NCBI RefSeq assembly: GCF_003387375.1
Contig: NZ_QUNG01000004.1
Location: forward strand, 1 to 64,000
Direction: 5' to 3'
Length of the DNA: 64,000 nucleotides
DNA from: Marinomonas pollencensis
GTDB taxonomy: Bacteria; Pseudomonadota; Gammaproteobacteria; Pseudomonadales; Marinomonadaceae
The notes under the pieces are model-generated. The model saw only the letters and a list, made by a program, of their open reading frames with translations. It made no database searches and had not been told where the DNA came from. Below, piece by piece: positions 1-64,000 of the stretch. A program made the position numbers and the translations under genes. Within the stretch, counting starts at the first letter, position 1. Each line of letters begins with the position of its first letter.

Positions 1-201
1 GATAATAAGGGGTATCGTCTAAGCAAACCTGCTGACTTCTGGGCATGGGCATAATCCCGTTCCTCTTCCTTGAGAAAACAAAGATTAAGTATAGAAGAAA
101 GATGAGAAACAAGCCGGAAAAGTCTATAAGCTACGTATTTACAGCCTTTTTTCTATGCCTGTCTTAGTAATTGGTCTAAGTAATTGTTGGTGATTGGTTC
201 A
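1..201. other. Intergenic edge region with one repeat arm
   Basis: I see no gene here. It lies downstream of the SDR gene. Positions 154-167 read TATGCCTGTCTTAG, the right arm of the dispersed TGCCTGTCC element found again near 2.35, 3.4, 3.95 and 8.5 kb. The stretch at about 70-100 loosely resembles 8462-8500, which suggests that the repeat family once extended further than the palindromic arm. Confidence 0.5.
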
Positions 202-1152
202 TTAAATCGGCCAATTTAGGGATGTTTCTTTTTCAGAAAGTGCCCATAGCTTGGTTTGTGCATTTTTATTTAATACAAAGGGTTCAATTTTGCTGCCATC
301 AACAGGCCCGCCAAAATTCATCAGCCCTGTAGGACCATAATAAGCTCGCTCTTCCAACCCCTCTTGGGTAGCACACATTACTTCAGGGTAAGCCCCTTTT
401 TCAGCCGTTTGAGCGAGTCCAATCTTCACCATAAATACCCAAGAAGCTCGAGTCATAAAGCTAGCACTTTCTCTGATCAAAGAGGTTTTTGATGCCCCCG
501 GATGACACACATACACCTTCACTGCTTTGCCAGCGGCTTTGATTCTGTCCTGCAACTCGTAAGCAAACATGGTTTGTGCCAATTTGCTTTGGCTATAGGC
601 TTTATTGGGGTGATAGTTTTTATCCCAATTCATATCATCAAACTGAATGCATCTTAAGCCCATCTTATGGCCTTCACTAGAAACAACCACAATTCTGCCT
701 TGTGAGTTTTCGATTCGTTCGAAGAGTAAGCCAGACAATAAAAAATGGCCGTAGTGGTTCACTCCAAGCTGACTTTCAAAACCATCGGCTGTCAGCTGTT
801 GTTTGGCAATTTGTGCAATAGCACCATTGCATATCAGCGCATCAATGCTAGGAACTTTTTCCAATATTTCTGTTGCCGCTTGTCGAATGGAATCAAGTTT
901 GGCTAAATCTATCGTGATATAGCTCACTTTTGCTGTGCTACCAAATTCCTTTTTCAGCTTTTCAATAGCTACTTCAGACTTGCTTGCGCTGCGATTTAGC
1001 ATCACAACATTCGCCCCCTTAGACAACAAAATGCGAGCCCCCTGAAAACCCACTCCCGTATTGGCCCCGGTAATCAGATAAGTTTTTCCGGTTAACGCAC
1101 TTAAATTGTCAGGTGTCCAGCCTTTAGGACCAAATTGTTTTTGCATTGTCAT
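202..1152 (-). CDS. Short-chain dehydrogenase/reductase (protochlorophyllide reductase-like)
   Basis: A cytoplasmic NAD(P)-dependent oxidoreductase of the classical SDR fold, 316 residues. The nucleotide-binding motif TGANTGVG is at 28-35, the catalytic serine lies in VVVSSEGH near 158-159, and the active-site YSQSK is at 186-190. The long C-terminal part resembles the retinol dehydrogenase/protochlorophyllide reductase-like branch rather than FabG. The substrate cannot be read from the sequence. The ATG at 1152 is chosen because AGGAAG lies about nine bases upstream. The gene is divergent from an AraC-family regulator across a 180-bp gap, a common arrangement in which the regulator controls the reductase; that link is inference. 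No photosynthesis genes are near, so a chlorophyll role is not suggested. Confidence 0.88.
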   Translation of the reverse strand: MTMQKQFGPKGWTPDNLSALTGKTYLITGANTGVGFQGARILLSKGANVVMLNRSASKSEVAIEKLKKEFGSTAKVSYITIDLAKLDSIRQAATEILEKVPSIDALICNGAIAQIAKQQLTADGFESQLGVNHYGHFLLSGLLFERIENSQGRIVVVSSEGHKMGLRCIQFDDMNWDKNYHPNKAYSQSKLAQTMFAYELQDRIKAAGKAVKVYVCHPGASKTSLIRESASFMTRASWVFMVKIGLAQTAEKGAYPEVMCATQEGLEERAYYGPTGLMNFGGPVDGSKIEPFVLNKNAQTKLWALSEKETSLNWPI

Positions 1153-1332
1153 CTCTATCTTCCTGTATATTTTGCTAAATACTTCAATTCAGATAGATGC
1201 ACTATAAGATCAAAAAATCGATATAAATAGGCGAAATACTCTTTAAAATATGCCTATTTGTATCAGTCTTTTGTTTCAGGAAAGAAGAAGTGTTAGGTTA
1301 TCATTCTCTTTTTAGCTAACGTATATGAAGCG

Positions 1333-2235
1333 ATGAGCAAACAACGAATCGAACAACTCATTAATGCCAAAATAAACACAAGCGGCATGATGGACAGCGG
1401 TATAAAAGGTGTGCACTTATTTAAAATCACAGAGCCTATTCGCTGTGCGCCCGCCGTTTATGAACCCTCAGTGACGGCGATAGTTTGTGGTAACAAAGAA
1501 GCTATTGTGGATGGTAAAAAGCGCTTCTACGACGACAATCGTTATATCTGCTGTACCATGTCTATGCCCATTGAAGCAGGCACCCCGAACGCTTCACCAG
1601 ACACCCCATTAATAGGGGTTTATATTGCACTTGATACCAGTGTGATGACGGAACTTGTCTTGGAGTTAGCCAGTTCAACTGCTGCGTTTCGTATTTCTAA
1701 AAACACCACACAGCCTCAAGGTCTATCAACAGCGTCTTGGGACGACAACTTTACGGATGCGCTGTATCGCCTGCTACAGCTGGATGAAAGCCCTATTGAT
1801 TTACCGATACTCGGAAAAAGCCGGTTACGCGAACTTTACTACGCGATATTAAAAGGTGAAGCAGGTAAGTCATTCAGCAGTGCATTTGGTGTGGGTAATG
1901 AAATCGCCCGCTCAATTGAGTTTCTATCCGCTCATTTACATCAAACAGTCACGATCGAAAGCATGGCGGAACAAATAGGCATGAGTCGGGCTGTGTTCCA
2001 TCGTAAATTCAAGCAAGCAACCAATATGTCCCCCATTCAATTCGTCAAATCAATGAGACTTAACAATGCTGCAAAGAAAATTGCTGAAGGCACCAATGTG
2101 AACCTTGCTGCCATGGAAGTGGGCTATGCTAGCCCGTCACAATTTAGCCGAGAGTTCAAACGAATGTATGGCTTATCACCAAAGCAATGGAGCCAAGTAC
2201 AAAATGAAGATAAACTTAGGCCCAATCATCCGTAA
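1333..2235 (+). CDS. AraC-family transcriptional regulator
   Basis: A DNA-binding regulator of 300 residues. Residues about 20-180 match the AraC_N type ligand-binding domain seen in regulators adjacent to SDR or alcohol dehydrogenase genes. Residues about 190-290 hold the two helix-turn-helix units, with VTIESMAEQIGMSRAVFHRK as the first and the signature VGYASPSQFSREFKRMYG closing the second. The ATG start has only a weak AAG ribosome site. The gene is divergent from the SDR gene at 1152, so both promoters must lie in the 1153-1332 gap and autoregulation plus control of the SDR is plausible. The inducer is unknown. Confidence 0.88.
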   Translation: MSKQRIEQLINAKINTSGMMDSGIKGVHLFKITEPIRCAPAVYEPSVTAIVCGNKEAIVDGKKRFYDDNRYICCTMSMPIEAGTPNASPDTPLIGVYIALDTSVMTELVLELASSTAAFRISKNTTQPQGLSTASWDDNFTDALYRLLQLDESPIDLPILGKSRLRELYYAILKGEAGKSFSSAFGVGNEIARSIEFLSAHLHQTVTIESMAEQIGMSRAVFHRKFKQATNMSPIQFVKSMRLNNAAKKIAEGTNVNLAAMEVGYASPSQFSREFKRMYGLSPKQWSQVQNEDKLRPNHP

Positions 2236-2350
2236 CACGAACAAAGTATTTGCCTCCCACTAAAGTAACAATGCTTGATATTTCGCTCTGCTCACTCTCA
2301 CAGCATTAAGAAAGCACACAGTAAAATCTAACGCATTGTATTTATTAGCT

Positions 2351-2370
2351 TTTATCTATGCCTGTCTTAG
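2351..2370. repeat. Single arm of TGCCTGTCC dispersed repeat
   Basis: TTTTATCTATGCCTGTCTTAG sits in the gap between the AraC gene and the MYG1-family gene. It matches the right arm and preceding T-rich stretch of the full palindromic copies at 3382-3436 and 3942-3997, with CTTAG in place of CCTAG. No left arm is visible upstream, so this is a degenerate or half copy. Confidence 0.55.
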
Positions 2371-2485
2371 ATGTTCGACTATTTCGAAATGAACGGTGTC
2401 CCCCTACATCAAAACCCCGTAAAATCCCGATTTTTAGTACGTGTGTGCTGTTAAGTGAATTGATACCAATTAAAGAGACTATAGA

Positions 2486-3361
2486 ATGACCGAGCAAGTT
2501 CAAGTAATCGCAACGCACAATGGCAACTTTCACGCAGACGACGTATTTGCGGTAGCCGCGCTTAAACAGATTTTTCCATCGATAGAATTAATACGCACAC
2601 GAGACTTAGACGTCATAGCCAAAGCCGACATTGTGTTAGATGTAGGTGGGATATACGACCCAGAAAAAGACCGTTTTGATCATCACCAAAAAGGCGGCGC
2701 AGGGGCACGAGAAAATGGCATTCCATTTTCTTCATTTGGATTGATCTGGCAAAAGTACGGCCTAGCAATATGCGCAGGCAATCAAGAGGTCGCCAATTCA
2801 TTGGATAAAAACTTAGTATCCACCATAGATGCAATAGATTGCGGACACGTAGAAGGCGTAGCAACAGGCATTAGCCTGAGTCAAACCATCTCAATGTTTA
2901 ACCCTACATGGCAGGAAGAAAGCGATTTTGATGCCTGTTTTGATGAAGCCGTTGCTTTTGCATCGCGTATACTCACTCGATTCATTGCAACTGCAAGTGG
3001 CGGCGTAAACGCTAGAAGCATAGTTGCCAACGCCATAGAAAAAGCCGCGGACCCAAGAGTAATAGTATTAGAACAATACACGCCATGGAAAACCACTGTC
3101 CTTAAGTTATCACAAGACGCCTTGTTTATGGTCTACCCGTCCCAAACAGGGCAATGGCGGATACAAACCGTGCCTGTTGAGCTTGGCTCATTTGAAGACC
3201 GTAAAAAACTCCCTGCACCGTGGGCAGGTTTGTCTGATAAAGAGCTGCAAGACGTAACAGGATTAAACGATGCCATGTTCTGCCATAACGGCTTGTTTAT
3301 CGCAGGCTGTGCCTCGTTTGAAAATACTATGAAAATGGCAAAAATGGCGTTGGATTATTAA
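2486..3361 (+). CDS. MYG1 family protein (DHH-like metal-dependent hydrolase)
   Basis: A 291-residue member of the MYG1/UPF0160 family. Eukaryotic MYG1 is a DHH-type 3'-5' RNA exonuclease; the bacterial substrate is not established. Visible metal-site motifs are HNGNFHADDV at 11-20 and FDHHQKGG at 64-71, the DHH signature. The length is typical for bacterial members. The gene stands alone between repeat elements, and the product is probably cytoplasmic because no signal peptide or membrane segment is present. The ATG start follows an AAAGAGAC stretch. Family assignment is firm, biochemical function is inferred from the family only. Confidence 0.88.
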   Translation: MTEQVQVIATHNGNFHADDVFAVAALKQIFPSIELIRTRDLDVIAKADIVLDVGGIYDPEKDRFDHHQKGGAGARENGIPFSSFGLIWQKYGLAICAGNQEVANSLDKNLVSTIDAIDCGHVEGVATGISLSQTISMFNPTWQEESDFDACFDEAVAFASRILTRFIATASGGVNARSIVANAIEKAADPRVIVLEQYTPWKTTVLKLSQDALFMVYPSQTGQWRIQTVPVELGSFEDRKKLPAPWAGLSDKELQDVTGLNDAMFCHNGLFIAGCASFENTMKMAKMALDY

Positions 3362-3381
3362 CCCTTAAAAAAGACCATTGT

Positions 3382-3462
3382 TGGACAGGCACCCTTAAAA
3401 CCCAGTAACTACGAGGTTTTTTGCATGCCTGTCCTACTAACCCCTATCCTACTAACCCCCTA
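3382..3462. repeat. Palindromic TGCCTGTCC element plus short tandem repeat
   Basis: GGACAGGCA at 3383-3391 pairs with TGCCTGTCC at 3426-3434, and AAAACC/GGTTTT inside extends the stem, giving a hairpin of about 54 bases. The interior is nearly identical to the copy at 3942-3997. It is followed by two tandem units of TCCTACTAACCCC(C)TA at 3432-3446 and 3447-3462. The element lies 20 bases after the MYG1-family stop codon and could act as a terminator, but its recurrence elsewhere marks it as a dispersed repeat. Confidence 0.8.
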
Positions 3463-3490
3463 GATAGGCCACTGTTTTTAATCTGGTTTG

Positions 3491-3847
3491 TTAGTCGAGG
3501 TACTTAAAACTGTCTGCGCCATCGAAATGCCTGATGGGTATATCGTTAAACAGTGCCCAGTTTGCCATACGTATGTTCACAGCGACTCTCTTTGTACCAT
3601 CATCTCTTTGTTGCGTGTAATGCGTTGTGCAGCCGCATTTTGAGCAACTGTGATAACTGCGAAGTTGATTACCCCACACATAAACATTTGATGGCAGTTT
3701 CTCAGCAATCATGACTTGGTCCACTGTATAATAAGCCCACAGTGCACCTATTCGATAGCAAATGGAGCAGTTACAGCTTGTTATAGTGTCGGGGACTTTA
3801 CTTGTTGTTAAAGATAGATTGCCACAATGACAAGTTGCTTCGAACAT
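3491..3847 (-). CDS. GFA-family (glutathione-dependent formaldehyde-activating enzyme-like) zinc protein
   Basis: A small GFA/CENP-V domain protein of 118 residues. The family binds two zinc ions, and some members act on glutathione adducts. The zinc ligands are visible: C6 and C8 (ATCHCG), C25, C27 and C30 (SCNCSIC), and C68, C71 and C73 (CSKCGC). I start at the ATG at 3847 because AAGGGA lies about nine bases upstream and family members begin just before the first CxC. In-frame starts at 3868 and 3880 (TTG) lack such support. No glutathione or formaldehyde genes are nearby, so the substrate is open. Confidence 0.85.
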   Translation of the reverse strand: MFEATCHCGNLSLTTSKVPDTITSCNCSICYRIGALWAYYTVDQVMIAEKLPSNVYVWGNQLRSYHSCSKCGCTTHYTQQRDDGTKRVAVNIRMANWALFNDIPIRHFDGADSFKYLD

Positions 3848-3941
3848 ATGAGTGATTCCCTTTACCATTTCACCGAACAATAGCTATTGATACTTTTTAT
3901 GTAACACAGATGAAACAGTCAACTACTTTCACAAACTGATG

Positions 3942-3997
3942 TAGGACAGGCACAGTTAAAACCCAGTAATATCGAGGTTTTTTGTATGCCTGTCCTA
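3942..3997. repeat. Palindromic TGCCTGTCC element, full copy
   Basis: TAGGACAGGCA at 3942-3952 is the exact reverse complement of TGCCTGTCCTA at 3987-3997. The interior TTAAAACCCAGTAA and CGAGGTTTTTTG are shared with the copy at 3382-3436, with only a few differences. The AAAACC/GGTTTT pairing makes a second stem inside the first. Size and structure are REP/MITE-like, and there is no coding capacity. Confidence 0.82.
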
Positions 3998-4230
3998 GTT
4001 ATTTGGTTAAATTAGTGTGGCCGGAAGCGGTTAATTGTTTGACTCGGGGTTTCACCAAAAAGGCGTTTATAATCTTGGCCAAATTAGCCATGAAATGCAG
4101 TAAAACGGCTGCATTATTATAAATAATACAGCCTCCCTTACCCCTACAGCGTTCTCTTACTGAAAGGGGACGCTAATTTAAGGGACCTGACTTTATGTCG
4201 GTTATTGTTGGCGTTAGTTGTTGAGGAAGA

Positions 4231-4258
4231 AAGTAGCCCCTGCTTTTACAGGGGCGCT
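4231..4258 (-). terminator. Terminator after chemoreceptor gene
   Basis: On the minus strand GCCCCTG-TAAAAG-CAGGGGC is followed by TACTTTCTTCC. The 7-bp GC-rich stem (4236-4242 with 4249-4255) lies 18-37 bases after the chemoreceptor stop codon. The U-tract is interrupted, so efficiency is uncertain. Confidence 0.6.
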
Positions 4259-4272
4259 TCTATCCGTTGTCG

Positions 4273-6159
4273 CTAAACCGTAAAGCGTTTGGTGATATCT
4301 GTTAGCTTGCCGGTAATATCATTTAACGTCGATGCCGTTTCTACCGTCTGGGCCGACTCACTGGTTACCGAAATAGAGGAGTCATTGATCGCAGTTATAT
4401 TGCTGTTCAGCTCACGGGTGACAAGATTCTGCTCTTCAGCGGCGCTGGCTATTTGGGTGTTCATCTTGAAGGTCTCCTGAATTGCCGCGTTGACTTTCCC
4501 GATAGCATCGCCCACTTTATCTGAGCTCTCAACGGCAAAACCTATCTTGTTGGCACTGCCTTCAATCGCTGTAGTCAGCTCATCACTTCTTCCTTGGATT
4601 GTCTTGATCATCGAGTTGATCTCTTCAGATGACTCTTGGGTTTTCTGGGCTAGATTCCTAACCTCGTCAGCGACCACAGCAAAACCACGACCATGTTCAC
4701 CCGCCCTTGCCGCTTCGATTGCAGCATTCAATGCCAGCAAATTCGTCTGCTCAGAAATCCCGACTATCACATCCAAGATACTGCTGATCTGGGTGCTGTC
4801 CTCTTTTAACCCGTCTATTTTTGATTTAATTCCGTTATTTTCTATCTCGACAGAACGAATGGAGTCTATCGTCTGGTCAACTAGGGTCAGAGATTCGCTG
4901 GAGATGTCTGTTGCGTTCTGAGTTACCGTCTGGGTTTCCGCGGCACTTTGAGCAATCTCATTCACACTAGCTTGCATCTGCTCCATTGATGAGGCCAGAG
5001 TAGACAGCTCTTGTTGCTGACTTTGCATGCTCATGGAATTATGCTGAGAAGTACTTACTACCAGACCTGACGCATTTGCTAGCTCTTTAGCAGAATGGTT
5101 TAGCTGACTAACGGTTTCACTTAATGACGTTTGCATGCCGGAAAATGAACGCGCTAACGTGCCGATTTCATCGTTTTTGTATTTACTCAGATCAATATTG
5201 TTATTCAGGTTACCGGAGGCAATGTTCTGAGCGACTGTGGTCATTTTCTCTAGTGGAATGCCAAGTGCTCGTCGCAAGAAGAAGTTAGCAAACAACAGAG
5301 CAAGTAAAACCACTACCACTGCAGCAATGATCGAGTTAATCGCCGCACTTCTTGCCGCTGCGAGGATATACTCTTCTGGAACCTGAACGCTCACGTAAAG
5401 CTTTGCGTCTTCAGAGTAAACCAGATACTGATAAAAGCCATCTTGTAAAACGATGTGGTTCAGCAAAGACTGATAGTGTTGTTCGTTGCTACCTGTCAAA
5501 TCAAAAATATTCTTGCCGACCTCCTCTTGATTGCTGCTACCAATAATAAAGCCGTCTTTTCGAAAAGCAGATGTTTGGTAGGCGCTGTCCTGAATAGGGT
5601 CAATAACCAATTTTGACAAATCATTCATCGGCTTGTTGACGCTCATCATACCGATAATCTGACCATCACGCTTAATCGGCTCAGCCCAAGCAATCACCAT
5701 ATTGCCGTTGATAGACTTGTAAGGGGTAGTGATACAGAACTGGCCGGTACTCAGTACACATTGATACCACTCTCTCTTGGTGATATCTAATTTAGACAGT
5801 GGTATCAGCTCTCCAGTTATATCAGCAAGACCTTTTGCTACCAATCCAATGTAAGAAACAAGTGAATTCGTACTGGAATTTAACGCCTCAAGGAACGCCT
5901 TGCGCTCTGTGTAATTTGCTTCTATGTCATAAACATTAGCCGCAAAATTCAGTGATGATTTGACTGACCGTGCATAGAAGTCAACCGAAGAGGAAATCTC
6001 TCTACTATTGTTAACCAGCTTCTCTAAGCTGTTTTCCTTAGAAACCTGATTGATTTTTGTGTAACTCAAACTGGCTACCACACCTCCGACAAGGATAGAG
6101 CTGATGGCAAGGAGTAAGAAAATTTTAAATCTAAGGGATAAAGCACGGTTTTTTGTCAT
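4273..6159 (-). CDS. Methyl-accepting chemotaxis protein with dCache sensor
   Basis: An inner-membrane chemoreceptor of about 628 residues. Order: TM1 at about 10-33, a periplasmic double-Cache sensor at about 35-275, TM2 ([20 protein letters not shown]), a HAMP domain ([16 protein letters not shown]), then the cytoplasmic signalling domain. The hairpin tip is well conserved ([19 protein letters not shown] and [15 protein letters not shown]). dCache domains usually bind amino acids, organic acids or amines; the ligand here is unknown. The ATG at 6159 (MTKNRALS) is chosen over a TTG four codons upstream. There is no CheR-tethering pentapeptide at the C-terminus. It is monocistronic, with a terminator at 4231-4258. 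Confidence 0.92.
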
Positions 6160-6650
6160 ATTATTTACCAAGTAGATGTCAATTGTCGTTTTATATCACT
6201 AGCAGGTTATTTAAGTGACGAATGATATGTGCAGTATAATTGTATGTTGCTTTCTTTACAGAAAATAGACCATTAGTAAATTTTATAGTGATCAGTTTCT
6301 TGTCAAATCTGTGCACCTGTAGGCAGTCGTTTTTGGGCAATTTTACCCCACAAAAATTCACATAAACAATTTAATAATAGGGTCAAATCTATTCACAAAC
6401 TCGATAGCTTGGCAATCGTATATACCTATTGAATACTCACTATTTTCGAGGAAATAAAAATATGCTGCATTAGCTGGCTTAGCGCTAGGCTCATTACTTT
6501 GCTTTCATTATTTACAAAAAATTGAAAGCTTCCAGCGATATGGAGTGAAGGTGTGGGCGGCTATAAAAATTGAAAAGTAATGTCAGATTTATGATCCGTT
6601 TACAGGATCAGAAACATGACTTTCTAATCTGACAACAGGCTAGCGGATGG
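6160..6650. other. Intergenic region upstream of chemoreceptor
   Basis: No gene is visible in about 490 bases, which are AT-rich. It must contain the chemoreceptor promoter. The only clear structure is the nested inverted repeat at 6581-6634, close to the 3' end of the GNAT gene. Confidence 0.5.
6581..6634. repeat. Nested inverted repeat downstream of GNAT gene
   Basis: TGTCAGATT at 6581-6589 pairs with AATCTGACA at 6626-6634, and inside it TGATCC pairs with GGATCA around GTTTACA. It sits 17 bases beyond the end of the GNAT gene, so it may serve as a transcript-end structure. There is no U-tract and it looks like a small palindromic repeat. Confidence 0.6.
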
Positions 6651-7130
6651 TTAGATTTGATTATTAGGGCTTAAGTGCTTTTCCATTAAAAAATTAACTA
6701 AGTAAATACCGCTTCTTTGTACTTTACTCTGCTTGATCACAGAAAACCCACGATGCTCAAAAAACGACCGAGCAATGAGCGATGCTTCAACATACAACCG
6801 GTTGATATTTTTAGATTTTGCTTCCTTGAGCAAGTGCTCATACAAGGTGGATGCCACCCCCTTCCCTTGAAAGTCAGGATGGGTATAAACACAGTCAATG
6901 TGACCATCTGCCTCCAACTCGATAAAACCAGCAACACGATTTTCAATGACTGCTAAAAACGGTTTTTTTTCGTTTAATCGCTTAATCCAACGCTCATAAT
7001 TAACCGGCGTAGGCGCCCAAGCGTCTTTTAGCTCTGGTGAATAGACAGAAGAATCAATTGCATGAACTGATTGATAAAATAAGTCAGCAATTTCCTTCGC
7101 TCTCTTTGACAAGTAGCTTTGTATATCCAT
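6651..7130 (-). CDS. GNAT-family N-acetyltransferase
   Basis: A cytoplasmic acetyl-CoA-dependent acyltransferase of 159 residues. The acetyl-CoA pyrophosphate loop is visible as QGKGVAS at 88-94, preceded by the beta-4 strand IDCVYTHPDF. The C-terminal NRLYVEASLIARSFFEHRGF matches the usual motif B region of PhnO/YafP-like members. The acceptor substrate is unknown. ATG 7130 is preceded by AAGG eight bases upstream. The gene stands alone. Confidence 0.85.
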   Translation of the reverse strand: MDIQSYLSKRAKEIADLFYQSVHAIDSSVYSPELKDAWAPTPVNYERWIKRLNEKKPFLAVIENRVAGFIELEADGHIDCVYTHPDFQGKGVASTLYEHLLKEAKSKNINRLYVEASLIARSFFEHRGFSVIKQSKVQRSGIYLVNFLMEKHLSPNNQI

Positions 7131-7407
7131 AGCAACCTTAATACCGAATAATATTGTTTATAAAACGTACAAAAATAAGACTTAAACCCTCAGAGTTATT
7201 TAATACTATATATCTGTATAAAATACAGCCTTCATCACCTTCAAAATCGAATTTTTACTAATCAGTAAAGTAGAAGTATTTCTTCTTTCTACAGCATAGA
7301 GTTTCGGTGTTTTTTAATACACTTAACATTACTTTCATATTCAATATCATAACGCCCCGCTGATAAAACCACATCATAGATAAAGGGTGCGGACTGCTTT
7401 ACTATAT

Positions 7408-8313
7408 TTATCTTGGTTGCGGTATTCGATCAGCAACCCGCTTGCGTGTTAGCGCTATCCCTAGAATTATTAATAACATCGCCGCTAGGCTATGCCATTC
7501 AATGCTTTCGCCCAAAAGAAGCGCGCCAGTAAAATACGCTACGACGGGGATCACGTAATTAATATACGAAAGAAAGGTCGGACCTGCCGTGGCGATAACG
7601 CTAAACAAAATAATGGTGCCATACGCTGTTGGTCCAACCCCTAACCACAACATGGATAACGTGGCTTTTAAAGAATAACTTTGTTGCCACGGTAAATCTT
7701 GCCAGAGCCACAATGGCACGACAGCAATGCTCGAAACAATCGTCATGCCAGCCGCGGTGACAACAGGATTATAAGAAGGTAATCGCCTCACCAAAATGGC
7801 ATTTACCGCATAACTAAACGTAGCGAGTAAAATCAATAAACCACTGAGTAAGTTACTGTGGGCGCCTACTAATGACGGCCAAAGCACAATCACCACGCCA
7901 GTAATACCTAGCAAAAAACCGAAGATTTTAAAGCGATTTAGGCTTTCTCCAGAGACAAAATAATGCGCCAAAATCATGGTCGCCAGCGGCATAAATGCCA
8001 TCAACAACCCAGTAATGCCTGAGCTAATATCCTTTTGTCCGGTGGAAATCAAAAAGAATGGCAACAAGTTACCCGCAATACCCAGCAACAAAAATCCCCC
8101 CCAAGCCAAGGGTTCCGTAGGCAAGCGCCAACCCTTAGCATACATAAAGAGAGTAAGAACAATCGCTGCAATCAAGACTCTAAGAGCGACGATAGCCACA
8201 GGACTAAAGCTTTCCAGTGAGACAGCGGTAAACATAAATGACGTTCCCCACAGCAGAATGAGTAACAGCAGAGAAAACCAGCTTTTTAAAGTAGGTGTGT
8301 TGTTATGAGCCAT
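7408..8313 (-). CDS. EamA/DMT-family inner-membrane transporter
   Basis: A 302-residue drug/metabolite transporter superfamily protein with two EamA repeats and ten predicted hydrophobic helices. The first helices are WFSLLLLILLWGTSFMFTAV and VAIVALRVLIAAIVLTLFMY; the second repeat starts near LLSGLLILLATFSYAVNAI. Family members mostly export amino acids or metabolites; the substrate here is unknown. I start at ATG 8313 (MAHNNTPT), which gives the usual family length, rather than the in-frame TTG at 8370, which adds a non-family N-terminal tail. The stop is followed by an AT-rich gap without an obvious terminator. Confidence 0.87.
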   Translation of the reverse strand: MAHNNTPTLKSWFSLLLLILLWGTSFMFTAVSLESFSPVAIVALRVLIAAIVLTLFMYAKGWRLPTEPLAWGGFLLLGIAGNLLPFFLISTGQKDISSGITGLLMAFMPLATMILAHYFVSGESLNRFKIFGFLLGITGVVIVLWPSLVGAHSNLLSGLLILLATFSYAVNAILVRRLPSYNPVVTAAGMTIVSSIAVVPLWLWQDLPWQQSYSLKATLSMLWLGVGPTAYGTIILFSVIATAGPTFLSYINYVIPVVAYFTGALLLGESIEWHSLAAMLLIILGIALTRKRVADRIPQPR

Positions 8314-8729
8314 ATGATTGATCCAATTAGCATTCTTACCGTATACATAAAGAAAGAGTGTACCCGACAAACTCCCGCTTATTTGATGTTTTTAATGCCC
8401 ACTTTCTTCAAAGTCAGATTTAAGATCAAGTCTCTCTTTAGACACTCGGGTGCTGATCCTGCTTGAAAGCACACAGATTAAGCATAGATAAGATTAGAGG
8501 AAACGAAATAATGCTTTGTTTTTATTGGTTTTTTGGTATGCCTGTCTTGGTTAGGTGGCGTTGGTTTTTTAGTATGCCTGTCTTGGTTAGGTGGCGTTTA
8601 GTAATTCCAAAGTCCATTGTGCTTTCTACCCTGTGGTCTGCCATAGCGCCCGCAACACCGGACAATTTGGAGCGCAGTGGAAAATTGACCCGTGTGATTG
8701 CGCTTGTTAGCTGCTACCACATTCTACTT
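8314..8729. other. Repeat-bearing intergenic region
   Basis: No supported gene. It contains the 36-bp tandem duplication at 8525-8596, and from 8645 to 8705 an imperfect inverted repeat next to TTGTTAGC that superficially resembles an integron attC site. A 91-codon frame runs through it on the plus strand, but its first half simply translates the tandem repeat. Confidence 0.5.
8525..8596. repeat. 36-bp tandem duplication containing TGCCTGTC arm
   Basis: Two abutting 36-bp units (8525-8560 and 8561-8596), each TTGGTTTTTT-(G/A)GTATGCCTGTC-TTGGTTAGGTGGCG, differ at one base. The first half of each unit is the right arm, with its T-run, of the palindromic element at 3.4 and 3.95 kb. This is therefore a duplicated half-element rather than an unrelated repeat. 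Confidence 0.85.
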
Positions 8730-9056
8730 TTAACGTAGTGTGTATATATTCGCGTATATTGTTCGTCCATTTTTTAACAGTACTTTTGTTATTACCCGCT
8801 GGTATGCCTCTCCTTCAAACTCATCAAGACTAGCCCAATGATCTGCCAGATTTTCAGAGGTAAACACAAAACCTTCAATCTCTTTACCTGATTCATCCAG
8901 TTCAAGTCCAGGAAACCCCATCTCTGCTCCCCAACCTTTATCCTTCAGAATTCCCCTTACGCTTGCAGTCTCCCATGCACCACCAATATCACTAAGTACA
9001 TGCTCGTTGGGACGACCGAGGCCTAGTGTTCCGTATACAAATAATTTTTCTTTCAC
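8730..9056 (-). CDS. Gamma-glutamylcyclotransferase-like (AIG2/GGCT) protein
   Basis: A small cytoplasmic protein of 108 residues with the GGCT/AIG2-like fold. The signature YGTL is at 8-11, followed by GRPN, and the C-terminal LDEFEGEAYQR contains the conserved acidic region that carries the catalytic glutamate in active members. The family covers gamma-glutamyl-amine cyclotransferases and uncharacterised paralogues, so exact activity is not assigned. The start is GTG 9056: GAGGAGAT lies about seven to nine bases upstream and no ATG fits the family N-terminus. One copy of the 200-bp repeat lies about 100 bases upstream. Confidence 0.83.
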   Translation of the reverse strand: MKEKLFVYGTLGLGRPNEHVLSDIGGAWETASVRGILKDKGWGAEMGFPGLELDESGKEIEGFVFTSENLADHWASLDEFEGEAYQRVITKVLLKNGRTIYANIYTLR

Positions 9057-9862
9057 TTAAGAATCTCCTCGACAGCTAACATCTTACTTAGTGCGCATAC
9101 TCATTAACACATTTTAAAAAACCTCTAAACATTCCTATAACTAAATGATTTTAAGAATTTTATAAAGCTATCCACAAAATTAAAAACTGGCTAAACGAGC
9201 ATGCGCGCTTACACTTTTATCCCCAGCCTCTTATCTCTGCACTGTGAATCATTAGCCATTGATTTTAAAACGGTTTTTTATTTTATTCCAGTGTAAACAC
9301 GCAAAATATAGCCATTCAAAATGGCTAAATAAGCAAGCAATAGATTCGTTTAGAAATACCCCCATTTTCCGTCTTCCCCTTGAAGAAAAAAGGGGAAGAA
9401 ACTCATACTCGTATTCATAGAGTCTTTGCGGTAACAAATCTTTGTGAAACCGTGGCTTTCATTGCCAAATTCCCGTCGTGCCTCCATTCATTCTGGCCTA
9501 CGTTTAAGCAAGCTCAATCGGTGTTTTCGATGAGGTAGGCGGCAGTTTCAAAGAGAAACGCCAGTTGGGCTGGATTAGCTGCTGTTGATGATTTAGCTGT
9601 GAGGTCGAGGTCAGGTCAAAGCCCTTTTTGAAGTAGTTTTCTGGCTAAAATAAGACCTGTAGGGCAAAAAGGGGCTCGACCCTAAGCAGTATTTTGACTG
9701 TAGTATTTATGCAGGCATAAGTTATTGGCCGCTCTTTTTTAGGCAAACGCATAAGACAATCATGTTCGTCCAGCAGACATCTGGAATTTAAAGGGATCAG
9801 ATGAAAATAAAGCTTAATTTTTTCAAACACCCGATTCTATAACCTGGTGTTTTAAATTTGCC
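9057..9862. other. Long intergenic region with repeat copy and possible gene relic
   Basis: About 800 bases without a supported gene. It holds copy 1 of a two-copy repeat (about 9159-9363), a TTTAAAGGGATCAG half-palindrome at 9787-9800 after the cytochrome b561 gene, and on the minus strand a short open frame (9504-9644) with protein-like composition but no start, possibly the tail of a decayed gene. Confidence 0.55.
9159..9363. repeat. Two-copy intergenic repeat, copy 1
   Basis: Collinear over about 200 bases with 10589-10792. Shared blocks include TTAAAAACTGGCTAAACGAG against TTAAAAACTAGCTAAACGAG, CACTTTTAT, GAATCATTAG, TTTTATTTTAT, CCAGTGTAAAC, GATTCAAAAT against CATTCAAAAT, and a closing CAATAGA(T/C)TCGTTTA. 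Most positions agree by eye, with small indels. It lies upstream of the GGCT-like gene and in the same orientation relative to its gene as copy 2. Confidence 0.78.
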
Positions 9863-10450
9863 TTATTTTTCTAGTTTGCCTGGCAACATACGTTTTAACG
9901 TATCGTCTTTTTGTACGAAGTGATGATATAGCGCTGCGCTAGCATGCGTAGCAATTAGCAGCCAAAGCACCCAAGCTCCACTAATGTCTTGATGGAAAAA
10001 ATCCCATTTCTTTTCCCAGATATCCCATTCGGTATTGAACAATTCCAGAATCCACTGCCCTATCCCTGTTTCACGAAAAGTGGGTATCTGAAAGATTCCA
10101 TAGTCAACTGAACCACCGAAGCCAAACCATCCCGAAATTGGCATTGCAAACATAAAGAAATAGAGAATCCAATGCATCCAGTGAGCAGTATAACTTTGCC
10201 ATTTTGGCATGACTGACATTTTGGGTTGGGGATTCATCAACCTCCACCCGATACGAAAAGAAGCCCAAAGAATGACGCTAAAACCTATGGCTGCATGTAT
10301 ATGCAAGCTAGGGCGATATAGGGGATCGTCATTGCCTAAAAACCAAATTCTATAATATATGATCACATAAGCAGCGAGAAAACAAAAAACTACAATCCAG
10401 TGAAACCATTTAGCAATACTGCCATAAGTCCTTTCAGAATTTTTTATCAT
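9863..10450 (-). CDS. Cytochrome b561 family protein
   Basis: An inner-membrane di-haem b-type cytochrome of about 195 residues. It carries the family N-terminal motif YGSIAKWFHW and four hydrophobic helices. Haem-ligand histidines are plausible in WFHWIV, LHIHAAIGF, TAHWMHWILYF and THASAALYHHFV. Bacterial CybB-type members move electrons between quinol and periplasmic or oxygen acceptors, and the physiological partner here is unknown. The ATG at 10450 fits the family start and has GAGAATGAA upstream; longer in-frame starts at 10468 and 10522 exist. Copy 2 of the 200-bp repeat is upstream. Confidence 0.85.
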   Translation of the reverse strand: MIKNSERTYGSIAKWFHWIVVFCFLAAYVIIYYRIWFLGNDDPLYRPSLHIHAAIGFSVILWASFRIGWRLMNPQPKMSVMPKWQSYTAHWMHWILYFFMFAMPISGWFGFGGSVDYGIFQIPTFRETGIGQWILELFNTEWDIWEKKWDFFHQDISGAWVLWLLIATHASAALYHHFVQKDDTLKRMLPGKLEK

Positions 10451-10588
10451 TTCATTCTCATTCAACATGTAAATTATTAGGCATTGATATCCATTCAAAG
10501 TCACTTTTTCTCGCAGTGACATAAAAGCTTAATAGTACGAATTTTTACAACTCTCCAAATACCTTTATAAATCACTGAATTATATTCA

Positions 10589-10792
10589 GTTTATAAAGCC
10601 ATCAAAAAATTAAAAACTAGCTAAACGAGTGTGTGCTTTATCACTTTTATCTTCAGTCTACTATCGCAGAAAACTGAATCATTAGTCATTGATCTTAAGG
10701 CGATTTTTATTTTATACCAGTGTAAACTGGGAAAAATATGGTGATTCAAAATAGCTAAACAAGAAAACAATAGACTCGTTTAAAAATAACCT
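10589..10792. repeat. Two-copy intergenic repeat, copy 2
   Basis: Partner of 9159-9363, in the same orientation and likewise upstream of a minus-strand gene (cytochrome b561). The AGCCATT/AATGGCT inverted repeat seen inside copy 1 is broken here. There is no open frame across it, so a non-coding mobile relic or a duplicated regulatory region is likelier than a gene fragment. Confidence 0.75.
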
Positions 10793-10860
10793 TTCTGCTT
10801 ATTGATTTTTTCTATCATGAATTGCCTACCTAGCGGCCTTAATTTTGCAATTAGATTCTA

Positions 10861-10884
10861 TTTAAAGGGATCTGCCCCCTTTAA
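10861..10884. repeat. TTAAAGGG-CCCTTTAA palindrome (REP-like)
   Basis: TTTAAAGGGATCTGCCCCCTTTAA. The arms TTAAAGGG and CCCTTTAA are exact complements. It lies 17 bases after the stop of the Old Yellow Enzyme gene. A near-identical element follows the next minus-strand gene upstream (12136-12157), and a half copy follows the cytochrome b561 gene (9787-9800). Confidence 0.75.
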
Positions 10885-10900
10885 GATCATAGGAAAAGCT

Positions 10901-12100
10901 TTACTGAAATTTGGCTCGCCACCTAGTAACACGCTCTCTATCACGGCCTTCATATGTTTGAATCGTTGATGATAAATCCCGCTCCGCGTCGCTTTCTTTA
11001 TCATTAGCTATCGATGTTAATGCCATGGTGTACCAGGCTGTCACACCACCACTCGGTGGTGATTCAAATGTTGGAAAATTGAGCCGTGTTTCAGTGCCTG
11101 TTGTCCACTCCTCCGCAAGTTCTGGGTTGAGGATGAGAGCACGACCTAAACCAACGCAATCGACCGTATTAGAAGCCAGTGCATTCAATACCTGTTCACG
11201 ATTCTTAAAACCACCAGTAACCGCTAAAGGTTTAGTGGTGATATCTCTTGCTTTAACAGCAAAATCGACAAAGTACGGACCACTTGATGTACTATCGGAG
11301 CTTGATTTTGCGCCCGGAAAATACGAGCCGCCGCTTACCTCAATCAAATCAATCGAGGTTGTATCTAGAATACGTACGACTTCTAACGCTTCTTGCTCAG
11401 TCAAACCACCTTCTAACTGATCTGAAGAATTTATTTTGATGCCAATGGGAAACGTGTCACCAAGGGTTAATCTAACTTTATCAATAATCTCTACAATAAT
11501 TCGACTACGAGATTCAACAGAACCGCCGTACTGATCTGTGCGAAGATTAAACAGCGGTGACAAAAACTGACTCAATAAAAAACCATGGCCGGCATGGATT
11601 TGTACGCCAGTAAAACCCGTATCTTTTGCGATTTTCGCTGCTTTTGCATACATCTCTGGTAGTTGAGATACATCTTCCTCTGACATGCCCAAACACTCGA
11701 ATTCACCTATTTTAAGGGCTGATGGGCCTTTTGCCTGGCTAAGTGGCTCATACGCCAATGCACCGGCATGACCTAATTGAGGCCATATATGAGCATCATT
11801 AACAGATGCTCGGGCGGTTAATGCTTTCAACGCGTCGTAATCTGCATGATGATCTAATACCAAATTACCCGGCGCTTCAGGATATTCAGGCGTTATTTGT
11901 ACTTCCCCGATAATTGATAAGCCAACACCGCCTTTTGCCCATCGTTCATAGAGGCGAGTTTGGCTTTCAGTAGCATTACCTTCACCATCTCCGAGAGAGT
12001 CTGACATGGCTGATTTAATGAGGCGGTTTTTAATGACGGCTCCGCAAGGAAGTTCCAATGGTCGGTTCAATAACTCATTGTTGATTAATGCTTGCGTCAT
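10901..12100 (-). CDS. Old Yellow Enzyme family NADH:flavin oxidoreductase
   Basis: A cytoplasmic FMN-dependent ene-reductase-type TIM barrel of 399 residues. Signature segments are GVQIHAGHGFLLSQFLSP, with the paired histidine region that binds the substrate carbonyl, and NLRTDQYGGSVESR. The N-terminal LELPCGAVIKNRLIKSAMSD is typical of the NADH oxidase/2,4-dienoyl-CoA reductase-like branch, but the C-terminal FeS/FAD domain of FadH is absent. Substrate unknown. ATG 12100 is supported by alignment to the family N-terminus. It is flanked on both sides by TTAAAGGG palindromes. Confidence 0.9.
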   Translation of the reverse strand: MTQALINNELLNRPLELPCGAVIKNRLIKSAMSDSLGDGEGNATESQTRLYERWAKGGVGLSIIGEVQITPEYPEAPGNLVLDHHADYDALKALTARASVNDAHIWPQLGHAGALAYEPLSQAKGPSALKIGEFECLGMSEEDVSQLPEMYAKAAKIAKDTGFTGVQIHAGHGFLLSQFLSPLFNLRTDQYGGSVESRSRIIVEIIDKVRLTLGDTFPIGIKINSSDQLEGGLTEQEALEVVRILDTTSIDLIEVSGGSYFPGAKSSSDSTSSGPYFVDFAVKARDITTKPLAVTGGFKNREQVLNALASNTVDCVGLGRALILNPELAEEWTTGTETRLNFPTFESPPSGGVTAWYTMALTSIANDKESDAERDLSSTIQTYEGRDRERVTRWRAKFQ

Positions 12101-12135
12101 ACTTTTCTCTCAAATTAATTTAAACAATTTTAATG

Positions 12136-12157
12136 TAAAGGGATCTGACCCCTTTAA
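12136..12157. repeat. TTAAAGGG-CCCTTTAA palindrome (REP-like)
   Basis: TAAAGGGATCTGACCCCTTTAA, 12 bases downstream of the carboxypeptidase stop codon and 35 bases upstream of the Old Yellow Enzyme start. It has the same sequence as 10861-10884 apart from A for C in the centre. It could fold as a weak terminator, but the repeated sequence points to a dispersed element. Confidence 0.75.
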
Positions 12158-12169
12158 TATACTCTCGGC

Positions 12170-13654
12170 TTATTTTAAGTAGCGCCCTTCTAGATGTTTT
12201 CTAAAATGCGCGGCATTTAGGGTTTCGCCGGTGGCGCGTTTGACCAGTTCATCTGTGGTATGAAGCGAGGCTTGTGACCAGATATTATCGCTGAGCCATT
12301 GGAAGATGGGGCTTAGGTCGCCGCTTTGGATGGCGGCGTCGCAGTCAACGGTGTTGGTCATGGTGGCTTTGTATTGGGCGGCGTACATGGCGCCAAGGGT
12401 GTAACTTGGGAAGTAACCGAAGGCGCCATCGGTCCAATGAATGTCTTGCATGCAGCCGTTTTTGTAGTTGTCTTTAGTGGAGAGACCAAGAGACGCTTTC
12501 ATTTTTTCGTCCCACAAGGCGGGCACGTCTGTGTGTTCAATGAAGCCGTTAATCAGGTCGCGTTCTATTTCATAGCGTAAGATCACGTGCGCTGGGTAAG
12601 TGAGCTCATCGGCGTCGACTCGAATGAAGCCTTTGTCCACACGAGTGTAGATTTTCTGTAGATTTTGTTCGGCAAATACAGGGTCTTGGTGTGCGTTAAA
12701 AGCGTCTTTTGAAAGTCGTGACAAATGCGATACGAAAGCTTTGCTACGCCCTACTTGCATCTCAAAGAACAAAGATTGGGATTCGTGAATGCCCATGGAG
12801 CGCGCTTCGCCTACGGGTAATCCTGCTAGGGCTTTTGGCAATCCTTGTTCGTATCGTGCGTGGCCAGTTTCATGAACAATGCCCATTAAAGCTTGCACGA
12901 AATCAGCTTCGTCATAGCGCGTGGTAATGCGCACATCCGATGCTACACCACCACAAAATGGGTGCACGCTTTCGTCTAAACGACCGCGTTCAAAATCAAA
13001 TTGCAGCAGCTTCATGACTTCAAGGCCAAGGGCTTTTTGCGTAGCGCTTGAGTAGTTGCCAGTAGGCATGATGATGGATTCAGAACGCTGTTTGTTTAAC
13101 GCCTTTTCAATCAGATCTGGCAGCCAAAGCTTCACATCGGAAAATAAAATATCTAACGAGGCGCTGCTGGTGCCAGGCTCAAATTTATCCAGCATGGCGT
13201 CATACGGAGTTAATCCTAGCGCGGCGCCACGGATTTGCGCTTCTTCTCTTGAAAGGGCTACAACTTCTTTCCAGTTTTTCTCAAAGCCTGCCCAATCATT
13301 GTCTTGGCGTTGTGCGCGCCATGCATGCTCACATTTAGAGCCCGCCATGGATTGCGCTTGCACTAAAGCTTCTGGCAGTAAAGCAGCCTGTTGCCATTGG
13401 CGTTTCATTTCTCGCAGACTAGCTTGTTGTTCGAAGGTTAATGTTTCTTGTGCCGCCTTAGCAAACCACTCTTCCAGCTGAGGCTGGGTAGATAATCTGT
13501 GTACATGAACCGACAGTTCCGCCATCGCAGCGGCGCGTGCGTCATTGCCACCAGCTGGCATATTGGCCGCGGCGTCCCAGCCAAGCATGGCTTGAGCGTG
13601 GTTAAAATGATGAATGGTTTGGTAATGGGCACTAAGTTGATCGTATGTAGACAT
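12170..13654 (-). CDS. M32-family metallocarboxypeptidase (carboxypeptidase Taq)
   Basis: A cytoplasmic zinc carboxypeptidase of 494 residues. The HEXXH motif is visible in IVHETGHARYEQGLP, and the downstream GIHESQSLFFEMQVGRSKAF supplies the third zinc ligand and the M32 signature. DGAFGYFPSYTLGAMYAAQ near the C-terminus is also characteristic. The family removes C-terminal residues with broad specificity. I start at ATG 13654 (MSTYDQLSAHYQ), which matches family N-termini and has AAGAGAG just upstream. In-frame starts at 13672 and 13678 add only lysine-rich residues. It is divergent from the TRAP operon. Confidence 0.92.
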   Translation of the reverse strand: MSTYDQLSAHYQTIHHFNHAQAMLGWDAAANMPAGGNDARAAAMAELSVHVHRLSTQPQLEEWFAKAAQETLTFEQQASLREMKRQWQQAALLPEALVQAQSMAGSKCEHAWRAQRQDNDWAGFEKNWKEVVALSREEAQIRGAALGLTPYDAMLDKFEPGTSSASLDILFSDVKLWLPDLIEKALNKQRSESIIMPTGNYSSATQKALGLEVMKLLQFDFERGRLDESVHPFCGGVASDVRITTRYDEADFVQALMGIVHETGHARYEQGLPKALAGLPVGEARSMGIHESQSLFFEMQVGRSKAFVSHLSRLSKDAFNAHQDPVFAEQNLQKIYTRVDKGFIRVDADELTYPAHVILRYEIERDLINGFIEHTDVPALWDEKMKASLGLSTKDNYKNGCMQDIHWTDGAFGYFPSYTLGAMYAAQYKATMTNTVDCDAAIQSGDLSPIFQWLSDNIWSQASLHTTDELVKRATGETLNAAHFRKHLEGRYLK

Positions 13655-14035
13655 GGCTCTCTTCTTTTTCATTAGCAACAGAGTTTGCTCGTTTAAACGG
13701 CGTTTATCTTGCCATCATATTACATGCTTTCTAACTGGGATAGATTCTCATCACAATCAAATCGCATCGCTAAATCATTATCTCCGCTGATTCTTTTCCA
13801 TAACGCCAGCCACCAGCTACCTTATAGAGTAACCAGTTGATTATTTAACAATCAGTTTCTGATAGACGCACCACCTAGTGACAAACCAGCGAAGCTACAA
13901 AGAAATGAAAAAATTGAGCAAAAAATACGCATAGACAAGGTGGATTTTTTTAAATATAGTTATTTCACCCCATTAAGTACTATTGTATAACAAATAGGAT
14001 TTTTTGGATCAGATCATATAATAAGGATAAAAAAA
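13655..14035. other. Divergent intergenic region, carboxypeptidase / TRAP operon
   Basis: About 380 AT-rich bases that must hold both promoters. CATATAATAAGG at 14015-14026 contains a -10-like TATAAT and the AAGGA ribosome site for dctP, too close together to be used as both. I find no clear operator, palindrome or sigma-54 match. Confidence 0.4.
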
Positions 14036-15037
14036 ATGATGACCCTACATAGACACCTAAAGAAAATCGCAAAAGCCACATTGGTTGGTGCAGCCTTTGC
14101 CGCACTCGCTACTTCTGCCAATGCAGACACCACACTACGTGGTGCCAGCATGTTTGATGAACAACACGCTTTCACTAAAACCTTGATGAAATTCGATGAA
14201 CTCGTTGGCCAATATTACAGCGGCGATGTGACTTTTGATTTACGTCTTAATGGTGAGCTGGGCGTCGAAAAAGATTACGTAACCTTTTTGAACCAAGGTG
14301 TTGCCATTGACTACACCATTTTAGCGCCGTCTAACATGGCACGCTTTGCGCCTTCTATTCCGCTCATGGATATGCCGTTTTTATTTCGCGATCTAGACCA
14401 TTGGAATGCGGTACTGTCGAGCAATGTATTAGCACCGTTGGAAAAAGAGCTGTCTGAAAAAGCCGATATTGTCATTGTGGGTTACGCAGGCGGCGGAACA
14501 CGCAACCTAATTTCCAGTGAAAAAATCTCTAATATGCAAGAGCTAGCTGGCCACAAAATGCGTGTAATGGGCGCCCCTATTCAGGCTCAAGTGTTTAATG
14601 CGATTGGCGCAGCGCCTTCTGCAATTTCCTACAACGAGGTGTACAACGCCATTCAAACCGGTGTGGTAAACGGCCTGGAAAACGAAGCGGCCAGTATTCA
14701 AAACTTAAAATTCTATGAAGTGGCTCCTTACCTGACCAAAACAGCCCACTCTATTACCGTTCGCCCTATCGTGTTCAGTGGTAAAAGTTACCGCAAACTA
14801 CCAAAAGACCTTCAAGCCGCCATTATGAAAGCAGGTAAAGAAGCCGGTAATTATGGCCGTGAGTTAGAGTCTCGTGAAGATGCGATCAAGCTGAAACAAA
14901 TGGCAGACGCGGGGCAAATTATGGTGTCTGATTTTGCCAATCGTGAAAAACTGCTTGAGATGGTAAAACCCGTTCAAGATAACTATGCCGCAAGCTTAAA
15001 TGCGACGGATTTGCTGACGGCAATTCGTAACAAATAA
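14036..15037 (+). CDS. TRAP transporter substrate-binding protein (DctP family)
   Basis: The periplasmic binding component of a tripartite ATP-independent transporter, 333 residues. A signal peptide covers about 1-30 (positive HRHLKKIAKA, hydrophobic core, cleavage near TSANA-D). The DctP fold follows, with the conserved arginine in GHKMRVMGAPIQAQ that usually binds the substrate carboxylate, and SYNEVYNAIQTGVVNGLENE. Ligands are typically C4-dicarboxylates, sugar acids or other organic acids; the one here is not evident. The start is the first of two ATGs, with AAGGA upstream. It is first in an operon with dctQ and dctM, and a strong hairpin follows it. Confidence 0.93.
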   Translation: MMTLHRHLKKIAKATLVGAAFAALATSANADTTLRGASMFDEQHAFTKTLMKFDELVGQYYSGDVTFDLRLNGELGVEKDYVTFLNQGVAIDYTILAPSNMARFAPSIPLMDMPFLFRDLDHWNAVLSSNVLAPLEKELSEKADIVIVGYAGGGTRNLISSEKISNMQELAGHKMRVMGAPIQAQVFNAIGAAPSAISYNEVYNAIQTGVVNGLENEAASIQNLKFYEVAPYLTKTAHSITVRPIVFSGKSYRKLPKDLQAAIMKAGKEAGNYGRELESREDAIKLKQMADAGQIMVSDFANREKLLEMVKPVQDNYAASLNATDLLTAIRNK

Positions 15038-15057
15038 TACCTTGCGCTGGAAGCCCT

Positions 15058-15094
15058 TACCCTCTCCGTAACCCATAGGTTCACGGAGTGGGTA
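15058..15094 (+). promoter_or_regulatory. Intercistronic hairpin between dctP and dctQ
   Basis: TACCC pairs with GGGTA outside, and CTCCGTAACC pairs with GGTT(C)ACGGAG inside, around CATA. It is followed by TTTTCATTCT. This is a long stem between the binding-protein gene and its permease genes, the usual place for a leaky terminator or mRNA-stabilising structure that raises binding-protein levels. Confidence 0.65.
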
Positions 15095-15128
15095 TTTTCA
15101 TTCTCGCATTCTATCTTGGAAGATTTTT

Positions 15129-15626
15129 ATGATTAAACGCATTTTGGAATCGCTGTGTAACATTCTGCGAGTGCTGCTAGGGATACTAGTAGGCGTATTA
15201 GTTATTCCTGTCGTGATGCAAGTTGTGGCTCGCTATACTGGCATTATCCCTGTCTATTTGTGGACCGAAGAACTCGCCACTTTTATTTTTGTTTGGGTCG
15301 TAATGATCGGCTCTGTGATCGCCGTCTGGGACAACATGCATTTTGATGTCCAAGTCATTCCAGATAGTAGCAACCCCCTTATTCTGTTTATTCAACAAGC
15401 GATTGTCTGCCTGCTCGTCGGCTTATTTGGAATACTGTTCGCTTGGTATGGCATTGAATACGCCAAATTTGGTTTTATCCAACACTCGGTTATGATGAAC
15501 GCGAACCTGTTGGTTACTCACATCACCATTCCTCTTGCCGGTTTTTTATGGGGTGTTTTTTCCCTTTACCGTATGTACGAAGCCTTTGAACATTATCGTG
15601 CCACTTCTAAAAGGATTGCTTCATGA
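15129..15626 (+). CDS. TRAP transporter small permease (DctQ family)
   Basis: The small membrane subunit of the TRAP transporter, 165 residues with four hydrophobic helices. The helices run through LLGILVGVLVIPVVMQVVAR, LWTEELATFIFVWVVMIGSV, the IVCLLVGLFGILFAW region and ITIPLAGFLWGVFSLYRMYE; WTEELATF is a recurring DctQ feature. It works in a complex with the large subunit encoded next, using a cation gradient. The start follows TTGGAAGA, and the 3' end overlaps the dctM start by four bases (ATGA), which implies translational coupling. Confidence 0.92.
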   Translation: MIKRILESLCNILRVLLGILVGVLVIPVVMQVVARYTGIIPVYLWTEELATFIFVWVVMIGSVIAVWDNMHFDVQVIPDSSNPLILFIQQAIVCLLVGLFGILFAWYGIEYAKFGFIQHSVMMNANLLVTHITIPLAGFLWGVFSLYRMYEAFEHYRATSKRIAS

Positions 15627-16933
15627 TTCTTACTACCGGACTCGCATGCGCACTCTTAGTGGGCAGCTTTATTCTCTTGGTGGTGGTCCGTGTGCCCGTT
15701 GCCTTCGCGCTGGGCCTTGCCACCATTCCTGTGATTGCGCTGGAAATCCGCTTAACGCCTTTTATCATCATCGACCGAATGTTTCAGTCTTATAACTCCT
15801 TTATTTTACTGGCGGTGCCCTTCTTCTTATTGGCCGCGAATTTAATGAACTCGGGGAAAATAACCGACAAACTCATCGATCTTGCCAGAGTGCTCACTGG
15901 CTGGATGCCCGGTGGTTTAGGCCATGTTAACGTGGCGGTTTCCATGTTGTTCGCAGGCATTTCCGGCTCTTCAACAGCCGATGCCGCCGGTTGCGGCAAA
16001 ATTTTGATCCCTGCGATGATCAAAGAAGGCTATGATCGACGCTTTGCCATTGCCATTACTGCCTGCTCTTCTGTCATGGGGGTGATTATTCCGCCTAGCA
16101 TTTTGATGATTGTGTGGGGTGGTGTTATGCAAGTGTCGGTCGGCGCCCTGTTTCTGGCAGGAGCCATCCCCGGCATCATGATTGGCTGCGCCTTGATGGC
16201 CACTGTTTATGGTTTCGCTAAGGTATACAACTACCCCATTGCTCTAAAACCCACTTGGTCTTCCTCGTTTAAAGCTTTTAAAGGCGCCGCTTTGGCCATG
16301 TTGACCCCAGTGTTTGTTATTGTGGGGATAGTCGCAGGCATTGTGACCCCTACAGAAAGTGCCATTATTGCGGCAGGCTATTCCTTGTTTTTAGGCATGG
16401 TGGTGTACCGCACGGTTACACCTCGTGAAGTGGGCACCATTTTATACGATACCGGCCGCTTCGCCTCCATCTCACTGTTTGCGATTGGTACGGCGTCTGT
16501 TTTTGGCTGGTTATTGGCTTATTATAATGTGCCTCGTCTAATCATCAGCGTGCTCACCGACATGCAATTAGGCAGCTTTGGAACAGGTTTAATTATTGCC
16601 TGCTTGTTCTTGTTTTTTGGCCTCTTTATTGACGCTATTCCAACCATTATCATTTTAGGCACTGTGCTATTACCTGTGGCTATTCAAGCAGATATATCCC
16701 CTGTGGTGTTTGCTATGATCGGCATTATCTCACTCGCTTTTGGCTTGGTGACACCCCCTTATGGGCTCTGTTTGCTAATCTCTGCGTCCATTGGCGGAAT
16801 GAATGTTATCAGCGTCTTAAAGCAGGTGATGATCATTCTTTTGCCTATGCTGCTCATTTTGCTATTGGTGATCCTCTTCCCAGAGATCTCCCTCTGGTTG
16901 CCAAGTACCTTAATGCCAAACTCATTCAAATAG
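15623..16933 (+). CDS. TRAP transporter large permease (DctM family)
   Basis: The transport channel subunit, 436 residues with about twelve hydrophobic segments. Typical motifs are FAGISGSSTADAAGCGKILIP, MGVIIPPSILMIVWGGVMQ and the mirrored second repeat GLFIDAIPTIIILGTVLLP with SLAFGLVTPPYGLCLL. It imports the substrate delivered by the DctP protein. It overlaps dctQ by four bases. A strong hairpin follows the stop codon at 16936-16980. Confidence 0.93.
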   Translation: MILTTGLACALLVGSFILLVVVRVPVAFALGLATIPVIALEIRLTPFIIIDRMFQSYNSFILLAVPFFLLAANLMNSGKITDKLIDLARVLTGWMPGGLGHVNVAVSMLFAGISGSSTADAAGCGKILIPAMIKEGYDRRFAIAITACSSVMGVIIPPSILMIVWGGVMQVSVGALFLAGAIPGIMIGCALMATVYGFAKVYNYPIALKPTWSSSFKAFKGAALAMLTPVFVIVGIVAGIVTPTESAIIAAGYSLFLGMVVYRTVTPREVGTILYDTGRFASISLFAIGTASVFGWLLAYYNVPRLIISVLTDMQLGSFGTGLIIACLFLFFGLFIDAIPTIIILGTVLLPVAIQADISPVVFAMIGIISLAFGLVTPPYGLCLLISASIGGMNVISVLKQVMIILLPMLLILLLVILFPEISLWLPSTLMPNSFK

Positions 16934-16935
16934 AC

Positions 16936-16980
16936 GCATGCCACCACCACGATGTTATGCCATCGTGGTGGTAGCCATGC
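16936..16980 (+). terminator. Strong hairpin after dctM
   Basis: CCACCACGATG-TTATGC-CATCGTGGTGG is a perfect 11-bp stem (16944-16954 with 16961-16971), and outer GCATG/CATGC arms at 16936 and 16976 extend it. It follows the dctM stop by two bases. There is no U-tract, so it may stabilise the upstream mRNA or attenuate rather than terminate. Confidence 0.6.
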
Positions 16981-17038
16981 CTGATACATAAAACGACCTT
17001 AAAGCAGTCCAACAAAAAAACCGGCAAGCCCGTCTTTG

Positions 17039-17053
17039 ATGGACACTGTCCAT
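17039..17053. promoter_or_regulatory. Perfect 15-bp palindrome upstream of isomerase-like gene
   Basis: ATGGACACTGTCCAT is a perfect palindrome around a central C, 20 bases before the start codon of the mannose-6-phosphate-isomerase-like gene. Its size and symmetry fit a dimeric repressor operator. No regulator gene is adjacent, so the partner is unknown. Confidence 0.45.
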
Positions 17054-17073
17054 ATAAATGAACAGGAAACAGC

Positions 17074-18159
17074 ATGGATTATAAAAACAAACTGGTGCGT
17101 TTCACCCCAAACCGTGTGTGGCGCACCTATACTGGCGGCAAAATTCTTGATCAACTTGAAGAGAAAGCCGACCCTCAAGACACGCATTTTCCAGAAGATT
17201 GGATCGGCTCCACCACTCAAGCGGTAAACCCCGATCGAGAAGAGGTGATTGAAGGATTATCCCACGCCTTGGTGGGCACTAAGAGCCAGCGCTTCGACAC
17301 GCTACTGGCATTGGACCCAGATTATTTTTTAGGCACACAACACCATAAAGCCTTTGGTGTTAATCCGATGTTACTGGTGAAGTTTTTGGATTCTTCGGTT
17401 CGCCTGCACTTTCAAGCTCACCCCACTGCGGAATTTGCCCGTGAACACCTAAACAGTCACCACGGCAAAGCAGAAGGCTATTACATTTTAGAGGTTCGTG
17501 AAGACATCACCGAGCCTTATGTTTATGTGGGCTTTCAACATCCCCCTTCGCGCAGCGCCTTTAAACAAATGATAGAGCAGCAAGACATTGCCGCGATCGA
17601 AGCTTGTTTTGAAAAAATCCCCGTAAAACCTGGCGATTGTTTGTATATTCCGGGCGGCTCACCTCACGCCATTGGCGAAGGGATTTTAATGGTTGAAATT
17701 ATGGAACCATCAGATTGGGCGGTGCGCTTTGAGTTTTCCAAAGCTGGCTACACCATGCCAGAAGAAGCTCGCTTTATGAAGCGTGATCTCGATTTCTGCA
17801 TGAATGTTTTTGATTTCACTCAGCTATCAGTGGCAGACGCCATTCAAACCTTTTATCAGCAAGCTAAGAAGATACGTCAATATTCCGCTCAGGCTTTCCA
17901 AGAAAGCTTGATCGATGACTCGGTCACCGACAAGTTCCGGGTTAAGAAGTCCACCATTACCGGCACCATAGACAAGGCCGAAGAAGACTTTTACATCGCG
18001 ATTGTGGTGCGTGGTGAGTGTCATATCCAAATAGGCGACGAGGTCACTCATGTGCAACAGTTCGACCGTTTCTTCTGCCCTGCTGGTATCAAAAGCCTCA
18101 CCATTAGCTCGATTGCTGGGGTGGAAATTTTGGAGTGTTATCCACCCTCCATCACCTAA
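17074..18159 (+). CDS. Class I mannose-6-phosphate isomerase-like protein
   Basis: A cupin-type zinc aldose-ketose isomerase homologue of 361 residues, probably cytoplasmic. Visible zinc-site elements are LHFQAHPTAEFAREH near 111-125, GGSPHAIGEG and VEIMEPSDWAVRFE, as in the PMI family; a C-terminal cupin half follows. ManA itself converts fructose-6-P and mannose-6-P, but the placement directly after dctPQM and before a 3-hydroxyisobutyrate-dehydrogenase-family gene suggests a catabolic relative acting on the imported compound or its derivative. ATG 17074 has AGGAAA upstream. The true substrate is open. Confidence 0.82.
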   Translation: MDYKNKLVRFTPNRVWRTYTGGKILDQLEEKADPQDTHFPEDWIGSTTQAVNPDREEVIEGLSHALVGTKSQRFDTLLALDPDYFLGTQHHKAFGVNPMLLVKFLDSSVRLHFQAHPTAEFAREHLNSHHGKAEGYYILEVREDITEPYVYVGFQHPPSRSAFKQMIEQQDIAAIEACFEKIPVKPGDCLYIPGGSPHAIGEGILMVEIMEPSDWAVRFEFSKAGYTMPEEARFMKRDLDFCMNVFDFTQLSVADAIQTFYQQAKKIRQYSAQAFQESLIDDSVTDKFRVKKSTITGTIDKAEEDFYIAIVVRGECHIQIGDEVTHVQQFDRFFCPAGIKSLTISSIAGVEILECYPPSIT

Positions 18160-18244
18160 CAAGGTGATGTCTGAGAAACCGAACTCCGGCTGATCAATGT
18201 GTATTTAACGAATAAAAATAATGTGTTTCATAGGGAGAAATAAA

Positions 18245-19135
18245 ATGACAAAACCAACAATCGGATTTATTGGCCTAGGTTTAATGGGGGCGGCCATGGT
18301 CGGTCGTTTGCAATCTTTAGGCTATTCGTTAACTGTGATGGGCAATGTTTCCCGTCCGCGAATCGATGCTGCCGTTGCCGCGGGTGCCGTAGAAGCAAGT
18401 AGTCCTCGTGAGCTGGCACAAAGTTGCGATATTGTGATGCTGTGTATGGATACATCGGCATCTGTAGAAAGCCGTATGCGAGGAGAAAATGGTGTAATCA
18501 AGGGGTTAAAAAATGGCGCTGTGGTGATTGATTTTGGCACCTCTTTACCTGCTTCCACCATCGCCCTTGGTAACGAAGTCGCCGCGGTAGGTGGCACCTA
18601 TTTAGACGCCCCATTAGGCAGAACACCCGCTCAAGCGGTGGATGGCTTATTAAATATTATGTGCTCCGGCGACGCGACGGCGTTCGAGAAAGTTCGTCCG
18701 ATACTGGAAGATCTTGGCGAAAATATCTTCCATCTTGGCAAGCTTGGTTCTGGTAACACAGTAAAACTAATCAATAACTTCTTTGGCATGACCACCGCCA
18801 GTGCCATGGCAGAAGCTTTTGCCATGGCTGACCAAGCAGGCGTCGACCGACAGGACCTTTACGAGGTTATGTCCGCTGGGCCGTTACGCTCTGCAATGAT
18901 GGATTTTGTTAAAGCTTATGGGGTCGATGGCGATCCAAGCAAATTGGGCTTTTCGATCCGAAATGCCGCCAAAGACGTGGGATATTATCGCCAAATGGCA
19001 ACAGACCTTGAAACCAAAAGCATCATGTCTACGGGCACCAACGAAGCATTCTCCGGCGCCGTCAAACAAGATATGGGCGACAAAATGGTGTCAGAAATGG
19101 TCGATTTCTTTAGCCACAACCTCAGTCAAAAATAG
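18245..19135 (+). CDS. 3-hydroxyisobutyrate dehydrogenase family reductase (GarR/YihU-like)
   Basis: A cytoplasmic NAD(P)-dependent beta-hydroxyacid dehydrogenase of 296 residues. The Rossmann motif GFIGLGLMG is at 7-15. The catalytic lysine is K174 in NTVKLINNF. In the substrate-binding loop, where GarR and HIBADH have Ser-Gly-Gly, this protein has Gly-Arg-Thr at 125-127 (DAPLGRTPAQA), the triplet I recall from the sulfolactaldehyde reductase YihU. ATG 18245 is chosen for the AGGGAGAA site, over an upstream ATG at 18221. It ends the operon before the terminator at 19180. Reaction: probably a 2- or 3-hydroxyacid/semialdehyde interconversion. Confidence 0.87.
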   Translation: MTKPTIGFIGLGLMGAAMVGRLQSLGYSLTVMGNVSRPRIDAAVAAGAVEASSPRELAQSCDIVMLCMDTSASVESRMRGENGVIKGLKNGAVVIDFGTSLPASTIALGNEVAAVGGTYLDAPLGRTPAQAVDGLLNIMCSGDATAFEKVRPILEDLGENIFHLGKLGSGNTVKLINNFFGMTTASAMAEAFAMADQAGVDRQDLYEVMSAGPLRSAMMDFVKAYGVDGDPSKLGFSIRNAAKDVGYYRQMATDLETKSIMSTGTNEAFSGAVKQDMGDKMVSEMVDFFSHNLSQK

Positions 19136-19179
19136 CGCGGGATATTGGCGCTCCATCCCCCTTTGTTTTTTTCATGACA

Positions 19180-19215
19180 AACGCCTAGCGACTTTTTCTC
19201 CTAGGCGTTCTTTTT
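19180..19215 (+). terminator. Rho-independent terminator after TRAP operon
   Basis: AACGCCTAG (19180-19188) pairs exactly with CTAGGCGTT (19201-19209) and is followed by CTTTTTG. It separates the TRAP/isomerase/reductase operon from the 2-hydroxycarboxylate transporter gene. Confidence 0.85.
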
Positions 19216-19389
19216 GCCTGCAAAAAAAACCTTTCCTCACCCTTTATGCTCCCCTAAAAGCACATAAGCCATGATTTCAAAAGTTACAAAAGAGCTCTTT
19301 AGTTTCATTAATAAGGAGGCGACTTCCGCTGCTGAAGAAGCTTGATAGACTGCGGCGCACAAATAAAACAAACACAAAGTGAGACCTCC

Positions 19390-20673
19390 ATGATTACAAA
19401 CGATACTATGCAGGCGTCGAGTCAAGGTGCCCAAAAAGTCATCTTAACCATTGCGGCGGCGATTATATTATTCGCTACCTTTGAAAATAAAATGCCTGGC
19501 GGCATGATTGGTGCGCTAGGCGCCATGGCGATTATCGGTTTTGTCTTAAATTATATTGGTGATAGAACGCCGATTATTAGCCAATTTTTCGGTGGTGGTG
19601 CCATCGTAGTTATCTTTGGTTCCTCTTACCTTTTCCATAAAGGTATCTTCCCTACGGAAACCGCAGATCAAATCACCACCTTTATGAAAAGCGGTGGTTT
19701 TCTTGCTTTTTACGTGGCCAGCCTAGTGACCGGATCGATTTTCGGCATGAGCACACAAACACTAAAAAAAGCAGCCCTTAAATACATCCCTGTTATTTTA
19801 GGCTCAGCCGCCGTTGCCTGTTTATTAACTGGCCTAGTCGGCATGCTGGTTGGCAAAAGTTTTTATGACGCCGTCATGCTTATTGCTCTCCCTATTATGG
19901 GCGGCGGCATGGGTGCAGGGGCGGTGCCTCTAGTACAGATCATGTCGGGTAAAACAGGGATGGATGCGCAAACCTTAATGTCCCAAATGGTACCGGCTTT
20001 GGCAATTGGTAATGCGATTGCCATTGTCATGGCAGGTTTGCTCAACAAATTAGGGCAAGTGATGCCAAGTTTGACCGGCAATGGCGAGCTTATTCGCGGC
20101 GCAACGGCTGAAGTGGAAAGCGAAGAAAAAGAAGCCGCCGTCGATTTAAAAATGCTGGCTATCGGGGCGCTACTGGCGATCTCCATGTTCTTCTTTGGCA
20201 CCCTGTTGTCTATGGTTATTCCAATGCACCCATATGCATTAATGATCATTTCGATTGCGCTTATTAAGGTATCTGGCTTGATGCCAAAAGCCTTTGAGCA
20301 AGCGGCGCATGCTTGGTACAAATTTGTTGTTGGTAACCTAACACCGGCCTTGCTGGTTGGTATTGGGGTGGCATACACCAACTTAGACCAGATCATTGCA
20401 GCGCTCACACCTATGTACTTCGTATTGGTCTTTGTGACTGTTTTGGGTGCTGTTATTGGTGCTGGTTTAATCGGCAGAATGATGGGGTTCTACCCTATCG
20501 AAGCGGCTATTACCGGTGGCCTTTGTATGGCCAATATGGGCGGCACAGGTGACGTTGCTGTGCTTGCTGCCAGTCGTCGTATGAAACTGATGCCATTTGC
20601 GCAGATTTCCTCTCGCATTGGTGGAGCCTTTATGCTGATTTTGGCAACCCTTGTGGTACAAGCAATCGCCTAA
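19390..20673 (+). CDS. 2-hydroxycarboxylate transporter family permease (CitS/MaeN type)
   Basis: An inner-membrane secondary transporter of about 427 residues in the 2HCT family, which imports citrate, malate or lactate-type 2-hydroxycarboxylates, often with Na+. The two re-entrant-loop glycine motifs are visible: IMGGGMGAGAVPLVQI mid-protein and ANMGGTGDVAVLAASRRM near the C-terminus. The start is ATG 19390 (MITNDTMQ), with a modest GTGAGAC site; an upstream TTG frame adds no family sequence. The CitA/CitB-type two-component genes follow, so the transporter is likely induced by its own substrate. A terminator lies at 20681-20716. Confidence 0.92.
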   Translation: MITNDTMQASSQGAQKVILTIAAAIILFATFENKMPGGMIGALGAMAIIGFVLNYIGDRTPIISQFFGGGAIVVIFGSSYLFHKGIFPTETADQITTFMKSGGFLAFYVASLVTGSIFGMSTQTLKKAALKYIPVILGSAAVACLLTGLVGMLVGKSFYDAVMLIALPIMGGGMGAGAVPLVQIMSGKTGMDAQTLMSQMVPALAIGNAIAIVMAGLLNKLGQVMPSLTGNGELIRGATAEVESEEKEAAVDLKMLAIGALLAISMFFFGTLLSMVIPMHPYALMIISIALIKVSGLMPKAFEQAAHAWYKFVVGNLTPALLVGIGVAYTNLDQIIAALTPMYFVLVFVTVLGAVIGAGLIGRMMGFYPIEAAITGGLCMANMGGTGDVAVLAASRRMKLMPFAQISSRIGGAFMLILATLVVQAIA

Positions 20674-20680
20674 TCAAATT

Positions 20681-20716
20681 AGAGAAGAGGCGCTAAGCCT
20701 CTTCTCTTATCTCTTT
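20681..20716 (+). terminator. Rho-independent terminator after 2HCT transporter
   Basis: AGAGAAGAGGC (20681-20691) pairs with GCCTCTTCTCT (20697-20707) around GCTAA and is followed by TATCTCTTTT. It implies that the transporter and the two-component genes have at least partly separate transcripts. Confidence 0.8.
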
Positions 20717-20767
20717 TACGTTCATGTTGTATAATCAGTCTCTTATTATTTTGACCTTGATTCACCC

Positions 20768-22366
20768 ATGACGCTTAAGTCTTACCTTGCTCTGATTACC
20801 TTATCAACCGTTACTCTCATTGTTATCGTAGTAGGATTGGTACTGGGTTACTCTCTTCAAAACGCCTATTTAGAAGGCATCAGCCAACGGGGCTTAGAAC
20901 TGGGTCGAGTCATTGCTCACAATGAAAAAGTGGTACACGCGGTAGAACAAAGCAACCAAGGTAAAGCCAGTTATATAGCCGGCTATATTGAGACCTTGCG
21001 CGCTCAAACCGACGCTTCTTATATTGTGGTGGTGAATAAAAACGCCATTCGTCTTAGTCACCCCATCGCCAAACGTGTCGGCAAACGCTTTGTTGGGGAT
21101 GATATTTTGCTCGCTTTACACCATGGCAAAGACGACACCAGCGTGGCGACAGGCACCCTAGGTAAAGCGATCCGCAACTCTGTACCCATCCGTCATAATG
21201 GCGAGATTATTGGCGCCATCAGTATCGGCTATTTATTGCAATCTACCAGCGCACTGATTTTCAATCACCTAAAAGAAGCGGGGCTTTTAGTCGGCTTCGT
21301 GTACCTGCTCTGCATCGTCATTGCGGTTTTTTTATTGTTCAAACTAAATCGAACGTTTCTTTCCCTAGAACCTGAAGAGATTGTACAAAAGTTTAAAGAG
21401 CAAGAGCTCCTGTTGGACAGCATCCGCGATGGTATTATTGCCATAGATAACCACCAAAAGATCACCACTATTAACAGCACCGCGGTCGAGTGGCTGGACA
21501 AAAACATTCCTAGCAGACAACAAGTTATTGGTGAGCCTTTAAGCCTACATTCTCAACATTTGTCGCATTTCGCATTAGAGGCCAAGGGGCAAATAAGCAA
21601 GCGTTCATTTAACCTCGGCAAGCTCAATTTCATTGCCAACTTATACCCCATGCAACACAAAAAAGGCCAGTTTGGCTATGTCATCGTGTTGTACCCAGAT
21701 CACGATGAAAAAGCCCTCGAACAAGAACTCATCACCACCAAAAACTACGCCGACCTACTGCGCACCAAAACACATGAATATTCTAATCGACTCAATGTTC
21801 TCTCTGGCATGCTGCAAGCAGAACACTATCGAGAAGCCATTGAGTACTTACAGCAGGAGAGTGACGGCTACCAGAAAATACTGCGCCAAATTATTCAGTC
21901 GATCGACAACAGTGCTATCGCAGGCTTAATACTCGCCAAGTACAGCAAAGCGATTGATTCGAACATCAAGTTTCACGTTGATAATGATTGCCAGCTTGGA
22001 CATTATTCATCTCATGTTTCTGAACGCCTTGTGACCCTAGTTAGTAACCTTCTAGACAATGCCCTCCTTGCCGCCTGGACCAACCGAGACAATCATACCC
22101 CTGAGATCAGTCTGTACATTAGTGACCGTAGTGCCCACATAATGATTGAGGTAGAAGACTCTGGTGCAGGCATCGCAAAAGACTTAGAAAATAGTATTTT
22201 AGATTTTGGTATCAGCAGCAAACACAACTCAGAACAGCACGGTATCGGGTTATACTTAGTGAAGAAAATTGTCGATCAATACCGAGGCAGCTTAGATTGG
22301 GAACGCAGCGAAACAAACACTACCGTATTTAGCGTATATTTAGACAAGCAGGCTCTCATCCAATGA
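20768..22366 (+). CDS. CitA/DcuS-family sensor histidine kinase
   Basis: A membrane sensor kinase of 532 residues. Order: TM1 at about 7-30, a periplasmic Cache/PDC-type sensor (about 35-170) that in this family binds citrate or C4-dicarboxylates, TM2 (LVGFVYLLCIVIAVFLLFKL), a cytoplasmic PAS (about 210-320), the short H-box with phospho-acceptor H336 in KTHEYSNRLNVLSGML, and a HATPase with N box (LVSNLLDNALLAAW) and G boxes (EDSGAGIAKD, HGIGLYLVKKIV). Its gene overlaps the response regulator gene by four bases. The neighbouring 2HCT transporter is the obvious target. Confidence 0.93.
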   Translation: MTLKSYLALITLSTVTLIVIVVGLVLGYSLQNAYLEGISQRGLELGRVIAHNEKVVHAVEQSNQGKASYIAGYIETLRAQTDASYIVVVNKNAIRLSHPIAKRVGKRFVGDDILLALHHGKDDTSVATGTLGKAIRNSVPIRHNGEIIGAISIGYLLQSTSALIFNHLKEAGLLVGFVYLLCIVIAVFLLFKLNRTFLSLEPEEIVQKFKEQELLLDSIRDGIIAIDNHQKITTINSTAVEWLDKNIPSRQQVIGEPLSLHSQHLSHFALEAKGQISKRSFNLGKLNFIANLYPMQHKKGQFGYVIVLYPDHDEKALEQELITTKNYADLLRTKTHEYSNRLNVLSGMLQAEHYREAIEYLQQESDGYQKILRQIIQSIDNSAIAGLILAKYSKAIDSNIKFHVDNDCQLGHYSSHVSERLVTLVSNLLDNALLAAWTNRDNHTPEISLYISDRSAHIMIEVEDSGAGIAKDLENSILDFGISSKHNSEQHGIGLYLVKKIVDQYRGSLDWERSETNTTVFSVYLDKQALIQ

Positions 22367-23052
22367 ACACCATTCCCGTCATGATAGTAGAAGACGACAT
22401 TCGTGCTAGCTATGTTTTAGAAAACACCATCAATCAACATGCTGATTTTGAAGTGGTTGCCGTGTGTGAAAACGTTGCCGAAGCAAAAATTAAAGCCGAG
22501 GCGTTTTTACCAGAACTGGTGATGGTCGACATCACCCTACCAGATGGAAATGGCATTGAGTTAATTCGCAGCTTAAAAAGCAGTGGCTTTCAAGGTGCTT
22601 TTATTATGACCACGGCAGAACGTGAAACCAGTACGATCGAAAAGAGCATTCAGTTGGGAGTGATGGATTACTTGGTCAAACCGATTCGTATGTCTCGTGT
22701 ACTACAGGCTTTATCCGACTACACTGAGCTGCGCCAACAACTGTCAAAATCGGCCAAAATCGACCAACAAAGCATTGACCTTCTGTTCCGCAAACAAACG
22801 CATTTAGATAAGAGTAGAAAAACGCCTAAGGGTATCGATCAAAAGACCTTAGAGGTGCTAAACAAGCACCTAGAAGACTTAAAAGACACAAGCTTTACCG
22901 CGGAAGAAATAGGCAACGCGATTCATTTGAGTCGTATTACCGCTAGGCGTTATTTGGAGTATTTAGAAGCCCAAGGCTTGGTTGAAATGAACCTAGACTA
23001 CAAGACAGGTGGCCGCCCTAAACAGCGCTACAAAAAGCTCTCGGCCAACTAG
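22363..23052 (+). CDS. CitB/DcuR-family response regulator
   Basis: The cognate response regulator, 229 residues. Receiver domain at 1-120 with acidic pair E10 D11 D12, phospho-acceptor D56 (MVDITLPDGNG) and K106 (YLVKPIR). The C-terminal region (about 150-225) is the helix-turn-helix typical of the CitB/DcuR branch (FTAEEIGNAIHLSRITARRY). It probably activates the 2HCT transporter gene. Its stop codon overlaps that of the convergent DUF2789 gene by four bases. Confidence 0.93.
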   Translation: MNTIPVMIVEDDIRASYVLENTINQHADFEVVAVCENVAEAKIKAEAFLPELVMVDITLPDGNGIELIRSLKSSGFQGAFIMTTAERETSTIEKSIQLGVMDYLVKPIRMSRVLQALSDYTELRQQLSKSAKIDQQSIDLLFRKQTHLDKSRKTPKGIDQKTLEVLNKHLEDLKDTSFTAEEIGNAIHLSRITARRYLEYLEAQGLVEMNLDYKTGGRPKQRYKKLSAN

Positions 23053-23279
23053 CGCAATAAGGCATCAAGCTCATCAATGGCCGCTACCCATTCGGAGTCA
23101 TGGGTCCATTCCTGACTGAGAAAGGTTTTCTGAGCGTCATTGAAGAAACTGGCTTGGGTGAGTTTTACCGTACTAGGCAGACCGCCATGGTGCTCAATAA
23201 ATTGCTCAACATCCGCTTGCTTATCACCTAAGCCCAACTGGGCAAATAAGCCGACAATGGTGTGCGATGACGTATCCAT
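23049..23279 (-). CDS. DUF2789 family protein
   Basis: A 76-residue conserved protein of the DUF2789 family, recognisable from the N-terminal MDTSSHTIVGLFAQLGLG and the C-terminal VAAIDELDALLR. Acidic and probably cytoplasmic; no function is known for the family. It starts with ATG 23279 after a GGAGACAC sequence and is convergent with, and overlaps by four bases, the response regulator gene. Confidence 0.82.
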   Translation of the reverse strand: MDTSSHTIVGLFAQLGLGDKQADVEQFIEHHGGLPSTVKLTQASFFNDAQKTFLSQEWTHDSEWVAAIDELDALLR

Positions 23280-23398
23280 AATGTGTCTCCTTTATTGACA
23301 TAAAACATTCCACAAAAAGAGAGAAAATAGCCTTTCTCTCAGTCTCTAAGATAGACTATAGCAGGCTAACTAGCTTATCAATTTATGGAGGAAACAAA

Positions 23399-23803
23399 GT
23401 GAAAAGCATTAAACGTTGGGTCACTGATTTGATGCAACATCAACACACTAGGCATCGGATTATTCTGATTGGCATCGATTACCCTAGCTTTTCCTTCTCA
23501 AAATACCTGCAAGAAGAAGCCAAAGACATCCAGATCATGGCATTTATCGACGAAGAACCTTGGACCAACAAAACACAGCTGCATGGTGTGACCGTGTATT
23601 ACCCAAGCGACCTGATGACACTGATCGATAAGCATCAGGTCGAACTGGTGGTTACCATTGAAGGCCAGCTCCCTGAGTTATCTGCCCCATTAAAAGACAA
23701 AGTCATCACCTCGAATGCGCAATTGGTTGCTTTATCTGACCATACCAGCAATGAGCAGCAGCTCGCTATCTTGCGTCAGGCCTTAGCGCAGCATACTCAC
23801 TAA
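23399..23803 (+). CDS. Hypothetical protein with Rossmann-like nucleotide/CoA-binding fold
   Basis: 134 residues starting at GTG 23399, a start decided by the strong GGAGG 7-11 bases upstream. The strand IILIGIDYPSFSFSKYLQE and the later IMAFIDEEPWTNKTQLHGV resemble the CoA_binding_3-type Rossmann domain at the N-terminus of nucleotide-sugar dehydratases, but the enzymatic domain is absent. Function unknown. It lies between two minus-strand genes, so it is a lone transcript. Confidence 0.72.
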   Translation: MKSIKRWVTDLMQHQHTRHRIILIGIDYPSFSFSKYLQEEAKDIQIMAFIDEEPWTNKTQLHGVTVYYPSDLMTLIDKHQVELVVTIEGQLPELSAPLKDKVITSNAQLVALSDHTSNEQQLAILRQALAQHTH

Positions 23804-23819
23804 ACTCAGTATTGCCCTA

Positions 23820-24281
23820 TTAATAGGCTTTTGCCAATTGCTTCTGCTGACTGGACCATGGGCTATTCAGCGCCTCCATCATCGCCTGATGCGAGGCCAT
23901 GGGCTGTGCGTTAAGCTGTGTTGCAGAGAACTCAGACCAATCTAGCGAATCATGCTCAGCAAGGACTTGTTTTAGCGCATTCATGTCTATGGTTTTATGA
24001 TCAGGGCTAATGCGCTTCATCTCCTCTTCGCTCAGGGTTGAGACTCGGCCATCCGGATAATAAATACCGCCTGTCATAAAATCGACGCCAAACGCTACGA
24101 CCCCAGGGATAAAGAAAAACACCAATCCTAGAGCATTCAACAAGGCAATACCGACATCGATAGTACCCGATGTTTGCCCTCTTCGTTCCGGATAAAGTAA
24201 GGTCCCGCAGGCGCTCAGCTGCGTCACCACTAAGCCAGCAACTATACCCCGCACCCATTGTCTAGACTGGAATATTCGCAT
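23820..24281 (-). CDS. Small lipoprotein, conserved hypothetical
   Basis: 153 residues with a type II signal peptide: MRIFQSRQWVRG basic region, hydrophobic core, and lipobox LSAC with the lipidated cysteine at about 25. After it comes TLLYPERRGQTSG, then a hydrophobic segment (DVGIALLNALGLVFFFIPGV), and a soluble C-terminal part. Similar proteobacterial lipoproteins carry the YPERRGQ segment; function unknown, and names such as polyribonucleotide nucleotidyltransferase sometimes attached to them have no basis in the sequence. It probably sits on the inner or outer membrane facing the periplasm. Confidence 0.78.
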   Translation of the reverse strand: MRIFQSRQWVRGIVAGLVVTQLSACGTLLYPERRGQTSGTIDVGIALLNALGLVFFFIPGVVAFGVDFMTGGIYYPDGRVSTLSEEEMKRISPDHKTIDMNALKQVLAEHDSLDWSEFSATQLNAQPMASHQAMMEALNSPWSSQQKQLAKAY

Positions 24282-24377
24282 CTTCGACCCTCACTCTTGT
24301 TTCGCCATTTACTGCACTCTATCTTGAAGCGACCAAAATAAGCAAATTTCAGCCGCTTCATGCTTCACACAGACGCA

Positions 24378-25598
24378 TTATAGCGTCGTCATAAGATCAT
24401 CCAATTTATCGACAATATAGTGACCTATCGGAAAAGCACTGGTTGCCGCTGGTGAAGGAGCATTACACACATGCAACGAACGCGCGCTCTGGGCAAACAA
24501 AAAATCATGCACCAGTGAACCATCCTTCATGACTGCTTGAGCGCGAATGCCCGCTGGGTACTCTTGTAGATCATCCAGTGTGATTTGCTCGCAATATTTC
24601 TTAACCTGACTGAGATAACCGGCCTTAAACCAAGAGTTTTTGGTTTCTTTTAAGCCAACTTGCCAATGATTGGCGATTAAGCGCCAGAAGCCTGGAAAAC
24701 GCACCATGTCCCAAATATCACGGGGACTAATATTAATTGCGCCATAACCTTCTCGTTTCCAGCCTTGCACAGCATTCGGCCCAACCGTCACTGAGCCATC
24801 TATCATGCGTGTTAGGTGTACTCCTAAGAAAGGCAGCTCTGGATCTGGCACAGGGTAAATAAGGTGATTTACGATTTGGTTATGTTTACGCGGCAAACGG
24901 TAGTATTCCCCACGAAAAGGAATAATTTGAAAGTCCGTTGGGATCTTCAGCATCCGCGTTAAACGGTCAGCCATCAGCCCAGCACAACAAACCAGATAAC
25001 CTGTATGAATCTGCTGGTCGGCTGTGTGAATGGTGATTTTGTCATGACTTTCGTCTAGCGCTGACACCTGACAGCCAAAGCGAATTTCGCCACCACGCTG
25101 AACAAAGAGCTCGGCAAGCTTTTGACAAATATCACGATAATTGACGATGCCTGTAGAAGGTACAAACAAGGCTGCAATGCCTTTGACATTAGGTTCACGC
25201 TGCTGCAAAGCATCACGATCTAAGCGAAATACTTCCAGCTCATTTTCCTGACAACGCGCATAAAGCGCGTCCATTCGTTGCTCTTCTTGTGGTGTTGTGG
25301 CGACAATCAATTTGCCACACTCTTCAAAATCTATTTGATGCTTCTGACAGAAATCTTTGGTGGCCTTCGCCCCTTGCTTACAAAAAGAGGCTTTTAAGCT
25401 ACCTGGAGCGTAATAAACTCCCGCATGGATGACACCAGAATTGTGCCCAGTTTGATGCTGCGCAACCGTTTGCTCTTTTTCTAGCAGTAATATCCGATAG
25501 GTAGGATAACGCTGTTGCAACTGCCAAGCGGTTGATAAACCAACGATACCGCCGCCGACTATCGTAATATCATATTTGACACTTTCTGACTCGTTCAT
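24378..25598 (-). CDS. lhgO: L-2-hydroxyglutarate oxidase/dehydrogenase
   Basis: A FAD-dependent oxidoreductase of the DAO superfamily, 406 residues. It oxidises L-2-hydroxyglutarate to 2-oxoglutarate, passing electrons to oxygen or the quinone pool. The dinucleotide motif is VGGGIVGLSTAWQL near 14-27. HNSGVIHAGVYYAPGSLKA and the C-terminal AGIRAQAVMKDGSLVHDF are characteristic of LhgO. The ATG at 25598 has AGAGACAG upstream. It lies just downstream of the TCA genes whose intermediate it regenerates, but the terminator at 25864 and a small gene stand between them. Confidence 0.92.
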   Translation of the reverse strand: MNESESVKYDITIVGGGIVGLSTAWQLQQRYPTYRILLLEKEQTVAQHQTGHNSGVIHAGVYYAPGSLKASFCKQGAKATKDFCQKHQIDFEECGKLIVATTPQEEQRMDALYARCQENELEVFRLDRDALQQREPNVKGIAALFVPSTGIVNYRDICQKLAELFVQRGGEIRFGCQVSALDESHDKITIHTADQQIHTGYLVCCAGLMADRLTRMLKIPTDFQIIPFRGEYYRLPRKHNQIVNHLIYPVPDPELPFLGVHLTRMIDGSVTVGPNAVQGWKREGYGAINISPRDIWDMVRFPGFWRLIANHWQVGLKETKNSWFKAGYLSQVKKYCEQITLDDLQEYPAGIRAQAVMKDGSLVHDFLFAQSARSLHVCNAPSPAATSAFPIGHYIVDKLDDLMTTL

Positions 25599-25628
25599 CC
25601 ACTGTCTCTTTTTTATTGTAATGGAAAG

Positions 25629-25832
25629 TTAGGCTTGTGTATTAAGCGACTCTATAAAGGCATTGGGATCCTTTGTGTATTGTTCAAGACAGGCCTGACA
25701 AATGCAAGCTTTAGCCTGATACGACTCTGGCACCAACGACAGCAGAGAGTCTGGTATCTCGACCATGAAACACCAACATTGGTTATTTGCAGTACAGGCG
25801 TTGGCGGCCATACAAAAAGGACAATTTACCAT
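25629..25832 (-). CDS. Cysteine-rich CWC family protein
   Basis: A 67-residue protein with seven cysteines: CPFC near the N-terminus, NNQCWC (the CWC motif), and a CICQACLEQY segment. This spacing matches the cysteine-rich CWC family, a probable small metal-binding protein of unknown function. It is immediately upstream of lhgO, with a 30-base gap, and is probably co-transcribed with it. Confidence 0.8.
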   Translation of the reverse strand: MVNCPFCMAANACTANNQCWCFMVEIPDSLLSLVPESYQAKACICQACLEQYTKDPNAFIESLNTQA

Positions 25833-25863
25833 AAACTAAGCACCAGGTTAGGCTGATAAAAAG

Positions 25864-25896
25864 GCAAAAAAAATCCCCGCCGAAGCAGGGATTTTA
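25864..25896 (-). terminator. Rho-independent terminator after sucD
   Basis: On the minus strand AATCCCTGC-TTCG-GCGGGGATT followed by seven or more U. The UUCG tetraloop and the long U-tract make it a textbook terminator, about 30 bases after the sucD stop codon. It ends the sdh-suc block. Confidence 0.93.
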
Positions 25897-25925
25897 CTAT
25901 AGGTGATTACCTAGAAACTATCGAC

Positions 25926-26798
25926 TTACCAGCCAGTAATTTCTTTAAGGCCAGCACCGATATCAGCTAGAGAACGAACGGTTTTAACACCAGCGTCTTC
26001 TAGAGCTGCAAATTTCTCATCAGCAGTACCTTTACCACCAGAGATGATCGCACCAGCGTGACCCATGCGCTTACCAGCAGGTGCAGTAACACCAGCAATG
26101 TAAGAAACAACAGGCTTAGTTACGTTTGCTTTGATGTAAGCAGCCGCTTCTTCTTCCGCTGTACCACCGATTTCACCGATCATAACAATCGCTTCAGTCT
26201 GTGGATCGTTTTGGAACATTTCCAATACGTCGATGAAGTTAGTACCTGGGATTGGGTCACCACCAATACCGACACAAGTAGATTGGCCGAAGCCAGCGTC
26301 AGTAGTTTGCTTAACCGCTTCATAAGTCAAAGTACCAGAACGAGATACGATACCTACTTTACCTGGCATGTGGATATGGCCAGGCATGATGCCGATTTTA
26401 GATTCGCCAGGAGTGATAACACCTGGGCAGTTAGGGCCGATAAGACGAACACCTAGAGAATCACAAGCTACTTTACAATCAAGCATATCAAGAGTCGGGA
26501 TGCCTTCAGTGATACAAACGATTAGTTTGATACCAGCATTCGCCGCTTCAAGGATAGAATCTTTACAGAAAGGAGCTGGTACGTAGATAACAGACGCTTC
26601 AGCGCCAGTTTCTTCAACCGCTTCTTTTACTGTGTTGAATACAGGTAGACCAAGGTGAGTTTGACCACCTTTACCTGGAGTAACACCACCTACCATTTTA
26701 GTTCCGTATGCAATCGCTTGCTCGGAATGGAAAGTACCTTGTCCGCCAGTGAAACCCTGACAGATAACTTTTGTATCTTTGTTAATTAAGACAGACAT
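25926..26798 (-). CDS. sucD: Succinyl-CoA synthetase (ADP-forming) alpha subunit
   Basis: Catalyses succinyl-CoA + NDP + Pi to succinate + CoA + NTP together with SucC. 290 residues, the family length. The CoA-binding Rossmann part opens with [19 protein letters not shown], and the phosphohistidine loop is [18 protein letters not shown] near 247-264. It is separated from sucC by two bases and is clearly in the same operon. Terminator at 25864-25896. Confidence 0.97.
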
Positions 26799-26800
26799 TA

Positions 26801-27967
26801 TTATTTGCCCTCCGCAGCTTTAACAACTTGCTCAGCTGCGTCTTTTAGACTTGTTGCAGCAATGATATCAAGATCAGAGTTCGCTAGAACTTCACGACCA
26901 AGATCAGCATTCGTACCTTCTAGACGAACAACAACAGGCACGTTAACGCCTACTTGTTCAACCGCACCGATAATACCTTCAGCGATCATGTCACAACGAA
27001 CGATACCACCGAAAATGTTAACCAAAACGGCTTTAACATTGTCATCAGAAAGGATGATTTTGAACGCTTCAGCTACACGCTCTTTCGTCGCGCCGCCACC
27101 AACGTCTAGGAAGTTAGCAGGTTTGCCGCCGTGTAGGTTTACGATGTCCATTGTACCCATCGCTAGACCAGCACCGTTTACCATGCAGCCAACGTTTCCG
27201 TCTAGTGCAACGTAGTTAAGTTCCCATTGTGCTGCATGTGCTTCACGCTCATCTTCTTGAGATGGATCGTGGAACTCTTGCATTTTCTTCTGACGGTAAA
27301 CCGCGTTGCTGTCGATGTTGATTTTACCATCTAGGCAGTGAAGGTTACCTTCATCAGTGATTACAAGTGGGTTGATTTCTAGCAATGCGAAATCGTAGTC
27401 ATGGAACATTTGAGACAAACCAAGGAAGATCTTAGTGAACTGCTTGATTTGAGCTGGGTTAAGACCCATTTTAAATGCCATTTCACGAGCTTGGTAAGGT
27501 TGAGCGCCAACCAAAGGATCGATGATCGCTTTGTGGATTAGCTCAGGAGTTTCCTCAGCTACTTTCTCAATCTCAACACCGCCTTCAGTAGAGGCCATGA
27601 ATACAACTTTACGAGTAGAACGGTCAACAACCGCACCTAGGTACAGTTCGTTGTCGATGTCAGTGCAAGATTCAACAAGAATCTTAGCTACTGGCTGACC
27701 ATTTTCGTCTGTTTGGTAAGTAACTAGGTTTTTACCTAACCAGTTTTCTGCAAATGCAGCAACTTCTTCATAAGAATCAACAAGTTTTACACCGCCCGCT
27801 TTACCACGACCGCCAGCATGCACCTGAGCTTTAACAACCCATTTGTCACCGCCAATTTTTTTCGCTGCTTCCACTGCCGCTTCCGGCGTGTCTACTGCGT
27901 ACCCTGTAGATACTGGCAGACCGTACTCAGCAAAAAGCTGTTTAGCCTGATATTCATGTAAGTTCAT
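26801..27967 (-). CDS. sucC: Succinyl-CoA synthetase beta subunit
   Basis: The ATP-grasp partner of SucD, 388 residues. It begins [19 protein letters not shown], the standard N-terminus; [18 protein letters not shown] is the nucleotide-binding region, and [18 protein letters not shown] is in the C-terminal domain that contacts the phosphohistidine. The ATG at 27967 with GGAAGAA upstream is used; the frame stays open to 28033, but those residues are not family sequence. It follows lpd by about 90 bases. Confidence 0.96.
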
Positions 27968-28054
27968 TTGATTCTTCCGCTCATCTGAATGATTGACATA
28001 AGCTCTGTCTTTAAAGACAGAAATTACCGGCACTAGGCCGGCAAATCTAATTTT

Positions 28055-29509
<1,455 letters not shown>

Positions 29510-29523
29510 TTATCTTGCTGAAC

Positions 29524-29616
29524 TGTAGCAACCCTGCAAGGGTTGCTACAAAATCAATTCGTTCCTTTAAAATGGGTACGAACACTTAGATTACAAGTGC
29601 TTATACTTCAAGCACT
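29524..29616 (-). promoter_or_regulatory. Two hairpins in the sucB-lpd intergenic region
   Basis: TGTAGCAACCC-TGCAA-GGGTTGCTACA at 29524-29550 is a perfect 11-bp stem, and AGTGCTT/AAGCACT at 29596-29616 forms a second. Neither is followed by a U-run on the minus strand. They sit inside the operon and could be processing, stabilising or attenuating structures that set lpd-sucCD expression relative to sucAB. Confidence 0.6.
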
Positions 29617-29642
29617 CACTCTTCAAATACTCAGCGAATCAA

Positions 29643-31166
29643 TTAGATTTCAAGTAGAAGACGAGATGGATCTTCTAGAAGCTCTTTGATCGTAACCAAG
29701 AATTGCACCGCTTCTTTACCATCGATCATACGGTGGTCGTAAGAAAGCGCTAGGTACATCATAGGTTGGATCACAACTTGACCATTAACCGCCATTGGGC
29801 GCTCTTGGATTTTGTGCATACCCAAGATCGCAGTTTGTGGTGGGTTAATGATTGGCGTAGATAGCAAAGAACCAAACGTTCCGCCATTAGTGATGGTGAA
29901 AGTACCACCTTGCATGTCGTTCATACCAAGCTTGCCGTCACGGCCGCGTAGTGCGAAATCCATGATAGTTGACTCAATATCTGCAAGGCCCATTGCTTCT
30001 GTATTACGCAATACTGGAACCATCAAACCACGGTCAGTGGAAACGGCAACACCGATGTCTTGGTAGCCATGGTAAACCATGTCGTTGCCGTCGATAGAAG
30101 CGTTCACTGCTGGGAAGCGTTTTAGTGCTTCTGTCGCCGCTTTCACGAAGAAAGACATAAAGCCAAGCTTAGTGCCGTTATGAGTCTTCATGAACAAGTC
30201 TTTGTACTTCTTACGAAGTTCCATGACTGGACCCATGTTAACTTCGTTGTAAGTCGTCAACAAAGCAGCAGTTTGCTGTGCTTCAACAAGACGCTTAGCA
30301 ATCGTCGCACGAAGACGTGTCATAGGAACACGTTTTTCAATGCGCGCATCATCACCTAGAGCAGGCAAAGCAGCTGGCGCTGCCGCTTTAGCAGCAGGTG
30401 CTGGAGCAGCCGCTGGTTTCGCTTTAACTGCAGCGTCAACATCTTCTTTAGTGATGCGTCCACCTTTGCCAGTGCCTTTAACTTGCGCTGCGGTTAGACC
30501 CGCTTCCGCCAATGCTTTACGAGCCGCTGGGCCTGCAACACCATCTTCGTCAGCTTCTGCAGGAGCAGCCGCTGCTGGCGCCGCTGCCGCAGCAGGTGCT
30601 GCTGCAGCCGTTGCACCCACTAGGAAGTTCGCTAGGACTTCATTACTTAGTACCGTTTCGCCTTCCGCTTTAAGGACGTCGCCAATAACACCATCTGCTG
30701 GCGCAACCACTTCTAAAACGACTTTGTCTGTTTCGATATCAACAATATGCTCATCACGTGCACATGCTTCACCTGGTTGCTTGTACCAAGTTGCTACTGT
30801 GCCGTCGGCAACAGACTCTGGGAAAGTTGGCGTTTTAATTTGTACGCTTTCTTGCGCTGCCGCAGGTGCTGAAGCCGCTGGCGCAGCTGCTTCGGCTGCT
30901 TCGGCTGCTGGTGCTGCGGAAGCCGCTGCACCAGATTCAAAAATAGCCAATACTTCGTCACTTAGTACAACGTCGCCTTCTGCTTTTAGTACGTCTTTTA
31001 GAACGCCATCAGCCGGTGCCACTACTTCTAAGACAACTTTATCTGTTTCGATGTCTACAATGTGCTCATCACGGGCACAGGCTTCACCTGGTTGTTTGTA
31101 CCAAGTAGCAACGGTGCCGTCTGCTACAGATTCTGGAAAAGTAGGTGCTTTAATTTCAATACTCAT
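29643..31166 (-). CDS. sucB: Dihydrolipoyl succinyltransferase (E2) with two lipoyl domains
   Basis: E2 core of 2-oxoglutarate dehydrogenase; transfers succinyl to CoA. 507 residues, about 100 longer than E. coli SucB, because there are two lipoyl domains: residues about 2-77 with lipoyl lysine K43 and about 108-183 with K148, both in [17 protein letters not shown]. Alanine/proline linkers separate them from the peripheral-subunit-binding domain (about 210-247) and the catalytic domain with [10 protein letters not shown] (H478). The domains differ at only a few residues. The ATG start is 33 bases after the sucA stop. Confidence 0.96.
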
Positions 31167-31199
31167 TTGATACCCTTATCTCTCTGACAGGCTATGGTG

Positions 31200-34037
31200 C
31201 TAGCCAACTAATGCGTCGTTAACCAGCGCTTCTTGTTCTTCAACATGGATAGACATATAACCAGCGGCTGGCGCAGCAGACGAAATACGGCCTGCAAAAC
31301 GAATTTTCAGCTCTGGGTACAGTTTTTCCAATACTCGGTTCATACGGTGACGATTGGCATGCCAAGCACCTTGGTTCTTAGGCTCTTCTTGACACCAAAC
31401 TAGGCTCTCAACATTTTTGTACTGTTCTAATACGGATTCTAAATCATCGTATGGGAACGGGTACAATTGCTCCAAGCGAATCACAACAACATCGTCTTTC
31501 TCCAGTTCAGTACGACGGTTGATCAAGTCGTAGTAAACTTTACCGCTACACAGAACAATGCGTTTTACTTTGTCTGCTGCAATGGTGTCAGATGTTTCTG
31601 GCAATACCGTTTTGAAGCTACCTTCAGCCAAGTCTTCTAACGTTGAGACCGCTTGCTTATGACGAAGCAAACTCTTAGGAGACATAATAACCAGCGGACG
31701 ACGCATAGGACGAATCGCTTGGCGGCGGAGGATATGGAAGATTTGCGACGGAGTCGTCGGCACACACACTTGAATGTTGTATTCAGCACAAAGCTGTAAG
31801 AAACGTTCTAGACGTGCAGATGAGTGCTCAGGACCTTGACCTTCGTAACCATGTGGCAACAGCATAGTTAGGCCACATAAACGACCCCACTTGTGCTCAC
31901 CACTGGTGATAAATTGGTCAATAACCACTTGCGCACCGTTGGCGAAGTCACCAAATTGCGCTTCCCAAATAACCAAGCCTTTTGGCGCAGTCGTTGAGTA
32001 GCCGTATTCGAATGCCAATACCGCTTCTTCAGACAAGTAAGAATCGTACAGATCCAAAGTTGGCTGATTATCAGACAAATGTTTCAAAGGAACATAAGTA
32101 CTGCCGTCTTTTTGGCTGTGAATAACCGCATGACGGTGAGAGAAAGTACCACGACCAGAATCCTGACCGGTAATACGGATTGGGTAATCCTGCTCAAGCA
32201 AGGTAGCAAAAGCCAAGGTTTCAGCGTAACCCCAATTTAGCGGCAATGCCCCTGCGGTCATTTTATCGCGATCTTGGTAAATCTTCTGAACTTGACGCTG
32301 AACCACAACCCCATCTGGGATATGAGTTAATTTTTTCGCCACTTCTTGAAGCTTAGCTAACGGGTAAGAGGTATCCCCTGCATCCGTCCATTCAACACCA
32401 AGGTAGGGCTTCCAATTAACAAACAACTCAGATTTCGGCTCTAATACCAAGCTCTTAGCAACATGACGACCGTTATCTAGGTCTTCACGGTTTTCGCTGA
32501 CCATGCCAGCAGATTCCGCTTCAGTCACTACTTTTTCTGTAATCAAACGGTCTGAGTACAAAGTACGAGTCGTTTTAAGCTTGCTAATGATGCTGTACAT
32601 CAATGGCTGAGTGCCTGATGGCTCATCGGTTTCGTTGTGACCGCGACGACGGTAACAAACCATGTCGATCACTACATCACGACCAAACTCGTAACGGTAA
32701 TCCAGTGCCAACTGAGTAATGAACAAGACCGCTTCTGGGTCATCGCCATTCACATGGAAGATTGGCGCTTGGATCATTTTCGCAACATCCGTTGCGTACT
32801 CAGTAGAACGAGAGTCATCTTGACGGTTAGTGGTAAAACCAACCTGGTTGTTAATCACGATATGAACCGTACCACCAGTATGGTAAGCACGAGTCTGAGA
32901 CATCTGGAATGTCTCCATTACCACACCCTGACCTGCAAAAGCAGCATCACCATGGATCGAAATAGGCACGACAGTCTTACCTGTTGTGTCTTTACGACGA
33001 TCTTGACGAGCTCGTACAGACCCTTCAACCACTGGCGATACAATTTCCAAGTGAGATGGGTTAAAGGCAAGCGCGATATGTACTTCGCCACCTGCTGTCA
33101 TCACATTTGAAGAGAAACCTTGGTGGTATTTTACGTCACCAGAAGTGTTTACCAGTTTCTTACCTTCAAACTCATCAAACAAATCTTTTGGATTTTTACC
33201 TAGGGTGTTCACCAAGACGTTTAGGCGACCACGGTGTGCCATACCAATGACAACTTCTTTGGCGCCAAGAGCACCAGAGCGTTGGATTAGTTCGTTCACC
33301 ATAGGAATTAGGCTTTCGCCACCTTCAAGGCCAAAACGTTTCGCGCCTGGGTAACGACTCGCAAGATATTTTTCTAGACCTTCTGCAGCGGTTAGACGCT
33401 CTAAAAGGGATCGACGAGTTTCAGGAGAAAATTCAGGGCGGGATCTTACTGATTCAACACGTTGCTGAAGCCACGCTTTTTCTTGCGTATCAACAATGTG
33501 CATAAATTCATAGCCTACGCTGCCGCAGTAGGTTTTTTCTAATTCGGAAATGATTTCACTAAGTTTCATGGTTTCTTTATTAAAGAACAAAGAACCTGTT
33601 TTAAACTGTGTATCAAAATCCGCACCAGTTAACTGGTGATAACCAATGTCCAAGTCAGCAACTTTTTCACGCTTTTGCAATCCAAGTGGATCAAGCGTTG
33701 CATGCTGATGACCGCGTACACGGTATGCATTAATTAGCTGAAGTACATTAATTTGTTTTTGTTCGTGATCAGAACCGGCTGCTGTACCTGCTGAAGCAGG
33801 CATTGAGCGAAACTTGTTTTTGCCAAGCTCCAAGAACTGCTCTTGAATAACTGAATGAGGAAGGTCGGTTGATTGTGCTTCGCTAACGCGAGGCAGCTGA
33901 TCAAAACATTTTCTCCATTCTTCCGATACTGAGTTCGGATCGACTAGGTAGCTTTCAAACAACCCCTCAACGTATTCCAAGTTACCACCTGAAAAATGAG
34001 AGGTGCCCCATAGCAACTCCATTAAACTTTCGTGCAT
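31200..34037 (-). CDS. sucA: 2-oxoglutarate dehydrogenase E1 component
   Basis: Thiamine-diphosphate-dependent decarboxylase of 945 residues. The N-terminus MHESLMELLWGTSHFSGGN includes the segment that binds SucB. ThDP/Mg site: HGDAAFAGQGVVMETFQMS and VINNQVGFTTN. AHRGRLNVLVNTLGK and the C-terminal WCQEEPKNQGAWHANRHRM are also characteristic. It acts in the cytoplasm with SucB and Lpd. It is preceded by its own 360-base gap after the sdhB terminator, so it likely has a separate promoter. Confidence 0.97.
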   Translation of the reverse strand: MHESLMELLWGTSHFSGGNLEYVEGLFESYLVDPNSVSEEWRKCFDQLPRVSEAQSTDLPHSVIQEQFLELGKNKFRSMPASAGTAAGSDHEQKQINVLQLINAYRVRGHQHATLDPLGLQKREKVADLDIGYHQLTGADFDTQFKTGSLFFNKETMKLSEIISELEKTYCGSVGYEFMHIVDTQEKAWLQQRVESVRSRPEFSPETRRSLLERLTAAEGLEKYLASRYPGAKRFGLEGGESLIPMVNELIQRSGALGAKEVVIGMAHRGRLNVLVNTLGKNPKDLFDEFEGKKLVNTSGDVKYHQGFSSNVMTAGGEVHIALAFNPSHLEIVSPVVEGSVRARQDRRKDTTGKTVVPISIHGDAAFAGQGVVMETFQMSQTRAYHTGGTVHIVINNQVGFTTNRQDDSRSTEYATDVAKMIQAPIFHVNGDDPEAVLFITQLALDYRYEFGRDVVIDMVCYRRRGHNETDEPSGTQPLMYSIISKLKTTRTLYSDRLITEKVVTEAESAGMVSENREDLDNGRHVAKSLVLEPKSELFVNWKPYLGVEWTDAGDTSYPLAKLQEVAKKLTHIPDGVVVQRQVQKIYQDRDKMTAGALPLNWGYAETLAFATLLEQDYPIRITGQDSGRGTFSHRHAVIHSQKDGSTYVPLKHLSDNQPTLDLYDSYLSEEAVLAFEYGYSTTAPKGLVIWEAQFGDFANGAQVVIDQFITSGEHKWGRLCGLTMLLPHGYEGQGPEHSSARLERFLQLCAEYNIQVCVPTTPSQIFHILRRQAIRPMRRPLVIMSPKSLLRHKQAVSTLEDLAEGSFKTVLPETSDTIAADKVKRIVLCSGKVYYDLINRRTELEKDDVVVIRLEQLYPFPYDDLESVLEQYKNVESLVWCQEEPKNQGAWHANRHRMNRVLEKLYPELKIRFAGRISSAAPAAGYMSIHVEEQEALVNDALVG

Positions 34038-34401
34038 TCTCGATCACCCTTATGTTCGAGCCAGCTACCGGGGTCCCGGTATGAATCCATCATATTCGAT
34101 CGATCACTTCATCAGGCCCGTAAGGCTGTTAAAGCCTCGATTTATTGTCAATTTGTCACCACATTTTGTCCTATTGCATTTCATACCAAACCCTCTCGAC
34201 AATGCACCTCTGTGCCATTGTTTGCCGAAGCAATAACCGTGAAGGTTTCTCTTAGTACATCCCTGCAAGCAGAGGACAAATTTTAAATTCTTTTTGCTTA
34301 CTTCTCTACATCAAAAGATGCAAAAACGGCGGCATTGAAAAGCAAATTCAAGCCGCCTGTTCACAATTCACTCTATCTTAACAAAGTGAATCATTTATTA
34401 C
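34038..34401. other. sdhB-sucA intergenic region
   Basis: Holds the sdhB terminator at 34322-34358, and from about 34320 down to 34038 the upstream region of sucA. I cannot pick a promoter with confidence. No small gene is supported. Confidence 0.5.
34322..34358 (-). terminator. Rho-independent terminator after sdhB
   Basis: On the minus strand GGCGGC-TTGAA...TTCAA-(T)GCCGCC is followed by GTTTTTGC. The arms are 34328-34333 and 34352-34357, with inner TTGAA/TTCAA pairing. It lies about 45 bases past the sdhB stop codon and would separate sdhCDAB from sucAB, at least partly. Confidence 0.78.
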
Positions 34402-35106
34402 TTAAGTTGCACGTTGCAAAAGCATGCTGCGGATATTACCGATTGCTTTAGTCGGGTTTAATCCTTTAGGGCATACGTTGACACAGTTCATGATACCGTG
34501 GCAACGGAATACACTAAATGGATCATCTAAATCACCCAAACGCTCTTGCGTAGCCGTATCACGGCTGTCTGCCAAGAAACGGTAAGCCTGTAGCAAACCA
34601 GATGGCCCAATAAACTTATCAGGGTTCCACCAGAATGACGGACAAGCTGTTGAACAACATGCACACAAGATACACTCGTAAAGGCCATCAAGCTTTTCAC
34701 GCTCTTCAGGACTTTGCAAACGCTCAATGGCTGGCGCTGGCGTATCGTTGATAAGGAAAGGACGAATTTTTTCGTACTGCTTGTAGAATTGCCCCATATC
34801 AACCACTAGGTCGCGTATCACTGGCAAGCCCGGCAGCGGACGCAAGACAAGCTTACCATTCTTCGCTGCTTCAGAAACGGTCGTAATACAAGCCAGACCA
34901 TTTTTACCTGACATATTCATACCATCGGAACCACATACACCTTCACGGCATGAACGACGGTAAGAAATAGTAGGATCTTGCGCTTTCAACAAGTTCAACA
35001 CATCCAGAACCATAAGATCTTTGCCTTCAGGCAGATCAATCTGGTAATCCTTCATGTATGGCGCATCGTCCACCTCAGGATTGTAACGATAAATACTAAC
35101 TAACAT
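34402..35106 (-). CDS. sdhB: Succinate dehydrogenase iron-sulfur subunit
   Basis: Carries the three Fe-S clusters between SdhA flavin and quinone. 234 residues. The 2Fe-2S site is SCREGVCGSDG plus a downstream cysteine in NGLACITT. The 4Fe-4S site is CILCACCSTACP, and the 3Fe-4S site is CHGIMNCVNVCPKG. As in E. coli, an aspartate (GSDG) takes one 2Fe-2S position. Peripheral on the cytoplasmic face of the inner membrane. It is 12 bases after sdhA in the same operon. Confidence 0.97.
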   Translation of the reverse strand: MLVSIYRYNPEVDDAPYMKDYQIDLPEGKDLMVLDVLNLLKAQDPTISYRRSCREGVCGSDGMNMSGKNGLACITTVSEAAKNGKLVLRPLPGLPVIRDLVVDMGQFYKQYEKIRPFLINDTPAPAIERLQSPEEREKLDGLYECILCACCSTACPSFWWNPDKFIGPSGLLQAYRFLADSRDTATQERLGDLDDPFSVFRCHGIMNCVNVCPKGLNPTKAIGNIRSMLLQRAT

Positions 35107-35118
35107 TCCAATTACTCC

Positions 35119-36891
35119 TTAGTATGAACGAACTGTAGGTGGAAAAGCTTCCATCGTTTTCGGTCCAAAGTTTACGTCACGCTTGGTAACGGCTTTGCTC
35201 GCTGGATGGAACAATGAGTGTTTCAACCAATTCTCATCATCACGCTCAGTAAAGTCATTACGGGCATGTGCACCACGACTTTCTTTACGGAACTCAGCTG
35301 GAATAGCGGTTGCCTCTGCCACTTCTAACAAGTTCTCAAGTTCAAGCGCCTCAACACGAGCCGTGTTAAATGCCTGACTCTTATCGCTAAGGTTAAGATT
35401 CTCAACACGAGTACGAATTTCTTCCAGTGCTTTCAAGCCTTTTTGCATCATGGCACCTTCGCGGAATACACCGAAGTACAACTGCATCACTTTTTGCAGC
35501 TCTGCACGAACGGTGGCAACATCTTCACCACCTGTGGTGTTGTTCAGACGCTCCAAACGAGCCATGGCTTTTGCAATATCTGTGTCGTTTGCATCAAGTG
35601 TATCGAAACCTGCGTCCAACACTTTCTTAACATGCAAACCAACCGCACGACCAAAGACAACCAAATCAAGCAGTGAGTTACCACCTAGGCGGTTTGCACC
35701 GTGTACAGATACACAAGCAATTTCACCACAAGCGTACAAACCTTCAATCACGACATCGTCGCCATTTTCGTTTTGCTGTAGCGCTTGACCACTAATATTA
35801 GTCGGCACACCACCCATCATGTAGTGACAAGTAGGAATAACTGGGATTGGCTCTTTAACTGGATCCACGTGAGCAAAAGTACGAGACAACTCTAGGATAC
35901 CAGGAAGACGTTTGTTCAAGGTTTCCTCACCTAGATGGTCAAGCTTAAGCAATACATGATCGCCTTCTGGACCACAACCACGACCTTCTAGGATCTCAAG
36001 AATCATAGAGCGCGCTACCACATCACGACCTGCAAGGTCTTTCGCGTTTGGCGCATAACGTTCCATGAAACGCTCGCCGTCTTTGTTGATCAGGTAACCA
36101 CCTTCACCACGACAACCTTCTGTCACTAGTGTACCGGCACCATAGATACCCGTTGGGTGGAACTGCCACATTTCCATGTCTTGTACAGGGAAACCAGCAC
36201 GCAATACCATACCAACACCATCACCAGTGTTAATGTGAGCATTAGTAGTAGATTGGAAAATACGACCTGCACCACCAGTAGCCAGTACTGTCGCCTTCGC
36301 TTTCAGATAAACGGTTTCGCCAGTTTCGATGCAGATCGCAATCACACCAACCACTGCGTTGTCGCTGTTTTTAACAAGGTCAGTCGCGTACCACTCGTTA
36401 AAGAAGGTAGTACCGCCTTTCAAGTTCGCTTGGTAAAGCGTGTGCAATAGCGCGTGACCAGTACGGTCAGCCGCGGCACAAGTTCGTGCTGCTTGTCCGC
36501 CTTTACCAAAGTCTTTTGATTGACCACCGAAAGGACGTTGGTAAATACGACCATTCTCTTTACGAGAGAAAGGTAGACCCATGTGCTCAAGCTCGAATAC
36601 CGCTTGTGGACCAACAGAACACATGTACTCGATTGCTTCTTGGTCACCAATGTAGTCTGACCCTTTTACGGTGTCATACATGTGCCAGCGCCAATCATCA
36701 TTTGGATCTTCACTTGCGATCGCACAGGTAATACCACCTTGTGCTGATACTGTGTGTGAACGTGTAGGAAACACTTTCGTTACACACGCTGTGTTCAAAC
36801 CGGATTCAGTCAATTGTAATGCGGCGCGCATACCAGCACCGCCACCACCAATTACAATGGCATCAAAAGAAATAGTACGAATATTTGCCAT
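35119..36891 (-). CDS. sdhA: Succinate dehydrogenase flavoprotein subunit
   Basis: Oxidises succinate to fumarate with covalently bound FAD. 590 residues. FAD motif [15 protein letters not shown]; the flavinylation histidine lies in [13 protein letters not shown]; the active-site region is [21 protein letters not shown]; and the C-terminal half has [16 protein letters not shown]. It is linked by four bases to sdhD upstream. Cytoplasmic side of complex II. Confidence 0.98.
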
Positions 36892-36894
36892 TAC

Positions 36895-37242
36895 TTATAG
36901 CCCCCAAAGAACCTGAATACCCCATACGATGTAAACAAACATCAGTAGACCGCATAGAGCTTGAAAAAAGAAACGAATACCGGTTGGTTTAATGTAGTCA
37001 GTAGAAATTGACCACAAACCAATCCAAGAGTGCATGCCAATAGACAGCAACATCATCAGACTGAAAATACGCATCCAAGTTGTTTCGAACAATGCGCTCC
37101 ACTGATCAAATGTTAGATCAGGGTGCAACAACAAGTAGCCAATAATAAAAACTGTGTACAAGGACAATACGACAGCAGAAATACGCTGCATCATCCAATC
37201 ATATAGACCAGAACGGCCGAAACTAGTGATTTGAGTTACCAT
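36895..37242 (-). CDS. sdhD: Succinate dehydrogenase membrane anchor subunit
   Basis: A 115-residue inner-membrane anchor with three helices that, with SdhC, binds haem b and ubiquinone. It starts MVTQITSFGRSGLYDWMMQR, a standard SdhD beginning; the haem-ligand histidine is likely in LSIGMHSWIGLWSI. ATG 37242 fits the family; a GTG two codons upstream is possible. It overlaps the sdhC stop by seven bases. Confidence 0.94.
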   Translation of the reverse strand: MVTQITSFGRSGLYDWMMQRISAVVLSLYTVFIIGYLLLHPDLTFDQWSALFETTWMRIFSLMMLLSIGMHSWIGLWSISTDYIKPTGIRFFFQALCGLLMFVYIVWGIQVLWGL

Positions 37243-37613
37243 ATCCACACCCCTGCTAAAACGATTAGGACAGCGGCAATCACTAGGTTAGCGATAGCGG
37301 CTTGGCGCCCACTTTCTAATTCTTCAAAATAACCAAGATCCATAAACAGGTGTTTGATACCTGCTACGAAGTGGTATAACAAAGCGGATACAACACCCCA
37401 AATAATGAATTTCGCTAAGAAATTGTTTTGAAGCATATCAGCAACGTGATCAAAACCTTCTTGAGACTCTAAAGAGACATCGAAAGCATAAAACAAGAAG
37501 ATCAAACCAATAAAAAGAATGATTCCTGTTACACGGTGAAGGATGGATACTATTGCTGTTACGGGCTGCGATATTGTTGAAATATCAAGGTTGACTGGTC
37601 TTTTTTTACTCAC
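37236..37613 (-). CDS. sdhC: Succinate dehydrogenase cytochrome b556 subunit
   Basis: 125 residues, three membrane helices. N-terminal SKKRPVNLDISTISQPVTA and SILHRVTGIILFIGL match the family (S and R near the quinone site), and haem-ligand H lies in ALLYHFVAGIKHLFMDLG. The start codon is GTG 37613 with AAAGAG upstream; there is no suitable ATG. First gene of the sdh operon, divergent from gltA across about 570 bases. Confidence 0.95.
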   Translation of the reverse strand: MSKKRPVNLDISTISQPVTAIVSILHRVTGIILFIGLIFLFYAFDVSLESQEGFDHVADMLQNNFLAKFIIWGVVSALLYHFVAGIKHLFMDLGYFEELESGRQAAIANLVIAAVLIVLAGVWIW

Positions 37614-38182
37614 GACTCTTTACACCATTTTATCGATTGAATGGTCAATCACGACCCAATATCTATATGCAGGTACACACTCATTGTTATAAAGTGCTAC
37701 TGCATCATAGGCCTGCTTTGAAAATCCCATCGATTTGCAAACGAGTTTTGGTAAAGCAACTACTCTTTATCGCAATACGTCGGCAAATCAATGAAATCAT
37801 CGGAGCCGCAATTATAGACCAGCAAATTTTACTAAGACAAATAGACAAGAGTAAGGGTTTTCAATGATCATCATTCACAAGCTGAATGTAACCATAAGCT
37901 AAAACAATAATGGTATTAAATTACAGAAAAAATACGAAAAAAATATAATAATTTTTTGTTTGTTATCAATTGGTTAGAACGAAATAGAGTGTTTTTCAAA
38001 CAAGCCGGACAACGCTTTTTTGTCAGATAATTACAAGCAAAAGACCAATTATGCAAGTAATTTGCAAATGCATAAGATTGACTTTTATAGTGCGTAGACA
38101 GTACTTTTTGCCCACCTTCTGGGCTAAGCGCACCAATCCGTCACTTCTTAGCCTCGGATCAGAATATGAAGGAGACCATACA
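37614..38182. other. sdhC-gltA divergent regulatory region
   Basis: About 570 AT-rich bases. No gene is supported. Near gltA lies ATGCAAGTAATTTGCAAATGCAT (about 38051-38073), with several overlapping ATGCA/TGCAT and GCAA/TTGC symmetries, followed by TTGACT (38078-38083), a possible -35. The matching -10 is weak. These may be operator or promoter parts for gltA. Confidence 0.4.
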
Positions 38183-39466
38183 ATGGCCGATAAAAAAGCT
38201 CAACTTACAGTAGATGGGATCGATAAGACCATCGAGTTACCCGTTCTTTCCGGTACACTAGGCACAGACGTTATCGACGTACGTTCGCTAGGTTCTAATG
38301 GCATTTTTACTTATGACCCTGGCTTTATGTCTACTGGTTCATGTGAATCTGCGATTACTTACATCGATGGCGAAGCCGGCATCTTGCTTCATCGCGGCTA
38401 CCCTATTGCTCAGCTTGCAGAACATTCTGATTATTTAGAAACCTGCTACCTTCTTTTATACGGAGAGCTACCTAACAAAGCGCAAAAAGAAGAATTCGAA
38501 AAAACGGTTGGTAACCACACTATGGTGAACCAATCTATGCACAAATTTATCGAAGGCTTCCGTAACGATGCTCACCCGATGGCTATCATGTGTGGCCTAG
38601 TCGGCGCCTTGTCTGCTTTCTACCAAGACCACATGGACATCAACAACCCGAAACACCGTGAAATTGCGGCTTTCCGTTTGATTTCTAAGATGCCTACCTT
38701 GGCGGCGATTTGTTACAAATACTCTAAAGATCAGCCAGTTATGTACCCACGTAACGACTTATCTTACGCCGAAAATTTCTTGTACATGATGTTTGCAACA
38801 CCTTGTGAAGAGTATGTGGTTAACCCTGTCTTTGCGAAAGCGATGGACCGAATCTTCATCCTTCATGCGGATCATGAACAAAACGCTTCGACCTCTACAG
38901 TACGCTTAGCAGGCTCTTCAGGCGCTAACCCATTTGCTTGTATTGCAGCCGGCATTGCGACACTTTGGGGCCCTGCTCACGGTGGTGCAAATGAAGCCGT
39001 TTTATCTATGCTAGAAGAAATCGGCGATGTTGAGAACATCGATGAATTCATCAACAAAGCGAAAGATAAAAACGACCCATTCCGCCTGATGGGTTTTGGT
39101 CATCGAGTTTACAAAAACTTCGATCCACGCGCGAAAGTGATGCGTGAAACCTGCGATCAAGTATTAGCCGAGTTGGGCATGTCTAATGACCCACTACTGA
39201 AAATTGCTAAGCGTCTTGAACAAATTGCCCTAGAAGACCCTTATTTCGTTGAGCGTAAGCTTTACCCGAACGTAGACTTCTACTCAGGCATCATCATGAA
39301 AGCCATTGGTATTCCAACCAGTATGTTTACTGTGATCTTCGCCATGTCCCGTACTATCGGCTGGATCTCTCACTGGAACGAAATGATCTCAGGGCCATAC
39401 AAAATTGGCCGTCCTCGCCAGCTTTACGTTGGTGAAACTGAGCGCGACTACCCAACTAACAGCTAG
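38183..39466 (+). CDS. gltA: Citrate synthase (type II, hexameric)
   Basis: Condenses oxaloacetate and acetyl-CoA. 427 residues, the length of allosteric NADH-sensitive enzymes of Gram-negatives. Active-site histidines lie in [13 protein letters not shown] and [16 protein letters not shown], and the catalytic aspartate region is [18 protein letters not shown] 38183 with AAGGAGA upstream is certain; the open frame to 38051 is untranslated leader. It is followed by a perfect-palindrome terminator. Confidence 0.97.
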
Positions 39467-39484
39467 TTTGGTCGCTACCAGGAC

Positions 39485-39516
39485 AAAAAAAACCGCGCCA
39501 TGGCGCGGTTTTTTTT
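39485..39516. terminator. Bidirectional terminator after gltA
   Basis: A perfect 32-bp palindrome: eight A, CCGCGCCATGGCGCGG, eight T. Stem-loop plus U-tract on both strands; it serves gltA from the left and the convergent small zinc-ribbon gene from the right. Confidence 0.93.
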
Positions 39517-39550
39517 ATGATCAGATCCGTTTGCTCAAGAGCGAATAAAG

Positions 39551-39778
39551 CTATTCGTCTTCTTCAACAATCTCTGTCACAACTTTGGTAGAGCACTTTA
39601 CGCACTCACCTTCAATCCAAAGTTTATCTTTATCTCTGTATTCGACTGGGTTTTTCATCCCTAAATCCATTTCCATACAAGTGTTGCACCAAGTTTGCTG
39701 CAGGAAATCTTGTTGCTCATCAGCAGGACGCGCAAAAAAATCCAATTTTTGCACTGTCCCTTCATTTAACTCTGTCAC
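39551..39778 (-). CDS. Small zinc-ribbon-like conserved protein
   Basis: 75 residues, acidic, with two CxxC pairs (WCNTCMEM and ECVKCSTK) that could form one zinc site. Similar small proteins sit next to DUF2066 and purM genes in related gammaproteobacteria; function unknown. It starts with GTG 39778 that overlaps the upstream TAG stop by one base (TAGTG), so it is translated by coupling with the DUF2066 gene. Confidence 0.75.
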   Translation of the reverse strand: MTELNEGTVQKLDFFARPADEQQDFLQQTWCNTCMEMDLGMKNPVEYRDKDKLWIEGECVKCSTKVVTEIVEEDE

Positions 39779-41013
39779 TATTGAACTCCATTGTATTTAA
39801 AATATTCAACCACTAGCGGACGGCTATCGTCGCCACTATCGTTAGGCACTACTGCAACCTCTGGCGAACGAGTGTCGTCGCCATTATCGTCAGACACTAC
39901 TGCAACCGCTGGTGCGCTGGCCTCACCTACCGGTACCTCAGTCGAATCCGTGGCCTCGGTATTGGTCACCACAAGCGCCGGTTTAGGCGGCGCTACTTGC
40001 TGCAAAACACTGTTTAATGAAATGCTGTTGATCAATTTCTGTTTACTACCATTAATAGCAATCGAAAAAGTCACCGTATCTCCTTTGGCACTGGCAATGG
40101 CTGCGTCTCTCACCACACCAACTCGCTCTAGGTAAGTTTGCACTCTATTTAACGCTGCATAACTGCTGATGCCTGACACTTGAATTAAAAAACGACTCTC
40201 TGCTTGATTGTTTCTCACCGCGGCATAGCGCGTCGAGAAGACTTTTGCCATGTCAGCACTGGCTTGATCGGCAAGAGCAGACACATTTTCACCCGAAAGG
40301 GTAAAGCGTTGTGAACTGCCATCACTTAATAAGACCAACAAGCTGCCAGTCACATTACCTGAGTAATTCGTCACTCTCATGGCCGCAATCGCATCGGTTT
40401 GATAACGTCGGCTCGCTTGACGAATATTGCCTTCAAAGAAGCCCCATACGTCCGCCGCTGAAATGGCTTTTTTATCAACTGTGTCAATCAAAGGGGCATA
40501 AATTGGCACTCCTAACATGGCAGCAGATGAAGCCAGATCATTCAACAACTGAGAAGGCGCACTTCCCCCTGACAAACGACGCACACCATTTTCTTCACTG
40601 GCTGCCCAAATCAACACCGAAGGACGATCACGCCCCCATACGGGTAAATTATGCTGCGACAAAAACTGATCAATCGACTCAGAATAAAACACCACATTGA
40701 CTTGATTGCCCGCCACCAGCTGACCATCGACCGGAAGCAGCTGATTTAATGAAACCACCGAATGTTGAGCAACCCAAGTAGACGCTCTGGATCGCGCTTC
40801 TTGTAATAAGCTACCACTAATTGCTGCCTTATCACCAGATACGCGCACCAACACCTGTTCAACCGCTTGCGAAAACGCTTGGTTCAGCATTTTTGCTTCA
40901 GATTCTTCTACCGGCAGTTTAATTTCTGCCCGATAAAGCTGCTTAACGGGCACCGCATTGGCGTACGACACAAACAAAACACTGAATAAAACCACTAATA
41001 TACGAAAATTCAT
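39778..41013 (-). CDS. DUF2066 domain protein, exported
   Basis: 411 residues. A Sec signal peptide (about 1-20, cleavage near ANA-VP) precedes the DUF2066 domain, seen in KQLYRAEIKLPVEESEAKML and FSQAVEQVLVRVSGDKAAI. The C-terminal 60 residues are low-complexity, rich in V, D, S and P, with SPEVAVVPNDSGDDSRP-type partial repeats. Periplasmic; function unknown. It is divergent from purM, the conserved context of this family. Confidence 0.87.
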   Translation of the reverse strand: MNFRILVVLFSVLFVSYANAVPVKQLYRAEIKLPVEESEAKMLNQAFSQAVEQVLVRVSGDKAAISGSLLQEARSRASTWVAQHSVVSLNQLLPVDGQLVAGNQVNVVFYSESIDQFLSQHNLPVWGRDRPSVLIWAASEENGVRRLSGGSAPSQLLNDLASSAAMLGVPIYAPLIDTVDKKAISAADVWGFFEGNIRQASRRYQTDAIAAMRVTNYSGNVTGSLLVLLSDGSSQRFTLSGENVSALADQASADMAKVFSTRYAAVRNNQAESRFLIQVSGISSYAALNRVQTYLERVGVVRDAAIASAKGDTVTFSIAINGSKQKLINSISLNSVLQQVAPPKPALVVTNTEATDSTEVPVGEASAPAVAVVSDDNGDDTRSPEVAVVPNDSGDDSRPLVVEYFKYNGVQ

Positions 41014-41129
41014 AACCCTTCCTTCGTTTATTTGCTTATTCTACTGTCTTAATACCAAAGAACCATAGCCCTAATGCGTCACTATGCTAAAATGCATTTT
41101 TTTCCTCGTACCATGATAAGGCATAGGCA

Positions 41130-42188
41130 ATGACCAAGTCGGATAAAACATCGATTAGTTATAAAGACGCGGGCGTTGATATCAACGCAGGCAATCAACT
41201 TGTTGAACGCATCAAAGGCGTTAGCAAAAAAACTCGTCGCCCTGAAGTAATGGGTGGATTGGGTGGATTTGGCGCATTGACTCGCCTTCCAACCAAATAC
41301 AAAAATCCTATTCTTGTTTCCGGCACAGATGGTGTAGGCACCAAGCTGCGTTTGGCTATGGACCTTAACAAGCATGACACGATCGGCATCGACCTTGTGG
41401 CTATGTGTGTTAACGACCTTATCGTCGCTGGAGCAGAACCTCTTCTTTTCCTAGATTATTACGCAACTGGCAAATTAGACATTGATGTTGCTGCTAACGT
41501 AGTAACAGGCATTGGCGAAGGCTGTCTTCAGTCTGGTTGTTCCCTTGTGGGTGGCGAAACCGCTGAAATGCCAGGCATGTACCATGACGGCGACTACGAC
41601 CTTGCAGGCTTCTGTGTGGGTGTTGTTGAAGAAGACGGCATCATCGATGGCAGCAATGTAAAAGCTGGCGATACCCTGATTGCCCTAGGCTCTTCTGGCC
41701 CGCACTCTAACGGTTACTCTTTGATTCGTAAGATTCTTGAAGTAAGCGAAGCAGACTTAGAGCAAGAGATCGACGGTGTTGCCCTAAAAGACGCTCTAAT
41801 GGAGCCAACACGCATTTACGTGAAGTCCATTCTTAAACTAATGGAATCCGTTTCCGTAAATGCCTTGTCTCACATTACCGGTGGCGGCTTGCTGGAAAAC
41901 ATTCCTCGCGTATTGCCAGACAATGCAGCAGCGCGCATCGACGCGACTAGCTGGACACGCCCTGCTGTGTTCGATTGGCTACAAGAACAAGGCAATGTTG
42001 AGCAAGAAGAAATGTACCGCGTACTAAACTGTGGCGTGGGCATGGTACTTGCGATCGACGCAGACAAAGCCGAACAAGCGCTTGCGATCCTAAAAGCAGA
42101 AGGCGAAAACGCTTGGATCATCGGTGACATTTGCGAACGTAACGGCGGCAAAGAAGTATTGATCTCTGATCTAGAGGCCAATGCATGA
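41130..42188 (+). CDS. purM: Phosphoribosylformylglycinamidine cyclo-ligase (AIR synthetase)
   Basis: Fifth step of purine synthesis, FGAM + ATP to AIR. 352 residues. Visible motifs: [60 protein letters not shown], and FALITGGG-type [16 protein letters not shown]. The start has AAGGC upstream. It overlaps purN by four bases (ATGA). Confidence 0.97.
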
Positions 42189-42838
42189 GCTTCCCCATCG
42201 TTGTCTTAATATCTGGCAGCGGTAGCAACTTGCAAGCTTTGATTGATCAAAGCTTGCAAGGCAAGCTCGACATTACGATCAGCGCCGTAGTGAGCAACAA
42301 AGCCGACGCTTTTGGCTTAGAAAGAGCCCGTAAAGCAGGCATACCGACGCATGTTTTAGATCATAAAAGCTTTGCTAGTCGAGAGGAATTTGACCAGTCA
42401 CTGCAAGAAGTGATTGACCAATACCAACCTAAACTGGTTGTGCTGGCTGGCTTCATGAGAATCTTAACCGATTCATTTACTCGTCACTATGAGGGAAGAA
42501 TGCTTAATATTCACCCTTCACTGTTGCCAAAGTATAAAGGTTTAAACACCCACCAGCGTGCAATCGATGCAAGTGATAAAGAACATGGAGTCTCTGTGCA
42601 CTTTGTTAGTGCTGAGCTTGATGCTGGGGCGGTTATCGTGCAAGCTAGAACCCAAATCGAGGCGCAAGAAACCGCTGAATCATTAGCCACTAAGGTGCAC
42701 CAGCTGGAACATGTGATTTATCCACTGGCGGTAAAATGGTTTAGCGAAGGCCGACTCACAGTTAATCACGGAAAAGCGTTTCTTGATGGTCAGCCACTCC
42801 CCGAAAGTGGCGCAGATTATAAAGAAGTGCCAGCATAA
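42185..42838 (+). CDS. purN: Phosphoribosylglycinamide formyltransferase
   Basis: Formylates GAR with 10-formyl-THF, third step of purine synthesis. 217 residues. GSGSNLQAL binds phosphate; the catalytic Asn/His are in [13 protein letters not shown], and the aspartate is in [12 protein letters not shown]. Translationally coupled to purM. A DUF3108 gene follows 16 bases on. Confidence 0.97.
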
Positions 42839-42854
42839 TGTAGGAACCAAACGT

Positions 42855-43589
42855 ATGGGCATTGATAAGATTCTAATCACTTCTATTATTAGCTTACTCG
42901 CCTTGCCCATACTTCCTGCTTACGGCGCCAGCTCTGCCAAAGACAGCTTTTTAGTACCCTATAGCGCGGTCTACAGCACGGTTTGGAAAAAAGGCATTAC
43001 AGTAAAAGTAAAAGGCACACAAACCCTCACCCGACAAGCCGATGGTAACTGGCATTTTTCTTTTACTGCCGACAATCTTTTTGCCTCCCTGAACGAGCAA
43101 AGCACCTTTGCCGTCGATCAATACCAAATTGTCCCATCTCATTACCGTTATGAAAGCAGTGCCTTTGGTAAAAAGCGCAAAGCAGAACTGCGTTTTGACT
43201 GGTCAAAAATGAGCGTGAGAAATGACGTAAAAAACAAGCCTTGGAGCATGTCAATCAAACCCAAAACCGTTGACAAGCTGAGTGTTCAATTGCAAATAAG
43301 AGAAGATTTAAAACAGGGTAAAACCACCTTGAACTATCTTATTGCAGATGGTGGTTACACGAAGAATTGGCGCTTTAAGCGCTTACAAACAGAAACCATC
43401 GACACCACTCTAGGACGTCTTGAAGCGATCAAGGTTACCCGTATAAACGATGCTAAATCAAACAAGCAAACCTCTTTTTGGTTTGCTCCTAGCCATGACT
43501 TTTTATTGGTTAAGTTAACCCATAAAGAAAAAGACGGCGACTCTTACACCTTGGACATAGAGTCACTCAAAACAGACCCTAACTCCTAG
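42855..43589 (+). CDS. DUF3108 domain protein, exported
   Basis: 244 residues with a Sec signal peptide (MGIDKILITSIISLLALPIL, cleavage near AYGA-SS). The mature part matches DUF3108, a predicted beta-rich periplasmic protein, often encoded after purMN in this group. Function unknown. ATG 42855 with AGGAA upstream is used; the open frame extends back into purN. The 3' end overlaps the convergent mobA gene by 11 bases. Confidence 0.85.
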   Translation: MGIDKILITSIISLLALPILPAYGASSAKDSFLVPYSAVYSTVWKKGITVKVKGTQTLTRQADGNWHFSFTADNLFASLNEQSTFAVDQYQIVPSHYRYESSAFGKKRKAELRFDWSKMSVRNDVKNKPWSMSIKPKTVDKLSVQLQIREDLKQGKTTLNYLIADGGYTKNWRFKRLQTETIDTTLGRLEAIKVTRINDAKSNKQTSFWFAPSHDFLLVKLTHKEKDGDSYTLDIESLKTDPNS

Positions 43590-44157
43590 TCAGCTGGTCG
43601 TGATAATTCACATTTAATAACTCGTCTTCGTGGTGCCACAACAGTTCTGCAAAACCATGCTGGCGATAAAACCCCAACACACTGTTTTGACTGCTTTCGG
43701 CTAGCCTATTGGTCAAACACAACAAGGCACTTTCCACCGGTATAATTGCATGCAGAGGATGGATACCACTGGCACTCGCCAAACAGTGTATTTGTTCAGG
43801 TCGACTCTGACTCGCCTCTAACAGCGCCGCGAACGCCGCGCTTGAAATATTAGGCGTATCACACGGCGCCACCAAAAGATGACCGCAAGAGGCTTGGCTA
43901 AGAGCACTCCACAACCCGGAAAGCGGCCCTCGCTCAGCGTACTCATCAGCATCATGCAGCAACGGATAACCCAGCTCCTGATAATCCCTGAACTGACGAT
44001 TCACGTTTAACACGATACTCTTTGTTAGCCCTTCCATTGCCTGCGCTACACGCGCAATCATAGGCTTACCTTGGTAAAGCATAAGTCCTTTTTCTACACC
44101 ATCCATGCGTTGCGCTCGCCCTCCAGCCAGCACAACACCAGAAAACGAGCAAGCCAT
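43579..44157 (-). CDS. mobA: Molybdenum cofactor guanylyltransferase
   Basis: Joins GMP to molybdopterin to make the bis-MGD cofactor needed by NasA. 192 residues. Nucleotide-binding signature VVLAGGRAQRMDGVEKGLML at the N-terminus (LAGG, R, D-KGL positions), and APCDTPNISSAAFAAL for Mg/GTP. Its ATG overlaps the upstream stop (TAATG), and it ends the nasA operon, which explains its role: cofactor supply for nitrate reductase. Confidence 0.93.
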   Translation of the reverse strand: MACSFSGVVLAGGRAQRMDGVEKGLMLYQGKPMIARVAQAMEGLTKSIVLNVNRQFRDYQELGYPLLHDADEYAERGPLSGLWSALSQASCGHLLVAPCDTPNISSAAFAALLEASQSRPEQIHCLASASGIHPLHAIIPVESALLCLTNRLAESSQNSVLGFYRQHGFAELLWHHEDELLNVNYHDQLTRS

Positions 44158-45161
44158 TAGCCTGCCTCCCCAAGTGATAGCGCAGATTTATCTCGTTGCG
44201 ACCAGATTTCATCGGCCAAATTCAAACAAGCGTCATGGGATACGACACCAAACACCAAACCTGCCACTGAGGCTAAGGTCTGCCTAACCGCTTGCTCACC
44301 AAAGGGGTCGATACACTTACCTTGCCAATGTTCGGCTAACCGAGATAAATCTAAATTGTCTTTACGACGCTTATGCTCTTGCTCGGCTTTTGGCCAGCCA
44401 GTCCAAGAAGAAACGCCTTTTTGTCGCTTACCCAACACTACATCACGCTCAGGGTTAACTTCCGCCTCGCCATTACCGCCTCGAAAAATCAGCACGGACG
44501 GGTCTTCTAACTGCTCAGATGCTTCTAAATGTAAGCTGTCATAGCCTTTATGAAAGACCCCATGAACACTGTGTGTCGCAGAGAATGGGTTCATCATACG
44601 CACCACGGTATTGACCGGTGAACGCAAACCTAAAATATATTTAAGATCCATCATTTCACTGAGTTTAGGGTGAATATTGGCTAATGATATATAGGCGAAA
44701 TGACGCTCTGCTAATTGTTGATCCAGCTCCTCTGCCGTTTCACACAAAGGCCAGTTAAATGCCTCTAACACCTGGTCCACATAAATACGCTCTTCGCCGC
44801 GGAACGAGTGCCCATGCATCACAGTATTCACACCGCTATTTGCCAACGCCAAGGCGGATAATAAAAACCAAGGTAGCTCATTACGCTTACCAGCATAACT
44901 AGGCCAGTCTAATTGTACCGCTTGTTGAGGCGCGCTTTGTTGTGCCAAGAATCGACGTGTCGCACGGGTGAAGCCAACGGTTTCCTCTACGGTTTCTTCG
45001 CGGATCCGAATTAGCATCCAAAACGCCCCCATCTGCTCAGGCGCCACTGAGGTGGTGAGGATCAACCACATCGCTTGTTCCGCTTCTTGCACCGTTAAAC
45101 TACGAGCCCCTTTTCTGCCACGACCTAGTATTTTAACAAATTGCGTAAACGCCTGACTCAT
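44157..45161 (-). CDS. TrpD2/YbiB-like glycosyltransferase-family protein
   Basis: 334 residues with the anthranilate-phosphoribosyltransferase fold of the TrpD2/YbiB type, found beside nasA in many gammaproteobacteria. FVKILGRGRKGARSLTVQEA at the N-terminus matches YbiB; the phosphoribosyl loop of true TrpD is altered (HGHSFRGEERIYVDQ). E. coli YbiB binds nucleic acid and is damage-inducible, but its role in nitrate assimilation is unclear. ATG 45161 overlaps the nasA stop by four bases (ATGA), so the longer frame to 45233 is not used. Confidence 0.85.
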   Translation of the reverse strand: MSQAFTQFVKILGRGRKGARSLTVQEAEQAMWLILTTSVAPEQMGAFWMLIRIREETVEETVGFTRATRRFLAQQSAPQQAVQLDWPSYAGKRNELPWFLLSALALANSGVNTVMHGHSFRGEERIYVDQVLEAFNWPLCETAEELDQQLAERHFAYISLANIHPKLSEMMDLKYILGLRSPVNTVVRMMNPFSATHSVHGVFHKGYDSLHLEASEQLEDPSVLIFRGGNGEAEVNPERDVVLGKRQKGVSSWTGWPKAEQEHKRRKDNLDLSRLAEHWQGKCIDPFGEQAVRQTLASVAGLVFGVVSHDACLNLADEIWSQRDKSALSLGEAG

Positions 45162-47830
45162 GCAGATAACTCCATTTCTTTTGGTATAAAGTGTTTCAAT
45201 TCGGGAATGCAGGAACCGCAATTGGTACCGCATTTTAGTCTAGCGCCTAGCGCTTCAACTGATTCAGCGCCAGATGCTATGGCTTTCTCGATTTGTTTAC
45301 TACCAATTTGATAACAAGAACAGACAATATTCCCTTTATCTTCAACATTGGCCGGCGAACCTACCAATAACGCGACTCGATCAGGCTCAGATAACGGCTC
45401 ACTTGCAACCAAGTTAGACAATAACCAGTCTGCTGACACAGCTTCAGGCCGATTGCTAAAATACATGACTGTGTCCAACTTTTCATCACACACACACGCC
45501 AAGCGACGCTGACCTGTCGCCTCATTGTTATATTCCAGCCACTGTATTTGCCCTGTTTCTAAGAGGGTAAATGTTGCTTTTAAGCTTTCAATAGCGACCC
45601 CTTTAGGCCAGATAACCTCATAGCGGAAGCCATTATCAGAGGGAATAGCGCACCAATAAAGCGCCTCAGGAAAACATTGAGGGCGCCTTGACACCACCAA
45701 CCCATAGCGCAGGTCTTGTATCGCCTCTAACTGGACAACCGCATGCTTAGATTCAGGCTGACCGGATAGGTGATCAACCGTTTGCGGAATCAAATTGGAT
45801 ACTACGGCCGCATTGGCAAATTGTTGGGTCCAATGAATGGGCACAAAGACTTGTCCTGGAGGAGACGCATTGCTTAAGGTTGCCTTTACTCTCACTTCAC
45901 CATAGGCCGAGCTGATCCGTGTCAGTGTCCCTTCGTTAATCCCTAAGCGCTGGGCATCCGTTGGATGCAGTGCCACATAGGGCTGACCCGTGTGCTTTGC
46001 TAAAGAAGCGGCATCCCCCGTTCGGGTCATGGTGTGCCACTGATCTCGCACACGACCAGTATTCAAGACAAAAGGCCATTTTTCAGTGGTTTGCTGCACT
46101 GGTAAGCTGGGTTTTATCGGAATGAACTGCGCTCGTCCATCCCCCGTGAAAAAATGACCATCACTAAACATGCGCTCAGTTCCCTCAGGCCTCCCCTCAG
46201 GAACAGGCCATTGAGTCGGCGTAAACGCATCGTATTCGCGCTGGCTAATATGACGATAATGACCAATATCAAAATCACGCTTACCCTCATTTTCAAACGC
46301 AGATAAGGCGGCATGCTCGGCAAAAATCTCATGTACGCCTTGATAATCAAACGCCGCCTCAAAACCGAGCGCTTTGGCAACCTCACATATCGCCCACCAA
46401 TCATGCTTTGCTTCTCCAGGTGGTGGCAGTAGCCCTCGCTGGCGAGATATTCTTCGTTCAGAGTTGGTCACCGTGCCATTTTTTTCGCTCCAACCGGTGG
46501 CAGGCAACAAAACATCCGCCATGACGGTGGTGTCTGTGTGCGCCTTGCAATCGCTGACGATCACCAATTCGCACTTTTCTAATGCTCTTTTAACTTGCGC
46601 GGTATCCGGCAAACTCACCATAGGGTTGGTGGACATAATCCACAACACTTTTACTTTACCTTCTTCCACCGCCTGAAATAAATCGACAGCTTTTAGCCCG
46701 TTTTGCGTGGCCATATTTGGCGCCTGCCAAAACCGCTGCACCAAATCCAGCGCACCAGGCGTAGCAAAATCCATATGCGCAGCCAGCTGATTGGCTAATC
46801 CACCTACTTCTCTGCCACCCATGGCATTTGGTTGCCCGGTAATGGAAAAAGGCCCTGCACCTTCTTTTCCTAAGCGAGCGGTTGCCAAATGACAATTAAT
46901 AATCGCATTGCATTTATCTACCCCTGATGACGACTGGTTGACCCCTTGGGAGTAGAAAGTCACGGTTTTATCCTGGCTCGCCCACCACTCACAAAGAGTG
47001 GCCAATTGCGCTTCCTCTAGGCCACAAAATTCAGCCGTGGTAGATAAATCTGGGGTGGATTCAATCGCTTGTTGTAACGTTGCTTGAAAATGGCTGGTAT
47101 GTTGAGCGATAAAATCCCTGTCCACTAAACCAAGACGCGCAGACTCCTGAAGTAAAAAGCTAAAGATCGCGGCATCGGAACCTGGACGAATCGCCAGATG
47201 CAAATCGGCAATATCACAGGTTGCTGTCGCACGTGGATCAATCACCACCACTTTCATTTCAGGTCGCTGTTTTTTTGCGGCGACAATGCGTTGAAACAGG
47301 ATTGGGTGCGTCCACGCCGCGTTAGACCCCACCATAATAAGCAGGTCACATTGTTCTAAATCATTGTAGTTACAAGGTACAGTGTCGGAACCAAATGCCC
47401 TTTTGTAGCCCACCACCGCAGATGCCATACATAGCCTGGAGTTAGTATCGACATTGGCGGTACCAATAAAGCCCTTGGCCAATTTGTTGGCAACATAATA
47501 GTCTTCCGTCAGAATCTGTCCCGACAAATAAAACGCAAACGCATCTGCACCATGCTCTTTGACCACTTGTGAGATTTTATTCGCAACGGTGTCGATGGCG
47601 TTATCCCATGTCGTTGCGTGCCCTGCCACATGCGGCACCAGTAAACGGTCATCGGAGTTCAGGGTCTGCGCTAAACTGCTTCCTTTTACACACAAACGCC
47701 CGAAATTAGCCGGGTGAGCTGAGTCCCCAGACACCGGAGGGACAACCCCATTGGGTTGCGCAGGAAGCGTTACATTTACGCCGCACCCTACGCCACAATA
47801 AGGACAGGTTGTACTAACGGTTGTTGTCAT
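45158..47830 (-). CDS. nasA: Assimilatory nitrate reductase catalytic subunit
   Basis: Reduces nitrate to nitrite in the cytoplasm with bis-MGD and Fe-S. 890 residues. The 4Fe-4S site is CPYCGVGCGVNV at 9-20 with a fourth cysteine in FGRLCVKGSS. MGSNAAWTHPI and YSQGVNQSSSG are in the Mo domain. The C-terminal 55 residues add a BFD-like 2Fe-2S domain (VCSCYQIG ... CGTNCGSCIPEL), so it probably takes electrons directly from a flavoprotein, likely the one at 51088-52332. It has its own sigma-54 promoter and antitermination leader; the SD AGGAGC is only about six bases after the terminator U-tract. Confidence 0.96.
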   Translation of the reverse strand: MTTTVSTTCPYCGVGCGVNVTLPAQPNGVVPPVSGDSAHPANFGRLCVKGSSLAQTLNSDDRLLVPHVAGHATTWDNAIDTVANKISQVVKEHGADAFAFYLSGQILTEDYYVANKLAKGFIGTANVDTNSRLCMASAVVGYKRAFGSDTVPCNYNDLEQCDLLIMVGSNAAWTHPILFQRIVAAKKQRPEMKVVVIDPRATATCDIADLHLAIRPGSDAAIFSFLLQESARLGLVDRDFIAQHTSHFQATLQQAIESTPDLSTTAEFCGLEEAQLATLCEWWASQDKTVTFYSQGVNQSSSGVDKCNAIINCHLATARLGKEGAGPFSITGQPNAMGGREVGGLANQLAAHMDFATPGALDLVQRFWQAPNMATQNGLKAVDLFQAVEEGKVKVLWIMSTNPMVSLPDTAQVKRALEKCELVIVSDCKAHTDTTVMADVLLPATGWSEKNGTVTNSERRISRQRGLLPPPGEAKHDWWAICEVAKALGFEAAFDYQGVHEIFAEHAALSAFENEGKRDFDIGHYRHISQREYDAFTPTQWPVPEGRPEGTERMFSDGHFFTGDGRAQFIPIKPSLPVQQTTEKWPFVLNTGRVRDQWHTMTRTGDAASLAKHTGQPYVALHPTDAQRLGINEGTLTRISSAYGEVRVKATLSNASPPGQVFVPIHWTQQFANAAVVSNLIPQTVDHLSGQPESKHAVVQLEAIQDLRYGLVVSRRPQCFPEALYWCAIPSDNGFRYEVIWPKGVAIESLKATFTLLETGQIQWLEYNNEATGQRRLACVCDEKLDTVMYFSNRPEAVSADWLLSNLVASEPLSEPDRVALLVGSPANVEDKGNIVCSCYQIGSKQIEKAIASGAESVEALGARLKCGTNCGSCIPELKHFIPKEMELSA

Positions 47831-47840
47831 GGCGTGCTCC

Positions 47841-47952
47841 TAAACGAAAAAAAGCCCAACCGCATCTGTTACAATGCGATTGGGCTTCGTTGCCTTTTTA
47901 TGATATTCGTCTGCTTTATGTGACAGCCTTCATCGGCCCTCGGTGCAGTATG
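47841..47952 (-). promoter_or_regulatory. nasA leader: NasT (ANTAR) antitermination region
   Basis: RNA leader between the predicted sigma-54 start and nasA. At 47883-47894 (minus strand) GGC-AACGAA-GCC forms a hexaloop hairpin with A at position 1 and G at position 4, the ANTAR target pattern; its 3' GCC is also the 5' arm of the terminator at 47847-47887, so the two folds exclude each other. A second possible hexaloop, GGCC-GAUGAA-GGCU, is at 47925-47938. Nitrate-released NasT would stabilise the hairpins and allow read-through into nasA. Confidence 0.72.
47847..47887 (-). terminator. Attenuator terminator directly upstream of nasA
   Basis: AGCCCAAUCGCAU pairs along 13 positions with AUGCGGUUGGGCU (one G-U pair), followed by seven U, all within 40 bases upstream of the nasA start. 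A full terminator in front of a gene rather than behind one is the mark of antitermination control. Confidence 0.9.
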
Positions 47953-47962
47953 CCTAACTAAA

Positions 47963-47979
47963 AGCAAATACCAGGCCAA
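47963..47979 (-). promoter_or_regulatory. Sigma-54 promoter for nasA
   Basis: Minus strand TTGGCCTGGTATTTGCT: GG and GC separated by exactly 10 bases, with consensus TTGGC and TTGCT. The predicted start is near 47952. It implies that nasA can be transcribed separately from nirBD under nitrogen control. Confidence 0.72.
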
Positions 47980-48095
47980 CATTAAAAACCACTCAAGCAA
48001 AAAAAATTTTAACCTTAAAATTCAATGAGTTATGTGAACTCAAGATGTTACAAGAGAAAAAAGCAAAGGAGCGCTCAGCAACCACCTCTCTCTCG

Positions 48096-48112
48096 CGCAC
48101 CATAAAGGAGCC
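48096..48112 (-). promoter_or_regulatory. NtrC-like enhancer site upstream of nasA
   Basis: Plus strand CGCACC-ATAAA-GGAGCC. It matches the NtrC dyad TGCACC-N5-GGTGCA at 9 of 12 positions and lies about 120-130 bases upstream of the sigma-54 -24 element, a usual enhancer distance. A further TGCACC half site is at 48117-48122. Confidence 0.5.
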
Positions 48113-48125
48113 AACGTGCACCTGA

Positions 48126-48455
48126 TTAGTTAGACTGTCGAATATACACCTTGCCATCGACCAACTTAGTTGGCCACACTGGCACTTTTGCCTCCTGCTC
48201 CACACAGCACCCATTCGCTAAGTCATAGTGTTGCTTATATAAAGGACTCGCTACCGACCATTGACCATTTAAATGGGTGACCAAACCGCGCGATAATACA
48301 TTCGCTTTGCCAATAGGGTCCCAATTGCCAATTGCAAACACTTGTTCTGATGCTTCTGGCACATAAAATAGCGCAACTTGTTGGCCATTCACCATCGCCG
48401 CCACGCCGGCATCAATAACGAGATCACTTTGCTTACAAATTAAATGCCACTGCAT
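48126..48455 (-). CDS. nirD: Nitrite reductase (NADH) small subunit
   Basis: 109-residue Rieske-fold partner of NirB, without the Cys-His cluster ligands, as usual for NirD. It opens with WHLICKQSDLVIDAGVAAMV, and GNWDPIGKANVLSRGLV is the typical core. It follows nirB by 11 bases. There is no terminator before the nasA regulatory gap, so some transcripts may run on. Confidence 0.92.
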   Translation of the reverse strand: MQWHLICKQSDLVIDAGVAAMVNGQQVALFYVPEASEQVFAIGNWDPIGKANVLSRGLVTHLNGQWSVASPLYKQHYDLANGCCVEQEAKVPVWPTKLVDGKVYIRQSN

Positions 48456-48466
48456 TGCTCTTCTCC

Positions 48467-51025
48467 TTAGCCGACTTTCGCGATAAGTTGTTGTTTTTCT
48501 GCGTCTGTTGCAGGGCGCACTTGATCTCGCTCTTGAACAAACACCACATTGCTGTCTTCACCTTCATAATTCACAAACTGACGGAAAGTTTTTAACGCCT
48601 CTTCATCTTCTAGAGTCGTTTTCCACTCACATTGGAAGGTATCAACAACCCGCTGCATCTGCGCTTCTAGCTCATCACAAAGCCCCAATTTATCTTCAAT
48701 CACCACTGCTTTTAGGTAATCTAACCCACCTTCTAGTCCGTCCATCCAAACAGACGTGCGCTGTAAGCGATCGGCAGTTTTGGTGTAAAACATCAACACC
48801 CGGTCGATGTACTTCACCAAGGTCGCATCATCTAAATCCGTCGCAAATAAATCACCATGGCGAGGCTTCATACCACCGTTACCACAAACGTATAAGTTCC
48901 ATCCCCCTTCTGTGGCAATCACACCGATGTCTTTGCTTTGCGCTTCGGCACACTCTCGAGTACAACCTGACACGGCAAATTTAATTTTATGGGGCGATCT
49001 TAGCCCCTTGTAACGATTTTCTAAGTCAATCGCCATGGTCATACTGTCATTTACACCATAACGGCACCAAGTACTTCCCACACACGACTTAACCGTTCGC
49101 AAGGATTTCCCATAGGCTTGGCCAGTTTCAAATCCAGCTTCAATAAGCTGTTTCCAAATGGCTGGAAGCTGAGACAAGGTAGCACCAAATAAATCAATTC
49201 GCTGGCCGCCTGTTACCTTGGTATAAAGCTCATACTGCTTGGCCACTTCACCTAACACAATGAGTTTATCTGGGGTAATTTCACCGCCTGGAATACGCGG
49301 CACAATGGAGTAAGTGCCGTCTTTTTGCATGTTAGCCAAAAAGCGATCATTGGTATCTTGCAACGAAATATGCTCTTTTTTCAGTACATATTCATTCCAC
49401 ACACTGGCTAAGATAGAACCCACGGCAGGCTTACAAATTTCGCAACCATGCCCCTTACCATGTTTGGCAAGCAACGCCTTGAAACTCTTGATGTTTTCAA
49501 CCTTAACTAGGTTAAATAAATCTTGGCGAGTATACGCAAAGTGTTCACAGATATCGGTACTGACCTCAACGCCTAATGACAACAATTCGTTGTCCACTAC
49601 CTTTTTAAGCAGTGCCGCACAACCACCACAACCAGTACCGGCTTTGGTTAATCCTTTTACCTCTGCGACCGAAACCGCGCCATTAGATACCGCTTGGTTG
49701 ATATCTTGCTTAGAAACATTGTGACAACTACAAATCGACGCACTTGCTGGCAATGCGTCTACACCAAGTCCCACCGGTGCGTCACCCATCGCCGGCAGAA
49801 TCAATGATTGAGGCTGCTCTGGCAAATCAATGGCATTCAAGAAATACTGCAATAGCGTATCGTAGTAACTGTTATCGCCCACCAAGACCGCACCAAGCAG
49901 CTTCTTACCATCTTCTGACACCACCATTTTACGGTAGCTTTGACTGATTTCATCTTGATAGACAAAGACCTTACAGCCTTGAGATTGTCCATGGGCATCA
50001 CCCACAGAGCCCACATCACAGCCCAACAACTTTAATTTTGTGCTCATGTCGGCACCGGTAAAGGTGAAATCGGAGCTTCCTAATAAATGTCCAACCGCAG
50101 TTTTCGCCATGGTGTAACCCGGCGCGACTAAGCCAAAAATACGATTATTCCATAGTGCGCATTCGCCGATTGCGTAAATATTCTCGTCACTGGTCTGGCA
50201 AAAGTTATTAATTGCTATACCACCGCGTTCTCCCACGGTTAATCCAGACTGAGTTGCCAAGGCATCTTGCGGACGAATGCCCGCTGAAAATAAGATTAAA
50301 TCCGTTTCTAGATGGGTACCATCGGCAAAATTCATACGATGGAAGGCATCATCACCATCGACAATATCTTGAGTGGCGGTATTGGTGTAGACCTTAACAT
50401 CGAGCCCTTCAATCATCCCTTTAAGAACATCACCGCCTTTCTCATCCAGTTGGACTGGCATTAGTCGCGGTGCAAACTCAACAACGCTGGTTTCAAGCCC
50501 TAAGTTTTTTAGAGCGTTTGCGGCTTCTAGGCCGAGTAACCCACCCCCAACCACTGTGCCTCGGGTCACTTTTTTAGCGCAATCACGGATCGCATCCAAA
50601 TCTTCAAGGGTTCGATAAACAAAGGTATTGTCACGTTGATGCCCCGGAATGGGAGGCACAAAAGGGTAGGATCCTGTCGCTAATACAAGCTTGTCATATG
50701 AAAGACTCTCCCCCCCTTTCAGGCGCAAAATTTTGTCTTCTCGGTTGATCTCTATGACTTGTTGGTTGGTAAAGTAGCGCACCCCATGTTGGTCGTACAA
50801 GGTGCCATCTGTCATCGCCAGATCCGCCGCCTCTTTGCCGGTAAAATATTCACTCAGATGGACACGATCATAGGCAAGGTGAGGCTCTTCACCAAAGACG
50901 GTAATTTGGTAAGCTTCATGCCCCTTCTGTGCGATCAATTGCTCGACAAAATGGTGACCCACCATGCCATTACCAACCACCACTAGATGGGATTTAGCTG
51001 TTTTTTCTGATGCCGTTAAAATCAT
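48467..51025 (-). CDS. nirB: NADH-dependent nitrite reductase large subunit
   Basis: Reduces nitrite to ammonium. 852 residues. Domains: FAD/NADH flavoprotein (about 10-320, starting VVGNGMVGHHFVEQL), two BFD-like 2Fe-2S segments (SICSCHNVSK ... GTGCGGCAALL, and GHGCEICKPAVGS), a ferredoxin-like half domain, and the sirohaem/4Fe-4S domain with SCVGSTWCRYG and VSGCTRECAEAQSKDIGV. Cytoplasmic. In operon with the flavoprotein upstream (62-base gap) and nirD downstream. Confidence 0.96.
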   Translation of the reverse strand: MILTASEKTAKSHLVVVGNGMVGHHFVEQLIAQKGHEAYQITVFGEEPHLAYDRVHLSEYFTGKEAADLAMTDGTLYDQHGVRYFTNQQVIEINREDKILRLKGGESLSYDKLVLATGSYPFVPPIPGHQRDNTFVYRTLEDLDAIRDCAKKVTRGTVVGGGLLGLEAANALKNLGLETSVVEFAPRLMPVQLDEKGGDVLKGMIEGLDVKVYTNTATQDIVDGDDAFHRMNFADGTHLETDLILFSAGIRPQDALATQSGLTVGERGGIAINNFCQTSDENIYAIGECALWNNRIFGLVAPGYTMAKTAVGHLLGSSDFTFTGADMSTKLKLLGCDVGSVGDAHGQSQGCKVFVYQDEISQSYRKMVVSEDGKKLLGAVLVGDNSYYDTLLQYFLNAIDLPEQPQSLILPAMGDAPVGLGVDALPASASICSCHNVSKQDINQAVSNGAVSVAEVKGLTKAGTGCGGCAALLKKVVDNELLSLGVEVSTDICEHFAYTRQDLFNLVKVENIKSFKALLAKHGKGHGCEICKPAVGSILASVWNEYVLKKEHISLQDTNDRFLANMQKDGTYSIVPRIPGGEITPDKLIVLGEVAKQYELYTKVTGGQRIDLFGATLSQLPAIWKQLIEAGFETGQAYGKSLRTVKSCVGSTWCRYGVNDSMTMAIDLENRYKGLRSPHKIKFAVSGCTRECAEAQSKDIGVIATEGGWNLYVCGNGGMKPRHGDLFATDLDDATLVKYIDRVLMFYTKTADRLQRTSVWMDGLEGGLDYLKAVVIEDKLGLCDELEAQMQRVVDTFQCEWKTTLEDEEALKTFRQFVNYEGEDSNVVFVQERDQVRPATDAEKQQLIAKVG

Positions 51026-51087
51026 CTTTTTTTCCTCTCACCTGTATCAGTTCGCCCGCAGGCTGACCGCGTCTAGAAAGGCTTGTT

Positions 51088-52332
51088 TTAGGCAACTTTG
51101 GATTGGCAGTACGCTTCGCCAAAGACCAGTAAATCAAGCATGTCAGAGACATTGGTCTTATTTTGAATAAGCTGGAAGTACCAGCTACCATCGGCGACGT
51201 TGCCATAGAGAATTGCGCCTACTAAATAGCCGTCGTTGACTATCAGTTTGCGATAATGATTGGAGCCTTCGTCCTGAAAAACGATGCAGTTATCATCTGC
51301 CGTCGGCTGAATCCTTCCTACGGAGAAAAGATTCACACCGGAAACTTTCAGTTTGGTGGGAACTGGCGCCACGGAAAAGTCAGCGTGTTTTCCAGCCAGT
51401 ACCGCCAATAACACATTAATTTGAGACCATATTGGGGCGACTAAACCAAAGGTTTGACCGTCAAACTCGCAACACTCACCAAGCGCAAAAACATCTGGGC
51501 AAGAGGTTCTCATTTGTGCATCAACAAGGATGGCGCGGTTAATCTGCAAACCGGCTTGTTTCGCCACCTTCACTTCTGGGGTAATACCAGCGGCCATCAC
51601 AACTAAATTTGTCGCCATGATGCTGCCATCTGCCCGTTCAATATGACTGACCACACCTTGGTCGTTATGCAACAAGGCTTGCGGTGATTCCCCTAAAAGA
51701 AATGTGATCCCCATTGTTTCTAATTTATTCTGCAACAAACGTGCCGATTCTCGATCTAGCTGTCGGTTTAATAAGTACTTTGAGCGATGAAAAACGGTAA
51801 CTTGATGGCCACGTTTGGCTAAACCCACGGCGGCTTCGAGCCCCAACAAACCACCACCAATCACACTAACTGGCTGAGACCCCGCCATTGCTGACATGGT
51901 CTGCACATCTTGCCAATTACGAAAACCAATAACATTCTCCGCTGACGCACCTTGAATCGGCAGAATGCTTGCTCTAGACCCAGTTGCAAGAATAAGCTTG
52001 TCATAATAAAGGGTTCGACCACTGTGCAAGCTTAGACTTTTGTCCTCGGCTGAAATGCCCTGAACAGGGTCACCAGACACAATTTCAGCACCAGATAGGA
52101 TCATTTTTTGTGTATCCACTAACGCCATGTCTGCTTGAGTAATGTCGTTTGCTAACAAGGATGAGAGCATGATGCGATTGTAGCCAAGCTGCTTTTCTTC
52201 ACCGATCAAAGTAATCTGCGTCGACTTATTCTGCTGTTGGCATAATTCATAAGCCAACTTGCTGCCAGCCATACCACCACCAACGATAACAATGCGCTCT
52301 TTACGCAACGATGCGGCTATAACACTACGCAT
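51088..52332 (-). CDS. FAD/NAD(P)-dependent oxidoreductase of the nitrate-assimilation operon
   Basis: 414 residues, a two-dinucleotide-domain reductase like the N-terminal part of NirB and like NasB-type NADH reductases. FAD motif VIVGGGMAGSKLAYEL, second GxGxxG in VSVIGGGLLGLEAAVGLAKR, and the FAD-closing VFALGECCEFDGQTFGLVA. No Fe-S cysteines are present, so it lacks the BFD domains of NirB. It probably feeds NADH electrons to NasA, whose C-terminal 2Fe-2S domain could accept them. The strong GAGGAGGTGG site is just upstream of ATG 52332. Confidence 0.88.
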   Translation of the reverse strand: MRSVIAASLRKERIVIVGGGMAGSKLAYELCQQQNKSTQITLIGEEKQLGYNRIMLSSLLANDITQADMALVDTQKMILSGAEIVSGDPVQGISAEDKSLSLHSGRTLYYDKLILATGSRASILPIQGASAENVIGFRNWQDVQTMSAMAGSQPVSVIGGGLLGLEAAVGLAKRGHQVTVFHRSKYLLNRQLDRESARLLQNKLETMGITFLLGESPQALLHNDQGVVSHIERADGSIMATNLVVMAAGITPEVKVAKQAGLQINRAILVDAQMRTSCPDVFALGECCEFDGQTFGLVAPIWSQINVLLAVLAGKHADFSVAPVPTKLKVSGVNLFSVGRIQPTADDNCIVFQDEGSNHYRKLIVNDGYLVGAILYGNVADGSWYFQLIQNKTNVSDMLDLLVFGEAYCQSKVA

Positions 52333-52390
52333 AAACCACCTCCTCTTTATTCTGCAGCTGCCAATCCATCCGACTATTGATACCCATCAT

Positions 52391-53236
52391 TTAAGCGCTT
52401 GCCGCTCGACTAGCCGTGCTCGTCACGACTTTAGAGGCTTGTGTAATGGGCTCAACTTTACGCTGCTTTTCATATAAGAAGGTAAGTACTTGCGCTCGAT
52501 AATTGACATACTTAGGGTCATTCGCTAATGCCAATCGATCACGAGGTCGTTCTAGGTCCACACTGAGAATTTCACCCACCGTGGCCGCAGGTCCATTGGT
52601 CATCATGATAATTCGATCGGAGAGCAATACCGCCTCATCCACATCGTGGGTAATCATGATCACAGTGTTGTTTAGGTCTTTTTGAATTTCCATCAATGAG
52701 TCTTGCAAGTGTGCACGGGTTAACGCATCCAACGCACCAAAAGGCTCATCCATCAGTAGCACACTCGGCTCCATCGCCAGCGCGCGAGCAATGCCAACAC
52801 GCTGTTTCATGCCTCCTGAGATCTCGTTGGGGCGTTTGTCTGCGGCATGACTCATATGCACTAAAGCCAGGTTATGTAAGATCCATTCATGCATTTCTTT
52901 TTTGGATTTTTTACCCTTAAACACTCTTTTTACCGCGAGTTCGACATTTTCATAGGCCGTCAGCCAAGGCAGCAAAGAATGATTCTGAAACACAACCGCG
53001 CGCTCAGGCCCTGGCCCGCGCACTTCTTTACCATCCAACAACACGCCACCCTCTGTTGCATCATAAAGACCAGCAACAATATTTAACACGGTGGATTTAC
53101 CGCAACCAGAATGCCCAATAAGAGAAACAAACTCCCCTTTGGCGATTTTAAGACTCACTTCATCAAGCGCCTTAAATGGCCCCTTTGGAGTGGGGAATTC
53201 AATCGATACTTTACTTATATCAAGGTGCGTAGACAT
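52391..53236 (-). CDS. Nitrate ABC transporter ATP-binding protein (NrtD/NasD type)
   Basis: 281-residue ATPase of the nitrate/sulfonate/taurine family. Walker A GHSGCGKST at 41-49, signature region ISGGMKQRVGIARALA, Walker B LLMDEPFGALDALTR, and the switch histidine in MITHDVDEA. It works with the permease encoded 13 bases upstream and the NrtA-like binding protein. There is no NrtC-type regulatory extension at the C-terminus. Confidence 0.94.
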   Translation of the reverse strand: MSTHLDISKVSIEFPTPKGPFKALDEVSLKIAKGEFVSLIGHSGCGKSTVLNIVAGLYDATEGGVLLDGKEVRGPGPERAVVFQNHSLLPWLTAYENVELAVKRVFKGKKSKKEMHEWILHNLALVHMSHAADKRPNEISGGMKQRVGIARALAMEPSVLLMDEPFGALDALTRAHLQDSLMEIQKDLNNTVIMITHDVDEAVLLSDRIIMMTNGPAATVGEILSVDLERPRDRLALANDPKYVNYRAQVLTFLYEKQRKVEPITQASKVVTSTASRAASA

Positions 53237-53249
53237 ACTATTCTCCTAA

Positions 53250-54221
53250 TTAGCGTAATATTTGGCTCTTATCCCACGACACAAACCGTTGCACCGTTAA
53301 CATCGCTCGGTCTAATAAAAAGCCGATAAAGCCAATCATCAAAACCGCCACCATAATGCGGCCTAAAGAATTCGAACTACCGTTTTGAAATTCGTCCCAA
53401 ACAAACTTTCCTAACCCTGGGTTTTGCGCCAACATCTCAGCAGCAATCAATACCATCCAAGCAATACCCAAAGACAAACGCAAACCGGTAAACATCAATG
53501 GAATGGCGGAAGGAATGACAATCTTGACCACATGAGTTAACCAACCAAGTTGCAGCACTTTAGACACATTCAAGAGGTCTTTATCAATCGCTGCCACACC
53601 CACAGCCGTATTGACCAAAGTCGGCCACATACAACAAAGCGTCACAGTAAACATGGAGGTAAGAAAAGATTTGGAAAACATCGGGTCGTTAGTAACATAG
53701 GTAGCACTGACCACCATGGTCACAAGCGGCAACCAAGCTAAGGGAGAAACCGGTTTGAAAATCTGAATGATCGGGTTTAAAGCACTGTAAACTGAGCTGT
53801 TTAAGCCGATCAAAATACCCACGGGAATCGCAATCAAGGTTGCTAAACCAAACCCTGCTAGTACCGTATAAAGGCTGGTGAAGATCTGCTCAAAAAAAGT
53901 AGGCTTGCCTGTATAACTGCGTATTTTTCCGACATAGCTTGGGTCTTTCGCTTGGCGCTTTTCAATACGCACCTCTTGGCGTTCGTAAAACTTAGTTTCT
54001 TTAACCTTTTCACGTCTATGGTCATCCAACAAGCTGTTCCACTGTTGATATACCACGACAGGGCCTGGAAACTCCCCTAAAGAAGTATGTACTTTACTCG
54101 CACCGACTTGCCATAGAAGTAAGAAGGCCACAATGCCAAAAATCGGAAAAAATATCGCCTTCAAAGAAAAGCTCGCCAACCAATCTTTTAACGCTGTGGT
54201 TGATATATTTGGTGTTTTCAT
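53250..54221 (-). CDS. Nitrate ABC transporter permease (NrtB type)
   Basis: 323-residue inner-membrane permease. An N-terminal helix (FPIFGIVAFLLLWQVGASKV), a loop of about 90 residues, then the BPD transport core with LAGFGLATLIAIPVGILIGL and the EAA-like loop PSAIPLMFTGLRLSLGIAWM. It forms the nitrate/nitrite channel with the ATPase. Upstream lies a hairpin separating it from the binding-protein gene. Confidence 0.93.
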   Translation of the reverse strand: MKTPNISTTALKDWLASFSLKAIFFPIFGIVAFLLLWQVGASKVHTSLGEFPGPVVVYQQWNSLLDDHRREKVKETKFYERQEVRIEKRQAKDPSYVGKIRSYTGKPTFFEQIFTSLYTVLAGFGLATLIAIPVGILIGLNSSVYSALNPIIQIFKPVSPLAWLPLVTMVVSATYVTNDPMFSKSFLTSMFTVTLCCMWPTLVNTAVGVAAIDKDLLNVSKVLQLGWLTHVVKIVIPSAIPLMFTGLRLSLGIAWMVLIAAEMLAQNPGLGKFVWDEFQNGSSNSLGRIMVAVLMIGFIGFLLDRAMLTVQRFVSWDKSQILR

Positions 54222-54247
54222 AATAACGTCACTCTTACGCTACAACT

Positions 54248-54277
54248 AAAAAAGGAAGGCTGTGCGTGCACACAGCC
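54248..54277 (-). terminator. Attenuating hairpin between nrtA and nrtB
   Basis: Minus strand GGCUGUGUGCACGCACAGCC folds as a near-perfect GC-rich stem followed by UUCCUUUUUU. It is only 13 bases past the nrtA stop and inside the operon, so partial termination that keeps the binding protein in excess over the permease is likely. Confidence 0.75.
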
Positions 54278-54289
54278 AGGCCATTGATA

Positions 54290-55699
54290 TTAAATTTGAT
54301 CATCCCCCTTTAGCCCTATGGTGAAACTGTTCAAATACGCATTAGGTTGTTTACCGTCATAAACCACATCATCAATAAACTCACCTTGAGGTGGTTTAAA
54401 GCCATCTTCTGTCGCAAAGTCTGGGAAATCCGCCGCTGTCATTAGACCCTCTTCGATCAAAGACTCTGCCGCTTGCTGATAAATAGCAGGACGGTAGACT
54501 TCCTTCGCGGTATCCATATACCAGTCATCCGATTTTGCATCTGGGATTTGCCCCCAACGGCGCATTTGCGTGAGATACCAAATAGCATCGCTGTAATAAG
54601 GATAAGTGGCGTTATGGCGGAAGAACACGTTAAAGTCTGGAATCTCACGCTTGTCGCCTTTTTCATACTCAAAGGTGCCAGTCATACTGTTAGCAATGAC
54701 TTTTTCATCTGCCCCTACGTATTCACTGCGCGCCAATATCTTCACTGCTTCAGGACGATTAGCATTGTTGTTTTCGTCTAACCATTTGGCCGCTCTGATA
54801 AGCGCTTTGACAACGTGAATATGCGTATTAGGGTACTTATCTGCCCATGCCTGGCTGACACCAAAGACTTTCTCAGGGTTGTTCTTCCAGATTTCATAGT
54901 CAGTAATAACCGGCACACCAATTCCTTTAAATACCGCCTGTTGATTCCAAGGTTCGCCTACGCAATAACCGGAAATAGTGCCCGCTTCCATGGTGGCAGG
55001 CATTTGTGGCGGAGGCGTAACAGACAAATAAGCATCAGCATTAATTTGCCCACTGATATCACCTGTTTTAGGGGAATAGTAACCAGGGTTGATGCCCCCC
55101 GCCGCTAGCCAATAACGCAGCTCATAGTTGTGCGTCGAAACCGGAAAAACCATCCCCATATTGAAACGCTTACCCTGCTCTTTAAAACTCTCAATCACAG
55201 GTTTTAAAGCACTGGCACTGATCGGATGAACGGGCTTACCATCGGCACCGTTGGGAATATGCTGCTTCATTTGCTGCCAAACATCATTTGATACTGTAAT
55301 GCCATTGCCGTTGAGGTCCATACTAAAGGCCGTCACGATATGCGCTTTTGTACCATAACCGATGGTGGCGCCAAGTGGTTGCCCCGCCAACATATGTGCA
55401 CCATCAAGTTGCCCATCAATAACGCGATCCAACAGTACTTTCCAATTGGCTTGCGCTTCCAAGGTGACATACAAACCTTCATCCTCGAAATAGCCTTTCT
55501 CATAGGCAATGGCAAGCGGCGCCATATCCGTCAATTTAATAAAGCCAAACTTCAGCTCTTCTTTTTCTGGGTAGCCCAGCTCTGCATGAACAACACTTGA
55601 AAAAACTGCGGATCCGACCAGCAGTGATAACGTCACTTTTTGGGTGCTTGCTGCTAACTTCGCTAAAGGTAACCAGGCTTTCTTCGATTTCAAGTTCAT
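54290..55699 (-). CDS. nrtA: Nitrate-binding protein, CmpA/NrtA family
   Basis: Exported solute-binding protein for nitrate/nitrite, about 469 residues. The signal region is long ([19 protein letters not shown] then a hydrophobic core, cleavage near VVHA-EL). Family segments: [38 protein letters not shown] and [19 protein letters not shown]. There is no lipobox, so it is periplasmic. ATG 55699 is decided by GGAG eight bases upstream; a GTG three codons earlier is too close to that site. It is preceded by a 180-base leader with a terminator. Confidence 0.92.
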
Positions 55700-55728
55700 T
55701 ATCAACACTCCGCTTAGGCTATAAAAAC

Positions 55729-55776
55729 AAAAAAAGGCGCATGCGAATCACAATCTATGTGTCCGCAGGCGCCTTT
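55729..55776 (-). terminator. Attenuator terminator in nrtA leader
   Basis: AAAGGCGC pairs with GCGCCUUU, with inner UGCG/CGCA and CACA/UGUG pairs, followed by seven U. It ends 30 bases before the nrtA start, in front of the gene, and so implies antitermination. Confidence 0.87.
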
Positions 55777-55877
55777 GCCATTCTTCTGTCATTCAGTCAT
55801 GAACAACTTAATTTGAGGGTGACAATTAACAGTCGTCGCTAATTTCACCGTTTTGCTATCAAGTAAATCTTCTGCTT
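55729..55877 (-). promoter_or_regulatory. nrtA leader: NasT (ANTAR) antitermination region
   Basis: The RNA from the predicted sigma-54 start to nrtA. At 55768-55779 GGC-AAAGGC-GCC forms a hexaloop hairpin with A1 and G4 that shares bases with the terminator 5' arm, the same arrangement as before nasA. Further 5', at 55818-55849, GGUGA...UCACC encloses AAUUAGC/GUUAAUU pairing to give a long stem. Binding of NasT would prevent terminator formation. Confidence 0.7.
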
Positions 55878-55887
55878 CTAAACATAA

Positions 55888-55904
55888 AGCATGGACTATG
55901 CCAA
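55888..55904 (-). promoter_or_regulatory. Sigma-54 promoter for nrtA operon
   Basis: Minus strand TTGGCATAGTCCATGCT: GG-N10-GC spacing, consensus TTGGCA and TGCT. The predicted start is near 55877. A perfect NtrC half site TGCACC lies 107 bases upstream at 56009-56014. Confidence 0.7.
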
Positions 55905-56027
55905 AAACTCTAAATCATTGATAAATAATAATTTAATCAAATGAAAAAATATTAAGTGTCGTTTTTTATCGATTATTTGATCATTTTAGCGCAGCTTTCA
56001 CACGCTCTTGCACCATAACAAGTCAAC

Positions 56028-57218
56028 TTAGAAACAAATCCCTTTCAATACCCCATCAGGATGCAGCCTGACGTTTCCTGAAGCGACTGCAGCTAAAAAC
56101 GCCTTCTCTTGTTGTTTGGTGATTTTCCAACTTCCCCCTTCAGGGCACACTAGACCAAGGGCTTGATAATACAATTCTTGTCGATATACCTGCTCTACCA
56201 CTTGATTTAATGACGGAATTTTCGCCAATTGCTGCCAACGGGACATTTGCGCTAGGATCCATAAAGCATAATTGGGAAGCGGTCGATTAATGTCAGCACC
56301 AGAAAAGCGTTGATAGGCCTCAAGAGGCCAATCGAACTGTCCTTTTGGCTTTAGCGTATTGAAACCATAGATAAGCTGCTCAGCTGGACAATTCAGATAA
56401 TCTGGTTGGCTTAATAAACTCAATAATTCACTTTGATTCTGTTTATCATCCACCCACTCGCAAGCACGGTTTAAGGCCCGAATCATCGCCAGATACACAT
56501 CGGGATTCTGTGCTGCCCATAACGAATTCACACCAAATACTTTTTCTGGGGTACTTCCCCAAATGTCGTAGCCTGTTACCAAAATGTGGCCGACACCTTG
56601 CTCAACCGCTAAGCTGTTCCAGGGTTCACCAACACAGTAGCCATCAATTTCATTTTGTTTTAAATAGCTCATCATCTGGGCAGGTGTGATAACAATAATC
56701 TGCACATCTTTATCTGGGTCTATACCTGCTTGAGCAAGCCAGTCTCGGAGCTGGTAATTGTGCGAGGAATACGGATAAACAATGGCAAAGCGAAGTGTTG
56801 GATCGGTAGGTTTTTTACTGGCTATAAAGCGCTTCAAGGCCGCCCCAGAACGAATATCTTGCACATCATTACTGAACTTAACTAGGTTTTGATACAGCGC
56901 GTTACTTACCGTCACTGCATTACCGTTGTGACTCACAGTAAAGCTGCTTTCCATCGATGTTTTTACCGTACCAATACCCAAACTGGCAGCGATCGGCAGC
57001 GACGCCAACATATGCGCCCCATCCAATAAATTAAACGCCACCTTATCTCGGATACTGGCCCAAGATGCTTCTTTTGATAATTCAACTTGGACCCCTTGTG
57101 CGCAGAAAAATCCCTTCTCATGAGCAACAACAAAGGGCGCACAGTCGATCAAGGGTATAAAACCAACGCGCACAGGCTGTGACTGTAAACTCACAGTATT
57201 AGGTGCTGTTATATTCAT
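56028..57218 (-). CDS. nasS: Nitrate/nitrite sensor NasS (CmpA/NrtA-like, cytoplasmic)
   Basis: 396 residues, homologous to NrtA-type binding proteins ([55 protein letters not shown]) but without a signal peptide, as expected for NasS. In characterised systems NasS holds NasT inactive until it binds nitrate or nitrite. Its start overlaps the nasT stop by four bases (ATGA), tying the stoichiometry of the pair. About 70 residues shorter than the adjacent NrtA. Confidence 0.93.
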   Translation of the reverse strand: MNITAPNTVSLQSQPVRVGFIPLIDCAPFVVAHEKGFFCAQGVQVELSKEASWASIRDKVAFNLLDGAHMLASLPIAASLGIGTVKTSMESSFTVSHNGNAVTVSNALYQNLVKFSNDVQDIRSGAALKRFIASKKPTDPTLRFAIVYPYSSHNYQLRDWLAQAGIDPDKDVQIIVITPAQMMSYLKQNEIDGYCVGEPWNSLAVEQGVGHILVTGYDIWGSTPEKVFGVNSLWAAQNPDVYLAMIRALNRACEWVDDKQNQSELLSLLSQPDYLNCPAEQLIYGFNTLKPKGQFDWPLEAYQRFSGADINRPLPNYALWILAQMSRWQQLAKIPSLNQVVEQVYRQELYYQALGLVCPEGGSWKITKQQEKAFLAAVASGNVRLHPDGVLKGICF

Positions 57219-57817
57219 CTCTTCTCCCCCAACAACTCCATCACAGAGATAACATTCCTAGCAACGTCTATCATGCGCTGACTGCGATCCATTGCTAGTT
57301 TTCTTAGAGCTTGATAGGCCGCAGGCTCATCACATACTTGATGTTTCATAATTAGTCCTTTGGCTTTTTCGATGACCTTTCTATCCTCAAGCTGAGTTTT
57401 TACTGAATCCAGCTCTAAACGTAACGCTTGAAATTCTCGGAAGCGAGCAATCGCCACTTGCAGGAGGGCTTTTACACTGCCACTTTGAACGCCATCAACC
57501 ACATAAGCGCTGACACCTGCTCGGATCGCTGCCTCCACATATTTTGAGTCATCTTCTTCGGCAAACATCACAATGGGTCTAGGATTATCCTTCGTTAAGC
57601 GAGACATATTTTCCAACATATCTCGATCTGGAGATTCAATATCAATGATCACCATATCAGGCTGACTTTCTGTCACTGCTTGAGTCAAATTCTGAGCATT
57701 TTCAAGGCGACGAATCACTCGATAACCACTGTCCAACATCGCTTGTTCGACAATAGCCGCTCGGGCAGGCTCGTTATCAACCAGCATGACAGTCAATTCT
57801 TTTTCTGGGGGGGACAT
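57215..57817 (-). CDS. nasT: ANTAR-domain antiterminator NasT
   Basis: 200 residues: an atypical receiver (about 8-125, D59 in MVIIDIESP, no clear switch lysine) and a C-terminal ANTAR RNA-binding domain (about 140-195, KVIEKAKGLIMKHQVCDEPAAY). It binds paired hexaloop hairpins in leader RNAs to block terminators; targets here are the nrtA and nasA leaders. The start is ATG 57817: the frame stays open to 57883, but that lies upstream of the sigma-54 promoter at 57857-57873. Confidence 0.93.
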   Translation of the reverse strand: MSPPEKELTVMLVDNEPARAAIVEQAMLDSGYRVIRRLENAQNLTQAVTESQPDMVIIDIESPDRDMLENMSRLTKDNPRPIVMFAEEDDSKYVEAAIRAGVSAYVVDGVQSGSVKALLQVAIARFREFQALRLELDSVKTQLEDRKVIEKAKGLIMKHQVCDEPAAYQALRKLAMDRSQRMIDVARNVISVMELLGEKR

Positions 57818-57856
57818 GTATAGTCTCTCGACAACCGCTACAAACAACCTATACAA

Positions 57857-57873
57857 AGCAATAAGTGCGCCAT
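57857..57873 (-). promoter_or_regulatory. Sigma-54 promoter for nasTS
   Basis: Minus strand ATGGCGCACTTATTGCT: GG-N10-GC spacing, TGGC and TTGCT consensus. The predicted start near 57846 gives a short 29-base leader, which supports ATG 57817 as the nasT start. Confidence 0.7.
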
Positions 57874-57965
57874 AATGAGACAAAATAAAGTGAGTTAGCC
57901 CCTAAGGAGCCAAAAAAAGAGCATTTAGAAAAGCGATGAGGAGATTTTTTTAATGAAATCAAATG

Positions 57966-57992
57966 CGTTAGCAATAGAAACTATCGCTAACG
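57966..57992 (-). terminator. Stem-loop after LuxR-family gene
   Basis: CGTTAGCGATAG-TTT-CTATTGCTAACG on the minus strand is a 12-bp stem with one G-T pair and a three-base loop, 28 bases past the stop codon of the LuxR-family gene. The downstream tract CATTTGATTTCATT is only weakly U-rich. Confidence 0.55.
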
Positions 57993-58019
57993 TCATTGGA
58001 TTATGTTGCAAGGAAGGTA

Positions 58020-58676
58020 TTAATGCACAAAAGTGGAGCCTTGCACCAAAAGAGCCAACGAAAGGCGATCTTTTGTGTGCGTTTTTTTAAAGACAGTCGT
58101 TAGGTGAGATTTCACCGTTCTTTCAGTAATGTCCATTTCGCTGGCGATTTGCTTATTCGACAAACCATGGGCGATATAACGCACTACATCTTGCTCACGC
58201 TCCGATAGAGACTGCAACAACTCGGTATCTTCATTAGACTGAGCTTGGGGTAAAGATTGTGCGATCAGGTTTTCAATAAACTGTTTCCCCCCCCATATTT
58301 CACCCGCACCAACAACCGACAAAACAAGAGCAAGCTGCTCTGCACCAATATAAGGAGCACACTGACCACTCACGCCAAGAGAAAGCAACCTAAGCGCGGC
58401 GGCCTGACTCGGTTGGTTGGGAAAAACCACTATTTTAGTATCAGGGTAACTACGGCGCAGTAAAGCCACCTCTTCTACTTTTTTCGAGAAGGCTTCATCT
58501 TCTAAAAATACAAAGATGTACTGATAAGCCTTGTCTGCTTGTCTATCAAGATGAGAGCGTACTTCTTCCAGCTTAACAACCCGTGTTAATACAATCCCTT
58601 TTTCGACGACTTTTTGCCAATGATTCCAAACTGCATCATCGGTATTCCAACACAAAATATTCAAAGCGTCTTTCAC
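58020..58676 (-). CDS. LuxR/NarL-family regulator with degenerate receiver
   Basis: 218 residues. The C-terminal helix-turn-helix (about 148-210) is intact: LSEREQDVVRYIAHGLSNKQ and ERTVKSHLTTVFKKTHTK. The N-terminal half has receiver-like spacing, but the phospho-acceptor aspartate is replaced in the YIFVFLEDEAF strand and no switch lysine follows IVVFPNQPS. It may be a phosphorylation-independent pseudo-receiver. Target unknown; it lies between lapC and nasT and could regulate either. There are only about 90 bases between it and lapC. Confidence 0.85.
   Translation of the reverse strand: MKDALNILCWNTDDAVWNHWQKVVEKGIVLTRVVKLEEVRSHLDRQADKAYQYIFVFLEDEAFSKKVEEVALLRRSYPDTKIVVFPNQPSQAAALRLLSLGVSGQCAPYIGAEQLALVLSVVGAGEIWGGKQFIENLIAQSLPQAQSNEDTELLQSLSEREQDVVRYIAHGLSNKQIASEMDITERTVKSHLTTVFKKTHTKDRLSLALLVQGSTFVH
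58024..58040 (-). promoter_or_regulatory. NtrC-like site upstream of nasT
   Basis: Plus strand TGCACA-AAAGT-GGAGCC, 9 of 12 positions of the NtrC dyad, with the same GGAGCC right half as the site before nasA. It lies at the 3' end of the LuxR-family gene, about 150-165 bases upstream of the nasT sigma-54 promoter. TGCACC at 58042-58047 is a further half site. Confidence 0.45.
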
Positions 58677-58767
58677 CTTTTAATCTCTTTAGCTTTCATT
58701 CTACTCGTGATACTAAAAGCTAATTGTGAAAATTTGTTATGCTTTTGTCTAACGCAACCTCGGTTTG

Positions 58768-60102
58768 TTACCTTTCATGTAAAGCATTTTGTTTTGCTTT
58801 GATGATAGGCTTCAACAAGTAATCTAATAAGGTTTTCTTACCTGTGATTACATCTACAGTGGCTTGCATACCTGGTATGATAGGCAGGTTTTGTTGATCA
58901 CTGCCCAGATAATTACGCTCTGTTCTGACGCGTACCAAATAAAAGCTCTCACCTTCTTCATCCAAAATGGTGTCGGCACTGATATTTTCGACCGTCGCCT
59001 GCAAGCCACCATAGACAGAGAAATCATATGCTGTCAGTTTGACCACTGCATGCAGTCCAGGCTTAATAAAGCCTATGTCTTTTGGTCGCACTTTTGCTTC
59101 TATTAGCAAGGAGTCTTCAATAGGGACGATTTCTAACAAATTCATACCTGGGGTAATAACCCCTCCCACCGTATTAATCTGTAGCTGTTTAACAATCCCT
59201 TTCACTGGTGACCGGACTTGTGTTCGCGAAACCTTATCTTGCAAAGAAACATTTGCTTCACGAAGTTGGTCCAACTTACTACGCACCTTAGTGAGATCTT
59301 CCTGCGCATCCGCACGGAATTTCGCACTGCTCTCGTTAAGCTTATTTTCCGCTTCTTTTAACGCCGAACGCGCCCTAGGTAACGCCAGCTTTGTTGCTTC
59401 TAAATCCCCTTTTAGCTGGTTTACCTGCCGCTCTAACTGAAGCAACTCGACCCGTGAAACCGCACCTTGCTCGAAAGCAGGCCGCGTTAAGTTTAATTCT
59501 TCGGTCGACAACTCAAAGCTACGCTGTAGATTACTGAGTTTGGCTTTTTGCTCAACAATTTCTTGTTGTTTTTGTGCCACTTGTTGATCGAAGACAAGTT
59601 GGTTACTGCGTAATGATGCTGCGCGGTTTTTATACAGCTCCATTTCACGGTTCACTACATCTGGGTGTAAGGCACGCATTTCTGAGTCAAACGTTGGCTC
59701 TTCCCCTAACGCCTCTGCTTGTAGGCGCGTGGCTCGAGCTCGTAAGTTAACCGACTCCGCCTCTTGCTCTCGAAGGGAAGAAAGCGCTTCTGTATTTTCA
59801 ATCGTCATCAGAATCTGCCCGCGCTCAACGGTCTGCCCTACGCGAGTGTTAATCTCTTTAAGAATACCGCCTTCTAAATTTTGAATTTGCTGTACCTGAC
59901 TAGAAGGGATGACTTTACCATCACCGACCGTGATTTCATCAAACTCTGTGTTATCAGCCCAAACAACAGCCGCGACCACAAAAATAAAAATCACCCATAG
60001 AATAATGCGCCCACCCCGTGGGGTTTTTAGCATCAGGGCCGAGTTTTTGTCATTTAAAAAGCCCAGATCAGACTGTGATATCTTGTTCGATTTTTTTGTC
60101 AT
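58768..60102 (-). CDS. lapC: Type I secretion membrane fusion protein (HlyD/LapC family)
   Basis: Periplasmic adaptor of a type I secretion system, 444 residues. One N-terminal membrane helix (IILWVIFIFVVAAVVWA), a biotinyl-lipoyl-like barrel (VQQIQNLEGGILKEINTRVG), a long coiled coil (about 110-290) rich in E, Q and L, then the returning lipoyl half and the C-terminal beta barrel (VIPGMQATVDVITGKKTLLD). It links LapB to an outer-membrane TolC-like channel. ATG 60102 is one base past the lapB stop, with AAGG upstream. Confidence 0.92.
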   Translation of the reverse strand: MTKKSNKISQSDLGFLNDKNSALMLKTPRGGRIILWVIFIFVVAAVVWADNTEFDEITVGDGKVIPSSQVQQIQNLEGGILKEINTRVGQTVERGQILMTIENTEALSSLREQEAESVNLRARATRLQAEALGEEPTFDSEMRALHPDVVNREMELYKNRAASLRSNQLVFDQQVAQKQQEIVEQKAKLSNLQRSFELSTEELNLTRPAFEQGAVSRVELLQLERQVNQLKGDLEATKLALPRARSALKEAENKLNESSAKFRADAQEDLTKVRSKLDQLREANVSLQDKVSRTQVRSPVKGIVKQLQINTVGGVITPGMNLLEIVPIEDSLLIEAKVRPKDIGFIKPGLHAVVKLTAYDFSVYGGLQATVENISADTILDEEGESFYLVRVRTERNYLGSDQQNLPIIPGMQATVDVITGKKTLLDYLLKPIIKAKQNALHER

Positions 60103-60103
60103 G

Positions 60104-62395
60104 TTAACTAACCTTAAGCTTGCCTTGTCGAAGCGCCTCATGAACTTGCGCTTTAGGACCATCTGCAATTAATCGACCGTTATCCATCACTATAATCCGA
60201 TCCACCATATCCAACATGGATGCTTTATGGGTAATTAAGATCAAGGTTTTGTCTTTCACAACATTCATGAGTCGGCGCTTCATTCTGGTCTCTGTGGTGT
60301 TATCCATAGAGGCAGTAGGCTCATCTAAGATAAGGATCGGCGGATCGAATAGCAGGGCCCGAGCGATAGCAATGCTTTGGCGTTGACCACCAGACAATTG
60401 CATGCCACGCTCACCCACAATACTGTCAAGCCCGCTAGGCTTACGGTTGGCAAACTCAGATACCCCAGACAGTTCAGCAGCACGCAAAATGGCTTCATCT
60501 TCCATGTAAGGGACACCCATCACGATATTGTCGCGAATAGAGCCGTAGAATAAAGTGACGTCTTGCGAAACCGAACCAACATTGCGACGTAAGTCTGTTG
60601 GGTTAATTTGGCGCACGTCCACACCGTCCACACGTACCGCGCCATCCATAGGGGTATAAAGCCCTGTCATTAACTTGCCCAGGGTTGATTTACCCGAACC
60701 AATACGGCCGATAATCCCTACTTTTTCACCCGGCTTGATATTGATATTAATGGCACTGATCGCTGCTTGTTCTTGCTCTGGGTAGGCAAAACTTACCGCG
60801 TCGAATTGAAACGCCCCGTCAAATTTTGGACGATGTACAAACTTCACATCGTCTGGGTTTTCAACCGGCGAATTCATGATTTCATTCAATGAAGTAAACG
60901 CAGACTTAGCTTGGTTATAGCGGGTTGCCAAGCCAGCTACCTGCGCCATCGGCCCAAGAGCTCGACCTGTTAGCATCACCGAGGCGACTAGCGCCCCCAT
61001 GCTCATATTGCCTTCAGAAATTTGATAAACACCCACAATAACAATAACGACTGTGGTTAACTGCTGTGCCATAGCAGCAAATGAGGAGCTGGATTGAGCC
61101 AGTTGTCGTGTTTTTACCCCCCAATCCGCAATATTCCCAACCGCCGTTTCCCACTTCTGTTGCAATACACCTTCCGCATTATTCAACTTAACGCTTTCTG
61201 CGTTGTACAAACTTTCAATCAACACGGCATTTTTTTGCGATGCGGTTTTTTGGCTTTCTTCAATAGAACGGCGCAACGGTACCTGAATAATCACACTGTA
61301 CATGAGAATCAAAAATATCGTGATGATAGGTATATACCCTACTGGCCCACCAATTAACCAAATAACCCCCACAATTAGGAACATAAATGGAATGTCTACT
61401 AAAGTGGTAATAGAGGCAGAGGTGATAAAGTCGCGGATACTCTCAAATTCTTGTAGGTTTTTAGCGAACGCCCCAACCGACTGGGGACGCGACGCCATAG
61501 TAATGTTGTTTACTTTAGAAAAAATCGAGGCTGAAATCAGGATATCTGATTTTTTTCCTGCAATATCAATAAAGTAGGCTCTCAATGTGCGCAATAAAAA
61601 GTCGAACATATAGACAACCGTCGCGCCAATCGCCAATACCCACAAGGTATCAAACGCGTTATTGGGCACCACTCGGTCATAGACATTCATAACAAAAAGA
61701 GGGCTAGCGACCGCGAAAACATTAATCAATAAGGAGGCGATAAACACATCGCGATAAATTCGCCACGAACGAGTAATCGTGCCCCAGAACCAATGCTTTT
61801 TGCTCGCTTTCTCGCTTTCTTTTTCAGACCGTTTATCAAACTGATAAATCGGCTTAACAAAGAAACAATACCCACTGTAAGCCGCCATCAACTCATCCAA
61901 AGACAGCGTAAACTCCCCTTCTCCTGCTTCAGGTCGCATTACCGTGGCCGTTTTATTTTGATGATCGATACTCAATAAAACGCAAGCTTGATGATCTTTT
62001 AACAACAACACGGCAGGTAGCACCATGCTAGGTATTTTAAGCAAAGGTCGCTTAATAAAGCGCGAGCTGATGCCGATACGTTGTGCAGCGCGCTTAAACA
62101 ACGCTGGTGTCATATCGTTATCTGTAATGGGAAGCCCTGCGGCAATTGAATCGGCAGAATATGGATTATGAAAATATTTACTCAGTAACACCAAGCAGTC
62201 TAATAAAGGATTGGGATATTCTAGATCACTCCCTGCGACTTGCCATTGGGCCTGCTGTGCACCGGTGGGCGCCTCTTCTGATGCCTCACTATGAGGTTTA
62301 GTGGTGTCATCTGTGGGCTGAGTTTCCACTTGGGCATTCGTGGCTGCGTCTTCCGCTGTGGTGTGGTCTTGCCCCGTACGGGTAGAGTCAGACAT
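60104..62395 (-). CDS. lapB: Type I secretion ABC transporter (LapB family)
   Basis: 763-residue inner-membrane exporter. An acidic low-complexity N-terminus (about 1-50), a degenerate C39-like domain (about 55-190) as in LapB-type adhesin exporters, a six-helix ABC membrane domain (about 210-500), and a nucleotide-binding domain with Walker A GRIGSGKST, signature MQLSGGQRQ and Walker B LILDEPTASMD. It secretes large RTX adhesins in related bacteria. The C39-like domain suggests the substrate is not cleaved at a GG site. No LapA-like substrate is in the window. Confidence 0.93.
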   Translation of the reverse strand: MSDSTRTGQDHTTAEDAATNAQVETQPTDDTTKPHSEASEEAPTGAQQAQWQVAGSDLEYPNPLLDCLVLLSKYFHNPYSADSIAAGLPITDNDMTPALFKRAAQRIGISSRFIKRPLLKIPSMVLPAVLLLKDHQACVLLSIDHQNKTATVMRPEAGEGEFTLSLDELMAAYSGYCFFVKPIYQFDKRSEKESEKASKKHWFWGTITRSWRIYRDVFIASLLINVFAVASPLFVMNVYDRVVPNNAFDTLWVLAIGATVVYMFDFLLRTLRAYFIDIAGKKSDILISASIFSKVNNITMASRPQSVGAFAKNLQEFESIRDFITSASITTLVDIPFMFLIVGVIWLIGGPVGYIPIITIFLILMYSVIIQVPLRRSIEESQKTASQKNAVLIESLYNAESVKLNNAEGVLQQKWETAVGNIADWGVKTRQLAQSSSSFAAMAQQLTTVVIVIVGVYQISEGNMSMGALVASVMLTGRALGPMAQVAGLATRYNQAKSAFTSLNEIMNSPVENPDDVKFVHRPKFDGAFQFDAVSFAYPEQEQAAISAININIKPGEKVGIIGRIGSGKSTLGKLMTGLYTPMDGAVRVDGVDVRQINPTDLRRNVGSVSQDVTLFYGSIRDNIVMGVPYMEDEAILRAAELSGVSEFANRKPSGLDSIVGERGMQLSGGQRQSIAIARALLFDPPILILDEPTASMDNTTETRMKRRLMNVVKDKTLILITHKASMLDMVDRIIVMDNGRLIADGPKAQVHEALRQGKLKVS

Positions 62396-62536
62396 ACTTC
62401 CTTTTACCCCTTAAACATAAAAAAAACATAGACTTAAACATCTACTTTACCTATTTATAGTCTAGAATAGTTCTTATCAAGTAAGATAGAAAGTCTGATT
62501 AAAGAACTATACAAAATAACACATTGGAGAAACATC

Positions 62537-62902
62537 GTGCTCTACGCAAAAGTGAACAAAGATGGCGCTATCATTGATGTCGCAACAACCCAGTCTGATG
62601 ACTACAAGGTACTGGTGGCGCCTGATGACCCAATCGTTGCCGCATTATTAGAAGAGAAATTCAAAAGCACTGAAACCAACACCCAAGAACTTCTGTCTGG
62701 TTCAGATAACGACATGATGCGGATCATCGAGGATTTAATCGATTTATTATCTGAAAAGCGCATTATTCAGTTCACTGAACTGCCTATAGCGGCACAGAAA
62801 AAATTGCTCAGCCGAAAATGGGTACGTGGCGTACACAGCAGTGGCGACGAGAGCCTTATCGACGAAGAGTTTTCTAGCAGTGACAATGACTCATTGATAT
62901 AA
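62537..62902 (+). CDS. Small acidic conserved protein adjacent to lapB/lapD
   Basis: 121 residues starting at GTG 62537, preceded by TTGGAGAAA. The conserved core MMRIIEDLIDLLSEKRIIQF and TELPIAAQKKLLSRKW resembles pseudomonad proteins often labelled tryptophan synthase subunit beta-like, a name with no enzymatic support: there is no PLP lysine and the protein is far too short. The C-terminal 25 residues are rich in S, D and E. Function unknown. Its position between lapB and the LapD-like gene, divergent from lapB, may be coincidental. Confidence 0.75.
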   Translation: MLYAKVNKDGAIIDVATTQSDDYKVLVAPDDPIVAALLEEKFKSTETNTQELLSGSDNDMMRIIEDLIDLLSEKRIIQFTELPIAAQKKLLSRKWVRGVHSSGDESLIDEEFSSSDNDSLI

Positions 62903-63000
62903 GCCAAACTAACATAGGCTATTCAATCAGTCACTGTAGCGCGTTTCTCACTGACTTCTATCTAGATACACAATAAACAGTAAATAGACTATCAATTCGC

Positions 63001-64000
63001 TTACATGTCTTGCGCCCGCGCGACAACGAACCCCTGGCCTGCGGCAATATCAAATTTGGCCAAGCGACTTAATTGCTGCTCACTTTCGATTCCTGTTGCA
63101 ATGACTTGAATATTTAAGCTACTAAACATCTTACACAGGATATGCATAAAGAAAGATTCTGACTCCTTCCCTGTCGCCATTTTGGTATAAGATGGGTCAA
63201 CCTTCACATAGTCTGGCATTAGCTGCTGCAAATAATGGAAAGTAGTAAACTGCTTCCCGACATTATCTACCCCAAAAGACACGCCGTGTTTTTTGAGCAT
63301 TTGAGACAAGCGCAACACCTGTTCTTCAGCACCAAGCACGCTTTGTTCAGTGACTTCAAAGGCGAGCTGACTGCGCAGAGTATGATCTAACCCCTGTAGT
63401 GTTTGGTCCAACCAAGTCATAAAGGCTTCTTTTGCATAAGCCGAGGCTGCCAAGTTGATCGCCAGAGGTGTTTTCACTATCTCTTTTCGGCGTGAGATAA
63501 ACTCAATCACCCGCTGAATAATAACTTTGTCCAATTGATCACCTAGATCAAACTGCTCTGCCAAGCCAATAAAATAACCTGCATGATATTGCTTTCCATC
63601 GTGCTCTAAACTGGCGAACACTTCTTCATGCATGACGTTACTATCGCTTTCAAAAAAGACAACTTTCTGCTTTCTTAGCAAGAAAGCCTTGTCCAAAATG
63701 GCTTTCTCTAAAATCTCTTTCCATGCCAATCTACCGATCGCCATCTCTTGGCCTGTAATGGCATCAAACACTCGACTTGTATTGGGGCCGCTGGCTTTAG
63801 CTTCACGTAAAGCGGCATCAGCTTGAGCCATTGCACTAGAACGACTGACATTACCACTTAAGGCGACAGCGCCTATATTAGCCACCGCTTCGCCGTAAGA
63901 AACTTGATTCGGTATCAGGGTCATCAAGCCCTCTAAAATATCGTTCACCACCTTTTGCAATCTTGCTTGGTCGATATTCGGAATTAAAATAATAAAGTCC
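63001..64000 (-). CDS. lapD: LapD-like degenerate GGDEF/EAL receptor, 3' part
   Basis: Partial: the frame continues beyond 64000. The visible part is the end of a GGDEF-like domain (DFIILIPNIDQARLQ into QADAALREAKASG) and a complete EAL-like domain. EAL catalytic motifs are degraded: no EAL at the HEEVFASLE position, DNVG instead of DDFG, and AGQGFVVARA for the usual GYYFGRP region. This is the LapD pattern: an inactive c-di-GMP sensor that controls a periplasmic protease and adhesin retention. The upstream HAMP and periplasmic domain lie outside. Confidence 0.85.
   Translation of the reverse strand, partial: DFIILIPNIDQARLQKVVNDILEGLMTLIPNQVSYGEAVANIGAVALSGNVSRSSAMAQADAALREAKASGPNTSRVFDAITGQEMAIGRLAWKEILEKAILDKAFLLRKQKVVFFESDSNVMHEEVFASLEHDGKQYHAGYFIGLAEQFDLGDQLDKVIIQRVIEFISRRKEIVKTPLAINLAASAYAKEAFMTWLDQTLQGLDHTLRSQLAFEVTEQSVLGAEEQVLRLSQMLKKHGVSFGVDNVGKQFTTFHYLQQLMPDYVKVDPSYTKMATGKESESFFMHILCKMFSSLNIQVIATGIESEQQLSRLAKFDIAAGQGFVVARAQDM

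Follow-up and report, generated by a model that had tools for sequence, protein, structure and literature searches.

The window analysed here, a 64,000-nucleotide stretch of Marinomonas pollencensis DNA, carries a nitrate assimilation cluster on the minus strand in the order nasT, nasS, nrtA, nrtB, nrtD, nasB, nirB, nirD, nasA, followed by genes for a YbiB-like protein and a MobA-like nucleotidyltransferase (Table 1). The name NasS was assigned on the basis of fold family and position beside nasT, not of a curated NasS model, and NCBIfam gave no name for NasT and returned NasA names only below cut-off. NasT was the sole ANTAR protein found in the genome, and its gene lies in the same cluster as both leaders described below. 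NtrC (TIGR01818, 761.9 bits) and RpoN (TIGR02395, 505.6 bits) are encoded in the genome, as are several other NtrC-family activators.

The YbiB-like and MobA-like genes 3′ of nasA (43579-45233) are retained in most of the genus, and the MobA-like protein may serve NasA's molybdenum cofactor, a possible reason for nasA being a separate unit. Upstream of nasT (58058-58024), a sigma-54-like string, TTGGCTCTTTTGGTGCA, and an NtrC-like site, GGCTCCACTTTTGTGCA, were observed. A shared nasT sigma-54 promoter was sought across the genus, and a string similar to TTGGCTCTTTTGGTGCA was present only in the window and in two congeners (L112, L134).

Table 1. Genes and leader elements of the nas cluster, in order of transcription (window coordinates).
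Feature	Coordinates	Strand	Description
nasT	57883-57215	minus	receiver and ANTAR domains
nasS	57218-56028	minus	NMT1-like binding protein, predicted nitrate/nitrite sensor; adjoins nasT
nrtA sigma-54 promoter TTGGCATAGTCCATGCT	55904-55888	minus	putative; kept across the nrtA leaders of Marinomonas
nrtA leader attenuator	55806-55729	minus	putative; P1 to T7 terminator; model R1 82.7 bits (among the 26 sequences building R1)
nrtA P1 GTTC[ATGACT]GAAT	55804-55791	minus	loop without G4, which nearly all congeners retain
nrtA P2 GGC[AAAGGC]GCC	55779-55768	minus	
nrtA	55708-54290	minus	
nasB (name used here)	52332-51088	minus	NirB-N-terminal-like reductase
nirB	51025-48467	minus	
nirD	48455-48126	minus	
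NtrC-like dyad GGCTCCTTTATGGTGCG	48112-48096	minus	10/14 consensus matches; centre ca. 150 bp upstream of predicted start
nasA sigma-54 promoter TTGGCCTGGTATTTGCT	47979-47963	minus	putative; -24/-12, GG-N10-GC; start predicted near 47952
nasA P1 domain	47948-47911	minus	predicted outer stem CTGC/GCAG (47948-47945 with 47914-47911) around P1 hairpin and asymmetric internal loop
nasA P1 hexaloop hairpin GGCC[GATGAA]GGCT	47938-47925	minus	purine 1, G4
nasA P2 antiterminator hairpin GGC[AACGAA]GCC	47894-47883	minus	A1/G4
nasA intrinsic terminator stem	47888-47851	minus	16 bp by scan and fold, ca. 13 bp strong core; 5′ arm makes use of the 3′ arm of P2
nasA terminator T7 run	47853-47847	minus	
nasA SD	47841-47837	minus	ATG at 47830
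nasA	47830-45158	minus	assimilatory nitrate reductase: molybdopterin, 4Fe-4S, C-terminal BFD-like [2Fe-2S]; orthologues in relatives

The gap between nirD and nasA measures 295 bp (48125-47831, minus strand). When the window was re-scanned, the elements named in a first-pass annotation were recovered at the same positions or within one base. The terminator had been described as a 13-bp stem with seven U; the seven T's stand, and the longer stem listed in Table 1 contains those 13 bp approximately as its core. It is located ca. 17 nt 5′ of the nasA start codon and 3′ of the sigma-54 promoter, and the terminator scan found none between nirD and that promoter. The second hexaloop, noted earlier only for departing from A1, is read here as the upstream P1 hairpin of a P1/P2 pair. 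It does have G1 in the window, but it is unlikely to be a failed copy, because among nasA leaders of the genus G1/G4 is the most frequent type of P1 loop.

Simple motif counts failed to part signal from chance. The sigma-54 string was found once in the 64 kb against 1.1 expected, which is not significant singly, and P2-like strings are common, GGCAANGNNGCC occurring 64 times in the genome. The elements are considered to exceed chance because of the fold energy and the conservation of the whole arrangement. P2 together with the terminator folded at -26.1 kcal/mol (z = -7.0 versus shuffled sequences; z = -4.6 for the leader fold). The sigma-54 site, P2 overlapping the terminator, and nasA followed in the same order in 28 of the 29 testable congeners (36 same-genus genomes were available for comparison), and the sigma-54 site was at the same position and of the same string class in 28/29. 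The exception, L029, has a nirD-nasA gap of ca. 110 bp with neither promoter nor attenuator.

Alignment of 22 nasA leaders showed an unchanged P2 stem in all of them and an identical AAAAGGCAACG around it, and every nasA leader having P2 carried A1/G4; P2 being invariant, its support comes from conservation only. The terminator covaried, its 17 double-change cells (4.8 in shuffles) being reached by none of 500 shuffles. In the P1 loop, G4 was present in 22/22 leaders, G1 in 18 and A1 in four, and a C-G pair closed the loop of both P1 and P2 throughout. Read by eye, more divergent leaders (L024-L026, L030, L031) also included both kinds of P1 loop, L027 and L028 being ambiguous. The nasA P1 was paired in ca. 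90% of cells and hardly covaried beyond shuffles.

The Marinomonas nasA leaders have 26-27 nt of sequence between P1 and P2. In P1 folds computed for the 22 leaders, a conserved outer stem is formed by CTGATGC with GCA..CAG in most leaders and by CTGC/GCAG in the window, and with this stem the linker would be 11-12 nt by alignment columns, or 16 nt counted from the window's own stem end. The outer stem was paired in 92% of cells and an alternative register added a few compensated pairs; among the 22 aligned leaders the covariation of P1 and the outer stem was not significant. Because covariation is weak, an outer stem that encloses P1 and shortens the linker is offered as a prediction.

A leader of the same composition, with its own sigma-54 promoter, P1, P2 and terminator (55904-55729), opens the nrtA-nrtB-nrtD-nasB-nirB-nirD operon. 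This cassette was found in all 28 congeners examined, the promoter string being weaker in L135. Its P1 covaried strongly in the genus (32 double-change cells against 12.6 shuffled, 0/500 shuffles), in support of a P1/P2 structure for the leader family as a whole; relatedness among the sequences can raise counts of this kind. The first-pass annotation had nasA wired independently of nirBD, a claim that appears not to hold, as the nrtA-nirBD operon has its own copy of the cassette and the two units appear to share one regulatory logic.

Covariance models were built from Marinomonas nrtA leaders only (R1) and from nasA leaders (R2). Both include the window's sequence, and each confidently found only its own leader in the genome, two leaders of this type in all, matching the single ANTAR protein. 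Rfam, at the gathering threshold and at permissive E-values, returned nothing meaningful, and no family recognised the leader RNA. Many nrtA leaders of the congeners show an additional hairpin upstream whose loop reads AACGAT or AATGAT. A third hexaloop-like hairpin 5′ of P1, e.g. GAGC[AACGAT]GCTT with A1/G4, was observed in nrtA leaders L117, L118, L121 and L123-L128 and in the window (55850-55821), where its loop is of seven nucleotides, GACGACT.

The NtrC-like dyad reported earlier is present, but alone it is a weak match at chance level: at up to three mismatches 18 dyads were found versus 27 expected, and p was ca. 0.09 within the dyad's own upstream region. In the sister species L003 the orthologous site, GGCACCTTTATGGTGCA, has 12/14 consensus matches. 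Genus-wide, the mean dyad score was 15.7 upstream of nasA and 13.8 upstream of nrtA against 12.1 in genomic and shuffled controls, a comparison of related, non-independent species in which p-values overstate the case. Only via the sister species site and this enrichment does the window's dyad become a credible candidate for NtrC binding.

Several other explanations were weighed. If the hairpin were merely the terminator of the nirBD operon, with nothing regulatory after it, the hexaloops would be coincidental; there is nothing unusual about a terminator following nirD, and GGCAANGNNGCC, with 64 genome sites, is common. The hairpin is, however, located 3′ of a sigma-54 promoter that the genus conserves, so that nasA's own transcript also has to pass it; P2 stays constant, whereas the terminator changes and covaries; and the layout recurs before nrtA and is retained at nasA in 28/29 congeners, so that a mere nirBD terminator is highly improbable. 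Translation-coupled attenuation by a leader peptide was considered as well, since the ATG in the P1 loop opens a five-codon frame, ATGAAGGCTGTCACATAA, and the frame is very short in most relatives. It was rejected, with a probability close to nil, because the ATG is not conserved among relatives (absent in L015, L017, L019, L020, L022 and L023); furthermore, the frame runs without an early stop in L018, no ribosome-binding site was seen, and the known NasT mechanism accounts for the layout.

Two milder alternatives concern single parts of the cassette. With G1 in place of A1, the window's P1 might be non-functional, NasT acting via P2 alone or the nasA response being weak compared with that of nrtA; in the nasF leader neither A1 nor G4 could be dispensed with (PMC3369936), P2 is kept more strictly than P1, and covariation of the nasA P1 is weak. 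This is unlikely, given that P1 retains its paired stem, a C-G pair at the loop and, in 22/22 leaders, G4, that A1 and G1 alternate at the same place among relatives, and that G1 recurs in the nrtA P1 of L123, L124, L127 and L136 and in a Methylomonas leader (L081). The sigma-54 promoter might, on the other hand, be genuine and served by an enhancer-binding protein other than NtrC, for which the chance-level dyad and the several other NtrC-family activators of the genome would speak. The nas genes of Klebsiella are NtrC targets. Dyad enrichment upstream of both nasA and nrtA, the 12/14 site in the sister species and the NtrBC control of nas in Paracoccus (PMC5424462) argue for NtrC, and another activator is considered quite unlikely.

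That the nirD-nasA gap holds a NasT-responsive ANTAR attenuator behind a sigma-54 promoter is, judged from sequence comparison, very probable; the conservation, the covariation and the encoded NasT-NasS, NtrC and RpoN strongly support this central proposal of the first-pass annotation. We infer that under nitrogen limitation NtrC-P would activate the nasA promoter, and RNA polymerase would produce a leader that folds into the terminator by default. When nitrate or nitrite is present, NasS would free NasT, as in Paracoccus, and a NasT dimer would presumably bind the loops of P1 and P2. With P2 held, the terminator stem would lose its base, and transcription would continue into nasA and its downstream genes. 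In this way one AND rule would govern both nasA and the nrtA-nirBD operon. As no terminator was found from nirD to the nasA promoter, read-through from nirBD must pass the nasA attenuator, which would act as a second gate.

Searches with R1 found leaders in the nas clusters of many other genera, with mostly A1/G4 loops and in many cases sigma-54-like sites. A nasA gene behind nirD with its own cassette was found in a Thiotrichales bin (L055, E 0.0017) and, as a weak match (E 0.4), in Guyparkeria (L033), where nasA has its own sigma-54 site, P1 and P2. The nas genes of Oceanospirillum sanctuarii (L058) are accompanied by several P2-terminator elements, and the Methylomonas leader again shows G1. 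The leaders in L055, L033 and L058 indicate that nas clusters with multiple gates are not unique to Marinomonas. Two weak model matches (L193, L194) were dismissed on inspection as chance.

R1 also matched in front of a gene for a chemoreceptor-like protein with an MCP-signalling domain in two congeners (L191:1840-3092 in G029 and L192:1904-3145 in G024). The next gene in both encodes a NIT-domain (nitrate/nitrite sensing) protein, followed in G029 by that for an EAL-domain protein. All four congeners with the NIT protein (L191, L192, L202, L203) have TGGCATCATTATTGCTT, P2 GGC[AAAGGC]GCC and a terminator there, the sigma-54-like site, P2 and terminator standing a short way 5′ of the MCP-signalling-domain gene (25 nt in L191 and L192). 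In the four congeners the upstream hairpin was without a clear A1/G4 hexaloop, and the chemoreceptor-NIT operon is absent from the window's genome. A NasT-controlled chemoreceptor operon in these four Marinomonas genomes is possible. R2 in turn matched an orphan nasA-type leader in G005 and G012 (L189, L190), in which the promoter, P1 and P2 loops are degraded and which had no nas gene in the 5.5 kb of sequence examined; it is probably a relic or, less likely, a small RNA.

More tentatively, and with somewhat less than even confidence, one NasT may read two leader builds. The nrtA leader would offer a compact P1 (mostly A1, linker ca. 10 nt) and the nasA leader a nested P1 (mostly G1), the outer stem folding most of the spacer away; the exception would be the window's own nrtA P1, from which G4 has been lost, and the regulon of some congeners would extend to the chemoreceptor-NIT operon. 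If true, ANTAR recognition tolerates either purine at loop position 1 and an inserted helix, transport and nitrite reductase versus nitrate reductase could respond in graded fashion to the same signal, and in some congeners nitrate assimilation is linked with taxis. With nrtA and nasA leaders paired in approximately 28 species, one NasT presumably serving both, evolution offers a well-conserved natural series that may reveal the sequence rules of ANTAR RNA recognition (A1, linker length, P1 shape) and allows them to be put to direct test. It also appears that nas clusters can bear several NtrC/NasT gates in series and not one at the front.

The nasF promoter of Klebsiella is of the NtrC/sigma-54 type. 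The nasFEDCBA operon of Klebsiella oxytoca, controlled by NasR, is likewise a nitrate assimilation operon with P1 and P2 hexaloops, P2 lying over the terminator, and ANTAR antitermination on nitrate, and its nasF leader unites the same kinds of parts (PMC3369931, PMC3369936). It differs in having one leader for the whole operon against two in the cluster described here, in NasR, which senses nitrate itself via a NIT domain in place of the NasS-NasT pair, and in A1 in both loops where P1 here has G1. SELEX with NasR selected a C-G closing pair, A1 and G4 (PMC7496416), a consensus to which the Marinomonas nasA P1 comes close with its purine 1, G4 and C-G closing pair. In Paracoccus denitrificans, binding of NasT to the nasA leader RNA takes place in the presence of nitrate (PMC3795266). 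The leader hairpins there have been analysed by mutation, and nasT has a known NtrC site, whereas none was found for nasA (PMC5424462). As in Marinomonas, nasTS adjoins the nas genes of Paracoccus, whereas one leader precedes nasABGHC in place of two per cluster.

The eut cluster of Enterococcus faecalis, for which we know of no sigma-54 promoter, resembles the present one in its dual-hairpin ANTAR RNA and in having several attenuators and one ANTAR protein, EutV. The eut P1-P2 linker is 5-12 nt long, and 14 nt drastically cut induction (PMC3369931), in contrast to the 26-27 nt of nasA unless the outer stem shortens the spacing. A1 is needed both in Klebsiella nasF and in EutV targets, whereas the Marinomonas nasA P1 mostly has G1. 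Some of the leaders described here may already figure among the ANTAR targets predicted previously (PMC3369931), the literature comparison having covered open-access papers. By its sequence, the nasA leader appears to match the tested features of known ANTAR leaders, the picture being mixed for strict A1 in P1 and a short linker, and to be a well-preserved case of an established mode of regulation that adds a few new twists.
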